From contig JACDOK010000002.1 in NCBI GenBank assembly GCA_017656185.1, positions 72,768-136,767 on the forward strand: a stretch of 64,000 nt of DNA. The letters are read 5' to 3'. Below, one piece after another: positions 1 to 64,000 of the stretch (its first letter is position 1; every line of letters begins with the position of its first letter). The translations under genes were made by a program, and so were the position numbers. This DNA comes from Peptococcaceae bacterium (GTDB lineage Bacteria > Bacillota > Desulfotomaculia > Desulfotomaculales > JACDOK01). Below the pieces are notes generated by a model. It saw only the letters and a program-made list of their open reading frames with translations, had not been told where the DNA came from and did not search any database.

Positions 1-1
1 G

Positions 2-52
2 GTCTGCAAGGACTGCGCCAGGGAAATGTTTGAAAAAGCGGCAGCCTTATAA
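2..52 (+). CDS. C-terminal fragment of a CDS (…VCKDCAREMFEKAAAL*), possibly an AbrB-family regulator given its position next to rsmI
   Basis: Open frame from the window edge to TAA at 50-52. Family guess rests only on the short tail and gene neighbourhood. Confidence 0.35.
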   Translation, partial: VCKDCAREMFEKAAAL

Positions 53-85
53 GAATACTGCCTTTATAATTTAAAATCAATATGT

Positions 86-112
86 AAAAGGAGGACAAGC
101 GCCTCCTTTTTC
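86..112. terminator. Bidirectional intrinsic terminator
   Basis: AAAAGGAGG-ACAAGCG-CCTCCTTTTT hairpin between convergent genes. Confidence 0.75.
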
Positions 113-145
113 ATTTTAACAAGTTCGAGGTTCGATGTTCAAAGC

Positions 146-982
146 TCACTCCTTGTGGCCCTTCACCAATTCATAAACTAAATTCGGCCGCAGCCCTTTG
201 CGCCGCGCTACTTCTTTAACGGCCTGGCGCGGCGCCCACCCCTGCGCGCGCAGAGCATCAACATCCCGAACCAAACTGTCGGCATCCACCGCCTCAAGAT
301 CCTTACCGGCATCTTTGCATCCTTCCAGCACCAGGGTAAATTCCCCCCTTGGATCGTGTTCCGCAAAATAGTCCACTGCCCCGGCCAGAGTACCCCGGTA
401 CACTTCCTCATGCTGCTTGGTAAGCTCCCTGGCCACGGCTACCCGGCGGGCGCCCCCACACATCTCACAAAGATCCCGCAGGGTTTGCCTAACCCTGTTA
501 GGAGCTTCAAAGAGAACCACCGTTCGCGGTTCACGGGCAATACGGTCCAGCACCCCGCGGCGCCCCTTGCGCGGCAAAAACCCCTCAAAGACAAAACGGT
601 CCGTTCTCAGCCCCGATACTACCAGGGCTGCCACTAAGGCACTGGCCCCGGGAACAGGCACCACCGGCAGTCCTTCTTCAACGGCACGGGACACCAAAAG
701 CGCGCCGGGATCGGAAATGCCGGGCATGCCGGCATCAGATACCACGGCCACGGATTGTCCCCTCCGGAGACAGGAGAGGATAAAGGCGGATTTGGCATCC
801 TGGTTGTGGGAGTGAAAACTTGTTACGGGAGTTTTAATGTGGTAATGATTTAAAAGTTTTTTGGTATGCCTGGTATCTTCGGCCGCAATCAGGTTGACTT
901 CCTTCAGTACACGTAAAGCGCGTAAAGTCACGTCCTCCAGGTTGCCGATCGGGGTGGCACAAAGATAAAGCGTACCACTCAT
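146..982 (-). CDS. rsmI: 16S rRNA (cytidine(1402)-2'-O)-methyltransferase
   Basis: MSGTLYLCATPIGNLEDVTLRALRVLKEV, typical SAM-MTase RsmI N-terminus. Confidence 0.95.
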   Translation of the reverse strand: MSGTLYLCATPIGNLEDVTLRALRVLKEVNLIAAEDTRHTKKLLNHYHIKTPVTSFHSHNQDAKSAFILSCLRRGQSVAVVSDAGMPGISDPGALLVSRAVEEGLPVVPVPGASALVAALVVSGLRTDRFVFEGFLPRKGRRGVLDRIAREPRTVVLFEAPNRVRQTLRDLCEMCGGARRVAVARELTKQHEEVYRGTLAGAVDYFAEHDPRGEFTLVLEGCKDAGKDLEAVDADSLVRDVDALRAQGWAPRQAVKEVARRKGLRPNLVYELVKGHKE

Positions 983-987
983 TAACG

Positions 988-1806
988 CTATCCCTCCTGT
1001 GCGGGGAGCGTCTCAACCTCATCCAGGGGAAACTCATTGACAACTTTCGTATCTGCCAGTTCTACACTTACAGTACCCTTGAAAATATTCATTGCCGTTA
1101 CCCGCCCTTCTCCTTCGGGGGTCTTAACCTTGGTACCCGGTTCCGGGTATTCCTTTTTAGCTTCATCATAAATATCATTCTCATACTTGAGACAGCACAT
1201 TAAGCGGCCGCAAATGCCCGAGATCTTGGCCGGGTTGAGAGAGAGGCCCTGGTCTTTGGCCATCCGAATGGATACCGGTGAGAATTCTGAAAGCCATGTA
1301 GCGCAGCAGAGTTCCCGACCGCAGCAACCCAGCCCCCCCATCATCTTAGCCTCATCACGCACCCCGATTTGCCGCAGTTCAATACGGGTCCGAAAAACAC
1401 CGGCAAGATCCCGTACCAGCTCGCGAAAATCTATCCGGCCTTCCGCGGTAAAATAAAATATGATTTTACTTTCATCAAAGGTGTAGTCCACGTCCACGAG
1501 CTTCATATCTAACCCGTGGGCTGCAATCTTGTCCAGACAGATTTTAAAAGCTTCGCGCTCCTTTTGTTTCAGTTCCTCCGCTTTAACGATATCCTCGGGC
1601 GATGCCTTGCGCACCACCGGCTTCAACGGCTGCTCCCGGTTTTCGGTATCATCAACTTCGGGTCCTTCCACTACCCTGCCCAATTCCAAACCACGAACCG
1701 TTTCCACAATAACCGCGTCCCCGGGTTTTAAGTCCAAGGTACCGGGGTCAAAAAAATAGATTTTGCCGGCCTTTTTAAATCGCACGCCAACCACTTTACC
1801 GGCCAT
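988..1806 (-). CDS. ricT: PSP1-domain / RicT (YaaT) family protein
   Basis: VVGVRFKKAGKIYFFDPG...GCCGRELCC...GRLMCCLKYE, PSP1 cysteine motifs; located beside holB. Confidence 0.9.
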   Translation of the reverse strand: MAGKVVGVRFKKAGKIYFFDPGTLDLKPGDAVIVETVRGLELGRVVEGPEVDDTENREQPLKPVVRKASPEDIVKAEELKQKEREAFKICLDKIAAHGLDMKLVDVDYTFDESKIIFYFTAEGRIDFRELVRDLAGVFRTRIELRQIGVRDEAKMMGGLGCCGRELCCATWLSEFSPVSIRMAKDQGLSLNPAKISGICGRLMCCLKYENDIYDEAKKEYPEPGTKVKTPEGEGRVTAMNIFKGTVSVELADTKVVNEFPLDEVETLPAQEG

Positions 1807-1979
1807 GCCAAACCTCCTCTGCGATGGAGTATCCAGTAGAATATCCAGTAGAATATACCATTGTTTTTGGGGGCATTCCTATAATGGAATACTATCCTAT
1901 TAATCCTGTTAACCCCGTCAAAATGAAGACCCCAGAGGAATACCTCACCCCTCACTCATTACCCCTTCCTGCTTCCTGC

Positions 1980-2966
1980 TTACTCCTCACTCCCATACCC
2001 CGCCAGGCGGAGCAGCAGCATATCCGCCACCAGGCGCGGGTTGGCATTAAAACGGAGCTTTTTACGGGCATCTTCGATCTGGGCAATCTTTTGCATCCAT
2101 TCCGCCGGCGTCCTTTTAAAAGCCTGTTTTTTAATGGTTTCCAACCGGTCCACATTCACCAGCAAACGCTGATTGCCCGTTTCACGCCAGAGTAAAAGAT
2201 CACGGTACCAAAGGGCCAACAAAGACAGTTTTTTCTCCAGGTTTTGCCCCGTATCTACCTTCTGCAGGACATCCCACAACTCGGCGGCACCGGCATGGTC
2301 CAACCGGAAAACCAACTGCAGTAGTTCCTCGCGGGCTAATCTTTCCTGTTCCCCCTCCAATAACGCCCGCGCACGGTCGAGACTGCCGTCGGCCATAGCA
2401 GCGGCAACCTGCGCTTTTTCCCTTTCATAACCCATTCTTTCCAGAGCACCCGTAATTTCATCCCGGCTTAACAAATGGCAGGAAACCCTAATGCACCTTG
2501 AAAGAATGGTCGGCAGCACGCGATCCCAATAAGAAGTTATCAGCACAAAAACCACTTCGGTATTTGGTTCTTCCAGCGTTTTCAGGAGGGCATTTCCCGC
2601 TTCGGTGGTCAGGTTTTCGGCCCCCGTCATCACACAAACATGCCTGAAGTAGAAGGGGCGAAACTGGATTTTCCGCTGCAAATCGCGCACGGCGGCAATG
2701 CCGATGCGGCCTTCATTACCGTTAATAAAATGGTGGTCCGGATGCATGCCGGCCTGTACTTTCCGGCAGCCCTCACACTGGCCGCACGCTCCGTCACCGT
2801 CCGGGTTGAGGCAAAGCAGGGCCCGCCCGAAGGCTGTCGCCAGCGCTTCTTTACCCACCCCTTGCGGGCCGGTAAAAATATAGGCCTGAGCCACCCGGCC
2901 CTGCTGCAGGATACGGCCGAGATAACGCCGTGCTATGCTCTGGCCGGGGATATCACTGAAGCGCAC
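1980..2966 (-). CDS. holB: DNA polymerase III subunit delta'
   Basis: Walker A GPQGVGKEALA, zinc-binding CGQCEGC, EEPNTEVVFVLIT; adjacent to tmk. Confidence 0.93.
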   Translation of the reverse strand: MRFSDIPGQSIARRYLGRILQQGRVAQAYIFTGPQGVGKEALATAFGRALLCLNPDGDGACGQCEGCRKVQAGMHPDHHFINGNEGRIGIAAVRDLQRKIQFRPFYFRHVCVMTGAENLTTEAGNALLKTLEEPNTEVVFVLITSYWDRVLPTILSRCIRVSCHLLSRDEITGALERMGYEREKAQVAAAMADGSLDRARALLEGEQERLAREELLQLVFRLDHAGAAELWDVLQKVDTGQNLEKKLSLLALWYRDLLLWRETGNQRLLVNVDRLETIKKQAFKRTPAEWMQKIAQIEDARKKLRFNANPRLVADMLLLRLAGYGSEE

Positions 2967-3582
2967 GGCATATCACCTCCACCCGGGACCAGATAAGAGC
3001 CGCCAAATCTTCTTTACCCAAGGACGCCGGCAGCACCAGGTAGCGCTCCGGCTGCTGCCCGGCCAACGCCAAGTACCCGTTACGCACCGCGCGGTAGAAA
3101 TCACAGGTTTCCTGCTCCAGCCTGTCCAGCGTACCGCCACGGCGTACCCTGGCGAGCGCCTCTTCAACCGGCATATCCAGCAGTACCGTTAAATCCGGTA
3201 TTATTCCGCCCGTAGCCAGTTCGTTAACCTTGCGCAGCGCCTGGAGTTCCAGGCCGCGTCCATAACCCTGGTAGGCCAAGGTGGAATCCGTAAAACGATC
3301 ACAGAGTACCACTGCCCCCTGCTGCAGGGCCGGGCGGATAACTTCGGCCACACACTGTGCCCGGGCAGAAACATACAGGAACACTTCGGATTGCGGCGCC
3401 ATCCCTTTATAGGCGGGATCAAGCAGAATACGGCGCACGGCTTCTCCCAAAGGTGTGCCGCCGGGTTCCCTGGTACGGCACACCTCAAGACCCCGCGTTT
3501 TCAGTTTGTAATAAAGCAGCTCCAACTGGGTGGATTTACCAACCCCGTCAATCCCCTCAAAAACAATTAAGATACCAGACAC
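2953..3582 (-). CDS. tmk: Thymidylate kinase
   Basis: FEGIDGVGKSTQ, TREPGGTPLGE, DRFTDSTLAYQGYGRG. Confidence 0.96.
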   Translation of the reverse strand: MSGILIVFEGIDGVGKSTQLELLYYKLKTRGLEVCRTREPGGTPLGEAVRRILLDPAYKGMAPQSEVFLYVSARAQCVAEVIRPALQQGAVVLCDRFTDSTLAYQGYGRGLELQALRKVNELATGGIIPDLTVLLDMPVEEALARVRRGGTLDRLEQETCDFYRAVRNGYLALAGQQPERYLVLPASLGKEDLAALIWSRVEVICRALQ

Positions 3583-3606
3583 AAAATCACCCGTTATATA
3601 AAAAAC

Positions 3607-5043
3607 TCAGCCGTCCACCACCCGGAGCGTCTCCAGGCTCGGGTCCGACGCGTGTAATGGAATGTTTCGCCTGCGCATCTCATTAATGTATTCTACCATC
3701 TCCGGAATGATCTTTTCACCCGGAAATAACACCGGAGTCCCCGGAGGCGTGATACTAACCGTCTCCGCGGCAACGTATCCCGCTGCATCCCGCAGCGGGA
3801 CGCTGCGGGATGCAGCCAACCAGCTCTGTCGAGGCGTAAGCACCTGCGGCGGTACCGGAGCTTCGGGCGGTAAGTCCAGTGCATTTGCCTTGTTCTTGGC
3901 AGCCAGGTGGGTAACGGCTTTTACAAACCGCCACACCTCCCGGGAAGCGGTGCCGATACCTACAACCGCCACTATGTTCCCTGCATCGGCCATTTCCACC
4001 TGCACCCCGTATTCGCGATGGAGCAGGCGTGCCGTTTGGTGGCCGCTCAAACCGGCCTCGCGAAGTGATACCGTTAACTTGGTGCCGTCGTAACCCGGCA
4101 CCCAGGGTGGTAAATATTCCGGAGTCAAGACCTCTACTCGCCGGAACGCACATAAATTATCCCGGGCCCTTTGTGCCAAACCCAATGCCCGCCGTACCAT
4201 CCGGGGGCCTCGTAATGCCAGCTGTCTCCGGGCCACGTCCAGCGACGCCATAAGCAGGTAGGAGGGACTTGTTGTCTGCAGGCAGGACAAAGCGTTCTGC
4301 ACCCGGCCGGCCGGTACCCGCGATCCCTTCAGATGCAGCAAAGAGGCTTGCGTAAAGGCCCCACCCAGCTTGTGCGTGCTCTGAACACAGGCGTCGGCAC
4401 CGCAGGCAAGGGCCGGCTCCGGCAGATCTTCGGCAAAAGGCAGGTGTGCCCCGTGGGCCTCATCCACGATGACGGGTATTCCCCTGCTGTGCGCTGCCGC
4501 CACCATTTCCGGCGACAGCCCGCCGACCCCGTAGTAATTAGGATGAACTGCCAGTAAAGCCTTTACACCGGGGTGGGCTTCTAATGCCGCTATGACATCA
4601 GCCGGCTTAGGTCCCAGTGGGATACCAAAATCATTATCTCTTACAGGCGGTAAGTACACCGGTTTGGCCCCGCATAGAATTAACCCGTTAATTATGGAAC
4701 GATGCACATGGCGGGGCATGAGAATTTTATCTCCGGGCTTTAATACAGCCAATAACAAGGCCTGAATGCCTACCGTGCTCCCGTTGACAAGAAAAAAGCT
4801 TCGGTCCGCACCGTACAGCGCGGCAGCCAGCGCCTGGGAGCGGGCAATCGGCCCGGCGGGCCGGTGCAGGTCATCCAACCCGGGCAGCTCGGTCAGGTCC
4901 AGTTCCACCAGTGCGCCGCCCAAAGCGCGCAGAGCACGCGGCAGCGCCCGCCCCTGCCCGTGTGCCGGGACGTGTAGACCGGCGCGATTTTTGCGGCGAT
5001 AGCGCTTAAGAGCCTCAAAAAGGGGCGCCCGCCGCTGGTTCAT
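3607..5043 (-). CDS. Orn/Lys/Arg decarboxylase-family PLP enzyme (YaaO/SpeA-like)
   Basis: PAHGQG, FLVNGSTVGIQALLLA, DEAHGAHLPF, STHKLGGAFTQAS. ORF track extends to 5127; ATG at 5043 with GGGAG upstream is the likely start. Confidence 0.88.
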   Translation of the reverse strand: MNQRRAPLFEALKRYRRKNRAGLHVPAHGQGRALPRALRALGGALVELDLTELPGLDDLHRPAGPIARSQALAAALYGADRSFFLVNGSTVGIQALLLAVLKPGDKILMPRHVHRSIINGLILCGAKPVYLPPVRDNDFGIPLGPKPADVIAALEAHPGVKALLAVHPNYYGVGGLSPEMVAAAHSRGIPVIVDEAHGAHLPFAEDLPEPALACGADACVQSTHKLGGAFTQASLLHLKGSRVPAGRVQNALSCLQTTSPSYLLMASLDVARRQLALRGPRMVRRALGLAQRARDNLCAFRRVEVLTPEYLPPWVPGYDGTKLTVSLREAGLSGHQTARLLHREYGVQVEMADAGNIVAVVGIGTASREVWRFVKAVTHLAAKNKANALDLPPEAPVPPQVLTPRQSWLAASRSVPLRDAAGYVAAETVSITPPGTPVLFPGEKIIPEMVEYINEMRRRNIPLHASDPSLETLRVVDG

Positions 5044-5160
5044 AACAACACTCCCTTCTCCCGGCGAGCATAGTGGTTTTGCAAATGCCCTTGAACCCCT
5101 GGATATTATCTCATTAAGCGTGCCCATTAAAAAGTCCCTTCCTGGACCTTGAAGGGACTT

Positions 5161-5496
5161 TTAGTGCTTGAGCGGTTTTTCTTTTTTTTCGGTGTTTTTC
5201 TCCCCGCCGTCCCGCGGTTTTTGCGTAATGGCAATGGCCGTATCGGGACATACCATGGCGCAAATGCCACAAAGGATACAATCCTCGTTCGTCTCGACCG
5301 TAGGCGTTCCGTATACCCCCAGCACCTCGGACCAGTGCAGGCTCTGTTTGGGACATTTTTCAATGCACAGCCCGCAGCCTTTGCATAATCCCGGGAAAAT
5401 GGTGAAGATGCCTTTATTCAAATCCCGTGATCTTGGTTCAAAGCCTTCCACATTGCTAACCTCCTTGCATGACCTCTCCCACAAGTTCCATACCAC
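5161..5496 (-). CDS. korD: 4Fe-4S ferredoxin subunit of 2-oxoacid:ferredoxin oxidoreductase (delta)
   Basis: CKGCGLCIEKCP and CILCGICAMVCP; operon with alpha, beta and gamma subunits. Confidence 0.85.
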   Translation of the reverse strand: MVWNLWERSCKEVSNVEGFEPRSRDLNKGIFTIFPGLCKGCGLCIEKCPKQSLHWSEVLGVYGTPTVETNEDCILCGICAMVCPDTAIAITQKPRDGGEKNTEKKEKPLKH

Positions 5497-6046
5497 GTTC
5501 CAAAGCCCGGTGGTTCAGGTCCCTGAGCTTGGGGTTTTGCGCAAACTTGTGACCAAGTCTTTTTTCAAGGGCTTTTTTCGCATTTTCCAAGTTAACAACA
5601 CCGGTGGCTTTGATTACGGCCCCCATAATTAAAACGTTAAACACGCGGGGATGAAGTTCTTTTTTGGCCGTTTCGACCCCGGGAATAGGTAAAACCTGTT
5701 TTACCTCCGGCGGCATATCCTTCTCATCGGGTGCCGCCAGGGTATCATAGACAAAAACCGTTTCCGGCCCGACGTACTGGAACGTTCTGCCTACCGCCCG
5801 CTCGCTCAAAGCCACGACAATATCCGCTTTGGCGAACTTGGGTGACCCGATAGGTTCGTCACCAATTTGCAGAAAAGCTACACTGACACCCCCGCGCTGC
5901 TCCACACCGAAATTGGGAATATAAAGCGCTTCCCGGCCTTCCTCGTACCCGGCCTCGGCCAAAATCTCGGCGACAGCTTGTACTCCCTGGCCGCCTTCAC
6001 CGGCTATGACGATCTTGACAGGTTTACTCATCAGCATCCCCTTCAC
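5456..6046 (-). CDS. korC: 2-oxoacid:ferredoxin oxidoreductase gamma subunit
   Basis: IVIAGEGGQGVQAVAEILAEAGY...NFGVEQRGGVSVAFLQ. Confidence 0.88.
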   Translation of the reverse strand: MKGMLMSKPVKIVIAGEGGQGVQAVAEILAEAGYEEGREALYIPNFGVEQRGGVSVAFLQIGDEPIGSPKFAKADIVVALSERAVGRTFQYVGPETVFVYDTLAAPDEKDMPPEVKQVLPIPGVETAKKELHPRVFNVLIMGAVIKATGVVNLENAKKALEKRLGHKFAQNPKLRDLNHRALERGMELVGEVMQGG

Positions 6047-6785
6047 TTACCGGTATCTTGATTTCTCCAATCTGGAAATACTGAGGCATTTTTTCCTCCA
6101 GGAAGGACCAGGTTTCCCTGGCATTAGTACGCCAGTTCGTAGGACAGGTGGACAGTACTTCTATGAAAGAAAATCCTCTACCTTCCATTTGGCATTTTAG
6201 AGCCCGGACCATCATTTTCTTTAATTGCCGCAGTTTGCTTACCGTACCGCGGGCCACATAGGCTCCCTCCGGGGTAATGGTGGCAATCATTTCCGGTCCC
6301 TGGGCGGGTAACCCGGTTAACTCGGGGTCTCTACCGTATGGAGTCGTTTCCGTTTTCTGCCCCGGCATCGTGGTGGGGGCCATCTGCCCGCCGGTCATAG
6401 CGTACTGGGTATTGTTGATTAGAATGGCCGTAATTTTATCATTGCGCGAGGCGGCGTTCACCAGGTGCTGGGCACCGATCGCATAACCGCCGCCGTCACC
6501 CATATAAGCGATACATATCAGATCCGGGTTGGCCCTTTTAACGCCCACCATTACGGGAGTAGTACGCCCGTGGTGGGTCTGAATGGTGTCGACATTAAAA
6601 AAGTCCCAAGCCAGCAGGCTGCATCCAATATCGCATCCAAAGACGGTCCGGTCTTGAATCCCGAGTTCATCAATAGCCTGTCCCAGGGCCCGCAGAGCTA
6701 TACCGTGGCCGCATCCCGGACAGAATTTGTGAGGTTTGGATTCAACGCGCCAGGATGCAGGCATCGCCGGTTTTTCTGCCATCAA
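6024..6785 (-). CDS. korB: 2-oxoacid:ferredoxin oxidoreductase beta (TPP-binding) subunit
   Basis: KFCPGCGHGIALRAL, GDGGGYAIGAQHLVNAASRN TPP motif, NNTQYAMTGGQMAPTT. Confidence 0.92.
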   Translation of the reverse strand: MMAEKPAMPASWRVESKPHKFCPGCGHGIALRALGQAIDELGIQDRTVFGCDIGCSLLAWDFFNVDTIQTHHGRTTPVMVGVKRANPDLICIAYMGDGGGYAIGAQHLVNAASRNDKITAILINNTQYAMTGGQMAPTTMPGQKTETTPYGRDPELTGLPAQGPEMIATITPEGAYVARGTVSKLRQLKKMMVRALKCQMEGRGFSFIEVLSTCPTNWRTNARETWSFLEEKMPQYFQIGEIKIPVSEGDADE

Positions 6786-6796
6786 ATTTAACCTCC

Positions 6797-7894
6797 TTAC
6801 GTGATGAGTTCACGGCAACGGGCCATAATTTCTTCCGGTGTAAAGCCAACACCCGGCTTGTAATAAGGAATGAATTCCGCCGTCGCCCCGTATAACGCTT
6901 CCTTTAGGAGTCTTCCAAGCTGCCCGTAAGCCGATTCCACAACCAGCATTCTGCCCGCCCGGTTTACCGCTTCGCGCAAAGGTGTCGACGGCAGCGGGCG
7001 CAGGGTAATGGGACGGAAATAACCAACCTTCAGCCCCTGCTGCCGCAGCGCTTCAGTGGCCTGCTTGGCGGCGCGGGCCACCACACCGTGAGCAACAACC
7101 AGTAACTCGGCATCGTCACTCGCCATGGATTCATATTCACTTACTTCATCTGCGATGCTTTCGAAATCCTTGATATGGTCCTGAAGTACCTCATACAGCT
7201 CTTCCTCAACATTATAGGTGTTGCGGTAATGCCCGGGAGGGCGGTCAACCCCCGGTGTACCCGGCCGCCCGACATACGGCTCGGTATCGGAGATTTTAAT
7301 GCCCCGGTCGTCAGGGTCATAGATGGTCAGCGGCTCCCTCATCTTACCCTGATAGCCGTCTGCCAGGACAAAAGTGGGAAACCGGTACTTCCACGCGGTA
7401 TCAAAAGCTTTGATGCTGTAATCGAAGAGTTCCTGGTGGTTGGCCGTAGAGTAAACAATACGCAATCCCTCACCGTTACCGCCCAAGACCGTCATCATTA
7501 CTTCCTGCTGGGAGTAAATAACCGTCCCGGTGGAAGGACCGCCTCGCTGAATGATCATCGCTACAAAGGGCAGGCGCATCGCTTCCGCCATTGAAATCGG
7601 TTCCTGCATCAAGGTATTTCCGGGACCGGCAGTGGCTGTGAAGGCACGTTTACCGGCCATTACGCCCCCGACGGTGGTAAACCCTGCCGAAAGCTCATCT
7701 TCCGTTTGCAAAAACTTGCGGTTATATTTGGGCGCCAGGCGGGTCCAGTAATGCATAATCTCATTCTGCGGTGTAATGGGGTAACCATACATAATCTCGG
7801 CTCCTGCGGCCAGTGCCGCCCATGCCACTACCTCATTACCGGTCATGAAAACCCGCTTTTCTCCGGCAATGACTTTCTCCGCCAACGACAGCAC
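6797..7894 (-). CDS. korA: 2-oxoacid:ferredoxin oxidoreductase alpha subunit
   Basis: MTGNEVVAWAALAAGAEIMYGYPITPQNEI...TATAGPGNTLMQEPISMAEAMRLPFV. Confidence 0.92.
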   Translation of the reverse strand: MLSLAEKVIAGEKRVFMTGNEVVAWAALAAGAEIMYGYPITPQNEIMHYWTRLAPKYNRKFLQTEDELSAGFTTVGGVMAGKRAFTATAGPGNTLMQEPISMAEAMRLPFVAMIIQRGGPSTGTVIYSQQEVMMTVLGGNGEGLRIVYSTANHQELFDYSIKAFDTAWKYRFPTFVLADGYQGKMREPLTIYDPDDRGIKISDTEPYVGRPGTPGVDRPPGHYRNTYNVEEELYEVLQDHIKDFESIADEVSEYESMASDDAELLVVAHGVVARAAKQATEALRQQGLKVGYFRPITLRPLPSTPLREAVNRAGRMLVVESAYGQLGRLLKEALYGATAEFIPYYKPGVGFTPEEIMARCRELIT

Positions 7895-7909
7895 CTCCTA
7901 ACAACTATC

Positions 7910-8608
7910 CTACCAAAAACTACGGGGCATATACCGTTTTAACGGGCGGACGAGATTGCCCTCCGCATCATATGAACCTAATTGTGCGGCTATTTCCTTG
8001 ACCGCCGTAGTGGCTATTACCGGCAATCCCAGCTTCCGGGCGGCGCTGGTGACCACCCGCGCCCCTTCTTGTACCACTTCCGGCGTGGTTTCATCTCCCA
8101 GGTGGGTATTATTGATGAGGCCATCCACCTTATCCAGCCCCTTAACCAGCGCAACAATATCGTCAACACCGGCCGTCATGGGGCGGCTGATGTTTATGAC
8201 TATAATGACCTTAAAAGAAGGTTCGCCAGCAAGCCCTTCAACCAGGTTGAGGGACTTCGCGCCATCAACGCCGTAGCCCACGTCAAAAACAATATTACCG
8301 GGGCGCCTGAGAGCCCACTTGGCCTCCGCTTTCAAAATATTTCCGGTCTCGCCCCAGCCAATACTGTCGCCGGTCTCCCAGGCAATGACATCTACACCCA
8401 AAGCCTGTAATTCTTTTTTAATAGGCCGCAGGGTATAACAGGGTTCTACCAGGTCCAGATCCACAAGCGTCACCGGTTCGTCCCAGGCCACCATCTCCAA
8501 GGCCCGGTTTACGGCAACCTCGCTTTTCCCGCTGGCATATTCCCCGACATATGCCTCAACTACACGTGTTATCCGTCTTGCACCCCAAAAAAACAAACTT
8601 TTCTCCAA
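7910..8608 (-). CDS. Uncharacterised P-loop NTPase at the head of the kor operon
   Basis: Walker A-like VGEYASGKSE, VTLVDLDLVEP, VFDVGYGVDG. Exact start uncertain. Confidence 0.6.
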   Translation of the reverse strand: MEKSLFFWGARRITRVVEAYVGEYASGKSEVAVNRALEMVAWDEPVTLVDLDLVEPCYTLRPIKKELQALGVDVIAWETGDSIGWGETGNILKAEAKWALRRPGNIVFDVGYGVDGAKSLNLVEGLAGEPSFKVIIVINISRPMTAGVDDIVALVKGLDKVDGLINNTHLGDETTPEVVQEGARVVTSAARKLGLPVIATTAVKEIAAQLGSYDAEGNLVRPLKRYMPRSFW

Positions 8609-8700
8609 AATGTTCCTTTATGATAATTCATAAATTTCGGACCGTCAATCATGAGAGGTTAAGTACAATGTATTCAGTTCCTAACGGTCGATTCCCGCAC

Positions 8701-8964
8701 CTAAATGACAAACAACTTGAGCAGTATCAACAGCACCACTCCCGGCACCTGCAGGATACCCGCCGTCAGCACGGTAATGGGATTAATAGCGATATGAAAG
8801 CCAAAAACCGATCCTCCCAGGTTTACCAGGAATAAAAATACCGTACCGAGTACCATATACCCTACCAAGCGGCATAAATACTTGAACGGGGTAATAAAAA
8901 ATGTGGCCACCAAATACAAACCCAGCAACCCCATCAGCGCCAACAGCACCATTTGCCAATCCAT
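8701..8964 (-). CDS. bofA: Pro-sigmaK processing inhibitor BofA family protein
   Basis: Small two-helix membrane protein, LVGGSVFG..IAINPITVLTAGILQVPGVVLLI-type BofA pattern; near recR/dnaX as in Bacillus. Confidence 0.82.
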   Translation of the reverse strand: MDWQMVLLALMGLLGLYLVATFFITPFKYLCRLVGYMVLGTVFLFLVNLGGSVFGFHIAINPITVLTAGILQVPGVVLLILLKLFVI

Positions 8965-9020
8965 AAAAATCCTCCTCCCCGGTTTGTCCTAATTCATAGA
9001 TATGAATGCAGGGAAGTGGA

Positions 9021-9617
9021 TTATACCTCTCTTCTACCTTCCAGTGCCCTGACCAGCGTGCGCCCGTCAGCGTATTCCAGGTCGGACCCCACCGGCAAAC
9101 CGTAGGCCAGGCGGGTCACCCGCATACCAAGGGGTTTGAGAAGCTTGGCTAGATAAAGAGCCGTAGCATCTCCCTCCAAATCGGCGTTGGTAGCCACAAT
9201 AACTTCCTCGACCGGCGCGTTTTTGACCCGGGCCAACAATTTATCGATACTGAGGTCCTCGGGACCAACCCCGTCCATAGGCGACAAACAGCCGTGAAGC
9301 ACGTGATAATGCCCTTTAAACCCGTGTGTCTTTTCGATCGTGACCACGTCACGGGGATGTTCCACAACGCAAATCACTTTGGGATCACGCGTGTGATCAC
9401 GGCAAAACCCGCAGGGATCGGTATCGGTAATATTAGCGCACAGGGAACAGAACTTCAATTTATCCCTGGCCTCGAGAATGGCCTCGGCCAGGTTAACGGC
9501 TGTTTCCTTGGACGTGGTTATAAGATAAAAAGCCAATCTTTGGGCCGTCTTCGGACCAATGCCGGGTAATTTGCTCAGTTCTTCGATTAAACGTGCTACA
9601 GGTCGGGAATAGTACAT
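9021..9617 (-). CDS. recR: Recombination protein RecR
   Basis: [40 protein letters not shown], Toprim [18 protein letters not shown]. Confidence 0.97.
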
Positions 9618-9626
9618 TGCGGCTCC

Positions 9627-9935
9627 TTAAAACAGGCCCGGGATTTTCATCCCGCCGGTCAGTTTACTCATCTCGCTGGCCACCATATTGTGCGATTGCC
9701 GTAAAGCTTCGTTAGCGGCGGCTAGAACCAAGTCTTGGAGCATTTCTACATCTTCCGGGTCCACCACTTCCGGTTTGATTTCGACGGCAACCAGTTCCTG
9801 CCTGCCGTTGGCAACCACTTTAACGGCCCCGCCGCCCGCCGTAGCTTCGACGGTACGTTCTGCCAACTCTTCCTGCATCTTAGCCATCTGGGCCTGCATC
9901 TTCTGAACTTGTTTCATCATTTTGTTAATGTCCAA
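9627..9935 (-). CDS. ebfC: YbaB/EbfC family nucleoid-associated protein
   Basis: [44 protein letters not shown] start at 9935 with AGGAGG upstream; ORF track start is 9986. Confidence 0.9.
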
Positions 9936-9954
9936 CTTACCGGTACCTCCTTTT

Positions 9955-11370
9955 TTATGCTTCCCCGGAGCTATCGTCCTTAACACATTCTATGAGCCAT
10001 TTCCCCGGGAAGAAAATGGACAAGATTTCTTCGAGAGTGTTTTTATTCTCCGGGCGGTCAATTTTTTCTCGGGCAAAGGATTGGGAAAAACGGAGTATAA
10101 GACGCCTGTTCCCTGCCATTTCCGGAGTGGCACGGGCCAAAAAAGGGGCCGCGGGTGGACGCTTTTTCTTAAACTCCGCCATAATTTCCGGCCATTTATC
10201 ATTTACAGCGGGCTCTACCGGAGGTGCTCCGGGCGTACGCCGCGGCGGGAGAGAAGAAGCGGGTGGTATGGGCTTGCCCGGGAGACCCGCCACTTTTCTT
10301 TCCAGTGCCGTCACCCGCTGTTCCAAGTCGTCGTCCAGGTAGATGAACTTAACCACGGCCAATTCCAGAGGGATACTCTGCCGGCTGGCAAATTTCATCT
10401 CCTGTTCCGCTTTGGACAACAGATCGGCCAGACGCAGGAGGTGCCTGGTATTGAGTGCAAGCGGAACATTGCCCCCCTCCAGGGTCTTCAGCAGTAAACC
10501 TCTGACGTAGTCGGTTAGTTCCTGGGTAAAAATACGCAAATCTTTGCCGTCGTGTTCCAATTCATGGATACAACAAAGAGCCGGTCCCGCCTTTCTTTCA
10601 GCCAGGTAACGGAGCATCCGTTCAAGTATCTCTTCTTGTACCGTTCCGAGGATGGCATGAACGTCATCCAGCGTTACCTGACCCTCACTGAGGGCTGCAA
10701 CTTGATCCAGGATACTGAGCGCATCTCGCAGGCTGCCCTCGCTGGTTTTGGCAATCAGCATCAAAGCCCTTGGCTCAACCGCAAGACCGGCTCCCTTAAC
10801 GACCTCTTCCAATCGCGTTAGGATGTCACGGGTACTAATGCGCCTGAAATCAAAGCGCTGGCAGCGTGAAATAATGGTCAAAGGCACTTTATGCGGTTCA
10901 GTCGTGGCCAGAACAAAAACGACGTGAGGAGGAGGTTCTTCGAGCGTCTTGAGCAGCGCGTTAAAAGCTTCATTAGTCAGCATATGCACTTCGTCAATAA
11001 TATAAACTTTATATGATGCCGCCGCAGGGCGAAATTTCACCTTTTCACGAAGATCGCGCACCTCGTCCACCCCGCGGTTGGAGGCCGCATCAATTTCCAA
11101 CACGTCAACGGCCGCGCCCGCGTTAATGGAATAACACAAAGAACAGCTGTTGCACGGTTCGGCCCCGTCCGGGTTAAGGCAGTTTAAAGCCTTAGCCAGT
11201 ACCTTGGCTGTAGTCGTCTTGCCCGTACCACGCGGCCCGCAGAAAAGATAAGCGTGCGCCTGTTTGCTGCGGCGCACGGCATTAGCCAGCGTGCGCGTTA
11301 CGTGCTGCTGGCCTACAATCTCATTAAACGTCTGCGGCCGCCAAGTGCGGTACAGAGCTTGATAGGACAT
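9955..11370 (-). CDS. dnaX: DNA polymerase III subunit gamma/tau (short C-terminus)
   Basis: [68 protein letters not shown]. Confidence 0.96.
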
Positions 11371-11424
11371 TTTTCCACCTCATTTTCAAGATTAGCACAG
11401 GCTTACATGGAGGTCAAGGAATGC

Positions 11425-11469
11425 AGTAGAGATCCGGTAGAGATCCAATAAAAATCTGGTAGAATATAC
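11425..11469 (+). repeat. 11-nt tandem array (GTAGAGATCCG)n
   Basis: GTAGAGATCCG GTAGAGATCCA ATAAAAATCTG GTAGAATATAC. Confidence 0.85.
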
Positions 11470-11499
11470 AATCTGTTTGTTTTGGGCATTGATTCCTGC

Positions 11500-11580
11500 T
11501 TACTGCTTCCTGATTATTCCTCATGCCTCACTCCTCACTGTTTACCGTTTACTGTTCACTGTTTACTACTTCCTGATTAT
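11500..11580 (-). repeat. Heptameric repeat array (AGTAAAC/AGTGAGG-like), downstream of the SRP RNA
   Basis: Minus strand reads AGTAGTAAACAGTGAACAGTAAACGGTAAACAGTGAGGAGTGAGGCATGAGG. Confidence 0.75.
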
Positions 11581-11634
11581 GACTTATTATGGATTATTAT
11601 GTCTGCATTTGGTTTATTATGGCATATAAATCAA

Positions 11635-11662
11635 AAAGACGCCTTTCAGGCGCCTCATCTTT
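11635..11662 (-). terminator. Intrinsic terminator of the SRP RNA
   Basis: Minus strand GAGGCGCCTGAAAGGCGTCTTTTTGA. Confidence 0.65.
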
Positions 11663-11668
11663 AAACTT

Positions 11669-11938
11669 GGCCGTGCACCTGCCCTTGAAAGCAACTTCCG
11701 GGCGTTACCTGCCGCAGGTAACTCGGGCCAGGCACCCTCGCGGCACCCGGAGTGATTCCCTTAGTGCTGCTTCCGCCAGGACCTGACACGGTTCGGGAGA
11801 CCCCGTCGCGCGAGACCCAACCGTCTACGTCCCTTACGGAGGTCAGACCCCACAAGTCACATCCTCAGGCAGGACTTCAACCCCGCTATAGCGGATTGCG
11901 GGTTACAGGGCACCGCTACCTCCCCGTCTAGCACGGCC
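11669..11938 (-). ncRNA. ffs: Signal recognition particle RNA, large bacterial type
   Basis: Minus strand apical motif GTCAGGTCCTGGCGGAAGCAGCACTAAGG; terminal stem GGCCGTGC/GCACGGCC; lies between tadA and dnaX as in Bacillus. Confidence 0.92.
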
Positions 11939-11991
11939 GAAAAATTATCGCCGGATCGTCAAAACCGACTTCCGACGATTATGGACATGTA

Positions 11992-12082
11992 TGGCGGAGA
12001 GAGTGGGATTCGAACCCACGAGACGGTACAACCGTCCACACGCTCTCCAGGCGTGCGCCTTCATCCACTCGGCCATCTCTCC
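11992..12082 (-). tRNA. tRNA-Ser (GGA), encoded CCA
   Basis: Reverse complement GGAGAGATGGCCGAGTGG...CCTGGAGA...GGGTTCGAATCCCACTCTCTCCGCCA; anticodon loop CTGGAGA. Confidence 0.95.
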
Positions 12083-12289
12083 ACGCTTGGATGATTAGCT
12101 GTAACCAGAAGTATTTACTTTTTACCTTCAACCGCTGCAATTATATATTATACACGTTTCACCGTTCAACTGCAAGGGGGCGTCAGTTGTTAGTGTCAGT
12201 CTTCAGGCGTACATCAATATCCTTCGGCCTGAATCTCTTTCCAAATTTCGGTTATGTCCGGCATTATAGCTTCCTTTGTCAGCCCATAT

Positions 12290-12330
12290 AGGAAAAGGGG
12301 TTCGCGTTCAATCGCGAAACCCCTTTAACG
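12290..12330 (-). terminator. Intrinsic terminator between tRNA-Ser genes
   Basis: Minus strand AAAGGGGTTTCGCGATTGAACGCGAACCCCTTTTC. Confidence 0.7.
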
Positions 12331-12339
12331 TTCTTGTTC

Positions 12340-12435
12340 TGGCGGAGAGAGTGGGATTCGAACCCACGAGGCGGATTTTGGTCCGCCTACTCGATTTCGA
12401 GTCGAGCGCCTTAAACCAGACTCAGCCATCTCTCC
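12340..12435 (-). tRNA. tRNA-Ser (CGA), encoded CCA
   Basis: Reverse complement GGAGAGATGGCTGAGTCTGG...ACTCGAAATCGAGT...GTTCGAATCCCACTCTCTCCGCCA. Confidence 0.95.
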
Positions 12436-12448
12436 GCTTGTTAAAAAC

Positions 12449-12934
12449 TCATTCGCTTCTCAGTTCCTTAAAAAACTGCTGTAAAATAGCACGGCACTCT
12501 TCTTCCAGCACACCGGGTATTACCTCCACCTGGTGGTTGAACCTTTCGTCACGCAACAGGTCAACTACTGTTCCCGCCGCACCCGCCTTCGGGTCATACG
12601 CTCCAAAAACCAGGCGCGGCACCCGAAACTGTACCAGAGCGCCGGCACACATAGGACACGGCTCAAGAGTTATATAAACCGTAACTCCCTCCAGCCGCCA
12701 GTCACCCAAAACCCCGGCGGCCTGGCGCATCGCAAGCATTTCGGCATGTGCCGCTGCGTCTTTAGTGGTTTCCCGCAGGTTGTGTCCCCGTGCTATAATT
12801 TTATCGTCCCGTACCACTACGGCACCGACGGGAACCTCACCCAGTGTATAGGCTTTGCGCGCTTCTTTCAGCGCCTCGCACATATACCCGGCATGGATAC
12901 GTTCCTGCGGGTCATTAATAATATCTCTATTCAT
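12449..12934 (-). CDS. tadA: tRNA-specific adenosine deaminase
   Basis: DAAAHAEMLAMRQAA (HAE) and TLEPCPMCAGALVQFRVPRLVFGAYDPKAGA (PCxxC). Confidence 0.96.
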   Translation of the reverse strand: MNRDIINDPQERIHAGYMCEALKEARKAYTLGEVPVGAVVVRDDKIIARGHNLRETTKDAAAHAEMLAMRQAAGVLGDWRLEGVTVYITLEPCPMCAGALVQFRVPRLVFGAYDPKAGAAGTVVDLLRDERFNHQVEVIPGVLEEECRAILQQFFKELRSE

Positions 12935-12954
12935 AACATAATATGCATTAGGTA

Positions 12955-13031
12955 TGGTACGCCCGGAGGGACTCGAACCCCCGACACGTGGTTTAGGAAA
13001 CCACTGCTCTATCCGCCTGAGCTACGGGCGC
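12955..13031 (-). tRNA. tRNA-Arg (CCT), encoded CCA
   Basis: Reverse complement GCGCCCGTAGCTCAGGCGGATAGAGCAGTGGTTTCCTAAACCAC...GTTCGAGTCCCTCCGGGCGTACCA. Confidence 0.94.
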
Positions 13032-13113
13032 TTATTTAAAATTTAAAGAAGTGGAAAATGCACTGTGAGATTACCCTCACATCGCACCCCGCACTTCTCG
13101 CCTTCCTTACTTA

Positions 13114-13189
13114 TGGCGCGCCCGGAGGGATTCGAACCCCCAACCTACAGATCCGTAGTCTGCCGCTCTATCCGTTGAGCTACGGGCGC
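13114..13189 (-). tRNA. tRNA-Arg (ACG), encoded CCA
   Basis: Reverse complement GCGCCCGTAGCTCAACGGATAGAGCGGCAGACTACGGATCTG...GTTCGAATCCCTCCGGGCGCGCCA. Confidence 0.95.
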
Positions 13190-13192
13190 ATA

Positions 13193-13287
13193 TGGCGGAG
13201 AGAGTGGGATTCGAACCCACGATACGGGTTTTGGCCCGTATAGTCGCTTAGCAGGCGACCGCCTTCGACCTGCTCGGCCATCTCTCC
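13193..13287 (-). tRNA. tRNA-Ser (GCT), encoded CCA
   Basis: Reverse complement GGAGAGATGGCCGAGCAGGTCGAAGGCGGTCGCCTGCTAAGCGAC...CCACTCTCTCCGCCA. Confidence 0.95.
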
Positions 13288-13329
13288 GCAGTATTATATT
13301 AATATAGGTATCCCACTACCATCCGCAAC

Positions 13330-13421
13330 TGGCGGAGGGGGTGGGATTCGAACCCACGGAACCACTCAGGGTTCAACGGTTTTCAAGACCGTCTCCTTAA
13401 ACCGGGCTCGGACACCCCTCC
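13330..13421 (-). tRNA. tRNA-Ser (TGA), encoded CCA
   Basis: Reverse complement GGAGGGGTGTCCGAGCCCGGTTTAAGGAGACGGTCTTGAAAACCGT...CCACCCCCTCCGCCA; anticodon loop CTTGAAA. Confidence 0.95.
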
Positions 13422-13485
13422 GTGGCCGTTCCATCAGCAAATATCACTATAACATAAACGGCAGGGCCTTGTCAATGATGAAACG

Positions 13486-13584
13486 CCCAGCACTCAGTAA
13501 ACAACGCAGAGTTCAAATGTCCATTCCAGTTGTCCAATGATACTTTAGTGCATCTATCCATCATTGTCAGCACTGAGTGCTGGG
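13486..13584. repeat. Dispersed inverted-repeat element (CCCAGCACTCAG … CTGAGTGCTGGG)
   Basis: Perfect 12-bp arms at 13486-13497 and 13573-13584; related copies at 29288, 29545 (right arm), 50304, 56569 and 26792. Confidence 0.85.
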
Positions 13585-13588
13585 CTTT

Positions 13589-13621
13589 GATACAGTGGGG
13601 ACACAGTGGTGATACGGTAGG
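13589..13621 (+). repeat. 11-nt tandem array GATACRGTGGT x3
   Basis: GATACAGTGGG GACACAGTGGT GATACGGTAGG. Confidence 0.85.
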
Positions 13622-13674
13622 ATTGCCGGGCATTCCTTACGGGTCCGGGAGGGTTACAAACCCTCCCCTACATT

Positions 13675-13720
13675 CTGTTTACTGTTTACTGTTTACTGTT
13701 TACTGCTCACTGATTACTGA
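13675..13720 (-). repeat. Heptameric array (AGTAAAC)n overlapping the hdrA stop
   Basis: Minus strand CAGTAATCAGTGAGCAGTAAACAGTAAACAGTAAACAGTAAACAG. Confidence 0.85.
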
Positions 13721-16700
13721 GTGCCTCCTCGACCATGGCCAGGAGCTGCTCATCCTCGAAACCGTTCTGGCGGCAAGCACCGCTGGGACAGGTAGCCGCA
13801 CACGTCCCACAGCCCCGGCATACCACTTCCTGTACCTGCGCCGTTCCGCGTTCGGGGTCAATGGTTATCGCCTCGTAGGGACACACCGCAGCACACAGAC
13901 CGCAGCCCGAACACAGGGCGGGATCTACCACGGAACTGGTCCCCACACTTTCAAGCCGCTGCTTGCTCAACATCGTGGCCGCGCGCATGCCGGCGGCCCC
14001 GGCCTGTGCCAGTGATTCGCTCAGCATTTTGGGAGCGTGCGCCAGGCCGCAAAGGTAGACCCCATCACTTGCAGAGTCGACCGGGCGCAGTTTCATATGC
14101 GCCTCGGCAAAAAAGCCATCGGGATTAAGTGGGGTCTTGAACAAGCGGCTTAGTTTTTGATTGTCCCGGCGTGGAACGATGGCGGCACTCAAACCAAGAA
14201 TGTCGGCTCTAATGGTCAGTTCCTCATTAAGCACAGGATCGATGACCGTAACGGCAACTTTGTTCCCCTCGGCCCTGACCGCCGGTTTCTTGTCAGGCCG
14301 GTACCGGATAAACACCACACCCTGCTCGCGTGCCCGCCGGTAATACTGTTCCCGCAGGCCGTAAGTCATCATATCCCGGTACAGGATAAAGATATTGACC
14401 CTTGGATTCAGGCGCTTGATACGCAGGGCGTTTTTAACGGCATGGGAACAGCACAGGCGGCTGCAGTAAGGCCGTTCATCGTTACGCGACCCCACACACT
14501 GAATCATAACCACCGTATCAATACCGTGCAGTTTCCCGAGGTCCAGTTTCTGCTCCAGTTCGGTTTGGGTCATAACCGCGGAATGTGCTCCGTACAGGTA
14601 CTCCCGGGGGTGGGACTCCTCCGCCCCGGAGGCCAGGATAACCACTCCGTGATGGAGTTCTCTTTCCTCATCACCGACGCGGATTCTCGTCCGGTAATTA
14701 CCCGCATACCCCTCCACCGCCAGGATACTGCTCCCGGTCAGCACTTCAATCAAAGGATGATAACTCACCCTGTCAACCATCAGGCGCAGAAAAGCCTGTG
14801 CATCGGAGCCGTCAAGAGTATGAAACAGGTGCCGCAGGTTTCCGCCCAAATAGGGTTCCTGTTCCACGAGAAAAACGCGGAAGCCCTGGTCGGCCACTGT
14901 CAATGCCGCCGTCATTCCTGCCGCTCCACCGCCCACAACCAGGGCTTGCGGAACGATTTGCAAAGAGACGGTGGTTACCGGCTTCAGCAGCCGCACTTTG
15001 GCCACCGCCATCCGTACCAGATCCTTGGCCTTGACCGTGGCTTCTTCCGGAACATGCTGGTGTACCCAGGCTACGTGTTCCCGGATATTGACCTGTTCAT
15101 AAAGATAAGGATTAAGACCTGCTTCCCGCAACCCGGACTGGAAAAGGGGGGCATGCGTGCGCGGTGTACAGGAAGCAACTACCACACGGTTGAGATTGTA
15201 CTCTCTGATACACTCCACGATCCGGTTAATACTGTCCTGAGAGCAGGCAAACATGAACTCTTCCGTATATACCACGCCATGCAGTTCCCGCGCATAGCGC
15301 ACTAACCCGGGTACATCTACTACCGACCCGATATTGGTACCGCAGTGGCATACAAAGACCCCTATACGGGGTTCTTGGCGGTCTACATCCCTTTCAGGGG
15401 GATAAGTCTTTACAGAAGCAAGGCTGCCCCGGGCCGGGTGCAGTAAACGGGCGATCTCACCGGCAGCAGCTCCGGCTTCCACTACAACCTCGGGGATGTC
15501 CCGGGGACCGTTGAGAGCACCCGCCGTAAAAATTCCCGGGCGGGAGGTCAGAGTCGGATAAAGCTCCCACGTGTCACAGAAGCCGTAGTTATTAAGCTGT
15601 ATACCTGTCACCTTCGTTAAGTCATACACGTCTGGGGACGGCCGCATCCCCACCGATAACACAACCAGATCGAAATCTTCCTCCCGGAAGCCTCCATCCG
15701 GTAAACGATACCTGATGCGCAGGTTTTTACTGCGCTGTAGCTCCTGCACGGCAGAAATCATACACCGCACGTACCGCACGCCGTAGCGATCACGGGCACG
15801 CTGGTAATAACGCTCGTAATCTTTGCCGAAAACACGTATATCCATGCAAAACAACGCTACATCAAGGTCGGGAAGATGTTCCTTAGCCAGCATGGCCTGC
15901 TTGGTTGCATACATACAGCAAACGGACGAGCAGTACTCCTGACCGTGGGCCAGATCCCGGGACCCGGCACACTGAATGAAGGCTATTTTGCGCGGCTCTT
16001 TACCGTCCGAAGGGCGCAAGATGCTACCCCCGTGCGGCCCCGATGCGCTCAGAAGCCGTTCAAACTGAATACCGGTGATAACGTTGGGGTAGAGACCGTA
16101 GCCCCACTCCTCGCGCGTCCCTGCTTCTATAAGTTCATAACCAGTACTTAAAATTAGGGCCCCTACCCTGATAATCTTCTCTTCATCCCACATAAAGGGA
16201 TTAATGGCATCCGACGGGCAGGCTTCCTGGCACTTAACACATTCCGGGCACTTATCCATATCAATTACGTAAGCACCGGGGAAAGCCTGGGCGTACGGGC
16301 GGTAAATGGCTTTACGCAAGCTCATACCCGCATTGAATTGATCTTTAACTTCGATAGGGCAGACCGTGGCGCAATCTCCACAGCCGATACATTTATCCAG
16401 TTTTACGTAACGCGCCCGCAGTCTCAGGCGCACCTCGAAATTCCCCGGTTCGCCCCTCAGTCCTTTGATTTCGGCACAGGTAAGTACGGTAATATTGGGA
16501 TGCCGCCCGCACTCTACCAGCCGCGGTGATAAAGTACACATAGAGCAGTCGTTGGTAGGAAACGTTTTATCCAGCTGCGCCATCCTGCCCCCAATGGCGG
16601 GCTGTTTTTCAACCAGATAGACTTTAAAACCCGCTTCCGCCAAATCCAAAGCTGACTGGATACCGCCAACCCCTCCGCCGACCGCCATGACTGACCCGTT

Positions 16701-16766
16701 TACTACTCCCTTGTTATGCGGGTGCAACGACACGTCAACAACCTCCCCTTTAGTATCAATACGCAA
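13707..16766 (-). CDS. hdrA: Heterodisulfide reductase subunit A-like protein (long, two FAD-binding halves plus ferredoxin domains)
   Basis: VGGGVGGIQSALDLAEAGFKVYLVEK, CIGCGDCATVCP, RIGVFVCHCGTNIG, second VVGGGAAGMTAALTVADQGF, C-terminal CSGCGLCAAVCP/CRGCGTCAATCPSGA. Confidence 0.93.
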   Translation of the reverse strand: MRIDTKGEVVDVSLHPHNKGVVNGSVMAVGGGVGGIQSALDLAEAGFKVYLVEKQPAIGGRMAQLDKTFPTNDCSMCTLSPRLVECGRHPNITVLTCAEIKGLRGEPGNFEVRLRLRARYVKLDKCIGCGDCATVCPIEVKDQFNAGMSLRKAIYRPYAQAFPGAYVIDMDKCPECVKCQEACPSDAINPFMWDEEKIIRVGALILSTGYELIEAGTREEWGYGLYPNVITGIQFERLLSASGPHGGSILRPSDGKEPRKIAFIQCAGSRDLAHGQEYCSSVCCMYATKQAMLAKEHLPDLDVALFCMDIRVFGKDYERYYQRARDRYGVRYVRCMISAVQELQRSKNLRIRYRLPDGGFREEDFDLVVLSVGMRPSPDVYDLTKVTGIQLNNYGFCDTWELYPTLTSRPGIFTAGALNGPRDIPEVVVEAGAAAGEIARLLHPARGSLASVKTYPPERDVDRQEPRIGVFVCHCGTNIGSVVDVPGLVRYARELHGVVYTEEFMFACSQDSINRIVECIREYNLNRVVVASCTPRTHAPLFQSGLREAGLNPYLYEQVNIREHVAWVHQHVPEEATVKAKDLVRMAVAKVRLLKPVTTVSLQIVPQALVVGGGAAGMTAALTVADQGFRVFLVEQEPYLGGNLRHLFHTLDGSDAQAFLRLMVDRVSYHPLIEVLTGSSILAVEGYAGNYRTRIRVGDEERELHHGVVILASGAEESHPREYLYGAHSAVMTQTELEQKLDLGKLHGIDTVVMIQCVGSRNDERPYCSRLCCSHAVKNALRIKRLNPRVNIFILYRDMMTYGLREQYYRRAREQGVVFIRYRPDKKPAVRAEGNKVAVTVIDPVLNEELTIRADILGLSAAIVPRRDNQKLSRLFKTPLNPDGFFAEAHMKLRPVDSASDGVYLCGLAHAPKMLSESLAQAGAAGMRAATMLSKQRLESVGTSSVVDPALCSGCGLCAAVCPYEAITIDPERGTAQVQEVVCRGCGTCAATCPSGACRQNGFEDEQLLAMVEEALSNQ

Positions 16767-17607
16767 GGGTCAGTTCCTGTAGAAGCGGAAAAGGATTCAC
16801 GAGATGCCTGCGCAGCCACAATGACACACCCGGCAGCCCGAAAGCCAATCCAAGCAGTTCGGTAAAGTAAAAACTGGGAATACGTGGGGTTCCAGGCGGG
16901 CGATGCAGTTCCAGATTAGTCTGGCATAAGGGGCACGCGGTTACCAACGCATCCGCCCCGGCTTCCGCAGCCATTTCCAGCAGCCGGCCGGCCATTCCCG
17001 CCGCCACCTGCGGGCTGGCAAGGGCGCTGCTCGCGCCACAGCAATCGGTTTTACACGACCAGGATTTTACCTCGGCACCCAGTTCGGTCATTAGTTGGTC
17101 CAATAACACCGGGTTCTCAGCACTGTCAAACCCGGTTATTTCCGGCGGCCGTACCAGGAGGCATCCGTAGTAGCTTACGACCTTCAACCCGTTCAGAGGA
17201 CGACGCACGTGAGCGGCAATTTCGTCAAACCCGACACGTTTTACCACTACTTCCAGCAGGGAAAGTACGGTAATCTTACCCTGGAAGTCCCCAAAAGCGC
17301 TGCCTACCAAACGGTCCGGGTCCTGCCCGTGCCGCAGGGCATGTTCGGCCCTTTTTAAACGGTTATAACAGGCGGCACAAGGCGTAACAACATCAAACCC
17401 GGCCCTCTCCGCGATAAGCAGGTTGCGGGCCGGGAGTGCCAGTGCCAGGGTGGAGTTGATCGAATGGGCCGATGTCGCGCCGCAGCAGTTCCAGTCATCA
17501 ATCTCAGCCAAATGTATACCCAGCGCCGTACATACGGCCCGTGACGATTGATCATATTCCTTTCCCGTGGCCTCCAGCGAACATCCAGGATAGTAGGACA
17601 ACCTCAC
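16756..17607 (-). CDS. hdrB: Heterodisulfide reductase subunit B-like protein
   Basis: MRLSYYPGCSLEATGKEYD, CNCCGATSAH and CKTDCCGAS…CPLCQTNL (CCG domains). Confidence 0.92.
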   Translation of the reverse strand: MRLSYYPGCSLEATGKEYDQSSRAVCTALGIHLAEIDDWNCCGATSAHSINSTLALALPARNLLIAERAGFDVVTPCAACYNRLKRAEHALRHGQDPDRLVGSAFGDFQGKITVLSLLEVVVKRVGFDEIAAHVRRPLNGLKVVSYYGCLLVRPPEITGFDSAENPVLLDQLMTELGAEVKSWSCKTDCCGASSALASPQVAAGMAGRLLEMAAEAGADALVTACPLCQTNLELHRPPGTPRIPSFYFTELLGLAFGLPGVSLWLRRHLVNPFPLLQELTLAY

Positions 17608-18182
17608 GCCAGTTCACCCCATTGCTGCCGGTCTAGTTCTAGGAACAGGCGATGCAGGTCCTGGCGCCGCCTGACCCGGCTGCTAAAGAGGGGTAATTTG
17701 CCTTTCTTAAAAAGGGCCCAGCCCGCTCCCAGATCGGCCCAAATACGGTGCGTTTTCAGGCTGTAGCGCGCCAGCAGCAGCGCTTCGTTGATACGGCCCC
17801 GGCGCCGGATATCATCTACGAACATTTGGTGAAACGAGCTCACTCCTCCAGGTGCGCCACCATTAATGCCCGCCGCTATCGCCATTTCCTTTAAAACATC
17901 CATTACCGCCGCAATGTCCACTCCGTTCGGACACCGGGCTCCGCAAGTCTGGCATCCCGAACAAAGCCATATCGTATTGCTCTGCAGGACCCGGTCGCGC
18001 AGCCCTAACTGGATCATTCGAACAATTTGGTTCGGCGCGTAGTCAAAATACTCCGACAAAAGACACCCCGCAGCACATTTCTGGCACTGGTAGCACCGTT
18101 CAATTGGTTGACCGCTTTTTTTTCTTACCACCCGGCTGAAATCGCCATCTTGAACCAAGCCCTTTCCATAGGCAACCATCAC
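17604..18182 (-). CDS. hdrC: Heterodisulfide reductase subunit C-like protein
   Basis: CYQCQKCAAGCLLSEYFDYAPNQIVRMIQLG...CSGCQTCGARCPNGVDIA. Confidence 0.92.
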   Translation of the reverse strand: MMVAYGKGLVQDGDFSRVVRKKSGQPIERCYQCQKCAAGCLLSEYFDYAPNQIVRMIQLGLRDRVLQSNTIWLCSGCQTCGARCPNGVDIAAVMDVLKEMAIAAGINGGAPGGVSSFHQMFVDDIRRRGRINEALLLARYSLKTHRIWADLGAGWALFKKGKLPLFSSRVRRRQDLHRLFLELDRQQWGELA

Positions 18183-18388
18183 AGCTCAACCCCCCGGCAT
18201 CATAAAGCCAAATGTCATAATATTCGCACTTTTATGCCTATTATTGTGTACTGCCAGTATATGCCCACCGAGTACCGTTCCTCAAGGAAGAGCAACCGTA
18301 CGGTCGCTAATCAGGACTCAGTGGTTGATAACGAAACGCCACCGGGGCAACAAGTCGTTGGATGCCAGTCAGTTGTCGTTTAGCCCAC

Positions 18389-18422
18389 AAAAAAGGCCGT
18401 TGACACCGTCGTGCCAACAGCC
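18389..18422 (-). terminator. Terminator of the rpsF-ssb-rpsR operon
   Basis: Minus strand GGCTGTTGGCAC-GACG-GTGTCAACGGCCTTTTTT. Confidence 0.85.
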
Positions 18423-18450
18423 TGTGGGAAAAAAGTATCCGGTCAGTTTC

Positions 18451-18678
18451 TTACTCTATCGTAAAAGGCATTAATGCCATTATACGTGCCCTCTTAATGG
18501 CCCTGGTAAGCATCCGCTGGTGATGAGCACAGTTACCGGTAATCCGGCGGGGCAAAATCTTGCCGCGCTCGGTTATGTACTTTTTCAAACGGTTTATGTC
18601 CTTATAATCAATTATTGCGATCTTATCGATGCAAAAGCTGCAGATTTTCTTTTTGCGCCGGCTCCTATCGCGCTTCAT
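18451..18678 (-). CDS. rpsR: 30S ribosomal protein S18
   Basis: [47 protein letters not shown]. Confidence 0.97.
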
Positions 18679-18706
18679 CCCGCTACCTCCTTATCCGTAC
18701 CCTACT

Positions 18707-19126
18707 TTAAAAGGGAAGATCTTCATCATTGGTTGCCAGGTCGATTTCGCTGCCATAAGGTGATGGCTCCTCAGCATCCTGGGAACCCGTAGGAGCACCT
18801 TGGCTTTTGGGACGATCCAGAAACTTCACGGTATCGGCAACAACTTCCGCCGCTTTCCGCCGGACACCCTGGTTGTCATCGTAAGAACGTATCTGCAGGC
18901 GTCCTTCTACGGCAACCAACCGCCCCTTGCCCAAATTCTTGGCGCATATCTCAGCCAACCTGCGCCAGGTAACAACGTCGATAAAGTCGGTGCCCCGCTC
19001 TCCCTGCTGGCCGACAAACGGCCGGTCTACGGCCAGTGTGAAATTGGCAACCGGCGTGCCTGACGGCGTAAAACGCAGCTCAGGTTCGCGTACCAAGCGG
19101 CCGATAAGAATTACTTTATTGAACAA
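18707..19126 (-). CDS. ssb: Single-stranded DNA-binding protein
   Basis: MFNKVILIGRLVREPELRFTPSGTPVANFTLAVDRPF; C-terminal NDEDLPF. Confidence 0.97.
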   Translation of the reverse strand: MFNKVILIGRLVREPELRFTPSGTPVANFTLAVDRPFVGQQGERGTDFIDVVTWRRLAEICAKNLGKGRLVAVEGRLQIRSYDDNQGVRRKAAEVVADTVKFLDRPKSQGAPTGSQDAEEPSPYGSEIDLATNDEDLPF

Positions 19127-19146
19127 AAGCCATCACCCTCGCCTGT

Positions 19147-19437
19147 CTAATCATCCTCGCGAATAATTAAATGCCGCATTACCCCGTCGGTAATCTTGAG
19201 CACCCGATCCAGCTCCTTGGCAATGTCACCGTCCGCCTTGAACTTCATTACCACGTAATACCCGTCATGCACGTGGTTAATCTCGTAAGCCAGGCGTCTC
19301 TTGCCCCACTTATCAAGCTCGGTTACTTCCCCACCGTGGTCGGTAACGATGCCCTGAAACTTGTCCACCATGGCCTGGATGTTTTCCTCATCAAGGTCGG
19401 GGCGCAAGATATACATCACTTCGTATGCCCGCATCAC
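19147..19437 (-). CDS. rpsF: 30S ribosomal protein S6
   Basis: MRAYEVMYILRPDLDEENIQAMVDKF...KWGKRRLAYEINHVHDGYYVVMKF. Confidence 0.97.
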   Translation of the reverse strand: MMRAYEVMYILRPDLDEENIQAMVDKFQGIVTDHGGEVTELDKWGKRRLAYEINHVHDGYYVVMKFKADGDIAKELDRVLKITDGVMRHLIIREDD

Positions 19438-19640
19438 CTTTCACCTCCCTTCGGACTTAACGGCCCTGCCAATGGCAGAGCAGGGTAGAAATGTAAGGGC
19501 ATTCTAAACTCTAAATAGCATAGCCTAAAATCACCACTATCGTCAAGTATAACAAAAGCCCTGCGCGAAACGCAGGGCAAGTACAAGGGGCCGTAAACCT
19601 AACCCAAGGGAAGAGCCTCTGTATCAATTTTTAAGCCATT

Positions 19641-20312
19641 TTACCGGTGCCGCTCCAGCATTTCCTTGGGGATGGCCGGGCGGCGTGCCGGTCTTCCCGT
19701 ACCATGCATTTTTGACGCGCTTAATACCTGGCGCATCACCCAGATCCCCACTGCAACAAGGATGGCCGTACTGATTAAGGCTGTTTGCATCCCTGGTTCG
19801 AGCAGTGCCCCAAATGCCTTTCTCCCGGCAGCGAAAGCATCAACGACGCTTTGCCACGGGGCATACCTGCTTTGCACTATCATGCCGGCCATAAAGCCCA
19901 ATACCAGCACCAGAAGTACGGCCCGGGTAGAAAAGCCCTTAAAGGGCCTGTGCCGCAGAGTAAAAAATCCGCGCACCACATCACCCAGGGCGGCTATCAA
20001 GCCTTTACGGGGGCGCCTGAAATCATCCTCAAAATACTCCTCGTAATCTTCGTACTCGTCATATTCATCGTAATGGTTGTATGCTTCGTACTCTTCGTAC
20101 GGCTCATAATCCATAAAAGATTCATCATCATACCGCCGGGAAGATCTTTTCATTTTGGGCTCACCCGACGCGTGCAGGTCATCTGAAGTAATGCAGGCCC
20201 AAGTCCGTGCCTGCGGGGCAGCAGCGCGCGCCGCAGCCGCCCTGCGCCTTGAAGTACTTTTTTTGCTAATGTCACTCACCCTAGCCTTGCCTTTACCAGC
20301 AGTTCCCGACAT
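19641..20312 (-). CDS. Hypothetical membrane protein with a Tyr/Glu/Asp-rich low-complexity region
   Basis: DYEPYEEYEAYNHYDEYDEYEDYEEYFEDDF followed by two hydrophobic segments. Start at 20312 is the best-supported RBS choice; ORF track start is 20351. Confidence 0.55.
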   Translation of the reverse strand: MSGTAGKGKARVSDISKKSTSRRRAAAARAAAPQARTWACITSDDLHASGEPKMKRSSRRYDDESFMDYEPYEEYEAYNHYDEYDEYEDYEEYFEDDFRRPRKGLIAALGDVVRGFFTLRHRPFKGFSTRAVLLVLVLGFMAGMIVQSRYAPWQSVVDAFAAGRKAFGALLEPGMQTALISTAILVAVGIWVMRQVLSASKMHGTGRPARRPAIPKEMLERHR

Positions 20313-20493
20313 GCTTCCACCAACCTCTCCGTTTTTTTGCGTAGGAAACATAATACTTTTAGTTGGGCCGCATCTTTCTTGTTATTCTCGTTGACGGCTT
20401 CCAAACAGAAGCCGGGAATTTCTGTAATAATTGAAAATTAAAGATGATAAATTTTACAGGGTAACAGCCGGGTCAACCAGCAAAACTAAAAAT

Positions 20494-21585
20494 ATGAAAA
20501 ACAAATTCCGTAGTGTTTCAACTTTTAAAATTGCCGCCACCTATATCGGTACCGTCGTCGGGGCGGGCTTTGCTTCGGGCCAGGAAGTCCTGCAGTTTTT
20601 CAGTTTTTTCGGTATCTACAGCCTACCTGCACTGGTCCTTTCGGGCCTGCTTTTCATCCTGTTCGGCTATATCATTATGGAATTGGGACAGCGCCTTAAT
20701 GCAAAATCTCACCTGTCAGTCATACGCTATTCCGGGGGACCGTGGTTAGGCCGCGTCATAGATACCACGATTACATTTTTCCTGTTCGGGGCCCTTTCAA
20801 CTATGGCCGCAGGAGCAGGTGCCATATTTGCCGAGCAGTTCGGGCTGTCGTCAACACTGGGAAGCGTCGTTATGGTAGCCGCATCACTGGGTACCGTGTT
20901 AACCGGTATCGCAGGGGTTATAACGGCCATAAGCTTCGTCGTACCGGTTCTCCTGTTTTCCGTCATCAGCCTCAGCATAGCGACTCTGGTGACCAACGGA
21001 TTGGATCTAGGTATGATACGAGGCTTCACCCAGCCCTTTGAGGCTCCTCTGCCGTTTTGGCCGTTTTCTTCAATAGCTTACGCCTCCTATAATCTTGTTT
21101 TATCGGTGGCAATTTTAGCCCCGCTCGGCAGGCTGGTTACACAAGACAACAGAAATACTTTGAAGAAAGGCGCCCTCTACGGGGGAATAGGACTAGCTGT
21201 TGGCGTCCTATTCATAAACCTCGCCCTGCTGTCACGGCCTTTTGAGGCCGCCACCTTCGAGGTTCCCATGATTTTCATTGCCGGACAGTTTTCTCCTCTC
21301 ATCCAAATCGGCTATGCCGTTGTTCTACTCGCGGAAATTTACACTACTGCCGTCGCAAACCTGTATGGTTTCGCCTCCCGGTTTATCGACCCCGACACGG
21401 CAGCGTATAAATGGATGGCCATTGGTACTGCCGGGGCTGCCTTCGTAACAAGTCTCTTTGGCTTTTCAAACCTTGTCGGTATCCTCTACCCCGCTGTGGG
21501 AGTGGCCGGTATCCTAATGCTAGGCGGATTGGCCGTCGGTTATTTCCGCGAGCACTGGATACTCCAACCACAGGGTGAAACCTAA
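20494..21585 (+). CDS. YkvI-family membrane transporter-like protein (copy 1)
   Basis: TYIGTVVGAGFASGQEVLQFFSFFGIY; paralogous to 24874-25956. ATG at 20494 inside the ORF 20431-21585. Confidence 0.78.
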   Translation: MKNKFRSVSTFKIAATYIGTVVGAGFASGQEVLQFFSFFGIYSLPALVLSGLLFILFGYIIMELGQRLNAKSHLSVIRYSGGPWLGRVIDTTITFFLFGALSTMAAGAGAIFAEQFGLSSTLGSVVMVAASLGTVLTGIAGVITAISFVVPVLLFSVISLSIATLVTNGLDLGMIRGFTQPFEAPLPFWPFSSIAYASYNLVLSVAILAPLGRLVTQDNRNTLKKGALYGGIGLAVGVLFINLALLSRPFEAATFEVPMIFIAGQFSPLIQIGYAVVLLAEIYTTAVANLYGFASRFIDPDTAAYKWMAIGTAGAAFVTSLFGFSNLVGILYPAVGVAGILMLGGLAVGYFREHWILQPQGET

Positions 21586-21654
21586 AACACTTGTGCCGGG
21601 CACGTACAGGTTACCGGTTGAGGCCGGTGGCGCCGTGTAATCTTTCACTTGATT

Positions 21655-22014
21655 CTAATGCCTTAGCGTCACCCGTTCCCTGGATGACTTGATCCTGTTG
21701 TTCAACGCTGCTGGCTTGTCCGGCCGGCGCTGCTTCCCGAGGTGGCCGGTAATCCTTCTATAGCCTACCAGCAGGACACATCCTGCCGTAATAGCCGCGA
21801 TACTCGTCGGGTTAAGCCAACCCACGTATGACGCGGCCCTATCGCTCACCTCATCAACAACCTCTCTTATCAATAACTTGCCCTCGTCGGTCACCACATT
21901 TAGAACCACTTGCGTGGAGTGAAGTTCACTTTCCAATACGGCGCCGGCTACAAAACAAACGCTGAGAGCCAGAATTACAGCCAGTATTTTCTTAATAAAA
22001 GTCATTTCCATCAC
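21655..22014 (-). CDS. Hypothetical protein with N-terminal hydrophobic segment
   Basis: ORF with signal-like MTFIKKILAVILALSVCFVAGAVLE; GTG at 22014. Confidence 0.5.
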   Translation of the reverse strand: MMEMTFIKKILAVILALSVCFVAGAVLESELHSTQVVLNVVTDEGKLLIREVVDEVSDRAASYVGWLNPTSIAAITAGCVLLVGYRRITGHLGKQRRPDKPAALNNRIKSSRERVTLRH

Positions 22015-22209
22015 CCTTGGCCAGGAAATCCTGCCGGAACAGGCCCCCAGGCCGGGAGCCTATCGTACCTGTTAAGAATGCCGGGGTTTAACGTTTTCAG
22101 GTAATTCACTCCTTTGCTTTAAAACTGGAATTGCAGGCGTGCTGGGCCTACCCATTTTTTACCAATAAGCATAGCATGCCTTTGCAAATGTCATATTTAG
22201 GTAAAAATT

Positions 22210-22240
22210 AAAAAGAGCTCCTTCAAACGAGCTCTTGTGC
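22210..22240 (-). terminator. Intrinsic terminator downstream of the DUF951 gene
   Basis: Minus strand AGAGCTCGTTTGAAGGAGCTCTTTTTAATT. Confidence 0.75.
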
Positions 22241-22282
22241 ACCAGTTAATAAGTTTTCCTTAATTTTCCAAATACTATCGGA

Positions 22283-22486
22283 TTAACTTTGATCCTGTTC
22301 ACCTGCCGGGCCAACCACGCCGCGCATTGCCCGCACAAACTTGATGCGAGGCAAAAGCACCACCCGGCCGCACCCGACGCATCTAATACGTACATCCACC
22401 CCCGTGCGCAGCACTTCCCACTCGAAACTGCCGCAGGGGTGCTTCTTTTTCATACGGACAATATCCCCGACCTGAAATTTCGTCAT
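22283..22486 (-). CDS. DUF951 family protein
   Basis: FQVGDIVRMKKKHPCGSFEWEVLRTGVDVRIRCVGCGRVVLLPR. Confidence 0.9.
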   Translation of the reverse strand: MTKFQVGDIVRMKKKHPCGSFEWEVLRTGVDVRIRCVGCGRVVLLPRIKFVRAMRGVVGPAGEQDQS

Positions 22487-22576
22487 AATCTACCACCAGT
22501 TTAGACAGGATTAACAGGATGCCCTAGAATTAAATCCTTAGAGTGTGTTATAAAAACCTTGCCCCAAAGCTGTTTT

Positions 22577-23983
22577 TTACCCCGCCGCAGATAAGAAAGC
22601 CTTATAGCCCTTATAAGCCATATAAAGGTCCACCTTGCTGGCCACCTCGAAGGGCGAGTGCATGCTTAAAAGGCCCGGCCCGCAGTCCAGCACGTCCATA
22701 CCGTACGATGCCAGCAGGTGCGCTACCGTTCCACCGCCGCCCTGGTCAACCTTACCCAGTTCCCCCGGCTGCCAGGCCACGCCCGCCTCGTTAAACAACC
22801 GCCGCACAAATGCCACAAACTCCGCGTGCGCGTCATTAGCCTCCAATTTCCCCTTGGAACCGGTATATTTGGTTAAAACCACACCGCATCCCAAACGGGC
22901 GGCGTTATTTTTATCCATTACGTCTTTATAGGTAGGGTCAAAAGCGGCATTGACATCGGCAGAAAGCGCCCTGGAATTGCCCAGCATGCGCCGTGCCGCC
23001 AACTCCGGAAGACGGTGATCCATTCTGGCTACCGCTTCTGCAACGAAGTTTTCCAAAAAACGTGATTTCATCCCCGTATTACCTTCCGAACCGATTTCCT
23101 CTTTATCGGCCAGCAGTACTATCACCGTGCGCCGCGGAACCGTGGTAATATCCATAAGTGACTTGAGAGCCGCAAATGCGCATATCCGGTCATCTTGCCC
23201 GTACCCCCCTACCATACTGCGATCCAAACCAACGTCACAGGCCGGATACGCGGGTACCAGCTCGATTTCAGCACTTACCAGGTCTTCCTCCACCAGGCCA
23301 TACGTTTGATAAAGATATTGCGCAATGGCTTTGCGCACCGGTTCCTTTTCTTGGTTTTCTTGAGAAGCTTCTGCCGAAGGGCGATTCCCGACCAGTATGT
23401 TCAGGTTCTCACCCGGAACAGCGTCGGCCAATTTTTTGTCCATCTGGTCCTTGGCAAGATGCGGTAGGAGATCGCTCACCGTGAATACCGGGTCCCCCGG
23501 TTGGTCGCCGATGCGCAGTTCCAGGCGGGTACCGTCCTGTTTGACCACAATACCGTGAATGGCCAGCGGAACGCTTAACCACTGGTATTTCTTTATGCCC
23601 CCGTAATAATGTGTTTTGAAAAGAGCCAGACCTTCTTCTTCATATAACGGCACCGGTTTCAAATCCAGGCGCGGTGAGTCAATGTGGGCCGCTACGATAT
23701 TGCCGCCCGACTCTAAGGCATCGCTGCCGATAATTGCCAGCACCATGGCTTTACCGCGATTTATCTCATAAACCTTGTCTCCCGGCCGGAGCCGTTCAAC
23801 CTGTCTAAGCGTGACAAAACCGTTCTGCTGGGCCAGTAATACTGCTTCCGCTATGGTTTCGCGTTCGGTCCTGGCCCGGTTCAGAAAAGCCTTGTACTCT
23901 TCTGCCAGTTCCCCTACCAGATTTTGTTCCCCGGGATCAAGCTTTGGCCATACATTTTTAACTGTGAAAGTTATATCTTGCAT
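22577..23983 (-). CDS. M18 family aminopeptidase
   Basis: NIVAAHIDSPRLDLKP, LLADKEEIGSEGNTGMKSRFLENF, SADVNAAFDPTYKDVMDKNNAARLG. Confidence 0.92.
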   Translation of the reverse strand: MQDITFTVKNVWPKLDPGEQNLVGELAEEYKAFLNRARTERETIAEAVLLAQQNGFVTLRQVERLRPGDKVYEINRGKAMVLAIIGSDALESGGNIVAAHIDSPRLDLKPVPLYEEEGLALFKTHYYGGIKKYQWLSVPLAIHGIVVKQDGTRLELRIGDQPGDPVFTVSDLLPHLAKDQMDKKLADAVPGENLNILVGNRPSAEASQENQEKEPVRKAIAQYLYQTYGLVEEDLVSAEIELVPAYPACDVGLDRSMVGGYGQDDRICAFAALKSLMDITTVPRRTVIVLLADKEEIGSEGNTGMKSRFLENFVAEAVARMDHRLPELAARRMLGNSRALSADVNAAFDPTYKDVMDKNNAARLGCGVVLTKYTGSKGKLEANDAHAEFVAFVRRLFNEAGVAWQPGELGKVDQGGGGTVAHLLASYGMDVLDCGPGLLSMHSPFEVASKVDLYMAYKGYKAFLSAAG

Positions 23984-24094
23984 TACAATATCCTCCTCAA
24001 CCTTCTGGTTGTGATTAGTAAATTCTAAAAAGATATATTATCCCTATGTGGGGAAAATTACAATATCATCCTCAACCTTCTGGTTGTGATTAGT
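23983..24094 (-). repeat. 37-nt direct repeat pair upstream of the M18 aminopeptidase, each with a CAACC-AGAA-GGTTG hairpin
   Basis: ttacaatatc(c/a)tcctcaaccttctggttgtgattagt at 23983-24019 and 24058-24094, one mismatch. Confidence 0.9.
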
Positions 24095-24110
24095 GTATCC
24101 CGAAGTTTGT

Positions 24111-24848
24111 TCAATTTGCACGGGAAGGATATAAGAAACGGTCGGCCCCGGGCCAATCCAAGGCTGCGGGAACAATCAATGACCAAAGGTAATTAAGGAA
24201 GGAGACATAAGAAGGTGCCAGTACGGCATTACTGAGAGCGTCGGAAAAAAAGTTGGGACCGAAGAAAATCCCCGTGGTTCCTAAAAACCGTACCACCGCT
24301 ACGATGACCAGCCCGTACAAGAAACCGCGCAGCAAACCGAAACAAAAGCCGCCCGCCTTGTCCAGGGGAGCCAATAGAGGCAATTTGGGAACCGTACCAA
24401 ATACCGCAGAGGTTATGGCAGCAACTAAAATAAAAATGGCCAGGAAAGACAGTACATCAAGAACGGAGGAAGCCAGCGAGCGAACCGTTGTATCGGACCA
24501 AAAGGTCATTTGGCCTTTAACCAAAGCAGCAAGCATATCCGGTACCCCGGGGAAACCGGCAGGTTGAGCACCAGTTGTATTTACGGCCGCCAGCTCCGTA
24601 GAGGTACTCTGGCCGGCAACTGTTCCCTGTGGCGCCCCCAGCTTCGTCATTAAGAATTCGGCCAGCCTGTCCCCCCAACCCAGATCATAATCAAAGTAAT
24701 CACTCACAGGGCGGAAGATCTTCAGCGCCAGGGTAAATCCAAGACCCACCGAAAACAGACCCGTGACGCTGCGGAAAAAGCCGTTCATAAAACCGTTGAA
24801 CGCACTCAATGCCAGAATACCCAGGAGCACAATGTCAAGCCAGTTCAT
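24111..24848 (-). CDS. CvpA family protein
   Basis: MNWLDIVLLGILALSAFNGFMNGFFRSVTGLFSVGLGFTLA; multi-helix. Confidence 0.82.
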   Translation of the reverse strand: MNWLDIVLLGILALSAFNGFMNGFFRSVTGLFSVGLGFTLALKIFRPVSDYFDYDLGWGDRLAEFLMTKLGAPQGTVAGQSTSTELAAVNTTGAQPAGFPGVPDMLAALVKGQMTFWSDTTVRSLASSVLDVLSFLAIFILVAAITSAVFGTVPKLPLLAPLDKAGGFCFGLLRGFLYGLVIVAVVRFLGTTGIFFGPNFFSDALSNAVLAPSYVSFLNYLWSLIVPAALDWPGADRFLYPSRAN

Positions 24849-24873
24849 AGTTCCTCCTTAGATGCCTTTTCTA

Positions 24874-25956
24874 TCATAATTCTACCTTTTTCGCTTTTCT
24901 TCGCCAAATTCCTATTACCGGTTTCAGGATCAGCGCTCCCATTAAAATGAGGCCTAACAAGCCAAACAGAGGGTAGACAGACTGAACCACGCTGGAAAAA
25001 TCAAAAAGACAAACCGGGGTCATGCCCAGACACGCTGCGGCTCCCACTAACCTGTATCGTCTCTCGTCTGATTTTGCCAGCCGGCTGGCAAAACCATGCG
25101 CATTGGCAATAGCCGTTGTCACCATTGCTAACCAAATAACCAGTGAAACAATAAATCTAATGGCGGGGTGTACCACGCCCGCCAGGTACAGCAAAGGCAC
25201 CTGGTAGTTAATAACCACCGAATAATATGTAATAATGGCTGTTGTTACTGCCGTAGCCGCCAAACCGATGGCAAGGCCTCCCGCAAACCCGCCGATTACG
25301 GCCTCCTTGCGGGAAATATGGCGCCCCAGCGACGAGAGTACCGCCAGTGATAAAATTATATTATAGGATACATAAAGGGTAGCGGCCCATATCCAATTAC
25401 CCGTTATATGGTTCTCCGCAGCCATCTCAGCTGTGGGAAGAACGTCCGGCACCATCATTAAGGACAAGATAGCTACCCCGCATACGACAAGCAATTTCAG
25501 TGGTACCAGGACGACATTAGCCGCAACAACGCCGGTTAAACCAAACCACAAAATCACAATTATCAATAATGCTAAAAATACCACCCCGGCTGCCGAAGGC
25601 CACCCCATCTGCTCTTCAAAAATGGCCCCGCTGCCGGCCAGCATCACTCCCAGGCACCCCAGCAGCATAAGCATACTGAAAATATCCATCGCTTTGGCAA
25701 GCCGGGAACCCAAAAAATAGTCCAGGACCTCACGGTAATTCGAAGACCTGAGGTTTACCGCGGTTACCTGTACTACAGCCCCTAAATAGGCGAATAACGC
25801 CGTTGCAGTAATTATCCCCCATAATCCCCAATACCCGAAATGCCCGAAAAACTGCATTATTTCCTGGCCCGAGGCGAAACCGGCACCGATAACGGCACCC
25901 ACATAAAGAGCCATCACTTTTACAATCCCGGATAATTGCAAATTACTCCCCCCCAA
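24874..25956 (-). CDS. YkvI-family membrane transporter-like protein (copy 2)
   Basis: LYVGAVIGAGFASGQEIMQFFGHFGYWG; clear similarity to copy 1. Confidence 0.78.
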   Translation of the reverse strand: MGGSNLQLSGIVKVMALYVGAVIGAGFASGQEIMQFFGHFGYWGLWGIITATALFAYLGAVVQVTAVNLRSSNYREVLDYFLGSRLAKAMDIFSMLMLLGCLGVMLAGSGAIFEEQMGWPSAAGVVFLALLIIVILWFGLTGVVAANVVLVPLKLLVVCGVAILSLMMVPDVLPTAEMAAENHITGNWIWAATLYVSYNIILSLAVLSSLGRHISRKEAVIGGFAGGLAIGLAATAVTTAIITYYSVVINYQVPLLYLAGVVHPAIRFIVSLVIWLAMVTTAIANAHGFASRLAKSDERRYRLVGAAACLGMTPVCLFDFSSVVQSVYPLFGLLGLILMGALILKPVIGIWRRKAKKVEL

Positions 25957-26075
25957 TGGTATTTTTATGCGGCTCCAATCCCGCTCTTACTGAAAAACGG
26001 GGTATCGAATAAATTAGGTATATTCCGGCAATAAATATATTAATTATCAACGGTATTAGAAGGGGGATTTTAGGC

Positions 26076-26732
26076 GTGAACCAACTTCCTGTTTTGGACC
26101 AGCTGGAAACACAGCCCGCTGATACGCGCATACATATAGATGATCCTTTCGCCGTGGCGAAGTTCGCCCAATCGGTTCACCGGCGGTTGCGGCAGTTAAA
26201 TGCCAATGCCAAAAGCTCCATTGTCTTGTTATGTATCGGTACAGACCGGTCCACCGGGGACTGCCTCGGACCGCTGGTAGGCTCACAAATGGAGGAATGC
26301 GGGCAGGATTTGTTTACCGTCTACGGTACGCTTAATGACCCCGTACACGCAACCAACCTTGAAAAGAAACTGGATGAGATTTACCGCAACCATCCCGATT
26401 CCATAATTATCGCCCTTGATGCTTCTCTTGGTTATACGGAGAATGTCGGCTCCATCACTATCGGAGAAGGTGCTCTCAAGCCGGGAGCAGGGGTAAGAAA
26501 GAAGTTACCTGCCGTCGGCGATATGCATATTACCGGGATTGTCAACATTGGAGGGTTTATGGAGCATTTGGTTTTACAAAACACCCGCCTCAATGTCGTA
26601 ATGAGACTGGCCAAGGTAATAAGCGAAGGCCTGCAGCATATCGCTGCCGAGTACCGCAAGCTTCAAGTCGCGGAAGAAAACTATCATTCTCTTCATTACC
26701 AATCACCAAACACCGAAAGCATAAGGAAATAA
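26076..26732 (+). CDS. yyaC: Spore protease YyaC
   Basis: IVLLCIGTDRSTGDCLGPLVGS...IALDASLGYTENVGSITIGEGALKPGAGVRKKLPAVGDMHITGIVN. Confidence 0.92.
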   Translation: MNQLPVLDQLETQPADTRIHIDDPFAVAKFAQSVHRRLRQLNANAKSSIVLLCIGTDRSTGDCLGPLVGSQMEECGQDLFTVYGTLNDPVHATNLEKKLDEIYRNHPDSIIIALDASLGYTENVGSITIGEGALKPGAGVRKKLPAVGDMHITGIVNIGGFMEHLVLQNTRLNVVMRLAKVISEGLQHIAAEYRKLQVAEENYHSLHYQSPNTESIRK

Positions 26733-26791
26733 CCGCTTGCAAACACGACCCAAAGCCGCTGCGTTTTCCGAACCCCTGTGACAAAATCAAA

Positions 26792-26846
26792 AGCGCCCGG
26801 CACTCAGCCGGGCTTGCATCCAAGGCTTAGCTGAGTGCCGGGCGCT
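26792..26846. repeat. 17-bp perfect inverted repeat, member of the GCACTCAG/CTGAGTGC family; likely acts as a bidirectional terminator
   Basis: AGCGCCCGGCACTCAGC (26792-26808) and GCTGAGTGCCGGGCGCT (26830-26846) between convergent genes. Confidence 0.85.
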
Positions 26847-26859
26847 TAACTCTTCAAAA

Positions 26860-27123
26860 TTATTTGAGCTTCTGTTTCTGCGCCCGTTCCACCTCTTCGT
26901 AAACTTCCTGCGGCGTTTTCCCCTCCGCATTTATAACCGGAACATCAACTTCCATGTTTTCAATCCCCGCAAAGTTATCGGTGGCACCCGATATCACTAA
27001 GGCAGCCGCGTTTCCCGCTTGTTCCGGCGTAACTACGGCGTAACCCCTCTGCTGGAATAGATCGCTGAATTCCCCCAAACCTTCTTGAATCGCTACCTTT
27101 TTCAAAATGTCACCTCCCCCCAT
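26860..27123 (-). CDS. UPF0180 (YkuS-like) family protein
   Basis: KKVAIQEGLGEFSDLFQQRGYAVV...AALVISGATDNFAGIE...VPVINAEGKTPQEVYEEV. Confidence 0.8.
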   Translation of the reverse strand: MGGGDILKKVAIQEGLGEFSDLFQQRGYAVVTPEQAGNAAALVISGATDNFAGIENMEVDVPVINAEGKTPQEVYEEVERAQKQKLK

Positions 27124-27162
27124 AGTATGGCGGGAAATGGTTAACTTTTATGCGCGTTGTGC

Positions 27163-27792
27163 TCATGCGTAGGTTCGGAGCAGATCTATGACCTCTTCGT
27201 CCGTCGTTTGATCGAAATCCCGGTAAAACTGTCCCACGGCATAAAAGTGCTGTGGAGTCTCCAGGCATACCACCCGGTCCACCTCCGGTTCCAACTTGGC
27301 AAGCGTATCCGGGGGCGCTACCGGAACAGCCAGAATAATTTCTTGGGGTCGGTGTTTTTTTATGGATCGCAGCGCCGCCAGGGTGGTGTATCCGGTGGCT
27401 ATGCCGTCGTCAACCAGGATAATGGCGTGCCCTTGCCAGTTTGGAATCCGCCGTTCGCCGCGGTAGAGCACCGTACGCCTCTTAATCTCTGCAATGACTT
27501 CGGCGACGTGCGGCTGGAGGTCTTCTTTTTCCAAATGGAGGAGATGCATCAGGTGATCATCATAAATGGCGGTGCCGTCTTCGGTAACGGCTCCTATAGC
27601 CGTTTCAGGATTGCCGGGTACGCCGATTTTGCGTGGGACGATAACATCCAGGGGCAGCTTCAGCCGGTCTGCCACGGCGGCTGCTACTACCACGCCTCCA
27701 CGGGGAATCCCCAGCACCAGGCCATTGGTGTAAGTGTACCGGGACAGTTCACCGGCCAGCTGCCGGCCGGCATCGTTTCGGTCCTTAAACAA
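27163..27792 (-). CDS. Phosphoribosyltransferase family protein
   Basis: LGIPRGGVVVAAAVADRL, IILVDDGIATGYTTLAALR (PRPP-binding motif). Confidence 0.88.
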   Translation of the reverse strand: MFKDRNDAGRQLAGELSRYTYTNGLVLGIPRGGVVVAAAVADRLKLPLDVIVPRKIGVPGNPETAIGAVTEDGTAIYDDHLMHLLHLEKEDLQPHVAEVIAEIKRRTVLYRGERRIPNWQGHAIILVDDGIATGYTTLAALRSIKKHRPQEIILAVPVAPPDTLAKLEPEVDRVVCLETPQHFYAVGQFYRDFDQTTDEEVIDLLRTYA

Positions 27793-27949
27793 GCGCCGTC
27801 CTCCTTATAGAGAGGTTAACGACTCTGCCCTTAGTTTAACCCCGCGCCGCAGGTGTTAATCTCCCTTTAGCTAGGCCCTAAAATACCTATAATTAATCAA
27901 ATCCTGTAGATCCTGGTAATCTGTTAATCCTGTCTGTTTAAAACTTATT

Positions 27950-28492
27950 TTATTTACCAATAACCTCCGCACGTTCGGCAATGATTTCATCAAGGATCTC
28001 TTTTTCCTCATCGCTCAAAGCATAGGACGAGTTTCCCTTTTCAACCGGTTTGGCATAGGTACGGGATTCATTACGCCCGAACAAACTGGAGAGCATCACA
28101 CCGTTACCCCGGGCATCCAGCAACGCGCAGGCGAAACTGAGATCGCTGCCCATATCGGAAAAAGCGCTGAAACGTTTGACGCGGGGCGTACGGACACATT
28201 TTTGCAGTTCTTCTTCCACCTGCTGCTGTCGGGAACCTATTTCCTTCAACTGCCGCTCCAGTCTTACCATCGCTTCGGTATAGCGGTCAATGGCCTGTTC
28301 TATGTTTTCTGTATCGGAATGAGCCACTAATGCTCGCAGGCGCCGCAGCAGCCTGGCCTGGCGCCGGTACGCAACCAATTGGATTACCAGCATCAGCAGT
28401 AATAACAGGGCCATCCCGCATATTATTTCCGCAGAGTAGAGTTTTATCATATCCATTAGTTCTTGAAAGTGCAGCGTTTCTATCGCCACCAT
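27950..28492 (-). CDS. DUF4446 family protein
   Basis: Membrane anchor and coiled region; SDMGSDLSFACALLDARGNGVMLSSLFGRNESRTYAKPVEKGNSSYALSDEEKEIL. Confidence 0.85.
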   Translation of the reverse strand: MVAIETLHFQELMDMIKLYSAEIICGMALLLLLMLVIQLVAYRRQARLLRRLRALVAHSDTENIEQAIDRYTEAMVRLERQLKEIGSRQQQVEEELQKCVRTPRVKRFSAFSDMGSDLSFACALLDARGNGVMLSSLFGRNESRTYAKPVEKGNSSYALSDEEKEILDEIIAERAEVIGK

Positions 28493-28688
28493 CTCCTTTA
28501 CAGTTTGTTGGACAAACGATTTCCCTCAGGGTTAATTCTTCCAGAATGGTCATACATCCTTCTGCTGGCAGCTTTTTTCGACACTAAACCATAGCTTAAA
28601 TTCTATCAACGGTTTACCACTATTTACCAGAAGATAATGCCTGTATTTGCCGTTACCGTCGATCAATAATCGTTACCGTGCATGTTAA

Positions 28689-28704
28689 TGTTTCACGTGA
28701 AACA
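28689..28704. promoter_or_regulatory. parS centromere site
   Basis: TGTTTCACGTGAAACA, 16-bp palindrome matching the Firmicute parS consensus. Confidence 0.92.
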
Positions 28705-29287
28705 TTAATACAATAGAATACACGCTAACCCAGTGAATAATAAACAGTTTTTCACACCGGTTTTACCGGAACCACGAAGGATAAAAACGTGACGGCTTTG
28801 GTCTAGTCACACTCAGCGACCGGATGAACAGATTACAAATAGATTTTATAATGTAGGTTGGGCGGTATTCCTCTGGGGTTTTGATTTTTGACAGGATCAA
28901 CAGGACAAACAGGATATAATTGATACAATTCTTAAAGTTATATTTAGGATTCTTACTATCGCGGAAATTAACAGGGTTCATAGAAAGAAATTATTTTCTT
29001 GATTTATTATTCTGTATTTATTATTCTGTTAATCCTGTCTGATTTAAGACCCCGAACAAATACCCAAGTTTAATGATTTAATCCTAGGGTATCTTGTTAA
29101 TTCTGTCTGAATTGGTGGTCCGCAACCGGTTACTCATTACGTTCCGGAAAGCTGCGGCCCATCCGTTTTTCTTAATTTAGCGGACCGTTTTTATCCTGAG
29201 TATTGTCGCTAGAACTGGCATTTTCGAGGTAGTTTCTTATACCGATTTATCGGCACCACGAGGGATGAAAATGAATGTACACGTGCA

Positions 29288-29385
29288 CCCAGCACTCAGT
29301 GAACAATAGAGAACTTAAATATTCTTTTTACTTTCCTCGTAACTATTTGTGCCCCTATGCATCATTATCAGCCCTGAGTGCTGGG
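29288..29385. repeat. Dispersed inverted-repeat element (CCCAGCACTCAG … CTGAGTGCTGGG), copy 2
   Basis: 12-bp arms at 29288-29299 and 29374-29385; 74-nt internal segment resembles the 75-nt interior of the 13486 copy. Confidence 0.85.
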
Positions 29386-29444
29386 TAGCTGCGGAACGTG
29401 AGCGCGAGGGAACCCCCGTAGACGCCTGAAGAGTGTATCTTTTG

Positions 29445-29479
29445 ACTAGAAAGTTGCCATAAACTGGCAACTTTCTAGT
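29445..29479. repeat. 15-bp perfect inverted repeat, 5-nt loop
   Basis: ACTAGAAAGTTGCCA-TAAAC-TGGCAACTTTCTAGT. Confidence 0.9.
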
Positions 29480-29544
29480 AGTTTAGATGTTCGCTCCAGT
29501 TATCCGGCGGTACTTCAATGCTCTTATCTATCCAATTATCAGCA

Positions 29545-29604
29545 CTGAGTGCCGGGCTGTGATACGGTGGTGACACAGCGGTGATACAGTAGTAATACGG
29601 TAGG
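29545..29604 (+). repeat. CTGAGTGCCGGG arm followed by 11-nt array x4
   Basis: GATACGGTGGT GACACAGCGGT GATACAGTAGT AATACGGTAGG. Confidence 0.85.
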
Positions 29605-29821
29605 AGTTTTCAGGTATTCCTTCTGGGTTCTGTATTTCAGATCTCAAAGGAATACACCGATTCTATATTCCGGAATCCTGTTTAATCCTGTCCATCCGCT
29701 CTCCTCAAATAATCGGGCTCATCACCCGTTTTTTCTTTCCTCATAACCACTAAATGACAGTATATTCTCCTTCCTAAGAACGCAAATTAGGGCTTAGACT
29801 ACAGCAAAGGCGGCGGTATTG

Positions 29822-30335
29822 GTGAAAATCTTAGAGCAAATTGGAAAGATAGCGGACATCGGCCAGTCCAAAGAGGCCAAGCAGAAAGATATCACAGCGA
29901 TTGAGGCAGGACTGCTATGGCATTACTGGCACGCTACGACATTCTGAATCTACACAAATTTTACAAAACTTTGCCAAGGATCCCGACCTGAAAGCTGTTT
30001 TGGAACGGGGTCTTCGGTTACTCAAACAGCAAATAACGGATATGGAATACATCATGAGCGAATACAGGCTGCCGCTCCCGTGCAGGCCACCTGCAGATGC
30101 CGAAAGCGTAATTAGAGTCGAAGCAATTTCAGACGTCATATTTTCAGGCGTATCTCTCAGGGCATCCAGAGCTTTTTTCCCGGTTCACATCATAGCCTTT
30201 CAGCAGAGTACTTCAGCCAAGCTTCGGGGAAAGTTTAAAACCTTCCTAAACAGAGAAATGGACCTGTATGATAAATTGTTAGTGTACGGCCAATTAAAAG
30301 GATGGGTGGATGAGCCGCCTGCCTACAGGGTGTAA
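29822..30335 (+). pseudogene. DUF3231-like gene interrupted by two single-base frameshifts
   Basis: Frame 1 MKILEQIGKIADIGQ…IEAGLLWH, frame 2 LLARYDILNL, frame 3 TQILQNFAKDPDLKAVLERGLRLLKQQ… join into one continuous protein. Confidence 0.6.
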
Positions 30336-30362
30336 CCAGGTAATTTAATACGCCAGACAGAT

Positions 30363-30378
30363 TGTTTCACGTGAAACA
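30363..30378. promoter_or_regulatory. parS centromere site
   Basis: TGTTTCACGTGAAACA. Confidence 0.93.
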
Positions 30379-30516
30379 TTTTCGCTTATTCTAAGGTACC
30401 GAACACCGCTCCGGTCCGTATTGCAGCACATTACCCCTACCGGATATCCATCTTAAAAAGAATTGACCAGCACACCGCCCGTTCGCCTGCTTACCGCGGC
30501 AACGCAGATAATCTCA

Positions 30517-30540
30517 AATAAAAAAGCCCGTTGTTGGGCC
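30517..30540 (-). terminator. Terminator downstream of parB
   Basis: Minus strand GGCCCAACAACGGGCTTTTTTATTT. Confidence 0.75.
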
Positions 30541-30562
30541 CATTGCTTTTTAACTATGGCAA

Positions 30563-30578
30563 TGTTTCACGTGAAACA
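30563..30578. promoter_or_regulatory. parS centromere site immediately downstream of parB
   Basis: TGTTTCACGTGAAACA. Confidence 0.94.
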
Positions 30579-30581
30579 ATC

Positions 30582-31436
30582 TCAGCGATTTACATTTCTT
30601 AACGCTGCAATCAAACCTTTCAATTCTTCCTCACTTTGAAAGCTGATCTCGATTTTCCCCTTCTTAACGCTGCCTTTGATTGCCACGCGGGTCTTGAGCG
30701 CCTCGGCGATATCTTCAGCCATTTCTTTCAACACAGGGTCCTCACGGCGCCGTTTCCTCCTAGGTTTAGCCGTATCCGTTGCCTTTTCCTCCTGTATCAT
30801 CGTTTCTACCGCACGTACCGACAGCGACCCCTCAACCACTTTCTTTGCCAGCGCGACCTGCTTTTTGGGCTCCAAACCAACTAGGGCCCGGGCATGTCCC
30901 GCAGACAATTCACCTTTGTTAACCATCTCCTGAACTTCCGGTGGCAACTTTAATAACCGCAGCAGGTTAGTGATAGTGGTACGCTTTTTGCCGACCCGCC
31001 GGGCAACCTCCTCTTGCGTAAGTTCAAACTCCTCAATCAATTTCCGGTAAGCCTCGGCCTCCTCCAGGGGAGACAAGTTTTCACGCTGGATATTCTCAAT
31101 CAGGATACCGGCGGCGGCCTTTAAGTCGTCCATTTCACGTACAATAGCCGGAATATACTTCTTACCCAGTTTCTTATAAGCACGCCACCGCCGTTCACCG
31201 GAAATAAGTTCAAAACCTTCCTCGGTCGCACGTACCACTACGGGCTGAACCAGGCCGTGCTCCTCAATCGAAGCAGCCAGCTCGTCCAATTTTTCGGGAT
31301 CAAACACCTTGCGGGCCTGGCGCGCGTTCGGGACAATCTCGTCAACGGCAATTTCACGCAGGCCTTCTTTAACATCATCGCTTAAAGGGAGCAGGGCATC
31401 AAGACCGCGTCCCAATCTTTTACTGATAGACTTACC
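30582..31436 (-). CDS. parB: Chromosome partitioning protein ParB (Spo0J)
   Basis: KRLGRGLDALLP, LISGERRWRAYKKLGKKYIPAIVRE, NIQRENLSPLEEAEAY. Start ATG at 31436 overlaps the parA stop. Confidence 0.96.
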   Translation of the reverse strand, partial: GKSISKRLGRGLDALLPLSDDVKEGLREIAVDEIVPNARQARKVFDPEKLDELAASIEEHGLVQPVVVRATEEGFELISGERRWRAYKKLGKKYIPAIVREMDDLKAAAGILIENIQRENLSPLEEAEAYRKLIEEFELTQEEVARRVGKKRTTITNLLRLLKLPPEVQEMVNKGELSAGHARALVGLEPKKQVALAKKVVEGSLSVRAVETMIQEEKATDTAKPRRKRRREDPVLKEMAEDIAEALKTRVAIKGSVKKGKIEISFQSEEELKGLIAALRNVNR

Positions 31437-32199
31437 CATTAGCGACCAGCTCACCTGCCAGTTCACGATAGACCTCGGCGCCCCGGCATTTCGGATCATA
31501 AATAACAATGGGCAATCCGTGGCTCGGCGCCTCGCTCAACCTGACATTGCGGGGGATAATGCTGCCATAAACCTTCGAACCAAAATGACGTTTAACCTCA
31601 TCAACAACCTGAATCGAAAGATTGGTGCGCCCATCAAACATTGTAAGCAGCACACCCTCAATCTCCAAACGCGGGTTTAACCGCCGCTGGACCAGATTGA
31701 TAGTGGCCATTAACTGGCCCAGACCTTCCAATGCATAATACTCGCACTGGATGGGAATCAGCACCGACCCGGCTGCACTGAGAGCATTGATCGTAAGTAA
31801 ACCTAGCGAAGGTGGGCAATCAATAAAAATAAAATCATACTCGTTTTTAACCTTACCCAAAGCACCCTTCAATACCAGCTCCCGGTCGGGTATACCCACC
31901 ATTTCTATTTCCGCGCCGGCCAACCTCATGGTAGCGGGAACCACATCAAGTCTTTTCACTGTTGTACAGGGTTTTATCACCGTTTTGATACTTTCCTGCC
32001 CGATTAAAACGTCATAAATACACCGGCGCAAAGATTCCCGGTCAAAGCCCAAACCGCTGGATGCGTTACCTTGCGGGTCAATATCCACCAGCAAAACCTT
32101 CTGCCCCGCATCTGCCAAACAAGCGGATAAATTAACCGCCGTTGTCGTCTTGGCAACCCCACCCTTTTGGTTCGTAATGGCAATAACCTTACCCATAAA
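31432..32199 (-). CDS. parA: Chromosome partitioning ATPase ParA (Soj)
   Basis: MGKVIAITNQKGGVAKTTTAVNLSACLADAGQKVLLVDIDPQGNASSG. Confidence 0.97.
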   Translation of the reverse strand, partial: FMGKVIAITNQKGGVAKTTTAVNLSACLADAGQKVLLVDIDPQGNASSGLGFDRESLRRCIYDVLIGQESIKTVIKPCTTVKRLDVVPATMRLAGAEIEMVGIPDRELVLKGALGKVKNEYDFIFIDCPPSLGLLTINALSAAGSVLIPIQCEYYALEGLGQLMATINLVQRRLNPRLEIEGVLLTMFDGRTNLSIQVVDEVKRHFGSKVYGSIIPRNVRLSEAPSHGLPIVIYDPKCRGAEVYRELAGELVANG

Positions 32200-32490
32200 T
32201 CCACCACCTTCACCAGCCTTCCGATTGAAACTGGTTATTCCACACTTACTACAAAAACTCCTGCACAGCAAAATCTTTCCGGAACGCATGCGTGCCCCAA
32301 CTGTATGAGATTCTTTTCGCAAACCGGATGAACAGGATTAAGAATAGGGTTGTGTACTACAGGACTGCCAGGGGTATTCCTCTAAGGTCATAGTCTTTGA
32401 CAGGATTACTAGATGAGGATAATGGTGGAAATTGCCACTTAAGAACGCGACAAGTTCCTTTATTACCCCTCACTCCTCACGCCTCACTAC

Positions 32491-33207
32491 TTATAGCGGC
32501 CTTTTCGCCGGTATCCCGGCCCGGCGGGGATACTCGGGCGGTGTCACTCCAATTTTACGAATTACTACCAGTGATCTTTGATCACCCTTAACGGGCAGTG
32601 TCCACGACCTGATTGTCTCCACCGTACCACCCAACACCTTTAAAGCGGGGGAGGCCGCCGTAACCTCTTCCACGACCCGGGAACCCTTATAAGCAATAAA
32701 AATCCCTCCCACACGTACAAAGGGAAGGCAGTACTCAACCAGCACCCTCAACTCGGCCACGGCACGCGCCACACACACCACGAAACTACCGCGAAAAGAA
32801 GGCTCCCTCGCCACCTCTTCGGCACGCCCCCAGACCAGTACCACGTCTTTTAAATCCAGTGCTGCGACCAAATCCTCCAAAAACCGTATTTTTTTCCGGT
32901 TTGCTTCCACGATCGTAACACGTAAATCCGGGAACACAATCTTTATAGGCAGTGAAGGAAACCCGGCCCCGCTTCCAATATCCACCAGTTTCTGCCTGCT
33001 GCCAGCATCAAATACCACAGCACCGCTCAACGAATCCAAAAAATGCTTCTCGGCAACCTCATCTTCGTCCACTATAGTAGTAAGGTTGACCCTTTTATTG
33101 GCCTCAACAAGAAATTTCCAATACACCTTGAACTTTTCTATTTCCGTCTCTCCGATCGGAAGCCCCATCTTACGTGTGCCCCGGCGCAGTACCCTCTCCA
33201 ACGTCAT
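32491..33207 (-). CDS. rsmG: 16S rRNA (guanine(527)-N(7))-methyltransferase
   Basis: [37 protein letters not shown]. Confidence 0.95.
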
Positions 33208-35095
33208 CCGAGCCTACCTCCCGTGCACGGGACAACCGTTCCAAATACACCAGCAGAATACTGATATCCGCCGGCGACACCCCGGATATACGTGCGGCCT
33301 GTCCGACCGAAACAGGCCTGATCGCACGGAGTTTCTGAACGGCTTCCTTACGGAGTCCTTTGATCTTGCTGTAATCCAAATCTTCCGGCAGCCTCTTCTT
33401 TTCTAAATTACGGAACCTGTGAACCTGTGTCTCCTGCTTTTTAATGTAACCTTCATATCTTATTTGGTTTTCGACCTCAACCATAACCTCCGGCATCAAA
33501 TCCCCGGCAGGCGGCACAATGCCGATCAGGTCCTCGTACTTGATTTCGGGGCGCTTGAGCAAGTCCGCGGCACTGCACGGCTGTTTCAACTCACTGGTGC
33601 CTTTCCGCCGCAGCAAATCCTGGACCTCGCTCGTTACCGGTACCTTCACGCGCCGCAGTCTTTCCTTTTCTTCCTCAACCATGGCCCGTTTGCGCTCAAA
33701 TTCCTCATACCTTTTCCCATCAATCAAACCTACCTGAAAACCTTTTTCCGTCAATCTCAAATCGGCATTATCGTGCCGCAGCAGCAGCCGGTATTCCGCC
33801 CGGGACGTGAACATACGGTAAGGTTCCGAGGTACCTTTCGTTACCAGATCATCAATAAGTACCCCGATATACCCCTCACCGCGGTCGATCACCAGCGGAT
33901 CCCTTTCCTTCACTAAGAGGGCCGCGTTGATGCCAGCCACAATACCCTGGGCGGCAGCCTCTTCATACCCCGAAGTACCGTTAAGCTGGCCCGCCAGGTA
34001 CAATCCTTTGATGGCCTTCGTTTCCAGCGTATGCCGCAATTGGGTCGGAACTACATAGTCATACTCGATGGCGTACCCGGCCCGGACAATCTCTACCTTT
34101 TCCAACCCCGGCAGCGTGCGCAACATGGCCACCTGCACGTCCTCCGGCAGGCTGGTGGACATCCCCTGCACATACATTTCCATTGTATCCAAACCCTCCG
34201 GCTCGATAAAAACCTGGTGCCGGTCGCGGTCCGCAAACCGTACCACCTTGTCTTCAATGGAGGGGCAATAACGGGGACCGGTACCCTTGATAACACCACT
34301 GTACAACGGAGAACGATGCAGGTTCTCCCGGATGATGGCATGCGTCTTTTCGTTAGTATACGTTAACCAACAGGGGACTTGCGTAATCTCCCTTACCGGG
34401 CTGGTGTAAGAAAAGCGATGCGGTACGGGATCGCCGGGTTGTGGTTCCATCTTGGTAAAGTCAATTGACCTGCGATCAACTCTGGCCGGCGTACCGGTCT
34501 TAAACCGTCCCATCTCGAAACCAAGGTCACGAAAACTGTGCGCCAAAGACACCGCGGGAAACTGCCCGTTCGGAGCACCGTCATAGCTAACATCACCGAT
34601 AATAATGCGGCCCCTTAAATAGGTTCCGGTCGTTATCACTACGGCCCGCGCCAGAAAGCGTGCTCCCGTTTGCGTAACCACGCCTTTTACGGCTTCCCCT
34701 TTAACGAGAATCCGTTCTACAAGCGCCTGCTTCAAATCAATAAGCGGCTCGCGCTCGATCACCTGGCGCATGGCATTCTGATAACGGCGTTTGTCGGTTT
34801 GGGCCCGCAATGCCCTCACGGCCGGTCCCTTACCGGTATTCAAAACACGCATCTGAATGGCCGCACGGTCGCTGTTACGCCCGATCTCTCCTCCCAGGGC
34901 GTCCACTTCACGAATTAAGTGCCCCTTCGCGGGACCGCCGACCGCCGGGTTGCAGGGCATTAAAGCCACATAGTCTATGTTAAGCGTCAGCAATAAAGTC
35001 CGGCAACCCATCCGGGCACTGGCCAGTGCCGCTTCACACCCGGCGTGCCCGGCTCCAATAACAATGACATCGTATTCACCTGCCGGGTACTCCAC
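33170..35095 (-). CDS. mnmG: tRNA uridine-5-carboxymethylaminomethyl modification enzyme MnmG
   Basis: [49 protein letters not shown] start near 35095 inferred. Confidence 0.96.
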
Positions 35096-35105
35096 GGCCC
35101 ACACC

Positions 35106-36491
35106 TCACTTTCCAATGCAAAAATCGCTGAAAATGCGATCCAAAATCTCTTCACTTACCGTATCGCCGGTAATATTTCCAAAAGCCTCTAACGCTTCCC
35201 GGATATCAATCGCCACCATTTCAACCGGAAGGCCGTTCTCCAAAGCATCAGCCGCTTCTCTAAGATGGAGCCGTGCCCTTTCCAACGCCTCTTGGTGACG
35301 AATATTGCTGATCAAAACACCACGCCCGGCTCTAACACGCCCGCCCAGCACCAACTCCACCATAACATCCTCCAGTTTCTCCACTCCCCATCCCTCCAGC
35401 AGGGAGGTACGTACCACCGGACAACCGGGCATATAGTTGTGAACCGCTTCCTCCGTAATACCGCACGCGGCCACATCACATTTGTTGATCACTACGATTC
35501 CCTTGCGACCACCAACGAGATCCAAGGCCACCTTGTCTTCATCCCTTATTCCTGACGAAGCATCCAAAACTGTAATCACAAGGTCGGCTCCGGCGGCCTC
35601 TTCCTTGGCCCGTGCCACCCCGATTTTCTCCACAGCATCCTGTGTTTCCCGCAGCCCGGCGGTATCCAAAATACGAAAAGGCACCCCACGGATGTTAATC
35701 ACTTCTTCAATAACATCACGCGTTGTGCCGGGAATGTCGGTTACAATGGCCCTGTTGTTCCGCGCCAGGGCATTCAAAAGCGAAGATTTTCCCACATTCG
35801 GTTTACCAACAATGGCCGTAGCCACGCCTTCACGGTACACCCGTCCCGCTTCGGCCTCTTGCCGCAGCTTCTCGCATCTTTCCCCCAGGAACCTCAACCG
35901 GCTGACAAGATCCTCCACCTGTGCTCCCGGAACCTCGTCTTCCGGAAAATCGATGGCTGCTTCTACATACGCCAAAACACCAACCAACTCTTCCCGGAAC
36001 GCACTTATAGTTCGCGACAATTTACCTTCTAACTGGCCTACCGCAATTCTAAGACTGTCTTCTGTCTGGGCGCGAATAATATCGATTACGGCCTCGGCCT
36101 GCGCCAAATCCAGCCGCCCGTTCAAAAAGGCCCTTTTAGTAAATTCGCCAGGCTCAGCAAGCCTGGCGCCGGCGGCAAGAACGACTTTTAAAATTTTCCG
36201 CAAGGGTACTAAACCCCCGTGCCCGCTTATTTCAACGACGTCCTCTCTTGTATAGCTGTGAGGGGCACGCATTAGCGCAAGTAAAACCTCGTCTATTACC
36301 TCTTCCGAAACAGGATCAACCACATGTCCGTAAAACATGCGATAACCCGGCTCTTTATTCCAGTTTTTTCTTTTAGCCGGCCGGAACACCTTTTCAGCTA
36401 TCATAATAGCCTCGGGACCGCTGATCCGTACAATACCAACTCCGCCTTCACCAAAAGGCGTAGCTATAGCAGCAATGGTATCGTCAACCAC
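35106..36491 (-). CDS. mnmE: tRNA modification GTPase MnmE
   Basis: [58 protein letters not shown]-terminal IFSDFCIGK. Confidence 0.97.
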
Positions 36492-36500
36492 TATACCACC

Positions 36501-37127
36501 CTACTTTCGAGGCGCGATTACAATTTTACGATAGGGTTCCTCTCCCTCGCTAAAAGTATAAATGTCATTCCGCGACCGGAGGGTGGTGTGGATAACCCGG
36601 CGTTCGTGAGCATTCATCGGTTCCAGGACGATACTTCTGCCCCGGCGTCTGACCTTATCTGCTAACTTAAGCGCCAGCCGCTGCAAAGTCTCTTCCCGCT
36701 TCTTGCGGTATCCTTCCACATCAATAATGACCCTGTACCGTTCCTCACGCTTCCTGTTAATACTGAGATTAACGAGATACTGGAGGGCATTTAAAGTTTC
36801 CCCGCGCCGGCCAATCAAAACGCCAGCGTCTTCGCCCTCGAGCCTCACGTACAGCCGGTTTTCCTCCTCGTTCTCAACCTTAATGTCGGCCGCTACCCCC
36901 ATAGCGCTAACAATCTCTCTTACCAGCAAACTCACATCGTCGCACACCGAATCCTTAACCCGTACCATCACCCGCGCCGGACGGCCGCCCAAAATCCCCA
37001 AAAAACCTTTACTCGGCTCTTCCAACACTTCTATTTCAACCCGGTCTTCACTGACTCCCAAATCCTGGAGAGCGAGGTTAACGGCCTCCTGTACGCTCTT
37101 TCCGGTCTTTTCGATCACCTTCAACAT
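36501..37127 (-). CDS. jag: Jag/KhpB family RNA-binding protein (R3H/KH)
   Basis: MLKVIEKTGKSVQEAVNLALQDLGVSEDRVEIEVLEEPSKGFLGILGGRPARV; R3H motif NAHERRVIH. Confidence 0.93.
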   Translation of the reverse strand: MLKVIEKTGKSVQEAVNLALQDLGVSEDRVEIEVLEEPSKGFLGILGGRPARVMVRVKDSVCDDVSLLVREIVSAMGVAADIKVENEEENRLYVRLEGEDAGVLIGRRGETLNALQYLVNLSINRKREERYRVIIDVEGYRKKREETLQRLALKLADKVRRRGRSIVLEPMNAHERRVIHTTLRSRNDIYTFSEGEEPYRKIVIAPRK

Positions 37128-37830
37128 CCGCAACCCCCTCGGTAGCCGGCATAAGCTCCCTGTTAATAAAGTACTGCTGGATGATACCCATAATATTAAA
37201 GACCGTCCAGTACAGAGCAAGCCCGGCCGGCAAAGTGCTGCTAATCCAACCAATGAAAAGCGGCATAAAGTATAGCATTATCTTTTGCGTTTGCTGCGCG
37301 CCGGGATTACCTCCCTGAGCCGCCGCTGCCGAAGCAGGCGTCGTCATTTTCGCTTGCAGGTACGTACTTACAGCCGCCAGAACCGGTAAAATATAATAGG
37401 GGTCTCTTTCACTAAGTATCGGTATCCAGAAAAAGCCTGCGTGTGCCGTATCACTAAAGTCAAAACCCAACAGCGCCCGGTAAAGCGCAATCAAAATAGG
37501 GAGCTGAATCAACAACACCAGGCAACCGGCCATCGGGTTCACTTTGCGCTCTTTGTAAAGTTCCATCATTTTCTGCTGCATCTTTTGCTTGTCCTTGCTG
37601 TATTTCTTCTGGATTTTTTGGAGCTCCGGCTGCAGCAACTGCATCTGCAGCATCGACTTCATTTGCATTTGCGTCAACGGGTAAAGTACAATCTTAATGA
37701 GCACCGTCAACAAGATAATAGCCAAACCGTAACTGGGCAGGCCGATCACCTGCGTAATGTCATATAAATAATTAATGACGGCGGTCATTCCATCAACTAG
37801 CGCGTTAAACAATCCTCTGAACCCTCCCAA
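37078..37830 (-). CDS. yidC: Membrane protein insertase YidC/Oxa1
   Basis: YGLAIILLTVLIKIVLYPLTQMQMKSMLQMQLLQPELQKIQKKYSKDKQKMQQKMMELYKERKVNPMAGCLVLLIQLPI. Confidence 0.96.
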   Translation of the reverse strand: MGGFRGLFNALVDGMTAVINYLYDITQVIGLPSYGLAIILLTVLIKIVLYPLTQMQMKSMLQMQLLQPELQKIQKKYSKDKQKMQQKMMELYKERKVNPMAGCLVLLIQLPILIALYRALLGFDFSDTAHAGFFWIPILSERDPYYILPVLAAVSTYLQAKMTTPASAAAAQGGNPGAQQTQKIMLYFMPLFIGWISSTLPAGLALYWTVFNIMGIIQQYFINRELMPATEGVADVEGDRKDRKERTGGR

Positions 37831-37835
37831 ATAAG

Positions 37836-38054
37836 TTAAACCGGGTCATACCCTCCCGGTGCAAAAGGGTGACACCTTAAAACCCGTCGACATGCCCTCC
37901 AACCACCTTTTAAAACACCGTATTTCCGGATGGCTTGTATGGCATATTCGGAGCAAGTAGGATAATACCGGCAGGAAGACGGAAGAAAAGGCGACACACA
38001 AATTTGGTACAAGCGAATAAAACCGATAATTACTGCGGCCAAGATTTTCTTCAT
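37836..38054 (-). CDS. yidD: Membrane protein insertion efficiency factor YidD
   Basis: [62 protein letters not shown]. Confidence 0.97.
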
Positions 38055-38404
38055 TCCAGTTCCCTCACGAGACTCAGTAAACTCTGCCCCAACGAGTGGT
38101 AATTACTTTTTGTGACCGCGGGCCGCGCCACAATCACGTAATCATAACCAGCTTCAAACTGATCCTCGTTAAGACGGCAAATTTCCTTCAAAATACGCCG
38201 CACACGGTTACGCACCACGGCATTGCCAATTTTCTTGCTAACGCTAAAACCGAAACGACGCTTATCACTGCCGTTCGATAAACGGTATACTACAAGTGAT
38301 TTTCCCGCCTTGGATTTTCCGTGTGAAAAAACCTTACGAAAGTCGCGATTTTTTTTAATGATAGTTATTCCCATAATAAGGAAACTATAACCAATTTCTC
38401 TCAA
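38051..38404 (-). CDS. rnpA: Ribonuclease P protein component
   Basis: [26 protein letters not shown]...[26 protein letters not shown]. Start may be internal. Confidence 0.95.
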
Positions 38405-38412
38405 CTTTATCC

Positions 38413-38547
38413 CTAAGCAGTCAAGCGCTTCCTGCCCTTGGCCCTTCTTCTTTTGATTACTCTTCGTCCACCCTTGGTACTCATTCTTTTAAGAAAACCG
38501 TGCTTTCTGAGCCTTCTTCTTTTTTTCGGCTGGTAGGTACGTTTCAT
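38413..38547 (-). CDS. rpmH: 50S ribosomal protein L34
   Basis: [44 protein letters not shown]. Confidence 0.97.
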
Positions 38548-38595
38548 ATCGCTCACCTCCCCGTGCTCCCAAGCGCTGGAAGTTAAAGACACCAC

Positions 38596-38813
38596 AAACC
38601 ATTATATATTACCAAAATCTCGGGCGTCAAGGATGCTCCAAGCGCCTGCCGCCAGGCGTACAAAATAAAATACTTGTTGATAACTTCTGAAAGTTTTGGT
38701 ATCATTTACATACCACGCTTTGACGGCGTTTGCAGATTCAGTTTTTTTCACAGCCTGTGAATATTTTTGTGAATAACTTTGTTGATGATTGAAAATTTTC
38801 CGGGGAGAGTCCT
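38596..38813. promoter_or_regulatory. Putative oriC segment / dnaA regulatory region with DnaA boxes
   Basis: rpmH-dnaA intergenic; TGTGAATAA (38768-38776, revcomp TTATTCACA), near-matches TGTTGATAA (38675) and TGTGAATAT (38756); gene-strand divergence point. Confidence 0.75.
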
Positions 38814-40148
38814 ATGGTCCCAAATGAATTATTAGGCTTATGGACCCATGTGCTGCAGTCTTTACAAAAAAATATAAACCCCCAGTCTTTTGAAAACTGG
38901 ATAAAGCCTTTAAAACCGGTTGCCCATCACGACAACACGGTACTTTTTGAAGCTCCGGACCATTTTTCAAGAGATTGGCTTTCCGAGCGCTACGCCCCCC
39001 TCATTAAACAGTGCTTTAAAGACCTCCTTAATTATGAAGTGGGCGTTAAGTTTTTGCTTCCGGGGGAATTTCCACAAGTGGAGAAACCCCTATACTCTTC
39101 TGTGGAAAAGGGAGAAGAAGTCTTTCCAAATCTTAATCCCAAATACACCTTCAACAACTGGGTAATCGGTAACAACAACCGTTTTGCCCATGCGGCCGCG
39201 GTAGCGGTATCCGAAGCTCCAGCGCGTGCCTATAACCCCTTGTTTATTTACGGCGGTGTGGGACTGGGTAAAACCCATCTTATGCACGCCATAGGACACG
39301 CTATTCGCGACCGTTATCCTCAATTAAAGGTAGCTTACGTTACTACCGAAAAATTTACTAACGAACTGATCAACGCTATTAAGGACGACAAAACACCCCA
39401 TTTTCGTTCTAAATACCGTAGTATCGACATTCTCTTAATAGATGACATTCAATTCCTGGCCAAGAAAGAAAGCACCCAGGAAGAGTTTTTCCACACTTTC
39501 AACAGTCTTTACGAAGCGCGCAGGCAGATTGTAATTTCATGTGACCGTACCCCAAAAGAAATTCCCACTCTCGAGGAAAGGCTACGATCACGCTTCGAAT
39601 GGGGTTTGATTACTGACATCCAACCCCCGGATCTCGAAACCCGTGTTGCTATTCTACGCCAAAAGGCGCAAATGGAAGGGGTATCGGTTCCCGACGAAAC
39701 TTTGCTTTACATCGCCGACCGTATTCAATCGAATATAAGGGAACTTGAGGGGGCCTTTATTCGGGTTACGGCCTTCGCTAATCTTACAAAAGAGGAAATC
39801 ACACCCGATCTGGCGGCCGAGGTTCTAAAAGATATCATACCCGCCAAAAAGCGCCGCCCCATCAACTGTGCCCTCATTCAGGAAGTTGTAGCAAGCTATT
39901 TCCGGCTGAAGGTGGATGATCTCAAAGCGAAAAAACGTACGAGAACGATCGCCTATCCCAGGCAGATAGCAATGTATCTTACGCGCGAACTAACAGACCT
40001 GTCCCTCCCCAGAATTGGTACGGAGTTCGGGGGACGTGACCATACGACGGTTCTCCATGCCTATGAAAAAATAGCCAAAGAAATTCAGGTGGATCAAAGT
40101 TTACAGGAAATAGTCAACGAGTTAATCACACGTATCAAAAAACAGTAA
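38814..40148 (+). CDS. dnaA: Chromosomal replication initiator protein DnaA
   Basis: NPLFIYGGVGLGKTHLMHAIGH, IDDIQFLAKKESTQEEFFHTFN, GGRDHTTVLHAYEKI. Confidence 0.98.
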   Translation: MVPNELLGLWTHVLQSLQKNINPQSFENWIKPLKPVAHHDNTVLFEAPDHFSRDWLSERYAPLIKQCFKDLLNYEVGVKFLLPGEFPQVEKPLYSSVEKGEEVFPNLNPKYTFNNWVIGNNNRFAHAAAVAVSEAPARAYNPLFIYGGVGLGKTHLMHAIGHAIRDRYPQLKVAYVTTEKFTNELINAIKDDKTPHFRSKYRSIDILLIDDIQFLAKKESTQEEFFHTFNSLYEARRQIVISCDRTPKEIPTLEERLRSRFEWGLITDIQPPDLETRVAILRQKAQMEGVSVPDETLLYIADRIQSNIRELEGAFIRVTAFANLTKEEITPDLAAEVLKDIIPAKKRRPINCALIQEVVASYFRLKVDDLKAKKRTRTIAYPRQIAMYLTRELTDLSLPRIGTEFGGRDHTTVLHAYEKIAKEIQVDQSLQEIVNELITRIKKQ

Positions 40149-40275
40149 ACAGGTCTATACACAAAACAAAAAACGCAGGAAAAATAGTTTCGAAAAACTT
40201 TTGCACATATCACCAGTCTCTACTATAACTACTGCTACATGTTACTTAAGTACATGGATAAGGGAGAGATGTGCC

Positions 40276-41382
40276 ATCCGTTTCGAAACAACCAGAGACA
40301 ACCTCCTGGCGGGTATTACCATAGTGCATCGAGCTGTCGCCACCCGCAGCCCGATGCCCGTCTTAAGCGGCATTCTCATCGAAGCGCAGGAAAATGCCCT
40401 CAGGCTTACGGGCACTGATTTAGAGCTGAGCATTACCTATTCCGTTCCGGCGGAAGTTATTGCTCCAGGCACAATAGTGCTGCCGGCACGCTACTTATCA
40501 GACATTGTCAGGCGTTTACCGGCCGGAAGGGTCGGTGTTATGGCCGATTTGTCTTCATCTAATGTGACTCTCCGGTACGGGCGGGCGGAAGCCCACCTTA
40601 TCGGCTTTAATGCCGACGAGTTTCCGCGTTTGCCCGAAGTTACGCCTAAAATCGAATTAACCCTCGACGGTGAGTTACTCAGGGAAGTAATTAAACAGGT
40701 TGTCTATGCCGTAGGACAGGACGAACTGCGGCCGATATTCACCGGTGTATTGTTGGAGGTGGCCGACGAGGAGTTAAGGGCTGTGGCGACCGATACGCAT
40801 CGGTTAGCCTTAAGGCGTTCCGAACTGGCGGGGTACGAAGGACAGTTGACGAACATTGTGGTGCCGGGTAAAGCCTTAAGTGAACTGAGCCGTATCCTGG
40901 CGGGTGGAGAAGAGGAAGTACGTGTGGCCGTCGCAGAGAATTATATTGCGCTGGATAGCGGTGCCATACGAATGACCAGCCGTTTAATCGACGGCCAGTA
41001 TCCCGATTACCGGCAGGTCATCCCGGGAAGTTATCGTACCAGAATTTCCGGCATGGACACCGATGAACTGTTACGCACGGTAGAGCGTGTAGCCATTATG
41101 TCCCGTGAGGACGGGCCGGTCATCCTTTTGGAAAATAGTGACGGTACGCTGGTGATTTCGGCCCAGTGCCAGGCCGGGAGCATTAGGGAAGAACTCCCGG
41201 CAACTATTGAGGGTGAAGATTTTAAAGTGGCCATTAACGCCACTTATATCGCGGAAGCATTAAAAGCCTCCGCCAGCCAAGAGATAACTCTGGAGCTGAA
41301 CGGTAACTATGGGCCGGCTATTATCCGCTCCAAAGATAATCTCGATTATTTGGCTCTGATATTGCCGATTCGCCTCGCTTAA
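40276..41382 (+). CDS. dnaN: DNA polymerase III beta subunit (sliding clamp); apparent ATC start codon
   Basis: (I/M)RFETTRDNLLAGITIVHRAVATRSPMPVLSGILIEAQ; ORF track opens at TTG 40201 but homology begins at ATC 40276. Confidence 0.9.
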   Translation: MRFETTRDNLLAGITIVHRAVATRSPMPVLSGILIEAQENALRLTGTDLELSITYSVPAEVIAPGTIVLPARYLSDIVRRLPAGRVGVMADLSSSNVTLRYGRAEAHLIGFNADEFPRLPEVTPKIELTLDGELLREVIKQVVYAVGQDELRPIFTGVLLEVADEELRAVATDTHRLALRRSELAGYEGQLTNIVVPGKALSELSRILAGGEEEVRVAVAENYIALDSGAIRMTSRLIDGQYPDYRQVIPGSYRTRISGMDTDELLRTVERVAIMSREDGPVILLENSDGTLVISAQCQAGSIREELPATIEGEDFKVAINATYIAEALKASASQEITLELNGNYGPAIIRSKDNLDYLALILPIRLA

Positions 41383-41393
41383 CGGGGGATTCC

Positions 41394-42482
41394 GTGTACC
41401 TAACTCGTCTGGAAGCCAGGGATTTTCGTAACTACCGGCATATTGATTTGAGGCCGCACCCCGGCCTCAATATCATTTGCGGTGCCAATGCCCAAGGGAA
41501 AACCAATTTCTTGGAAGCTATTTGTACCGTTTTACGGGGGTTTTCTTTTCGTACTTCACGCGGCGCCGATATGATTCGATGGCAGGCTCGGCAGGCGGTC
41601 GTCAAGGGTGAAGTAGCAACAGCCACCGGCTCGAACTTACTGGAAATTATGATTGACCCGCAGGGCAAAAAGGTTGCCGTCGGCGGGCAGCCCGTCGCCA
41701 AGCATGCATTGGCGAGGTTTTTGGGTGTGGTTGTTTTTACCCCCGAAGACTTGTGGTTGATCAAGGGGGGGCCTGGCGAAAGAAGGCGCTTTATTGATCT
41801 GGAACTCGGGTTTTTATCCCCGGATTACTGGAATTTGGTCAGGGACTTTCGTCGAGCCCTGTCTCAGCGCAATAGTCTTTTGAAAAACGGGCAAACTCGC
41901 GGAGATTTGTTTGACTTGTGGACGCGGCAGTTTTGTGATTATGCCGGCAGGTTGCTGGCCTACCGCCTGCACGTTTTGAAGAAATTTGCGCCCTATGTCC
42001 GCAGGTGTTTCAGGGCTTTGGGCGGTGAAGAACTAAGCCTGCGCTATGTGAGTTCGATAGAGATAAGCGGTGATGATCCGGGTGAATTAAGCGCGACACT
42101 GTACCATAACCTGCAGAAACAGCGTGAAGACGATTTACGTTATCACCGTACCGGTATCGGGCCGCATCGCGATGACCTGGCGTTCTACCTGAACGGTAAA
42201 GATGCCCGGGTTTATGCCTCCCAGGGGCAACAGCGTTCAATTGTTTTGGCCCTCAAATGGGGGCAGGTGGATTTATGGCAGGATCATACGGGGGAAACGC
42301 CGGTTGTATTGTTAGATGATGTCATGTCTGAGCTGGATTATCAGAGGCGAAACCGTTTGATGGAAACGCTCCGGGAGAGGGCCCAGATATTTTTAACAGC
42401 AGGAGAATTAGAAGAATCAGCGAAAAAAATGGGAGGGAAAGTATTTTTAGTACACCAGGGAACTATCAGGGAGGAGGGTTAG
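41394..42482 (+). CDS. recF: DNA replication and repair protein RecF
   Basis: LTRLEARDFRNYRHIDLRPHPGLNIICGANAQGKTNFLEAI; GTG start. Confidence 0.96.
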   Translation: MYLTRLEARDFRNYRHIDLRPHPGLNIICGANAQGKTNFLEAICTVLRGFSFRTSRGADMIRWQARQAVVKGEVATATGSNLLEIMIDPQGKKVAVGGQPVAKHALARFLGVVVFTPEDLWLIKGGPGERRRFIDLELGFLSPDYWNLVRDFRRALSQRNSLLKNGQTRGDLFDLWTRQFCDYAGRLLAYRLHVLKKFAPYVRRCFRALGGEELSLRYVSSIEISGDDPGELSATLYHNLQKQREDDLRYHRTGIGPHRDDLAFYLNGKDARVYASQGQQRSIVLALKWGQVDLWQDHTGETPVVLLDDVMSELDYQRRNRLMETLRERAQIFLTAGELEESAKKMGGKVFLVHQGTIREEG

Positions 42483-42484
42483 CG

Positions 42485-42733
42485 TTGTTTCTGCATCTCG
42501 GTGACGATGTGATGGTCTTGCAGAAGGATATCATTGCGGTGATAGATATTCAGACCAAGGTTGCGACTTCCACACGTGATTTTTTGAAATATGCGCGCGA
42601 TGAGCGTCTGGTGCACGCCATTGTGGAAGAAGATAAGCAGAGGTCATTCGTTATTACCACGGATAAAATCTACCTTTCGCCTATTTCCTGCGGCACTCTT
42701 AGAAAAAGAGCCGGTCTCAAGTTTACATCATAA
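42485..42733 (+). CDS. remB: Extracellular matrix regulator RemB (DUF370)
   Basis: MFLHLGDDVMVLQKDIIAVIDIQTKVATSTRDFLKYARDE; between recF and gyrB as in Bacillus. Confidence 0.9.
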   Translation: MFLHLGDDVMVLQKDIIAVIDIQTKVATSTRDFLKYARDERLVHAIVEEDKQRSFVITTDKIYLSPISCGTLRKRAGLKFTS

Positions 42734-42763
42734 CAGTATCAGGTGCACTTGTTCCGGTTTCGT

Positions 42764-42794
42764 GCCATGCCCAAAACGGGCATTTTTATTTTGC
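42764..42794 (+). terminator. Intrinsic terminator after remB
   Basis: ATGCCCAAAACGGGCATTTTTATTTT. Confidence 0.75.
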
Positions 42795-42908
42795 AAAGCG
42801 TTCCCCAATTCGATCTTCAGGAGCACAGCATAGCGGGAGCGGCGTAAGCAAAGTTATTGAGACAACCCTGGATTTTATGGTAATATATAATATTAGAGCG
42901 ATCTTTAA

Positions 42909-44825
<1,917 letters not shown>

Positions 44826-44883
44826 ATAATTTATGGTGACGATATCATTAACATTTTTGCTTTAAGGGCTGAGGGATGGGAAA

Positions 44884-44916
44884 AGAACAGCTTACAAACG
44901 AGCTGTTCTTTTTTAT
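44884..44916 (+). terminator. Terminator of gyrB
   Basis: AGAACAGCT-TACAAACG-AGCTGTTCTTTTTT. Confidence 0.88.
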
Positions 44917-44947
44917 TTATCCCCAGAGTTATCCTCCTGATCCACAG
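44916..44947. repeat. DnaA-box-like direct repeat, copy 1
   Basis: TTTATCCCCAGAGTTATCCTCCTGATCCACAG; 28/32 identical to 46508-46539. Confidence 0.85.
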
Positions 44948-45497
44948 CTAATATAATCCCTAATAGACAAATTCAAAAGACACTATTCCCATGATTATCC
45001 TTTTTGTCCACAACCGGAAAAATTATGGCTTATTATGTAAAATAATGTGTGTTTATGGTATACCTGTTTAATTAGTGTAAGCCTTATGTTTTCTAATACT
45101 TAAAGATTTGAGAGTGCGTTTACTGTTAAATATTACCAGATTTCATAGTACCAGTTAAAAATAAAAAATTATTAATCTCCACAAGGAAAAGCAAATTGCA
45201 AATCCTAAAATCAGGCGCAAAATAACAAAATCACCGGTATATTACGATAGTTTTAAAATAAGTTTATTATACTTTGATTTTATAAACGCTGCACCACATG
45301 CTTAATAAAACTCAAAAACCCCTCCACAATTTTGTCGTTATCATCCACAGGGTCAGATCTAGTTTAAAATTCCTTAACATGCTCCAATTTTCGACCTTAT
45401 TGTTATCAATATCACAAAAGGTACCGCCGTCCCAAGCACCCTTTATGACTAAAAAATGAATTAACTGGTAATTGATACTAACAAAGGGGGGACAACG

Positions 45498-45581
45498 GTG
45501 AGTAGAATTCTCGGATTACTGAAAAAATTATGGCCTTTCAATCGTAGGGGAGAACTTCCCGAAAACCAAAAACAGCAATAA
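45498..45581 (+). CDS. 27-aa small ORF, MSRILGLLKKLWPFNRRGELPENQKQQ
   Basis: GTG start with strong SD (AAAGGGGGGACAACGGTG); followed by its own terminator; absent from the ORF track. Confidence 0.55.
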   Translation: MSRILGLLKKLWPFNRRGELPENQKQQ

Positions 45582-45637
45582 TTTGGTTGATAATTGATTA
45601 TTATGGTTATATATGGGAAAAATCCGGTCCATTCTTA

Positions 45638-45685
45638 GAGGAGCACAAGGCGTTTTATAAGAGCCTCTGTGCTCTTTTTGTCTTT
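45638..45685 (+). terminator. Intrinsic terminator after the 27-aa ORF
   Basis: GAGGAGCACAAGGC…GCCTCTGTGCTCTTTTTGTC. Confidence 0.75.
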
Positions 45686-45767
45686 GACCGGTTCTAATTG
45701 CCCCTGGTGCCAGTATTTATTCAATATCATGATTTTGCCGCGTTCCGAACCCGGGGAGTGATATTAA

Positions 45768-46499
45768 ATGCACGTATTCCTGGCTTTGCGGCGCAAAATC
45801 GTTGCTGAAGTCTTTCTGCTGGCGCTTTTTGTAACTGCTTTGGGAACAGTTACAGTAGTGTTTTCGGCTCCGCCAGGTTCATGTATAAACATTGTCATTG
45901 ATCCGGGCCACGGTGGAGAGGACCCGGGAGCACTGGATAGGGAGGGGCATGAAGAAGAAGATATCAATCTGGCAGTGGCCTTGTACCTGGCGGATTACCT
46001 AAAGGCACAAGGTTTTAACGTAATTTTGACAAGGCGTTATGATACCGATTATGTACTACCTAAGCCTTTTCGGAAAGGAAAAACCAAGAAAAGATGCGAC
46101 CTTGACCGGCGTATCGCCCTGGCCGTGCGGCATTACGCCAGCGCATACATAAGCCTGCACGTCAATACGGGAAGGCCTTCTTCACGTGGTGCCGAAAGTT
46201 ATTATCACCCTAAATCCCTGGATAGTAAGATCCTGGCGGAAAGTATCCAGCAGGAACTTTGGTCTTTACCGGGTATGCCCAAGAAAAAGGCCCGGCCGGC
46301 TAATTATTACCTTTTGAGCCGTACACCCATGGCATCGGTGATCGTTGAGATGGGGTATCTGACTAATCCTGTTGAACGCCGCAACCTTTTAAATCCCGCC
46401 TACCAAAAGCAACTGGCTCAAGCCCTTTCCCGCGGTATTGTTTTGTATTGCCAGCGCAAGGCTCTCCGAAACGTCCCAACCTTTTGCCCGGCTTTCTGA
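45768..46499 (+). CDS. N-acetylmuramoyl-L-alanine amidase (CwlD-like, Amidase_3)
   Basis: INIVIDPGHGGEDPGALDREGHEEEDINLAVALYLADYL, SLHVNTGRPSSRGAESYYHP, VEMGYLTNPVERRNL. Confidence 0.92.
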   Translation: MHVFLALRRKIVAEVFLLALFVTALGTVTVVFSAPPGSCINIVIDPGHGGEDPGALDREGHEEEDINLAVALYLADYLKAQGFNVILTRRYDTDYVLPKPFRKGKTKKRCDLDRRIALAVRHYASAYISLHVNTGRPSSRGAESYYHPKSLDSKILAESIQQELWSLPGMPKKKARPANYYLLSRTPMASVIVEMGYLTNPVERRNLLNPAYQKQLAQALSRGIVLYCQRKALRNVPTFCPAF

Positions 46500-46507
46500 A
46501 ATTCCTT

Positions 46508-46539
46508 TTTATCCCCAGAATTATCCTCCGTATTCACAG
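46508..46539. repeat. DnaA-box-like direct repeat, copy 2
   Basis: TTTATCCCCAGAATTATCCTCCGTATTCACAG. Confidence 0.85.
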
Positions 46540-46775
46540 GTGTGCTTCCCGGATTTTTAGGGTATCCCTTTCGAATTCATGTTTTAGACAGGATTAACAG
46601 GATGTACCAGGATAATATGTTTTAAGTTAAAATGGGAATATCGACCACACTGCTGGTGGTTGTGGGCTTGGTCCTAATTACTTGACGCCTGTTTTACCCC
46701 TATGGCTTTTTGAAATACTATAGTATAAAATAAGGAATAACATGGCTATTTCTGTGCTTGAAGGAGGCAAAATAG

Positions 46776-49199
46776 TTGGCCGTTAACCCGGGTAAAGTGA
46801 TACCTATTGATATCAATGACGAAATGAAGCAGTCCTACCTGGACTACGCCATGAGCGTGATTGTGGGACGGGCCCTGCCCGATGTCCGGGACGGGCTGAA
46901 ACCGGTGCACCGGCGTATTTTATACGCGATGCACAATCTCGGCATTACGCCGGACAAGCCGCACCGCAAGTCGGCTTACGTGGTAGGTGAAGTACTTGCC
47001 AAATACCACCCGCACGGGGACTCCGCCGTTTATGATGCCCTGGTGCGTTTGGCGCAGGATTTTTCCTGTCGCTACCCGCTTATAAACGGTCACGGCAATT
47101 TCGGTTCCATTGACGGTGATGCGGCGGCCGCAATGCGGTACACGGAAGCACGCATGTCACCTATTGCGCCGCAATTACTGGCCGATATTGAAAAGAACAC
47201 GGTCGATTTTATTCCTAACTACGACGGCACCAGCAAGGAGCCGGTGGTCCTGCCGTCACGTTTTCCCAACCTGCTTGTTAACGGGTCTTCGGGCATCGCA
47301 GTTGGGATGGCTACTAACATCCCGCCGCACAACTTAACAGAGGTCGTTAACGGCCTAATTCATCTCATCGATCACCCTGAAGCCGGCGTTGACGAGCTTA
47401 TGCGGTATATTCCGGGACCGGATTTCCCGACGGCCGGCATCATTCTGGGTAATGACGGCATTAAGCGCGCCTACCGTACCGGCCGGGGCACCATTAAAAT
47501 ACGCGGTCGTGCCACCATTGAGAAAAAGGGTAACAAACAGGTCATTATTATTACCGAGCTGCCATACCAGGTAAACAAAGCACGGTTGGTGGAAAAAATC
47601 GCCGAACTGGTGCGGGAAAAGAAAATTGCCGGCATCAGCGATTTGCGGGACGAGTCGGACCGCAAGGGTATGCGTATTGTCATTGAAGTCCGCCGTGATG
47701 CCAACGCCAACGTGGTGCTCAATCACCTGTACAAACATACCCAGTTACAGGAGACTTTTGGCGTGATTATGTTGGCCCTGGTGGACGGGGAACCCAAGGT
47801 TCTGGGTTTAAAGGATGTACTGTACCATTACCTGCAGCACCAGAAGGACGTTATTATTCGCCGGACGAAATTCAATTTGGAAAAGGCCCGCGAGCGGCTG
47901 CATATTGTAGAGGGCTTGCGTATTGCCCTGCAGCACCTGGACGATGTTATCACTACCATCCGCCGTTCGAGAGACGTCAGCGAAGCGCGGCAGGCTTTGA
48001 TGGATAATTTCGGTCTGACCGAGAAACAGGCCCAGGCCATTTTGGACATGCGGCTCCAGCGGTTAACCGCGTTAGAGCGCGAGAAGCTGGAGGCGGAGTA
48101 CCGGGATCTTTTGGCTAAGATTGAGTACTTTGAAGCGATCCTGGCCTCAGAAGCGAAAGTGCTCGAGGTCATTAAGGATGAACTTGCCGTCATCAGGGAT
48201 AAATTCGGCGACGAGCGGCGTACCGAAATTACCTTTGATGACAGCGAATTGAAACCGGAGGACCTCATTCCCCGCGAAGAAGTGGTCGTTACCATTACCC
48301 GCTACGGTTACGCCAAGCGCATTGCGGCCGCCGCTTACCGCAGCCAGCGCCGGGGAGGACACGGTATTACCGGTATCGAACCCAAAACGGCTGATTTTGT
48401 GCAGCATTTCTTTGTTACTAACACCCATGATCACCTGCTCTTTTTTACGAATAAGGGGAAAGTATACCGGCTGAAGGTGTATGGAATTCCGGCTGCCGGG
48501 CGGCACGCGCGGGGCACGGCTTTGGTTAACCTTATCCCGCTAAGTGATAAAGAGTGGGTGACTGCGGTCATTCCTGTACGCAGTTTTGATAATGCGTACC
48601 TCTTTATGGTCACCCGTCGCGGTATTGTCAAAAAGACGCGTCTGGAAGAATACGATACCGTACGGCGGGACGGCGTTATTGCCCTTAGTCTGGACGAAGG
48701 GGACCGGCTGGTTGATGTGAAAATCACCAACGGTAAACAGGAAATTATTTTGGGGACCAGAAACGGTATGGCCATACGTTTCAATGAAACCGATGTGCGG
48801 CCAATGGGCCGGACGGCGCGAGGAGTACGCGGGATAACGCTGGATGATGACGATTACGTAATCGGGATGGATATTGTTCATCCCGGAGGGCGGGTACTGA
48901 CGGTAACTGAAAAGGGATACGGCAAACTTACCCCGCTAGAAGAATTCCGGACCCAATCACGCGGCGGAAAGGGGCTGATAGCCAGCCGTGTTACTGCGCG
49001 TAACGGTAATGTTGTGGGTTTGAAAGTATTTCACGATCAATCGGAAGAATTTATGATGGTTAGTAAAAACGGGGTGGTAATTCGCCTTAAGGTCAAGGAT
49101 GTATCGGAGTTTGGCCGCGCCACTCAGGGTGTCGTGTTGATGCGCCTGGGGGCAGGCGATTCTGTAGTAGCCGTGGCCAGAATTGCCAAAGAAGAATAA
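46776..49199 (+). CDS. gyrA: DNA gyrase subunit A
   Basis: [50 protein letters not shown] start. Confidence 0.98.
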
Positions 49200-49218
49200 T
49201 TCTGTGGGGGTGTAAACG

Positions 49219-49671
49219 ATGATAAACAACGTCTTGGTACCTACCGACGGCTCCGAGTATTCCATGCGGGCGGCCAAGTATGCTGCCCAACTGGCTGAAC
49301 TCAATCCCGACATCAAAGTGACAGTTTTTACTGTTGATTCGGTACCCCGCCGGTTTGTGGAACGGCACCTGTACTGGGTGGCGGCCGACAAGGGTAAGCA
49401 GGGCAAAAATATCGAGGATATGTTTGCCGAAGAGCGCAACCGCATTCTGGAACAGACAGAAGCCATATTCAAGGAAAAGGGTATCGAGGTGAAATGCGAT
49501 CACAGCGCCGGCAATCCGGCCGAAGAGATCTGTGAGTATGCCCGGACGCATGATATTCAACTGATTATAATGGGTACCCGGGGCATGAGCGGTTTACAGG
49601 AAATATTTATGGGCAGTGTCAGCCATAAGGTACTGCATTTATCTCCGTGTCCCGTGATCCTTGTCAAGTAA
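49219..49671 (+). CDS. Universal stress protein (UspA family)
   Basis: NVLVPTDGSEYSMRAAKYAAQLA...IIMGTRGMSGLQEIFMGSVSHKVLHLSPCPVILVK. Confidence 0.93.
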   Translation: MINNVLVPTDGSEYSMRAAKYAAQLAELNPDIKVTVFTVDSVPRRFVERHLYWVAADKGKQGKNIEDMFAEERNRILEQTEAIFKEKGIEVKCDHSAGNPAEEICEYARTHDIQLIIMGTRGMSGLQEIFMGSVSHKVLHLSPCPVILVK

Positions 49672-49682
49672 GGGGGAGAATC

Positions 49683-50117
49683 ATGGCTTTCAATATTCTT
49701 CTGGCTGCCGATGGATCGAATCCGTCCTTCCGTGCCGCTGAAAAAGTGTTGGAACTGCTGCGTATGAACCCTGAAATTAACGTCACGGTAATTACGGTTT
49801 ATCCGGGTGGGGAAGCGGCAGCGGACAACGATTTCTCTTTTGTAATGAATGAAAATATCAAGGATGCCATTGACGAGCAGCTAAGAAAGACTACTGATAA
49901 ATACCGGGAGTTTTTCAAGGCGGCAGGGTTTGATGTTGACGTCCAGCACAGGTATGGCGATCCCGCTGAACGGGTCTGCCGTTTTGCTGAAAACCGTAAT
50001 TATGACCTGGTGGTGGTCGGCACCCGCGGGCTTAAAGGTTTCGAGGGCCTTGTGCTCGGCAGCGTGGCACACAAGATCATTCACAGGTGTAAGATGCCGG
50101 TAATGCTGGTGAGGTAA
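49683..50117 (+). CDS. Universal stress protein (UspA family), tandem copy
   Basis: MAFNILLAADGSNPSFRAAEKVLELL...VVVGTRGLKGFEGLVLGSVAHKIIHRCKMPVMLVR. Confidence 0.93.
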   Translation: MAFNILLAADGSNPSFRAAEKVLELLRMNPEINVTVITVYPGGEAAADNDFSFVMNENIKDAIDEQLRKTTDKYREFFKAAGFDVDVQHRYGDPAERVCRFAENRNYDLVVVGTRGLKGFEGLVLGSVAHKIIHRCKMPVMLVR

Positions 50118-50120
50118 ATA

Positions 50121-50172
50121 GTGAGCAGTAAGCAGGAAACAGTAAACAGTAAACAGTAAACAGTAAACAGTA
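50121..50172 (+). repeat. Heptameric array (AGTAAAC)n immediately after the uspA stop
   Basis: GTGAGCAGTAAGCAGGAAACAGTAAACAGTAAACAGTAAACAGTAAACAGTAA. Confidence 0.88.
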
Positions 50173-50303
50173 ATCGGGATTGGTAATTGTGATTTAGGGC
50201 CTATTGGTTCTTATGGGCCCTTTTATTTTATTTGGCCCAATGGCGGCTCCATATTCCCGATGTCGGTGATATCTTGGATGCTATTGATGTTCAGCAGCGT
50301 TAT

Positions 50304-50348
50304 CCAGCACTCAGATAAGCACCAAATGCAAGCCAACCTGAGTGCTGG
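50304..50348. repeat. Dispersed inverted-repeat element, short-loop copy
   Basis: CCAGCACTCAG (50304-50314) / CTGAGTGCTGG (50338-50348). Confidence 0.85.
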
Positions 50349-50381
50349 AGGGCGAATGACAGCAAGCGGAGCAAATCTCTA

Positions 50382-50419
50382 ATGGATACTCTACTGAATT
50401 TCTACTGGATCTCTACCGT
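50382..50419 (-). repeat. 11/12-nt tandem array (GTAGARATYCA)n, minus orientation
   Basis: ATGGATACTCTACTGAATTTCTACTGGATCTCTACCGT. Confidence 0.75.
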
Positions 50420-50493
50420 CGTTATTGTCAATCCGCTGCGGGTGTTATAATATATGGGACGTAAAGACTTAGGAGAAGCGGAGGCGTGTGTAT

Positions 50494-51378
50494 ATGGCGG
50501 AGAAGGGAACGTGGACGGTTAAAAAGGGCCTGGCCGAGATGCTTAAGGGCGGCGTGATCATGGACGTCACAACCCCGGAACAGGCCAAGATTGCAGAGGA
50601 AGCGGGAGCCTGCGCCGTCATGGCTTTGGAGCGGGTGCCTGCCGACATCCGTGCGGCCGGCGGTGTGGCCAGAATGGCCAATCTCAAGATTATCAAGAGA
50701 ATTATGGATGCTGTGACTATTCCTGTGATGGCCAAGGTGCGTATCGGCCACTTTGTCGAGGCTCAAATTCTGGAGGCCATCGGGGTGGACTATATTGACG
50801 AGAGTGAGGTTTTGACCCCGGTGGACGAGCAGTTCCATATCAACAAGCATAACTTTAAGGTACCGTTTGTATGCGGTGCCCGCAACCTGGGAGAGGCTTT
50901 GCGCCGTATCGCCGAAGGTGCGGCCATGATCCGCACCAAGGGCGAGCCGGGTACCGGTAACGTCGTCGAGGCGGTACGCCACATGCGCATGGTGTCCGAC
51001 GAAATCCGCCGCCTGACCGTGCTACCGGAGGAGGAACTGGTCACGGTGGCCAAGGAAATGGGAGCCCCTGTGGAGCTTGTCAAACAGGTTGCCAAAAAGG
51101 GCAAGCTGCCGGTAGTAAACTTTGCTGCGGGCGGTATCGCCACCCCGGCCGACGCGGCCATGATGATGCAGTTGGGCTGCGACGGTATTTTTGTCGGATC
51201 CGGCATTTTTAAATCCCAGGATCCCAAAGCGCGGGCTGAGGCTATTGTAGCGGCTACCACGCACTATAACGATCCCAAGATTCTGGCTGAGATTTCCGAA
51301 GATTTAGGGGAGGCTATGCCGGGACTTGAGATTTCGACCATCGCACCTAACGAGCGCATGCAGGAGCGTGGCTGGTAA
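50494..51378 (+). CDS. pdxS: Pyridoxal 5'-phosphate synthase PdxS
   Basis: [52 protein letters not shown]. Confidence 0.98.
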
Positions 51379-51381
51379 ATC

Positions 51382-51948
51382 ATGCGTGTGGGTGTGCTGG
51401 CTTTACAGGGAGCCTTTCTGGAACACTGTCGATCCTTAAGGGCCTGCGGGGCCGATCCGGTCGAGATTAGGAAACCGGAACAGCTGGAAGGCTGCCGGGC
51501 ATTGGTGATTCCCGGTGGGGAAAGCACTACGATGGGCAGGTTGATGACCGCTTACGATTTACTAACCCCCATCCGGGAGATGGCCGCTGCCGGTACTCCG
51601 ATTTTCGGTACCTGCGCCGGTATGGTCATGCTGGCCCGGCAGGTTGAGGGATTGGACCAGACCCTCCTGGGTTTGATGAATATCACGGTGAAGCGTAACG
51701 GTTTTGGCCGCCAGGTGGACAGCTTTGAGGCCGATCTGCAAATCCCCGTTCTGGGGAAGGAGCCGCTGCGGGGCGTATTTATTCGTGCCCCTTATATTAC
51801 CGCTTTGGGAGAAGGGGTTGAAGTGCTAGCGGTTTATCATGATAAAATTGTTTTGGTACGGCAGGGAAAACTTTTGGCCGCTTCCTTCCATCCCGAATTG
51901 ACTGATGATCTAAGGCTGCATAAATATTTCTTGGAATTTGTCGCATAA
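51382..51948 (+). CDS. pdxT: Pyridoxal 5'-phosphate synthase glutaminase PdxT
   Basis: VGVLALQGAFLEHCRSLRACG, IPGGESTTMGRL, FGTCAGMVMLA. Confidence 0.98.
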   Translation: MRVGVLALQGAFLEHCRSLRACGADPVEIRKPEQLEGCRALVIPGGESTTMGRLMTAYDLLTPIREMAAAGTPIFGTCAGMVMLARQVEGLDQTLLGLMNITVKRNGFGRQVDSFEADLQIPVLGKEPLRGVFIRAPYITALGEGVEVLAVYHDKIVLVRQGKLLAASFHPELTDDLRLHKYFLEFVA

Positions 51949-52024
51949 ACGGATTTGGTGCTTGCATTTAAATGTTACTTGTAGTATAATACGTGGCATC
52001 CAAAAATCATGTAAACTCGAGGAA

Positions 52025-52258
52025 GGGAAAAAGTAGCTGTTTTATTGCTCCTTCAGAGAGCCGGTGGTGGCTGCGAACCGGTGGAGCAGGACAGTGAATT
52101 CCGTCCTGGAGAGGTCCCGCTGAAGCCGAGTAAGCGGGAACGGCGAAGCCGTTATCTTCTCAAGGGGGTCGCTGTTTCGGCGGCCAACTAGGGTGGCAAC
52201 GCGGGAGCAAGCCTCTCGTCCCTTGTGTAATGCAGGGGGCGGGAGGCTTTAATTTTTA
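52025..52258 (+). promoter_or_regulatory. T-box riboswitch, serine-responsive (specifier UCC inferred)
   Basis: AGGGTGGCAACGCGGG T-box at 52190-52205; GTGAAT-TCC-G specifier region; terminator GCCTCTCGTCCC…GGGGGCGGGAGGCTTT; upstream of serA/serS. Confidence 0.92.
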
Positions 52259-52301
52259 TCTTTATGCCTTAAATAAATATCGAAAGGGAGAGAAGGAAAC
52301 C

Positions 52302-53450
52302 ATGCACAAACTACGCCTAATGATTCCGGGACCCACTCCGGTCCCGCCGCAGGTCAGTGAAGCGATGGCCCGTCCCATGATCGGGCATCGCAGCAAAGAC
52401 TTTGCGGCCTTGATGGAGAGGTTGCAGTCCAAACTGCGGCAGGTACTGCAAACCGAAAACGAGGTTATTGTTACTACCAGTTCCGGGACCGGGGGTATGG
52501 AAACGGCGGTGGCCAATACCGTAAACCCCGGGGACAAGGTGCTGGTCTTGGAGGCCGGCAAGTTCGGGGAACGCTGGCTTGAGCTTACCCGTGTCTACGG
52601 GGCTGATGTTGAGGAACTTCATTTTGAATGGGGGCGGCCCTACGACCTGGAGGCCGTAAAAGCCAGGCTGGACGCTCATCCCGACATAAAAGCCGTTTTT
52701 GCCACCTTAAATGAAACTTCTACCGGGGTGGTGCACGACATTGCCGGGCTGGGTGCCCTGCTCAAGGGAAGGGACACCCTGCTGGTGGTGGACGGTGTCA
52801 GCGGGATTGGCGGCATCGATTTCAACCCCGACGAGACGGGAGTGGATATCCTGGTTACGGCTTCCCAAAAGGCGCTGATGGTACCGCCGGGCTTGGCGAT
52901 TGTCAGCGTCAGCGCGAAGGCGTGGCAGGTTATTGAAAAGTGCCGTTCTCCACGCTACTACTTCAGCTTGAAAAAGGCACGCAAATCGCTGGCCAAATGG
53001 AATACGGCCTACACGCCGGGAGTCTCTTTGTTCTTCGCTCTGGAAGCGGCGCTGGATTTGATTTTAGACGAAGGACTGGTTAACGTGTTTCACCGTCACG
53101 ATTTAATGGCGCGGGCAACACGCCGGGCGGTCAAGGTGCTGGGCCTGGAACTGCTGCCGCCGGAAGAGTATGCCTCCCCGGTGGTTACGGCGGTTAAGGC
53201 ACCCGACGGTATCAAGGTTGACGATTTGCGCAAGCTGCTCCTTGACAAGTACGGTGTGCTTTTCGCCGGCGGACAGGCTAGCCTCAAAGGTAAGATCTTT
53301 AGAATCGCCCATATGGGGTATGCCGACCGCATGGATGTTCTCACGGCCGTTGCCTCTCTGGAAATGGCGCTGGTGGAATTGGGTTACCCGGTACAGCTCG
53401 GCAGCGGGGTACGGGCGGCTCAGGAAGTATTCCTGGGAGGTGCAGAATAA
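52302..53450 (+). CDS. Class V aminotransferase (alanine-glyoxylate / serine-pyruvate type)
   Basis: MIPGPTPVPPQVSEAMARPMIGHRSKDF, VVDGVSGIGGIDF, ASQKALMVPPGLA. ORF track start 52230 lies in the T-box terminator. Confidence 0.93.
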   Translation: MHKLRLMIPGPTPVPPQVSEAMARPMIGHRSKDFAALMERLQSKLRQVLQTENEVIVTTSSGTGGMETAVANTVNPGDKVLVLEAGKFGERWLELTRVYGADVEELHFEWGRPYDLEAVKARLDAHPDIKAVFATLNETSTGVVHDIAGLGALLKGRDTLLVVDGVSGIGGIDFNPDETGVDILVTASQKALMVPPGLAIVSVSAKAWQVIEKCRSPRYYFSLKKARKSLAKWNTAYTPGVSLFFALEAALDLILDEGLVNVFHRHDLMARATRRAVKVLGLELLPPEEYASPVVTAVKAPDGIKVDDLRKLLLDKYGVLFAGGQASLKGKIFRIAHMGYADRMDVLTAVASLEMALVELGYPVQLGSGVRAAQEVFLGGAE

Positions 53451-55036
53451 TGGGTTATAAGGTTCTGGTAACGGATAACGTTTCCGATACCGGTGTGGAC
53501 ATTCTGCGCCGGGAAGAAGACATTGAAGTTGACGTGCGCGGCAAGCTAACAGAGGAAGAACTGTGCGGGATCATCGGCGCCTATGACGCTTTGATTGTGC
53601 GCAGCGCTACCAAGGTCACGGCTCGTGTCCTGGAACACGCGGCCAAACTAAAGGTGATCGGCCGGGCCGGTGTCGGCGTTGATAATATTGATATCCCGAA
53701 AGCTACCGAGTTGGGGATCATTGTCGTAAACGCGCCCGACGGCAATACCATTGCGGCCACCGAGCTGACAATGGCCCATATGCTGGCCCTGGCACGCAAC
53801 CTTCCCCAGGCGGACGCCAGGTTGAAGGCCGGTGTCTGGGACAAAAAGGCCTTTATCGGTGTCGAGCTGCGCAATAAAACTCTCGGCATCCTTGGCCTGG
53901 GGCGTATCGGCAGCGGCGTTGCGGTGCGTGCGCAGGCCATGGAGATGGACTGCATCGCGTACGATCCTTATATCAGTGAGGAGCGTGCCAGGCAGCTGGG
54001 GGTAAAGTTGATGTCCCTGGAAGAAGTAATCGCCCGGGCTGACTTTATTACCATCCACATGCCTTTGACCAAAGAATCCTATCACTTGTTGGACGAAAAG
54101 GCTTTTGCCAAGATGAAGGACGGCGTGCGAATCATCAACTGTGCCCGGGGCGGCATTGTGGATGAAACCGCACTGTACAACGCGATGGTTTCCGGTAAAG
54201 TGGCCGGGGCCGCCCTGGATGTTTTTGAGGAGGAACCGCAAACCAAAAGCCCGTTGTTCCAGCTTCCTAATTTTATCGCCACGCCCCACCTGGGGGCTTC
54301 CACCCGGGAGGCCCAGGTTAGTGTCGCGGTGGATGTGGCAGAGGAAATTATCAAGGGCCTGCGGGGAGAAGTAGTTAAAAACGCCGTTAACCTCCCCGGT
54401 CTCAAACCCGAAATGCTGCAGGAAATCCAGCCGTACTTGAGCCTGGCTGAAAAGATGGGTAAATTTCACGCCCAAATGCTCCGGGGGCGCATCCGGGAAA
54501 TACAAGTTACCTACAGCGGTGATTTAGCGCAAAAACAGGTCACCACTTTGACTGCTGGACTGCTCAAGGGGCTGCTGGACAGCATTCTGCAGGAACGCGT
54601 CAACTTTGTTAATGCCATGATTGTCGCCAAGAACAGGGGTATCCGGGTTTACGAAACCAAGGTTGATTCCGCGTCTGACTATAGCAGCCTCATCACCGTT
54701 AAGGTGGTGTCGGGTAAAGGGGAGTACGAGTTATCCGGTACGCTGTTCCAGGGTAATGATCCCAGAATTGTGTTTATTGACGGTTACCGTGTTGATGCCG
54801 TACCGGAGGGACATATGCTGGTGGTGCCGCATATCGATAAACCCGGTATTGTAGGTAAGGTGGGAACCCTGATCGGCGAGCACAATATTAATATTGCGGC
54901 GATGCAGGTCGGCCGCAAAAAGATCGGCGGTAAAGCGGTAATGGTATTGAGAGTCGACAATGATGTTCCGGAAGAAACCCTGGCGGAAATGGTCAAAATT
55001 GACGGTGTGGAAGACGTACGGATGGTGAGTTTGTAA
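53450..55036 (+). CDS. serA: D-3-phosphoglycerate dehydrogenase
   Basis: VIGRAGVGVDNIDIPKATELGIIVVNAPDGNTIAATELT; C-terminal ACT domain NINIAAMQVGR. Confidence 0.97.
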   Translation: MGYKVLVTDNVSDTGVDILRREEDIEVDVRGKLTEEELCGIIGAYDALIVRSATKVTARVLEHAAKLKVIGRAGVGVDNIDIPKATELGIIVVNAPDGNTIAATELTMAHMLALARNLPQADARLKAGVWDKKAFIGVELRNKTLGILGLGRIGSGVAVRAQAMEMDCIAYDPYISEERARQLGVKLMSLEEVIARADFITIHMPLTKESYHLLDEKAFAKMKDGVRIINCARGGIVDETALYNAMVSGKVAGAALDVFEEEPQTKSPLFQLPNFIATPHLGASTREAQVSVAVDVAEEIIKGLRGEVVKNAVNLPGLKPEMLQEIQPYLSLAEKMGKFHAQMLRGRIREIQVTYSGDLAQKQVTTLTAGLLKGLLDSILQERVNFVNAMIVAKNRGIRVYETKVDSASDYSSLITVKVVSGKGEYELSGTLFQGNDPRIVFIDGYRVDAVPEGHMLVVPHIDKPGIVGKVGTLIGEHNINIAAMQVGRKKIGGKAVMVLRVDNDVPEETLAEMVKIDGVEDVRMVSL

Positions 55037-56323
<1,287 letters not shown>

Positions 56324-56326
<3 letters not shown>

Positions 56327-56389
56327 AGATCCAGTAGAGACACGGTAGAAATTCGATAAAAATCCGGTAGAGATCCGGTAGAATATCCA
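56324..56389 (+). repeat. 11-nt tandem array x6 (TAGAGATCCGG)n beginning at the serS stop codon
   Basis: TAGAGATCCAG TAGAGACACGG TAGAAATTCGA TAAAAATCCGG TAGAGATCCGG TAGAATATCC. Confidence 0.9.
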
Positions 56390-56568
56390 ACATTTGCTTT
56401 TAGGTATTCCTTTAGGTCCGCGGGAGGGTTGCAAACCCTCCCCATATTTTATAATAAGTAATTTAGCAGGAATAGGGGCGGGTCTTGCCCCTGCCCGCGA
56501 CCAATGAGGATACCTAAGATCCCAATCGTATCACCACTGTGTCATCATGTGTCACAACCGTATCACAG

Positions 56569-56615
56569 CCCAGCACTCAGGTAAGCCCGGAAATGCACGC
56601 CCAACTGAGTGCTGG
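56569..56615. repeat. Dispersed inverted-repeat element, short-loop copy
   Basis: CCCAGCACTCAG (56569-56580) / CTGAGTGCTGG (56605-56615), preceded by minus-strand 11-mers. Confidence 0.87.
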
Positions 56616-56799
56616 ACGTATCACAGGCCCGCCAGGGCCGTATAGCAATTGTGTACTCCATCGTATATTCTATCGTGACGACAGGAATATGACCCGCCGT
56701 TAGCGAACCCGTATCAATGTTGTCTGATTTGCACAGTATGATATGCCCCAGTACTTCCGGAAACTTGGATAGGTTAATGGCATAGTAGAAGGATGTTGT

Positions 56800-57696
56800 G
56801 TGATGAGTAATATCAGCGTTGTGGTATATGGTTTGCTGGGCGGAATTCTGGTAAGTGCCGCTGCAGTGCTTCCCGTACTTGGTTTTGCTTTTTACCTCCT
56901 GTACATTGTGCTGGCAGGTTATATTACTTATAGAAAAACGGTGTTACATACTTTAGGCACGGTTTTAATTGCCGGAAGCCTGCCGGGTTTGCTGGCTTTC
57001 GACTGGTTCCCGCTGGTCGTGGTGCTTACCTTCGGTTTGACCGGTGCCGTATACGGTCTGTGTTTTAAGAACGCGTTGGCGCCGGGTACTACCCTGGCGG
57101 CAGGTATTGTGGCTACGGGGGTCTTATGGGGTCTTAATTTTTGGGTAACCGCCATGATTACGGGGGATGATCCGCTGGAGATGGCTGCCGTTCCCCCTGA
57201 AATGGAGGGGTTCCCCGCGGAATGGCAGCAGGCTGTGGAAGCGATGGCTGTTTTATACCCGGCCTCCGTGGCCATATCGGCGTTTTGCACTGCTTTGATT
57301 GCTTTTTTTGCCATCCAGTGGGTACTGACCAGGCAAAAAATTTATCAAGGCCCTTCCTTGGACTTCAGTGAATGGCGTATGCCATGGGGTGGTATTTGGA
57401 TTTTAATTATAGGTCTCGTGCTGCTTTTGGCCGGGGACCAGTGGTTGCCCCGTGCCGCAGCCGATGCAGGCAAAAACATCTTGTTTGCGGGCGGGTTTGT
57501 TTTTACCGTATCGGGACTGGCTCTCTTTGTTTTCCTTTACCGCCGCCTGCAGGTGTCGAAGTTTTGGCGTTTGATGACGGTAATTTTTATCATTTTCTAC
57601 TGGCCCATAATTGTTACCGCAATGATGCTGGCCGGTATCGTAGATGCGGTCTACGATTTCCGGACGCGTATCAGGAAAAAGGGGGATAAGGCATGA
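56800..57696 (+). CDS. DUF2232 (YybS-like) membrane protein
   Basis: Multi-pass protein directly upstream of rplI-dnaB, the usual YybS context. Confidence 0.8.
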   Translation: MMSNISVVVYGLLGGILVSAAAVLPVLGFAFYLLYIVLAGYITYRKTVLHTLGTVLIAGSLPGLLAFDWFPLVVVLTFGLTGAVYGLCFKNALAPGTTLAAGIVATGVLWGLNFWVTAMITGDDPLEMAAVPPEMEGFPAEWQQAVEAMAVLYPASVAISAFCTALIAFFAIQWVLTRQKIYQGPSLDFSEWRMPWGGIWILIIGLVLLLAGDQWLPRAAADAGKNILFAGGFVFTVSGLALFVFLYRRLQVSKFWRLMTVIFIIFYWPIIVTAMMLAGIVDAVYDFRTRIRKKGDKA

Positions 57697-58145
57697 AAGT
57701 AGTGTTGCTAAAGGATGTATCTTCACTCGGTAAGCGGGGGGATGTGGTACAGGTTGCCGAGGGATACGCCCGCAATTTCCTCCTTCCCCGCGGCCTCGCT
57801 CAACCGGCTACCGCCGGTAAAATGAAGGAAATTGCCCGGGTAAAAGATATGAAGGCGCAAAAGGAAGCCAAGATTAAAGCGGAAGCCGAAAAGTTGGCGG
57901 CCAAAATCCGGGGACAGACCGTGCAGGTTCCGGTACGGGTAGGGGAAGGCGGCAAACTTTTCGGTTCGGTAGGCACGAGGGATATTGCGGAAGCTCTGAA
58001 AAAATCCCTGGGTGTCAAGATTGATCGTAAGAAAGTGGAACTGGAAGATCCGATCAAGAGCCTGGGGCGTTTCGACGTGGTGGCCCGCTTGTACCCGGGT
58101 GTGCAGGCCGAGTTTGCGGTGGAGGTAGTAGGGCGTGATTCCTGA
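57693..58145 (+). CDS. rplI: 50S ribosomal protein L9
   Basis: MKVVLLKDVSSLGKRGDVVQVAEGYARNFLLPRGLA. Confidence 0.98.
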   Translation: MKVVLLKDVSSLGKRGDVVQVAEGYARNFLLPRGLAQPATAGKMKEIARVKDMKAQKEAKIKAEAEKLAAKIRGQTVQVPVRVGEGGKLFGSVGTRDIAEALKKSLGVKIDRKKVELEDPIKSLGRFDVVARLYPGVQAEFAVEVVGRDS

Positions 58146-59469
58146 CAAGGTACCGCCCCAAAATATCGATGCCGAGCAGGCCGTGCTTGGGGCCCTGTTT
58201 TTAGACGCGGATGCGCTTTATCGTATTATTGATATACTGCAGCCGGACGATTTTTACCAGCAGGCACACCGTTTAATTTATGAAGCCTGTTTGAAGCTGC
58301 AGGATGATGGTGAGCCGGTGGACATGCTGTCCGTTACCGAACGGCTGCGCCGGGACGGCAGCCTTGATAAAGTCGGCGGCGCGGCCTATATTGCTTCGTT
58401 AACTGACGTTATTCCTACGGCCTCCAATATCGAGTACTACGCGCGCATTGTGCGGGAAAAGGCTGTCCTGCGCACTTTGATCTCTGTAGCCAGCCGCATT
58501 TCCGAGATGGGCTACGATGCCAAAGACAGTGCCGACCGCCTGGTCGACCGGGCGGAACAAATGATACTGGAGCTGGGATCCCGCCGGGGCCAGACTGTCT
58601 TCGTCTCTATTAAGGAAATACTGCGAAAGACCTGGGACCATATCGAAAACGTTTATGCCCATAAAGGGGATACCCTGGGCATCAAAACCGGGTTTACCGA
58701 ACTTGATAAAATGTGTTCCGGTTTACAGCCGTCAGATCTGATCATTCTGGCGGCCCGTCCCAGTATGGGCAAAACGGCACTGGCGATGAGTATTGCCCAC
58801 CAGGTGGCTGAGCGGCAAGGAATACCGGTAGCAGTATTCAGCTTGGAAATGTCCCGGGAACAGCTGGTGCAGAGACTGCTATGCGCGGAGGCCATGGTTG
58901 ACCAGTACCGCCTGCGTACGGGCAATTTGAGAGAAGAAGACTGGGAAAAACTTACCGATGCCGCCGAGCGACTCAACGAGTTACCCATATATATTGATGA
59001 TGCGGCCGGGGCGTCCGTGCGTGAGATGAGGGCCAAGGCCAAGCGCCTGCAGGCCGAAAGAGGGCTGGGCCTGGTCATCATTGACTACCTGCAGTTGATA
59101 CAGGCGCCCAGGCGTGCCGAAAACCGGCAGCAGGAAATTGCGCAGATTTCCCGCGGCCTGAAGTCGCTGGCCAAAGAACTGAATGTGCCGGTACTGGCGC
59201 TGTCACAGCTCAGCCGCGCCGTGGAGTCACGCCCCAACAAGAGGCCGCAGATGTCGGATTTGAGGGAATCAGGCTCCCTGGAACAGGACGCGGATGTGAT
59301 TATGTTTATCTACCGCGATGAGTACTATAATCCCGATACCGACCAGAAAGGGATAGCCGAAATTATCGTGGCCAAGCAGCGCAACGGTCCCACCGGCACT
59401 GTAAAGATGTGTTTTCTCAAGGAATTTACCCGCTTTGTTAATCTTGCCCGGGACGAGGCCGTAAGTTGA
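58135..59469 (+). CDS. dnaB: Replicative DNA helicase
   Basis: PPQNIDAEQAVLGALFLD, ARPSMGKTALAMSIAHQ, DLRESGSLEQDADVIMFIYRDEYY. Confidence 0.97.
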   Translation: MIPDKVPPQNIDAEQAVLGALFLDADALYRIIDILQPDDFYQQAHRLIYEACLKLQDDGEPVDMLSVTERLRRDGSLDKVGGAAYIASLTDVIPTASNIEYYARIVREKAVLRTLISVASRISEMGYDAKDSADRLVDRAEQMILELGSRRGQTVFVSIKEILRKTWDHIENVYAHKGDTLGIKTGFTELDKMCSGLQPSDLIILAARPSMGKTALAMSIAHQVAERQGIPVAVFSLEMSREQLVQRLLCAEAMVDQYRLRTGNLREEDWEKLTDAAERLNELPIYIDDAAGASVREMRAKAKRLQAERGLGLVIIDYLQLIQAPRRAENRQQEIAQISRGLKSLAKELNVPVLALSQLSRAVESRPNKRPQMSDLRESGSLEQDADVIMFIYRDEYYNPDTDQKGIAEIIVAKQRNGPTGTVKMCFLKEFTRFVNLARDEAVS

Positions 59470-59524
59470 CAAAACCCAGGCCGTCTGCTACAGTTTAAGG
59501 GGTCGTTCCAGGGAGGGGAGCAGT

Positions 59525-60916
59525 ATGCTCACAAAATATGATGTTATTATTGTTGGCGCAGGGCCGGCGGGTATTTTCGCGGCCCTTGAACTTGTTAAGG
59601 ATGGATCTGAGCATAAAATTCTCATGATCGAAAAGGGCCCGGGTATCAAGAAAAGGGTATGCCCTTCCCAAAATTCCAGTATCGGCGGCTGCCGGCATTG
59701 CAGTCCTTGCGCTACCGTATGCGGCTGGGGTGGTGCCGGTGCTTTCAGCGACGGTAAGCTTACTCTGTCCACCGAGGTGGGGGGCAGCCTGGAAGAATAT
59801 GTCGGGGTCCGGGAGCTTGAGAGCCTGATTTCCTATGTCGACAGGCTTTATCTCCGTTTTGGGGCTCCTGACGAGGTTTACGGTGTAAAACACCAGGAAG
59901 AGTTCGAGGATATTAAGAGAAAGGCTGTTCTGGCCGGTTTGCGTTTGGTCCCGCTGCCGATCCGCCACCTGGGTACCGGGCGCTGCGGGGAAATTCTCCA
60001 GCTCATGTACGAATATCTGGCCCCGAGAGTGGATATCCGGACCGGCACGCAGGTGACCAGGATTGTTACCAAAGATAACCGGGCCGTGGGCGTCGAAACG
60101 GCGGACGGGCAGACCTACGCCGGCGACTATCTTGTGGTTGCTCCGGGGCGGGAAGGTTCCGAGTGGCTGGCCAAGGAAGCGCGCCGTTTGGGTTTACGCA
60201 CCAGGGTCAACCCGGTGGACATCGGTGTACGGGTGGAACTTCCGGCCGTTGTGCTGGAACCCTTAACTAACCTTTTTTACGAACTCAAATGTACCTACGT
60301 GTCACAAACTTTTGAGGACCGGGTGCGTACCTTTTGTATGAACCCGCACGGTTCCGTTGTTATGGAAAACAACGACGGGGTTATCACGGTCAACGGGCAC
60401 AGCCATGCTTATCAGAAAACGGATAACACCAACTTTGCCATTCTGGTCAGCAAAAACTTTACCGAGCCTTTCCGCGAGCCGATCGCTTACGGGCGTTATA
60501 TTGCCAGCCTGGCCAACCTGCTGGGCGGCAATGTAATCGTACAGCGTTTGGGTGACCTGATCAACGGGCGCCGCAGCACGCCGAAGAAACTGAAACGCTG
60601 CCTGGTGACGCCTACGCTTCCGGAAGCCACACCCGGCGATCTCAGCCTGGTGTTCCCGTACCGGCACATGCTGGGTATTATCGAAATGTTGAAGGCGCTT
60701 GATAAAATCGCCCCCGGGGTATATTCGCGGGATACCCTGCTTTACGGGGCCGAGGTGAAGTACTACTCCTCCCGTTTAGCACTGAACGAAGGGTTGGAAA
60801 CACCTATCGCCAACCTGTTTGCTGCCGGTGACGGGGCCGGCGTTACGAGAGGACTGGTCCAGGCTTCGGCCTCTGGTGTGGTTGTCGCCCGGGAAATATT
60901 GAAGCGGTTATCATAG
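59525..60916 (+). CDS. NAD(P)/FAD-dependent oxidoreductase
   Basis: YDVIIVGAGPAGIFAALELVKDG; CRHCSPCATVCGWGGAGAFSDGKLTL; C-terminal LFAAGDGAGVTRGLVQASASG. Confidence 0.88.
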   Translation: MLTKYDVIIVGAGPAGIFAALELVKDGSEHKILMIEKGPGIKKRVCPSQNSSIGGCRHCSPCATVCGWGGAGAFSDGKLTLSTEVGGSLEEYVGVRELESLISYVDRLYLRFGAPDEVYGVKHQEEFEDIKRKAVLAGLRLVPLPIRHLGTGRCGEILQLMYEYLAPRVDIRTGTQVTRIVTKDNRAVGVETADGQTYAGDYLVVAPGREGSEWLAKEARRLGLRTRVNPVDIGVRVELPAVVLEPLTNLFYELKCTYVSQTFEDRVRTFCMNPHGSVVMENNDGVITVNGHSHAYQKTDNTNFAILVSKNFTEPFREPIAYGRYIASLANLLGGNVIVQRLGDLINGRRSTPKKLKRCLVTPTLPEATPGDLSLVFPYRHMLGIIEMLKALDKIAPGVYSRDTLLYGAEVKYYSSRLALNEGLETPIANLFAAGDGAGVTRGLVQASASGVVVAREILKRLS

Positions 60917-61010
60917 CCGGGACTGAGACATAGAACTTAATTAAGGATAGCGGCGGGTTTTCCGTAAACGGAATACAGTTGCTTAATAAGACGAACAATG
61001 AAATGTCTGA

Positions 61011-62315
<1,305 letters not shown>

Positions 62316-62425
62316 TCGACGGGGGCTGGGAGGACAGTAAATTTTACTGCAAATGCTAAGAAATTTTAAAGTTCTCCATCTTGACAAAATGGCTGTTGTA
62401 ATGTAACATAAAATCCGTGAGTTGT

Positions 62426-62503
62426 GGCCCCATCGTCTAGCCTGGCCTAGGACATCAGACTTTCGATCTGACGACGGGGGTTCGAATCCCCCTGGGGTCA
62501 CCA
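62426..62503 (+). tRNA. tRNA-Glu (TTC), encoded CCA
   Basis: GGCCCCATCGTCTAGCCTGGCCTAGGACATCAGACTTTCGATCTGACGACGGGGGTTCGAATCCCCCTGGGGTCACCA. Confidence 0.94.
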
Positions 62504-62569
62504 AATAAATTAGGTATCAAGGTTGGGTGTTAGAGGGAATGCTAACATCCAGCTTTCTATTCTTTAAAT

Positions 62570-62644
62570 GCGGGTGTAGCTCAATGGTAGAGCATCAGCT
62601 TCCCAAGCTGAGGGCTGCGGGTTCGATCCCCGTCACCCGCTCCA
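62570..62644 (+). tRNA. tRNA-Gly (CCC), encoded CCA
   Basis: GCGGGTGTAGCTCAATGGTAGAGCATCAGCTTCCCAAGCTGAGGGCTGCGGGTTCGATCCCCGTCACCCGCTCCA. Confidence 0.95.
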
Positions 62645-62662
62645 ATTAAAACTGAACATAAC

Positions 62663-62704
62663 AAGACTTCCCGGTGTTCGGGAGGTCTTTCTTATTTTTT
62701 TTTA
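62663..62704 (+). terminator. Intrinsic terminator after tRNA-Gly
   Basis: AAGACTTCCCGGTGTTCGGGAGGTCTTTCTTATTTTTTTTT. Confidence 0.8.
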
Positions 62705-62906
62705 ATAATAAATTCCAACTCATTAAAATGAAAATGGACAGCGAGGATTTTAAAATCTTTTGTTTTCTTGGCAATTTGGACTTAATGAAGGCATAAGCAT
62801 TGGCTATAAATGTACTTTTGAGTAAATATCAGCCAAGTGTCTTGTCTTCGCCTTTTTGTTCAATTTATAATGAAAAAGGTTGGAGAGAAGTTAAGGAGGG
62901 GTTTAA

Positions 62907-63071
62907 TTGGGTAAACACATTATCACCGTGACCAAGGGTTCGATTCTGAAGAGGGAAAAAGCGGGCTGTGGCGAATGCCAGAGCTCGTGCCAGTCGGCAT
63001 GCAAGACTTCCTGTACCGTAGGTAATCAGAGCTGCCTGCATGAAAGGGGAACGGAAATAAACAAGGACTAA
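62907..63071 (+). CDS. scfA: SCIFF-type (six-cysteine) ranthipeptide precursor
   Basis: TTG start, SD AAGGAGGGG; MGKHIITVTKGSILKREKAGCGECQSSCQSACKTSCTVGNQSCLHERGTEINKD (CX2CX3CX3CX3CX6C). Not in the ORF track. Confidence 0.93.
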   Translation: MGKHIITVTKGSILKREKAGCGECQSSCQSACKTSCTVGNQSCLHERGTEINKD

Positions 63072-63227
63072 ATCCGGCTGTTGGTGCATAAAGATTTTAT
63101 AGTTACTGCGAAGCCTCGTGGCAATAGCTGGTATACCGGGCAGAGAAGGGCTGCCGTGCCATAGGATATTAAATTTCTTTAATAAACCGGTTTGTACGGC
63201 TGCGTTTGTATGAAGTAGTTATTTTTA

Positions 63228-63246
63228 GGCGGGTATGTTACCCGCC
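63228..63246 (+). other. GC-rich hairpin between SCIFF precursor and maturase genes
   Basis: GGCGGGT-ATGTT-ACCCGCC. Confidence 0.7.
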
Positions 63247-63280
63247 CGTTATATGTTTGGGCCAAGCTGGAGGGTTATTC

Positions 63281-64000
63281 GTGATCCATTGTTTTGAAGT
63301 GAACGGCTGCAAGCTTGTATTTGACGTGCACAGCCTGTCGCTGCACCGGGTAGACGATTTGGTATGGGATATCCTCAACGGGCGGGCTCCCGGAAAAGGT
63401 TATCTGCCGGGTGAAGTAGAGGAGGCGCGGCACGAGATTGAAGAATTGCGCAGGGCGGGAGTCTTGTTTGCTCCTGACCCTATTGTCACCTATGAACCAC
63501 CGGAGACCCCATTGAAATCACTCTGTCTCAACGTGGCTCACAGCTGCAACCTGGCCTGCCGTTACTGTTTCGCCGGTTCCGGCCGGTATGGTTCCGGGCC
63601 GGCATTGATGCCGCGGGAAGTAGGGCGCCGTGCCGTAGAGATGCTGCTGGAGCGCTCCGGTACACGCCGGCGCTTGGAAATCGACTTTTTCGGCGGCGAG
63701 CCTTTACTGAATTTTGAAGTTGTGCAGGATATTGTCACTTATGCGCGTGAACGGGCGGCTGCGGTCGGAAAAGAGATTAATTTTACTCTTACCACCAATG
63801 GTGTGTTGCTTGATGATGCCGTCGGTGAGTTTTTGTTAAAGGAAGCCGTGAACGTGGTCCTAAGTATCGACGGCCGGCCGGGGGTGCATGACAGGATGCG
63901 GCCCACGCCTGACGGCCGGGGGACCCATAATTTGATCATCTCACGGGCCCGGCGTTTTGCCGAGCGCTGGGACCAGTGGAGCGGGACCAAGGGCTATTTT
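63281..64000 (+). CDS. scfB: Radical SAM SCIFF maturase (partial, runs off window end)
   Basis: GTG start; MIHCFEVNGCKLVFDVHSLSLHRVDD…LCLNVAHSCNLACRYCFAGSGRY (CX3CX2C), FFGGEPLLNFEVV, TTNGVLL. Confidence 0.93.
   Translation, partial: MIHCFEVNGCKLVFDVHSLSLHRVDDLVWDILNGRAPGKGYLPGEVEEARHEIEELRRAGVLFAPDPIVTYEPPETPLKSLCLNVAHSCNLACRYCFAGSGRYGSGPALMPREVGRRAVEMLLERSGTRRRLEIDFFGGEPLLNFEVVQDIVTYARERAAAVGKEINFTLTTNGVLLDDAVGEFLLKEAVNVVLSIDGRPGVHDRMRPTPDGRGTHNLIISRARRFAERWDQWSGTKGYF

Follow-up and report, generated by a model that had tools for sequence, protein, structure and literature searches.

The composite intergenic repeat that adjoins hdrA in this Peptococcaceae bacterium may well be an intergenic mosaic, formed as a non-autonomous hairpin element landed among other repeat families and in linker-hairpin arrays, a reading of the sequence that we hold with roughly even confidence. 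The surrounding composite is best read as BIME-like and not as one mobile unit, and the elements within it as non-autonomous with REPIN-like behaviour, rather than as established REPINs. Support for their mobility is comparative only, and no movement was observed. A literature search for the composite or its arms found no description of either.

The window, i.e., the whole stretch of 64,000 nucleotides analysed, is G000:C2:72768-136767, where G000 is the host genome, a draft of 2.31 Mb (2.306 Mb) in 82 contigs that is 99.89% complete. We scanned 1.494 of the 2.306 Mb in full, a sample taken partly around known matches, and used simple ORF calls as host genes. The comparison set consisted of 112 other genomes of the order, all from families other than the host's. 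Because its closest named seryl-tRNA synthetases, those of Desulfofundulus and other Bacillota, have 71% identity, the host is probably a deep-branching relative of the Desulfotomaculum group. In Desulfofundulus thermobenzoicus, CCCGGCACTCAC(71)GTGAGTGCCGGG stands immediately 5' of serS (L130:3844-3938). The window is the region around the replication origin; its genes include ParB and GyrB, and its RNAs include a large SRP RNA and a T-box. Gene direction switches near window 38 kb in an origin-like manner, and parS-like sites (TGTTTCACGTGAAACA) occur at 28682-28704, 30356-30378, and 30556-30578, around parB (30582-31508, minus strand). Two 38-bp direct repeats, 97% identical and 75 bp apart (23982-24019 and 24057-24094), lie between ORFs and are possibly regulatory. 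The repeat modules of the window are listed below.

13485..13585, plus strand: long inverted-repeat element (LE, 101 bp); arms 13486-13497 and 13573-13584; interior-only HMM E 1.6e-14; single-stranded DNA hairpin fold z -5.0
13589..13621, plus strand: three imperfect 11-mers, GATACAGTGGG, GACACAGTGGT, and GATACGGTAGG
13628..13668, plus strand: GGGCATTCC, then the GGTCCGGGAGGGTTACAAACCCTCCCC hairpin module
13675..13719, plus strand: heptad array of the TTTACTG type, reaching into the hdrA stop codon (13707-13709)
26796..26842, strand not assigned: short inverted-repeat element (SE, 47 bp)
29287..29386, plus strand: second long element, of the same family as that at 13485..13585; HMM E 3.1e-10
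29480..29556, plus strand: 3' part of a long element; HMM E 5.6e-9, positions 13-76
29561..29604, plus strand: four 11-mers, GATACGGTGGT, GACACAGCGGT, GATACAGTAGT, and AATACGGTAGG
29613..29621, plus strand: GGTATTCCT module
50303..50349, strand not assigned: short element (SE)
56314..56383, plus strand: divergent 11-mer array, AGAGATCCGGT type, upstream of the GGTATTCC module
56403..56443, plus strand: GGTATTCCTTTAGGTCCGCGGGAGGGTTGCAAACCCTCCCC module
56522..56558, minus strand: 11-mer array adjoining the short element at 56569..56616
56559..56568, plus strand: 10-bp linker or direct repeat CGTATCACAG, left copy
56569..56616, strand not assigned: short element (SE) with one outer base mismatched; folding also computed
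56617..56626, plus strand: 10-bp linker or direct repeat CGTATCACAG, exact right copy, followed by the hairpin ggcccgccagggcc

When the sequence was re-read, the modules and coordinates at 13486-13720, 29545-29632, and 56403-56616 were found as the earlier note had described them, and the heptad array does end in the stop of hdrA, an ORF at 13707-16766 on the minus strand. The three 11-mers at 13589-13621 had been called perfect copies of GATACRGTGGT; none of the three is perfect. The modules at 56406-56615 had been taken to stand in inverse order; on the minus strand from 56616 to about 56470 they show the same order, i.e., short inverted-repeat element, 11-mers, AGGTATCC, and GC-rich hairpin. 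Facing this minus-strand composite head to head is a further GGTATTCC-hairpin pair (56403-56443). The long element at 29287..29386 sits within a larger segment duplicated at C32, and the left end of the truncated long element at 29480..29556 is replaced by another hairpin (29449-29481). The latter is perfect, CTAGAAAGTTGCC(N7)GGCAACTTTCTAG, and stands at the expected left end of the truncated element.

To measure co-occurrence, module pairs at most 120 bp apart were counted in 1.494 Mb of the host and compared with random intergenic relocation. Arm-linker pairs numbered 74 (null mean 7.8, null maximum 16), GGYATTCC-hairpin pairs 17 (1.7 and 6), 11-mer-arm pairs 17 (4.5 and 11), and 11-mer-GGYATTCC pairs 10 (2.2 and 6). 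In 9 of the 10 11-mer-GGYATTCC pairs the two modules shared a strand, with GGYATTCC 3' of the 11-mers; likewise, 13 of the 17 GGYATTCC-hairpin pairs shared a strand, with the hairpin 3' of GGYATTCC. The modules therefore co-occurred more often, and in a more consistent order, than relocated intergenic positions, and the claim of a conserved, non-random order held, with fixed polarity: inverted-repeat element, 11-mers, GGYATTCC, GC-rich hairpin, and heptads (1.49 Mb of the host). A second composite copy, at G000:C4:62870-63068, aligned over the whole 187-base query with 74% identity, and a third on contig C13 (L089) had the same order, with a single arm, 11-mers, GGTATTCC, hairpin, and heptads. 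The earlier note had argued for a mobile or amplified composite unit. The non-random order, and the copying or shared descent of at least one whole composite, bear out part of this. The composite as a mobile unit is unsupported, because the majority of the modules are also found singly or combined otherwise, such as linker arrays flanking long elements, short elements replacing long ones, and GGYATTCC beside GACAGGATTAACAGGAT. Judged from sequence comparison, the inverted-repeat element is the part of the composite with independent evidence of dispersal, since RNase P RNA and riboswitches in other families of the order contain it with identical arms but with none of the other modules.

The arms of this element are 12 bp long (CCCAGCACTCAG/CTGAGTGCTGGG). 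Arm CTGAGTGCYGGG, with at most one mismatch, had 179 matches genome-wide versus 3 for the reversed pattern used as a control. The 64 arm pairs in 1.49 Mb of the host comprised 37 long, 25 short, and 2 mini elements, with lengths near 98, 46, and 27 bp (LE, ca. 95–101 bp; SE, ca. 43–47 bp; mini, ca. 27 bp). Two short elements (L098:177-221 and L098:14644-14688) lie 14 kb apart in near-identical longer surroundings, which represents a local duplication. Since the arms had served to find the elements, their conservation was re-tested with an interior-only profile. This gave 41 matches, 31 of them full-length, with the left arm intact in 30 of 31 and the right arm in 29 of 31. Pairwise identity between long copies was 98% and 97% in the arms and 55% in the interior. 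As single-stranded DNA, long elements folded better than shuffles (z -1.9 to -7.1); RNA-type conservation of the long element was limited to consistent pairing in the arms, with no compensatory change. In an alignment of 28 copies, the 5' arm CCCAGCACTCAG was not a hairpin by itself, and no conserved GTAG/GTGG guide was present 5' of the arm.

We also looked for what could move the elements. An autonomous element with the same ends was not found, there being no arm pair 113–6000 bp apart in 1.49 of the 2.31 Mb of the host. A search for the Y1 transposase (RAYT, PF01797) gave no match in the 99.9%-complete host genome, with positive search controls, and none in G042, which has two long copies. 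PF01797 is present in some, not all, element-bearing relatives, and copy number does not track Y1 genes. A RAYT origin of the elements was rejected because the host is without PF01797 and only some of the element-bearing relatives have it. Viral contigs contained no match to the element.

One type of array in the host alternates a 10-bp linker, CGWATSWCAG, with varied short hairpins, and some host elements occupy the hairpin position of such arrays. The exact linker had 93 matches in 1.494 Mb of the host versus 6 in the control. Perfect stems of 4 bp or more were present in 34 of 53 spacers, compared with 1.3 in shuffles (maximum 6), and 14 further spacers fit a second form, a tandem G.A mismatch hairpin such as CGAGCGAAGTGAG. 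Loops, tallied by hand, were GNA in 13 of 19 triloops and GNNA in 10 of 15 tetraloops, and 8 of those 10 were not GNRA. In DNA, loops of the types d(cGNAg) and d(cGNNAg) have unusual stability, whereas the stable set in RNA is GNRA. The loop preference would therefore favour DNA as the folded form. Linkers stood on both sides of 9 of the 64 elements, all nine direct and none inverted (chance 0.0095 per side), and on neither side of 44. Simple flank matching for a target duplication gave an excess at even lengths only, which was traced to the linker. A CRISPR array was rejected, the spacers being hairpins of 10–19 nt and the repeat only 10 bp. Matches to the linker-hairpin pattern numbered 36 in the host versus 0–3 in each of the 112 order genomes, about the control level and with no evident hairpins; a class-level search yielded the same set as the order-level search. 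Of 23 multi-linker clusters, 20 lay on the G-rich strand. Since genes share this bias (732 of 921), replication and transcription are inseparable as its source for linker clusters.

The host RNase P RNA (L265:16921-17350 in G000:C11, minus strand) carries a 97-nt version of the element in P12, with hairpin ends CCCAGCACTCAA/TTGAGTGCTGGG. The interior of this hairpin includes TTTTTCACGTGAAAG, a near-match to the parS site. Rfam RNAs near host arms were absent from the 94 kb scanned, the P12 element having been found separately. In genus g8 (family f8), the element lies within P12 in five genomes and within a peripheral stem of cobalamin riboswitches in two, and in G037 (family f17) it lies within a c-di-AMP riboswitch (riboswitch loci L280, L296, and L287). 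In all three kinds of RNA the elements are stem extensions. The 28-nt versions directly abut the start of a group II intron match (L116 and L286), and group II introns may spread these versions. P12 is the one comparable orthologous site, and its occupancy is variable between genomes. Stems with these arms or close variants were present in 8 of the 30 P12 read, in families f1, f6, f7, f8, and f17; in other members of f6, f7, f8, and f17 the P12 stem is short, is made of heptad-like repeats, or is replaced by a different hairpin, and G007 (f8) has a 31-nt hairpin with related ends in the element's place. P12 forms of several families look distantly related, with z up to 7.2, a value inflated by their palindromic make-up. 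Heptad-like P12 stems of the TTGGAGG and GGAAGTG types in other order members resemble the intergenic heptads (L335, L347, L353, L328, and L332). The 16S insertions of Desulfotomaculum, and intervening sequences, were rejected as a source, with no rRNA match near arms in the scanned loci and no literature link.

The exact long pattern was found in 10 of 113 genomes of the order (the host, five of f17, and four of f8) and in 2 of 398 genomes of a phylum sample (the host and one outside the order). Interiors are related within the host (z 5–15) and among some f17 copies (z 8.6). Between families they are unrelated (z about 0–2.6), yet the length is constant at 95–104 bp. Homology between the interiors of a cobalamin-riboswitch copy and host copies, suspected by eye, was rejected (z about 0–1). 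By-eye reading of G061 and G062 suggests that these arms enclose interiors of two types there.

Several other explanations must be weighed against the mosaic reading. The near-invariance of the arms beside interiors diverged to 55% identity would be expected if the host maintained binding or structural sites, with a nucleoid protein, gyrase, or RNA-binding protein using the inverted arm pair, as proposed for some BIMEs; unselected inserted copies should decay at both, and the arms are kept in the P12 stem of five families too. We nevertheless consider such host-maintained sites unlikely, given the patchy distribution of the element in the order and the phylum sample, site classes (co-directional, convergent, and divergent) that differ little from those of all intergenic regions, and the location of the few long g8 copies examined in RNA genes, not in intergenic DNA. 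A role at gene ends as transcription terminators or mRNA stabilisers is very improbable. The elements do form hairpins and are slightly in excess in convergent regions (11 arms observed vs 7.7 expected for length), but strand bias relative to neighbouring co-directional genes was absent for arms, 11-mers, and GGYATTCC (arms 32 to 34 by strand), a terminator role is impossible for the copies within RNase P RNA and in the aptamers of riboswitches, and the arms have no T-run 3' of them.

A classical MITE of a DDE transposon, with a 10-bp target duplication at CGWATSWCAG and a transposase that has been lost or lies in the unsampled part of the genome, would account for the terminal inverted repeats, small size, copy number, and exact 10-bp direct repeats around elements at window 56559/56617, L078:6840, and L080:12279. 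However, the linker also separates hairpins of 11–16 nt that such a transposase would not move, most copies are without duplication, and interiors wholly different between families at constant length are unusual for deletion derivatives; we judge this origin less likely than host-maintained sites. Less likely again is a derivation of the dispersed hairpins from the P12 hairpin of RNase P RNA, as SINEs derive from 7SL or tRNA. P12 carries the arms in five families, and f6 and f7 members have them nowhere else; the genomes with dispersed long copies and a parsed P12 (G000, G037, G042, G051, and G022, as well as G084 and G085) have the arms in P12. Against this, the host P12 interior is unrelated to the host dispersed copies (z at most 2.3), so an old insertion into P12 is as likely as P12 being the source, and P12 looks like a landing place because other repeats (heptad-like arrays) occupy it in other genomes.

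Under the mosaic reading, conservation of the arms would reflect their recognition by a trans-acting factor, on which copying depends. Copying would proceed via single-stranded DNA, and replication forks are the probable place for this and for the folding of the element. Copies would insert into or beside hairpins, or only such copies would survive; the reason would be that a hairpin within a stem tip does little harm. The mobilising enzyme would not be a recognisable Y1 transposase of the host genome. A bolder version is possible, although we doubt it: a hairpin lineage of this order whose 12-bp ends have persisted through divergence at the level of the order as the interior was replaced, and that targets stem tips (RNase P P12, riboswitches, and linker-hairpin arrays), moving as single-stranded DNA by a non-Y1 enzyme with the linker-hairpin arrays as a landing platform.

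Small hairpin elements such as REPINs are usually attributed to a RAYT transposase. The host has one of the larger element loads in the order, yet no recognisable Y1 enzyme; therefore, either a different machine moves the elements or the host keeps them. Their position at stem tips of an essential ribozyme and of riboswitches shows how working RNAs can incorporate a dispersed repeat, and the linker-hairpin arrays, with loop types reported to be very stable in DNA, provide a testable case for a single-stranded DNA intermediate. REPINs have two conserved inverted ends and are dispersed outside genes; the spacer between the ends is less conserved, but its length and its capacity to form a hairpin are important (PMC3116915). 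The host element similarly combines conserved inverted ends (97–98%) with a variable interior (55%) and a length of 95–104 bp. It differs in that the host has neither a Y1 transposase nor a GTAG guide beside a self-complementary REP, and in that its arms are common to families of an order with unrelated spacers and occur inside RNase P RNA and riboswitches. In BIMEs, short repeat families stand in preferred order between genes and palindromic units are clustered (PMC6006769). The host composite likewise combines several repeat families non-randomly between genes, but its modules are 11-mers, the GGYATTCC-hairpin, heptads, and linker-hairpin arrays, not REPs with a RAYT; REP-type units, in alternating orientation or otherwise, are absent from the composite, and the linkers that flank elements are always direct.

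MITEs such as Correia elements are short, have terminal inverted repeats and many copies, and carry no gene, and Rickettsia palindromic elements (RPEs) are palindromes of 100–150 bp whose entry into genes is tolerated in hairpin form (PMC10969869). The host element resembles MITEs in its terminal inverted repeats, size under about 600 bp, many copies, and lack of a gene. It differs from them in that no matching transposon was found in 1.49 Mb of the host, a possible target duplication is seen at some copies only, and the interior is variable with fixed ends. RPEs are best known within protein genes, whereas the copies in the host's order lie between genes and in RNA genes. The STRR heptamer repeats in cyanobacterial rnpB are intergenic repeats that also occur inside RNase P RNA. 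The element described here is likewise both intergenic and inside RNase P RNA, although it is a single inverted-repeat element and STRRs are tandem heptamers; heptad-like P12 arms do occur in other members of the host's order.
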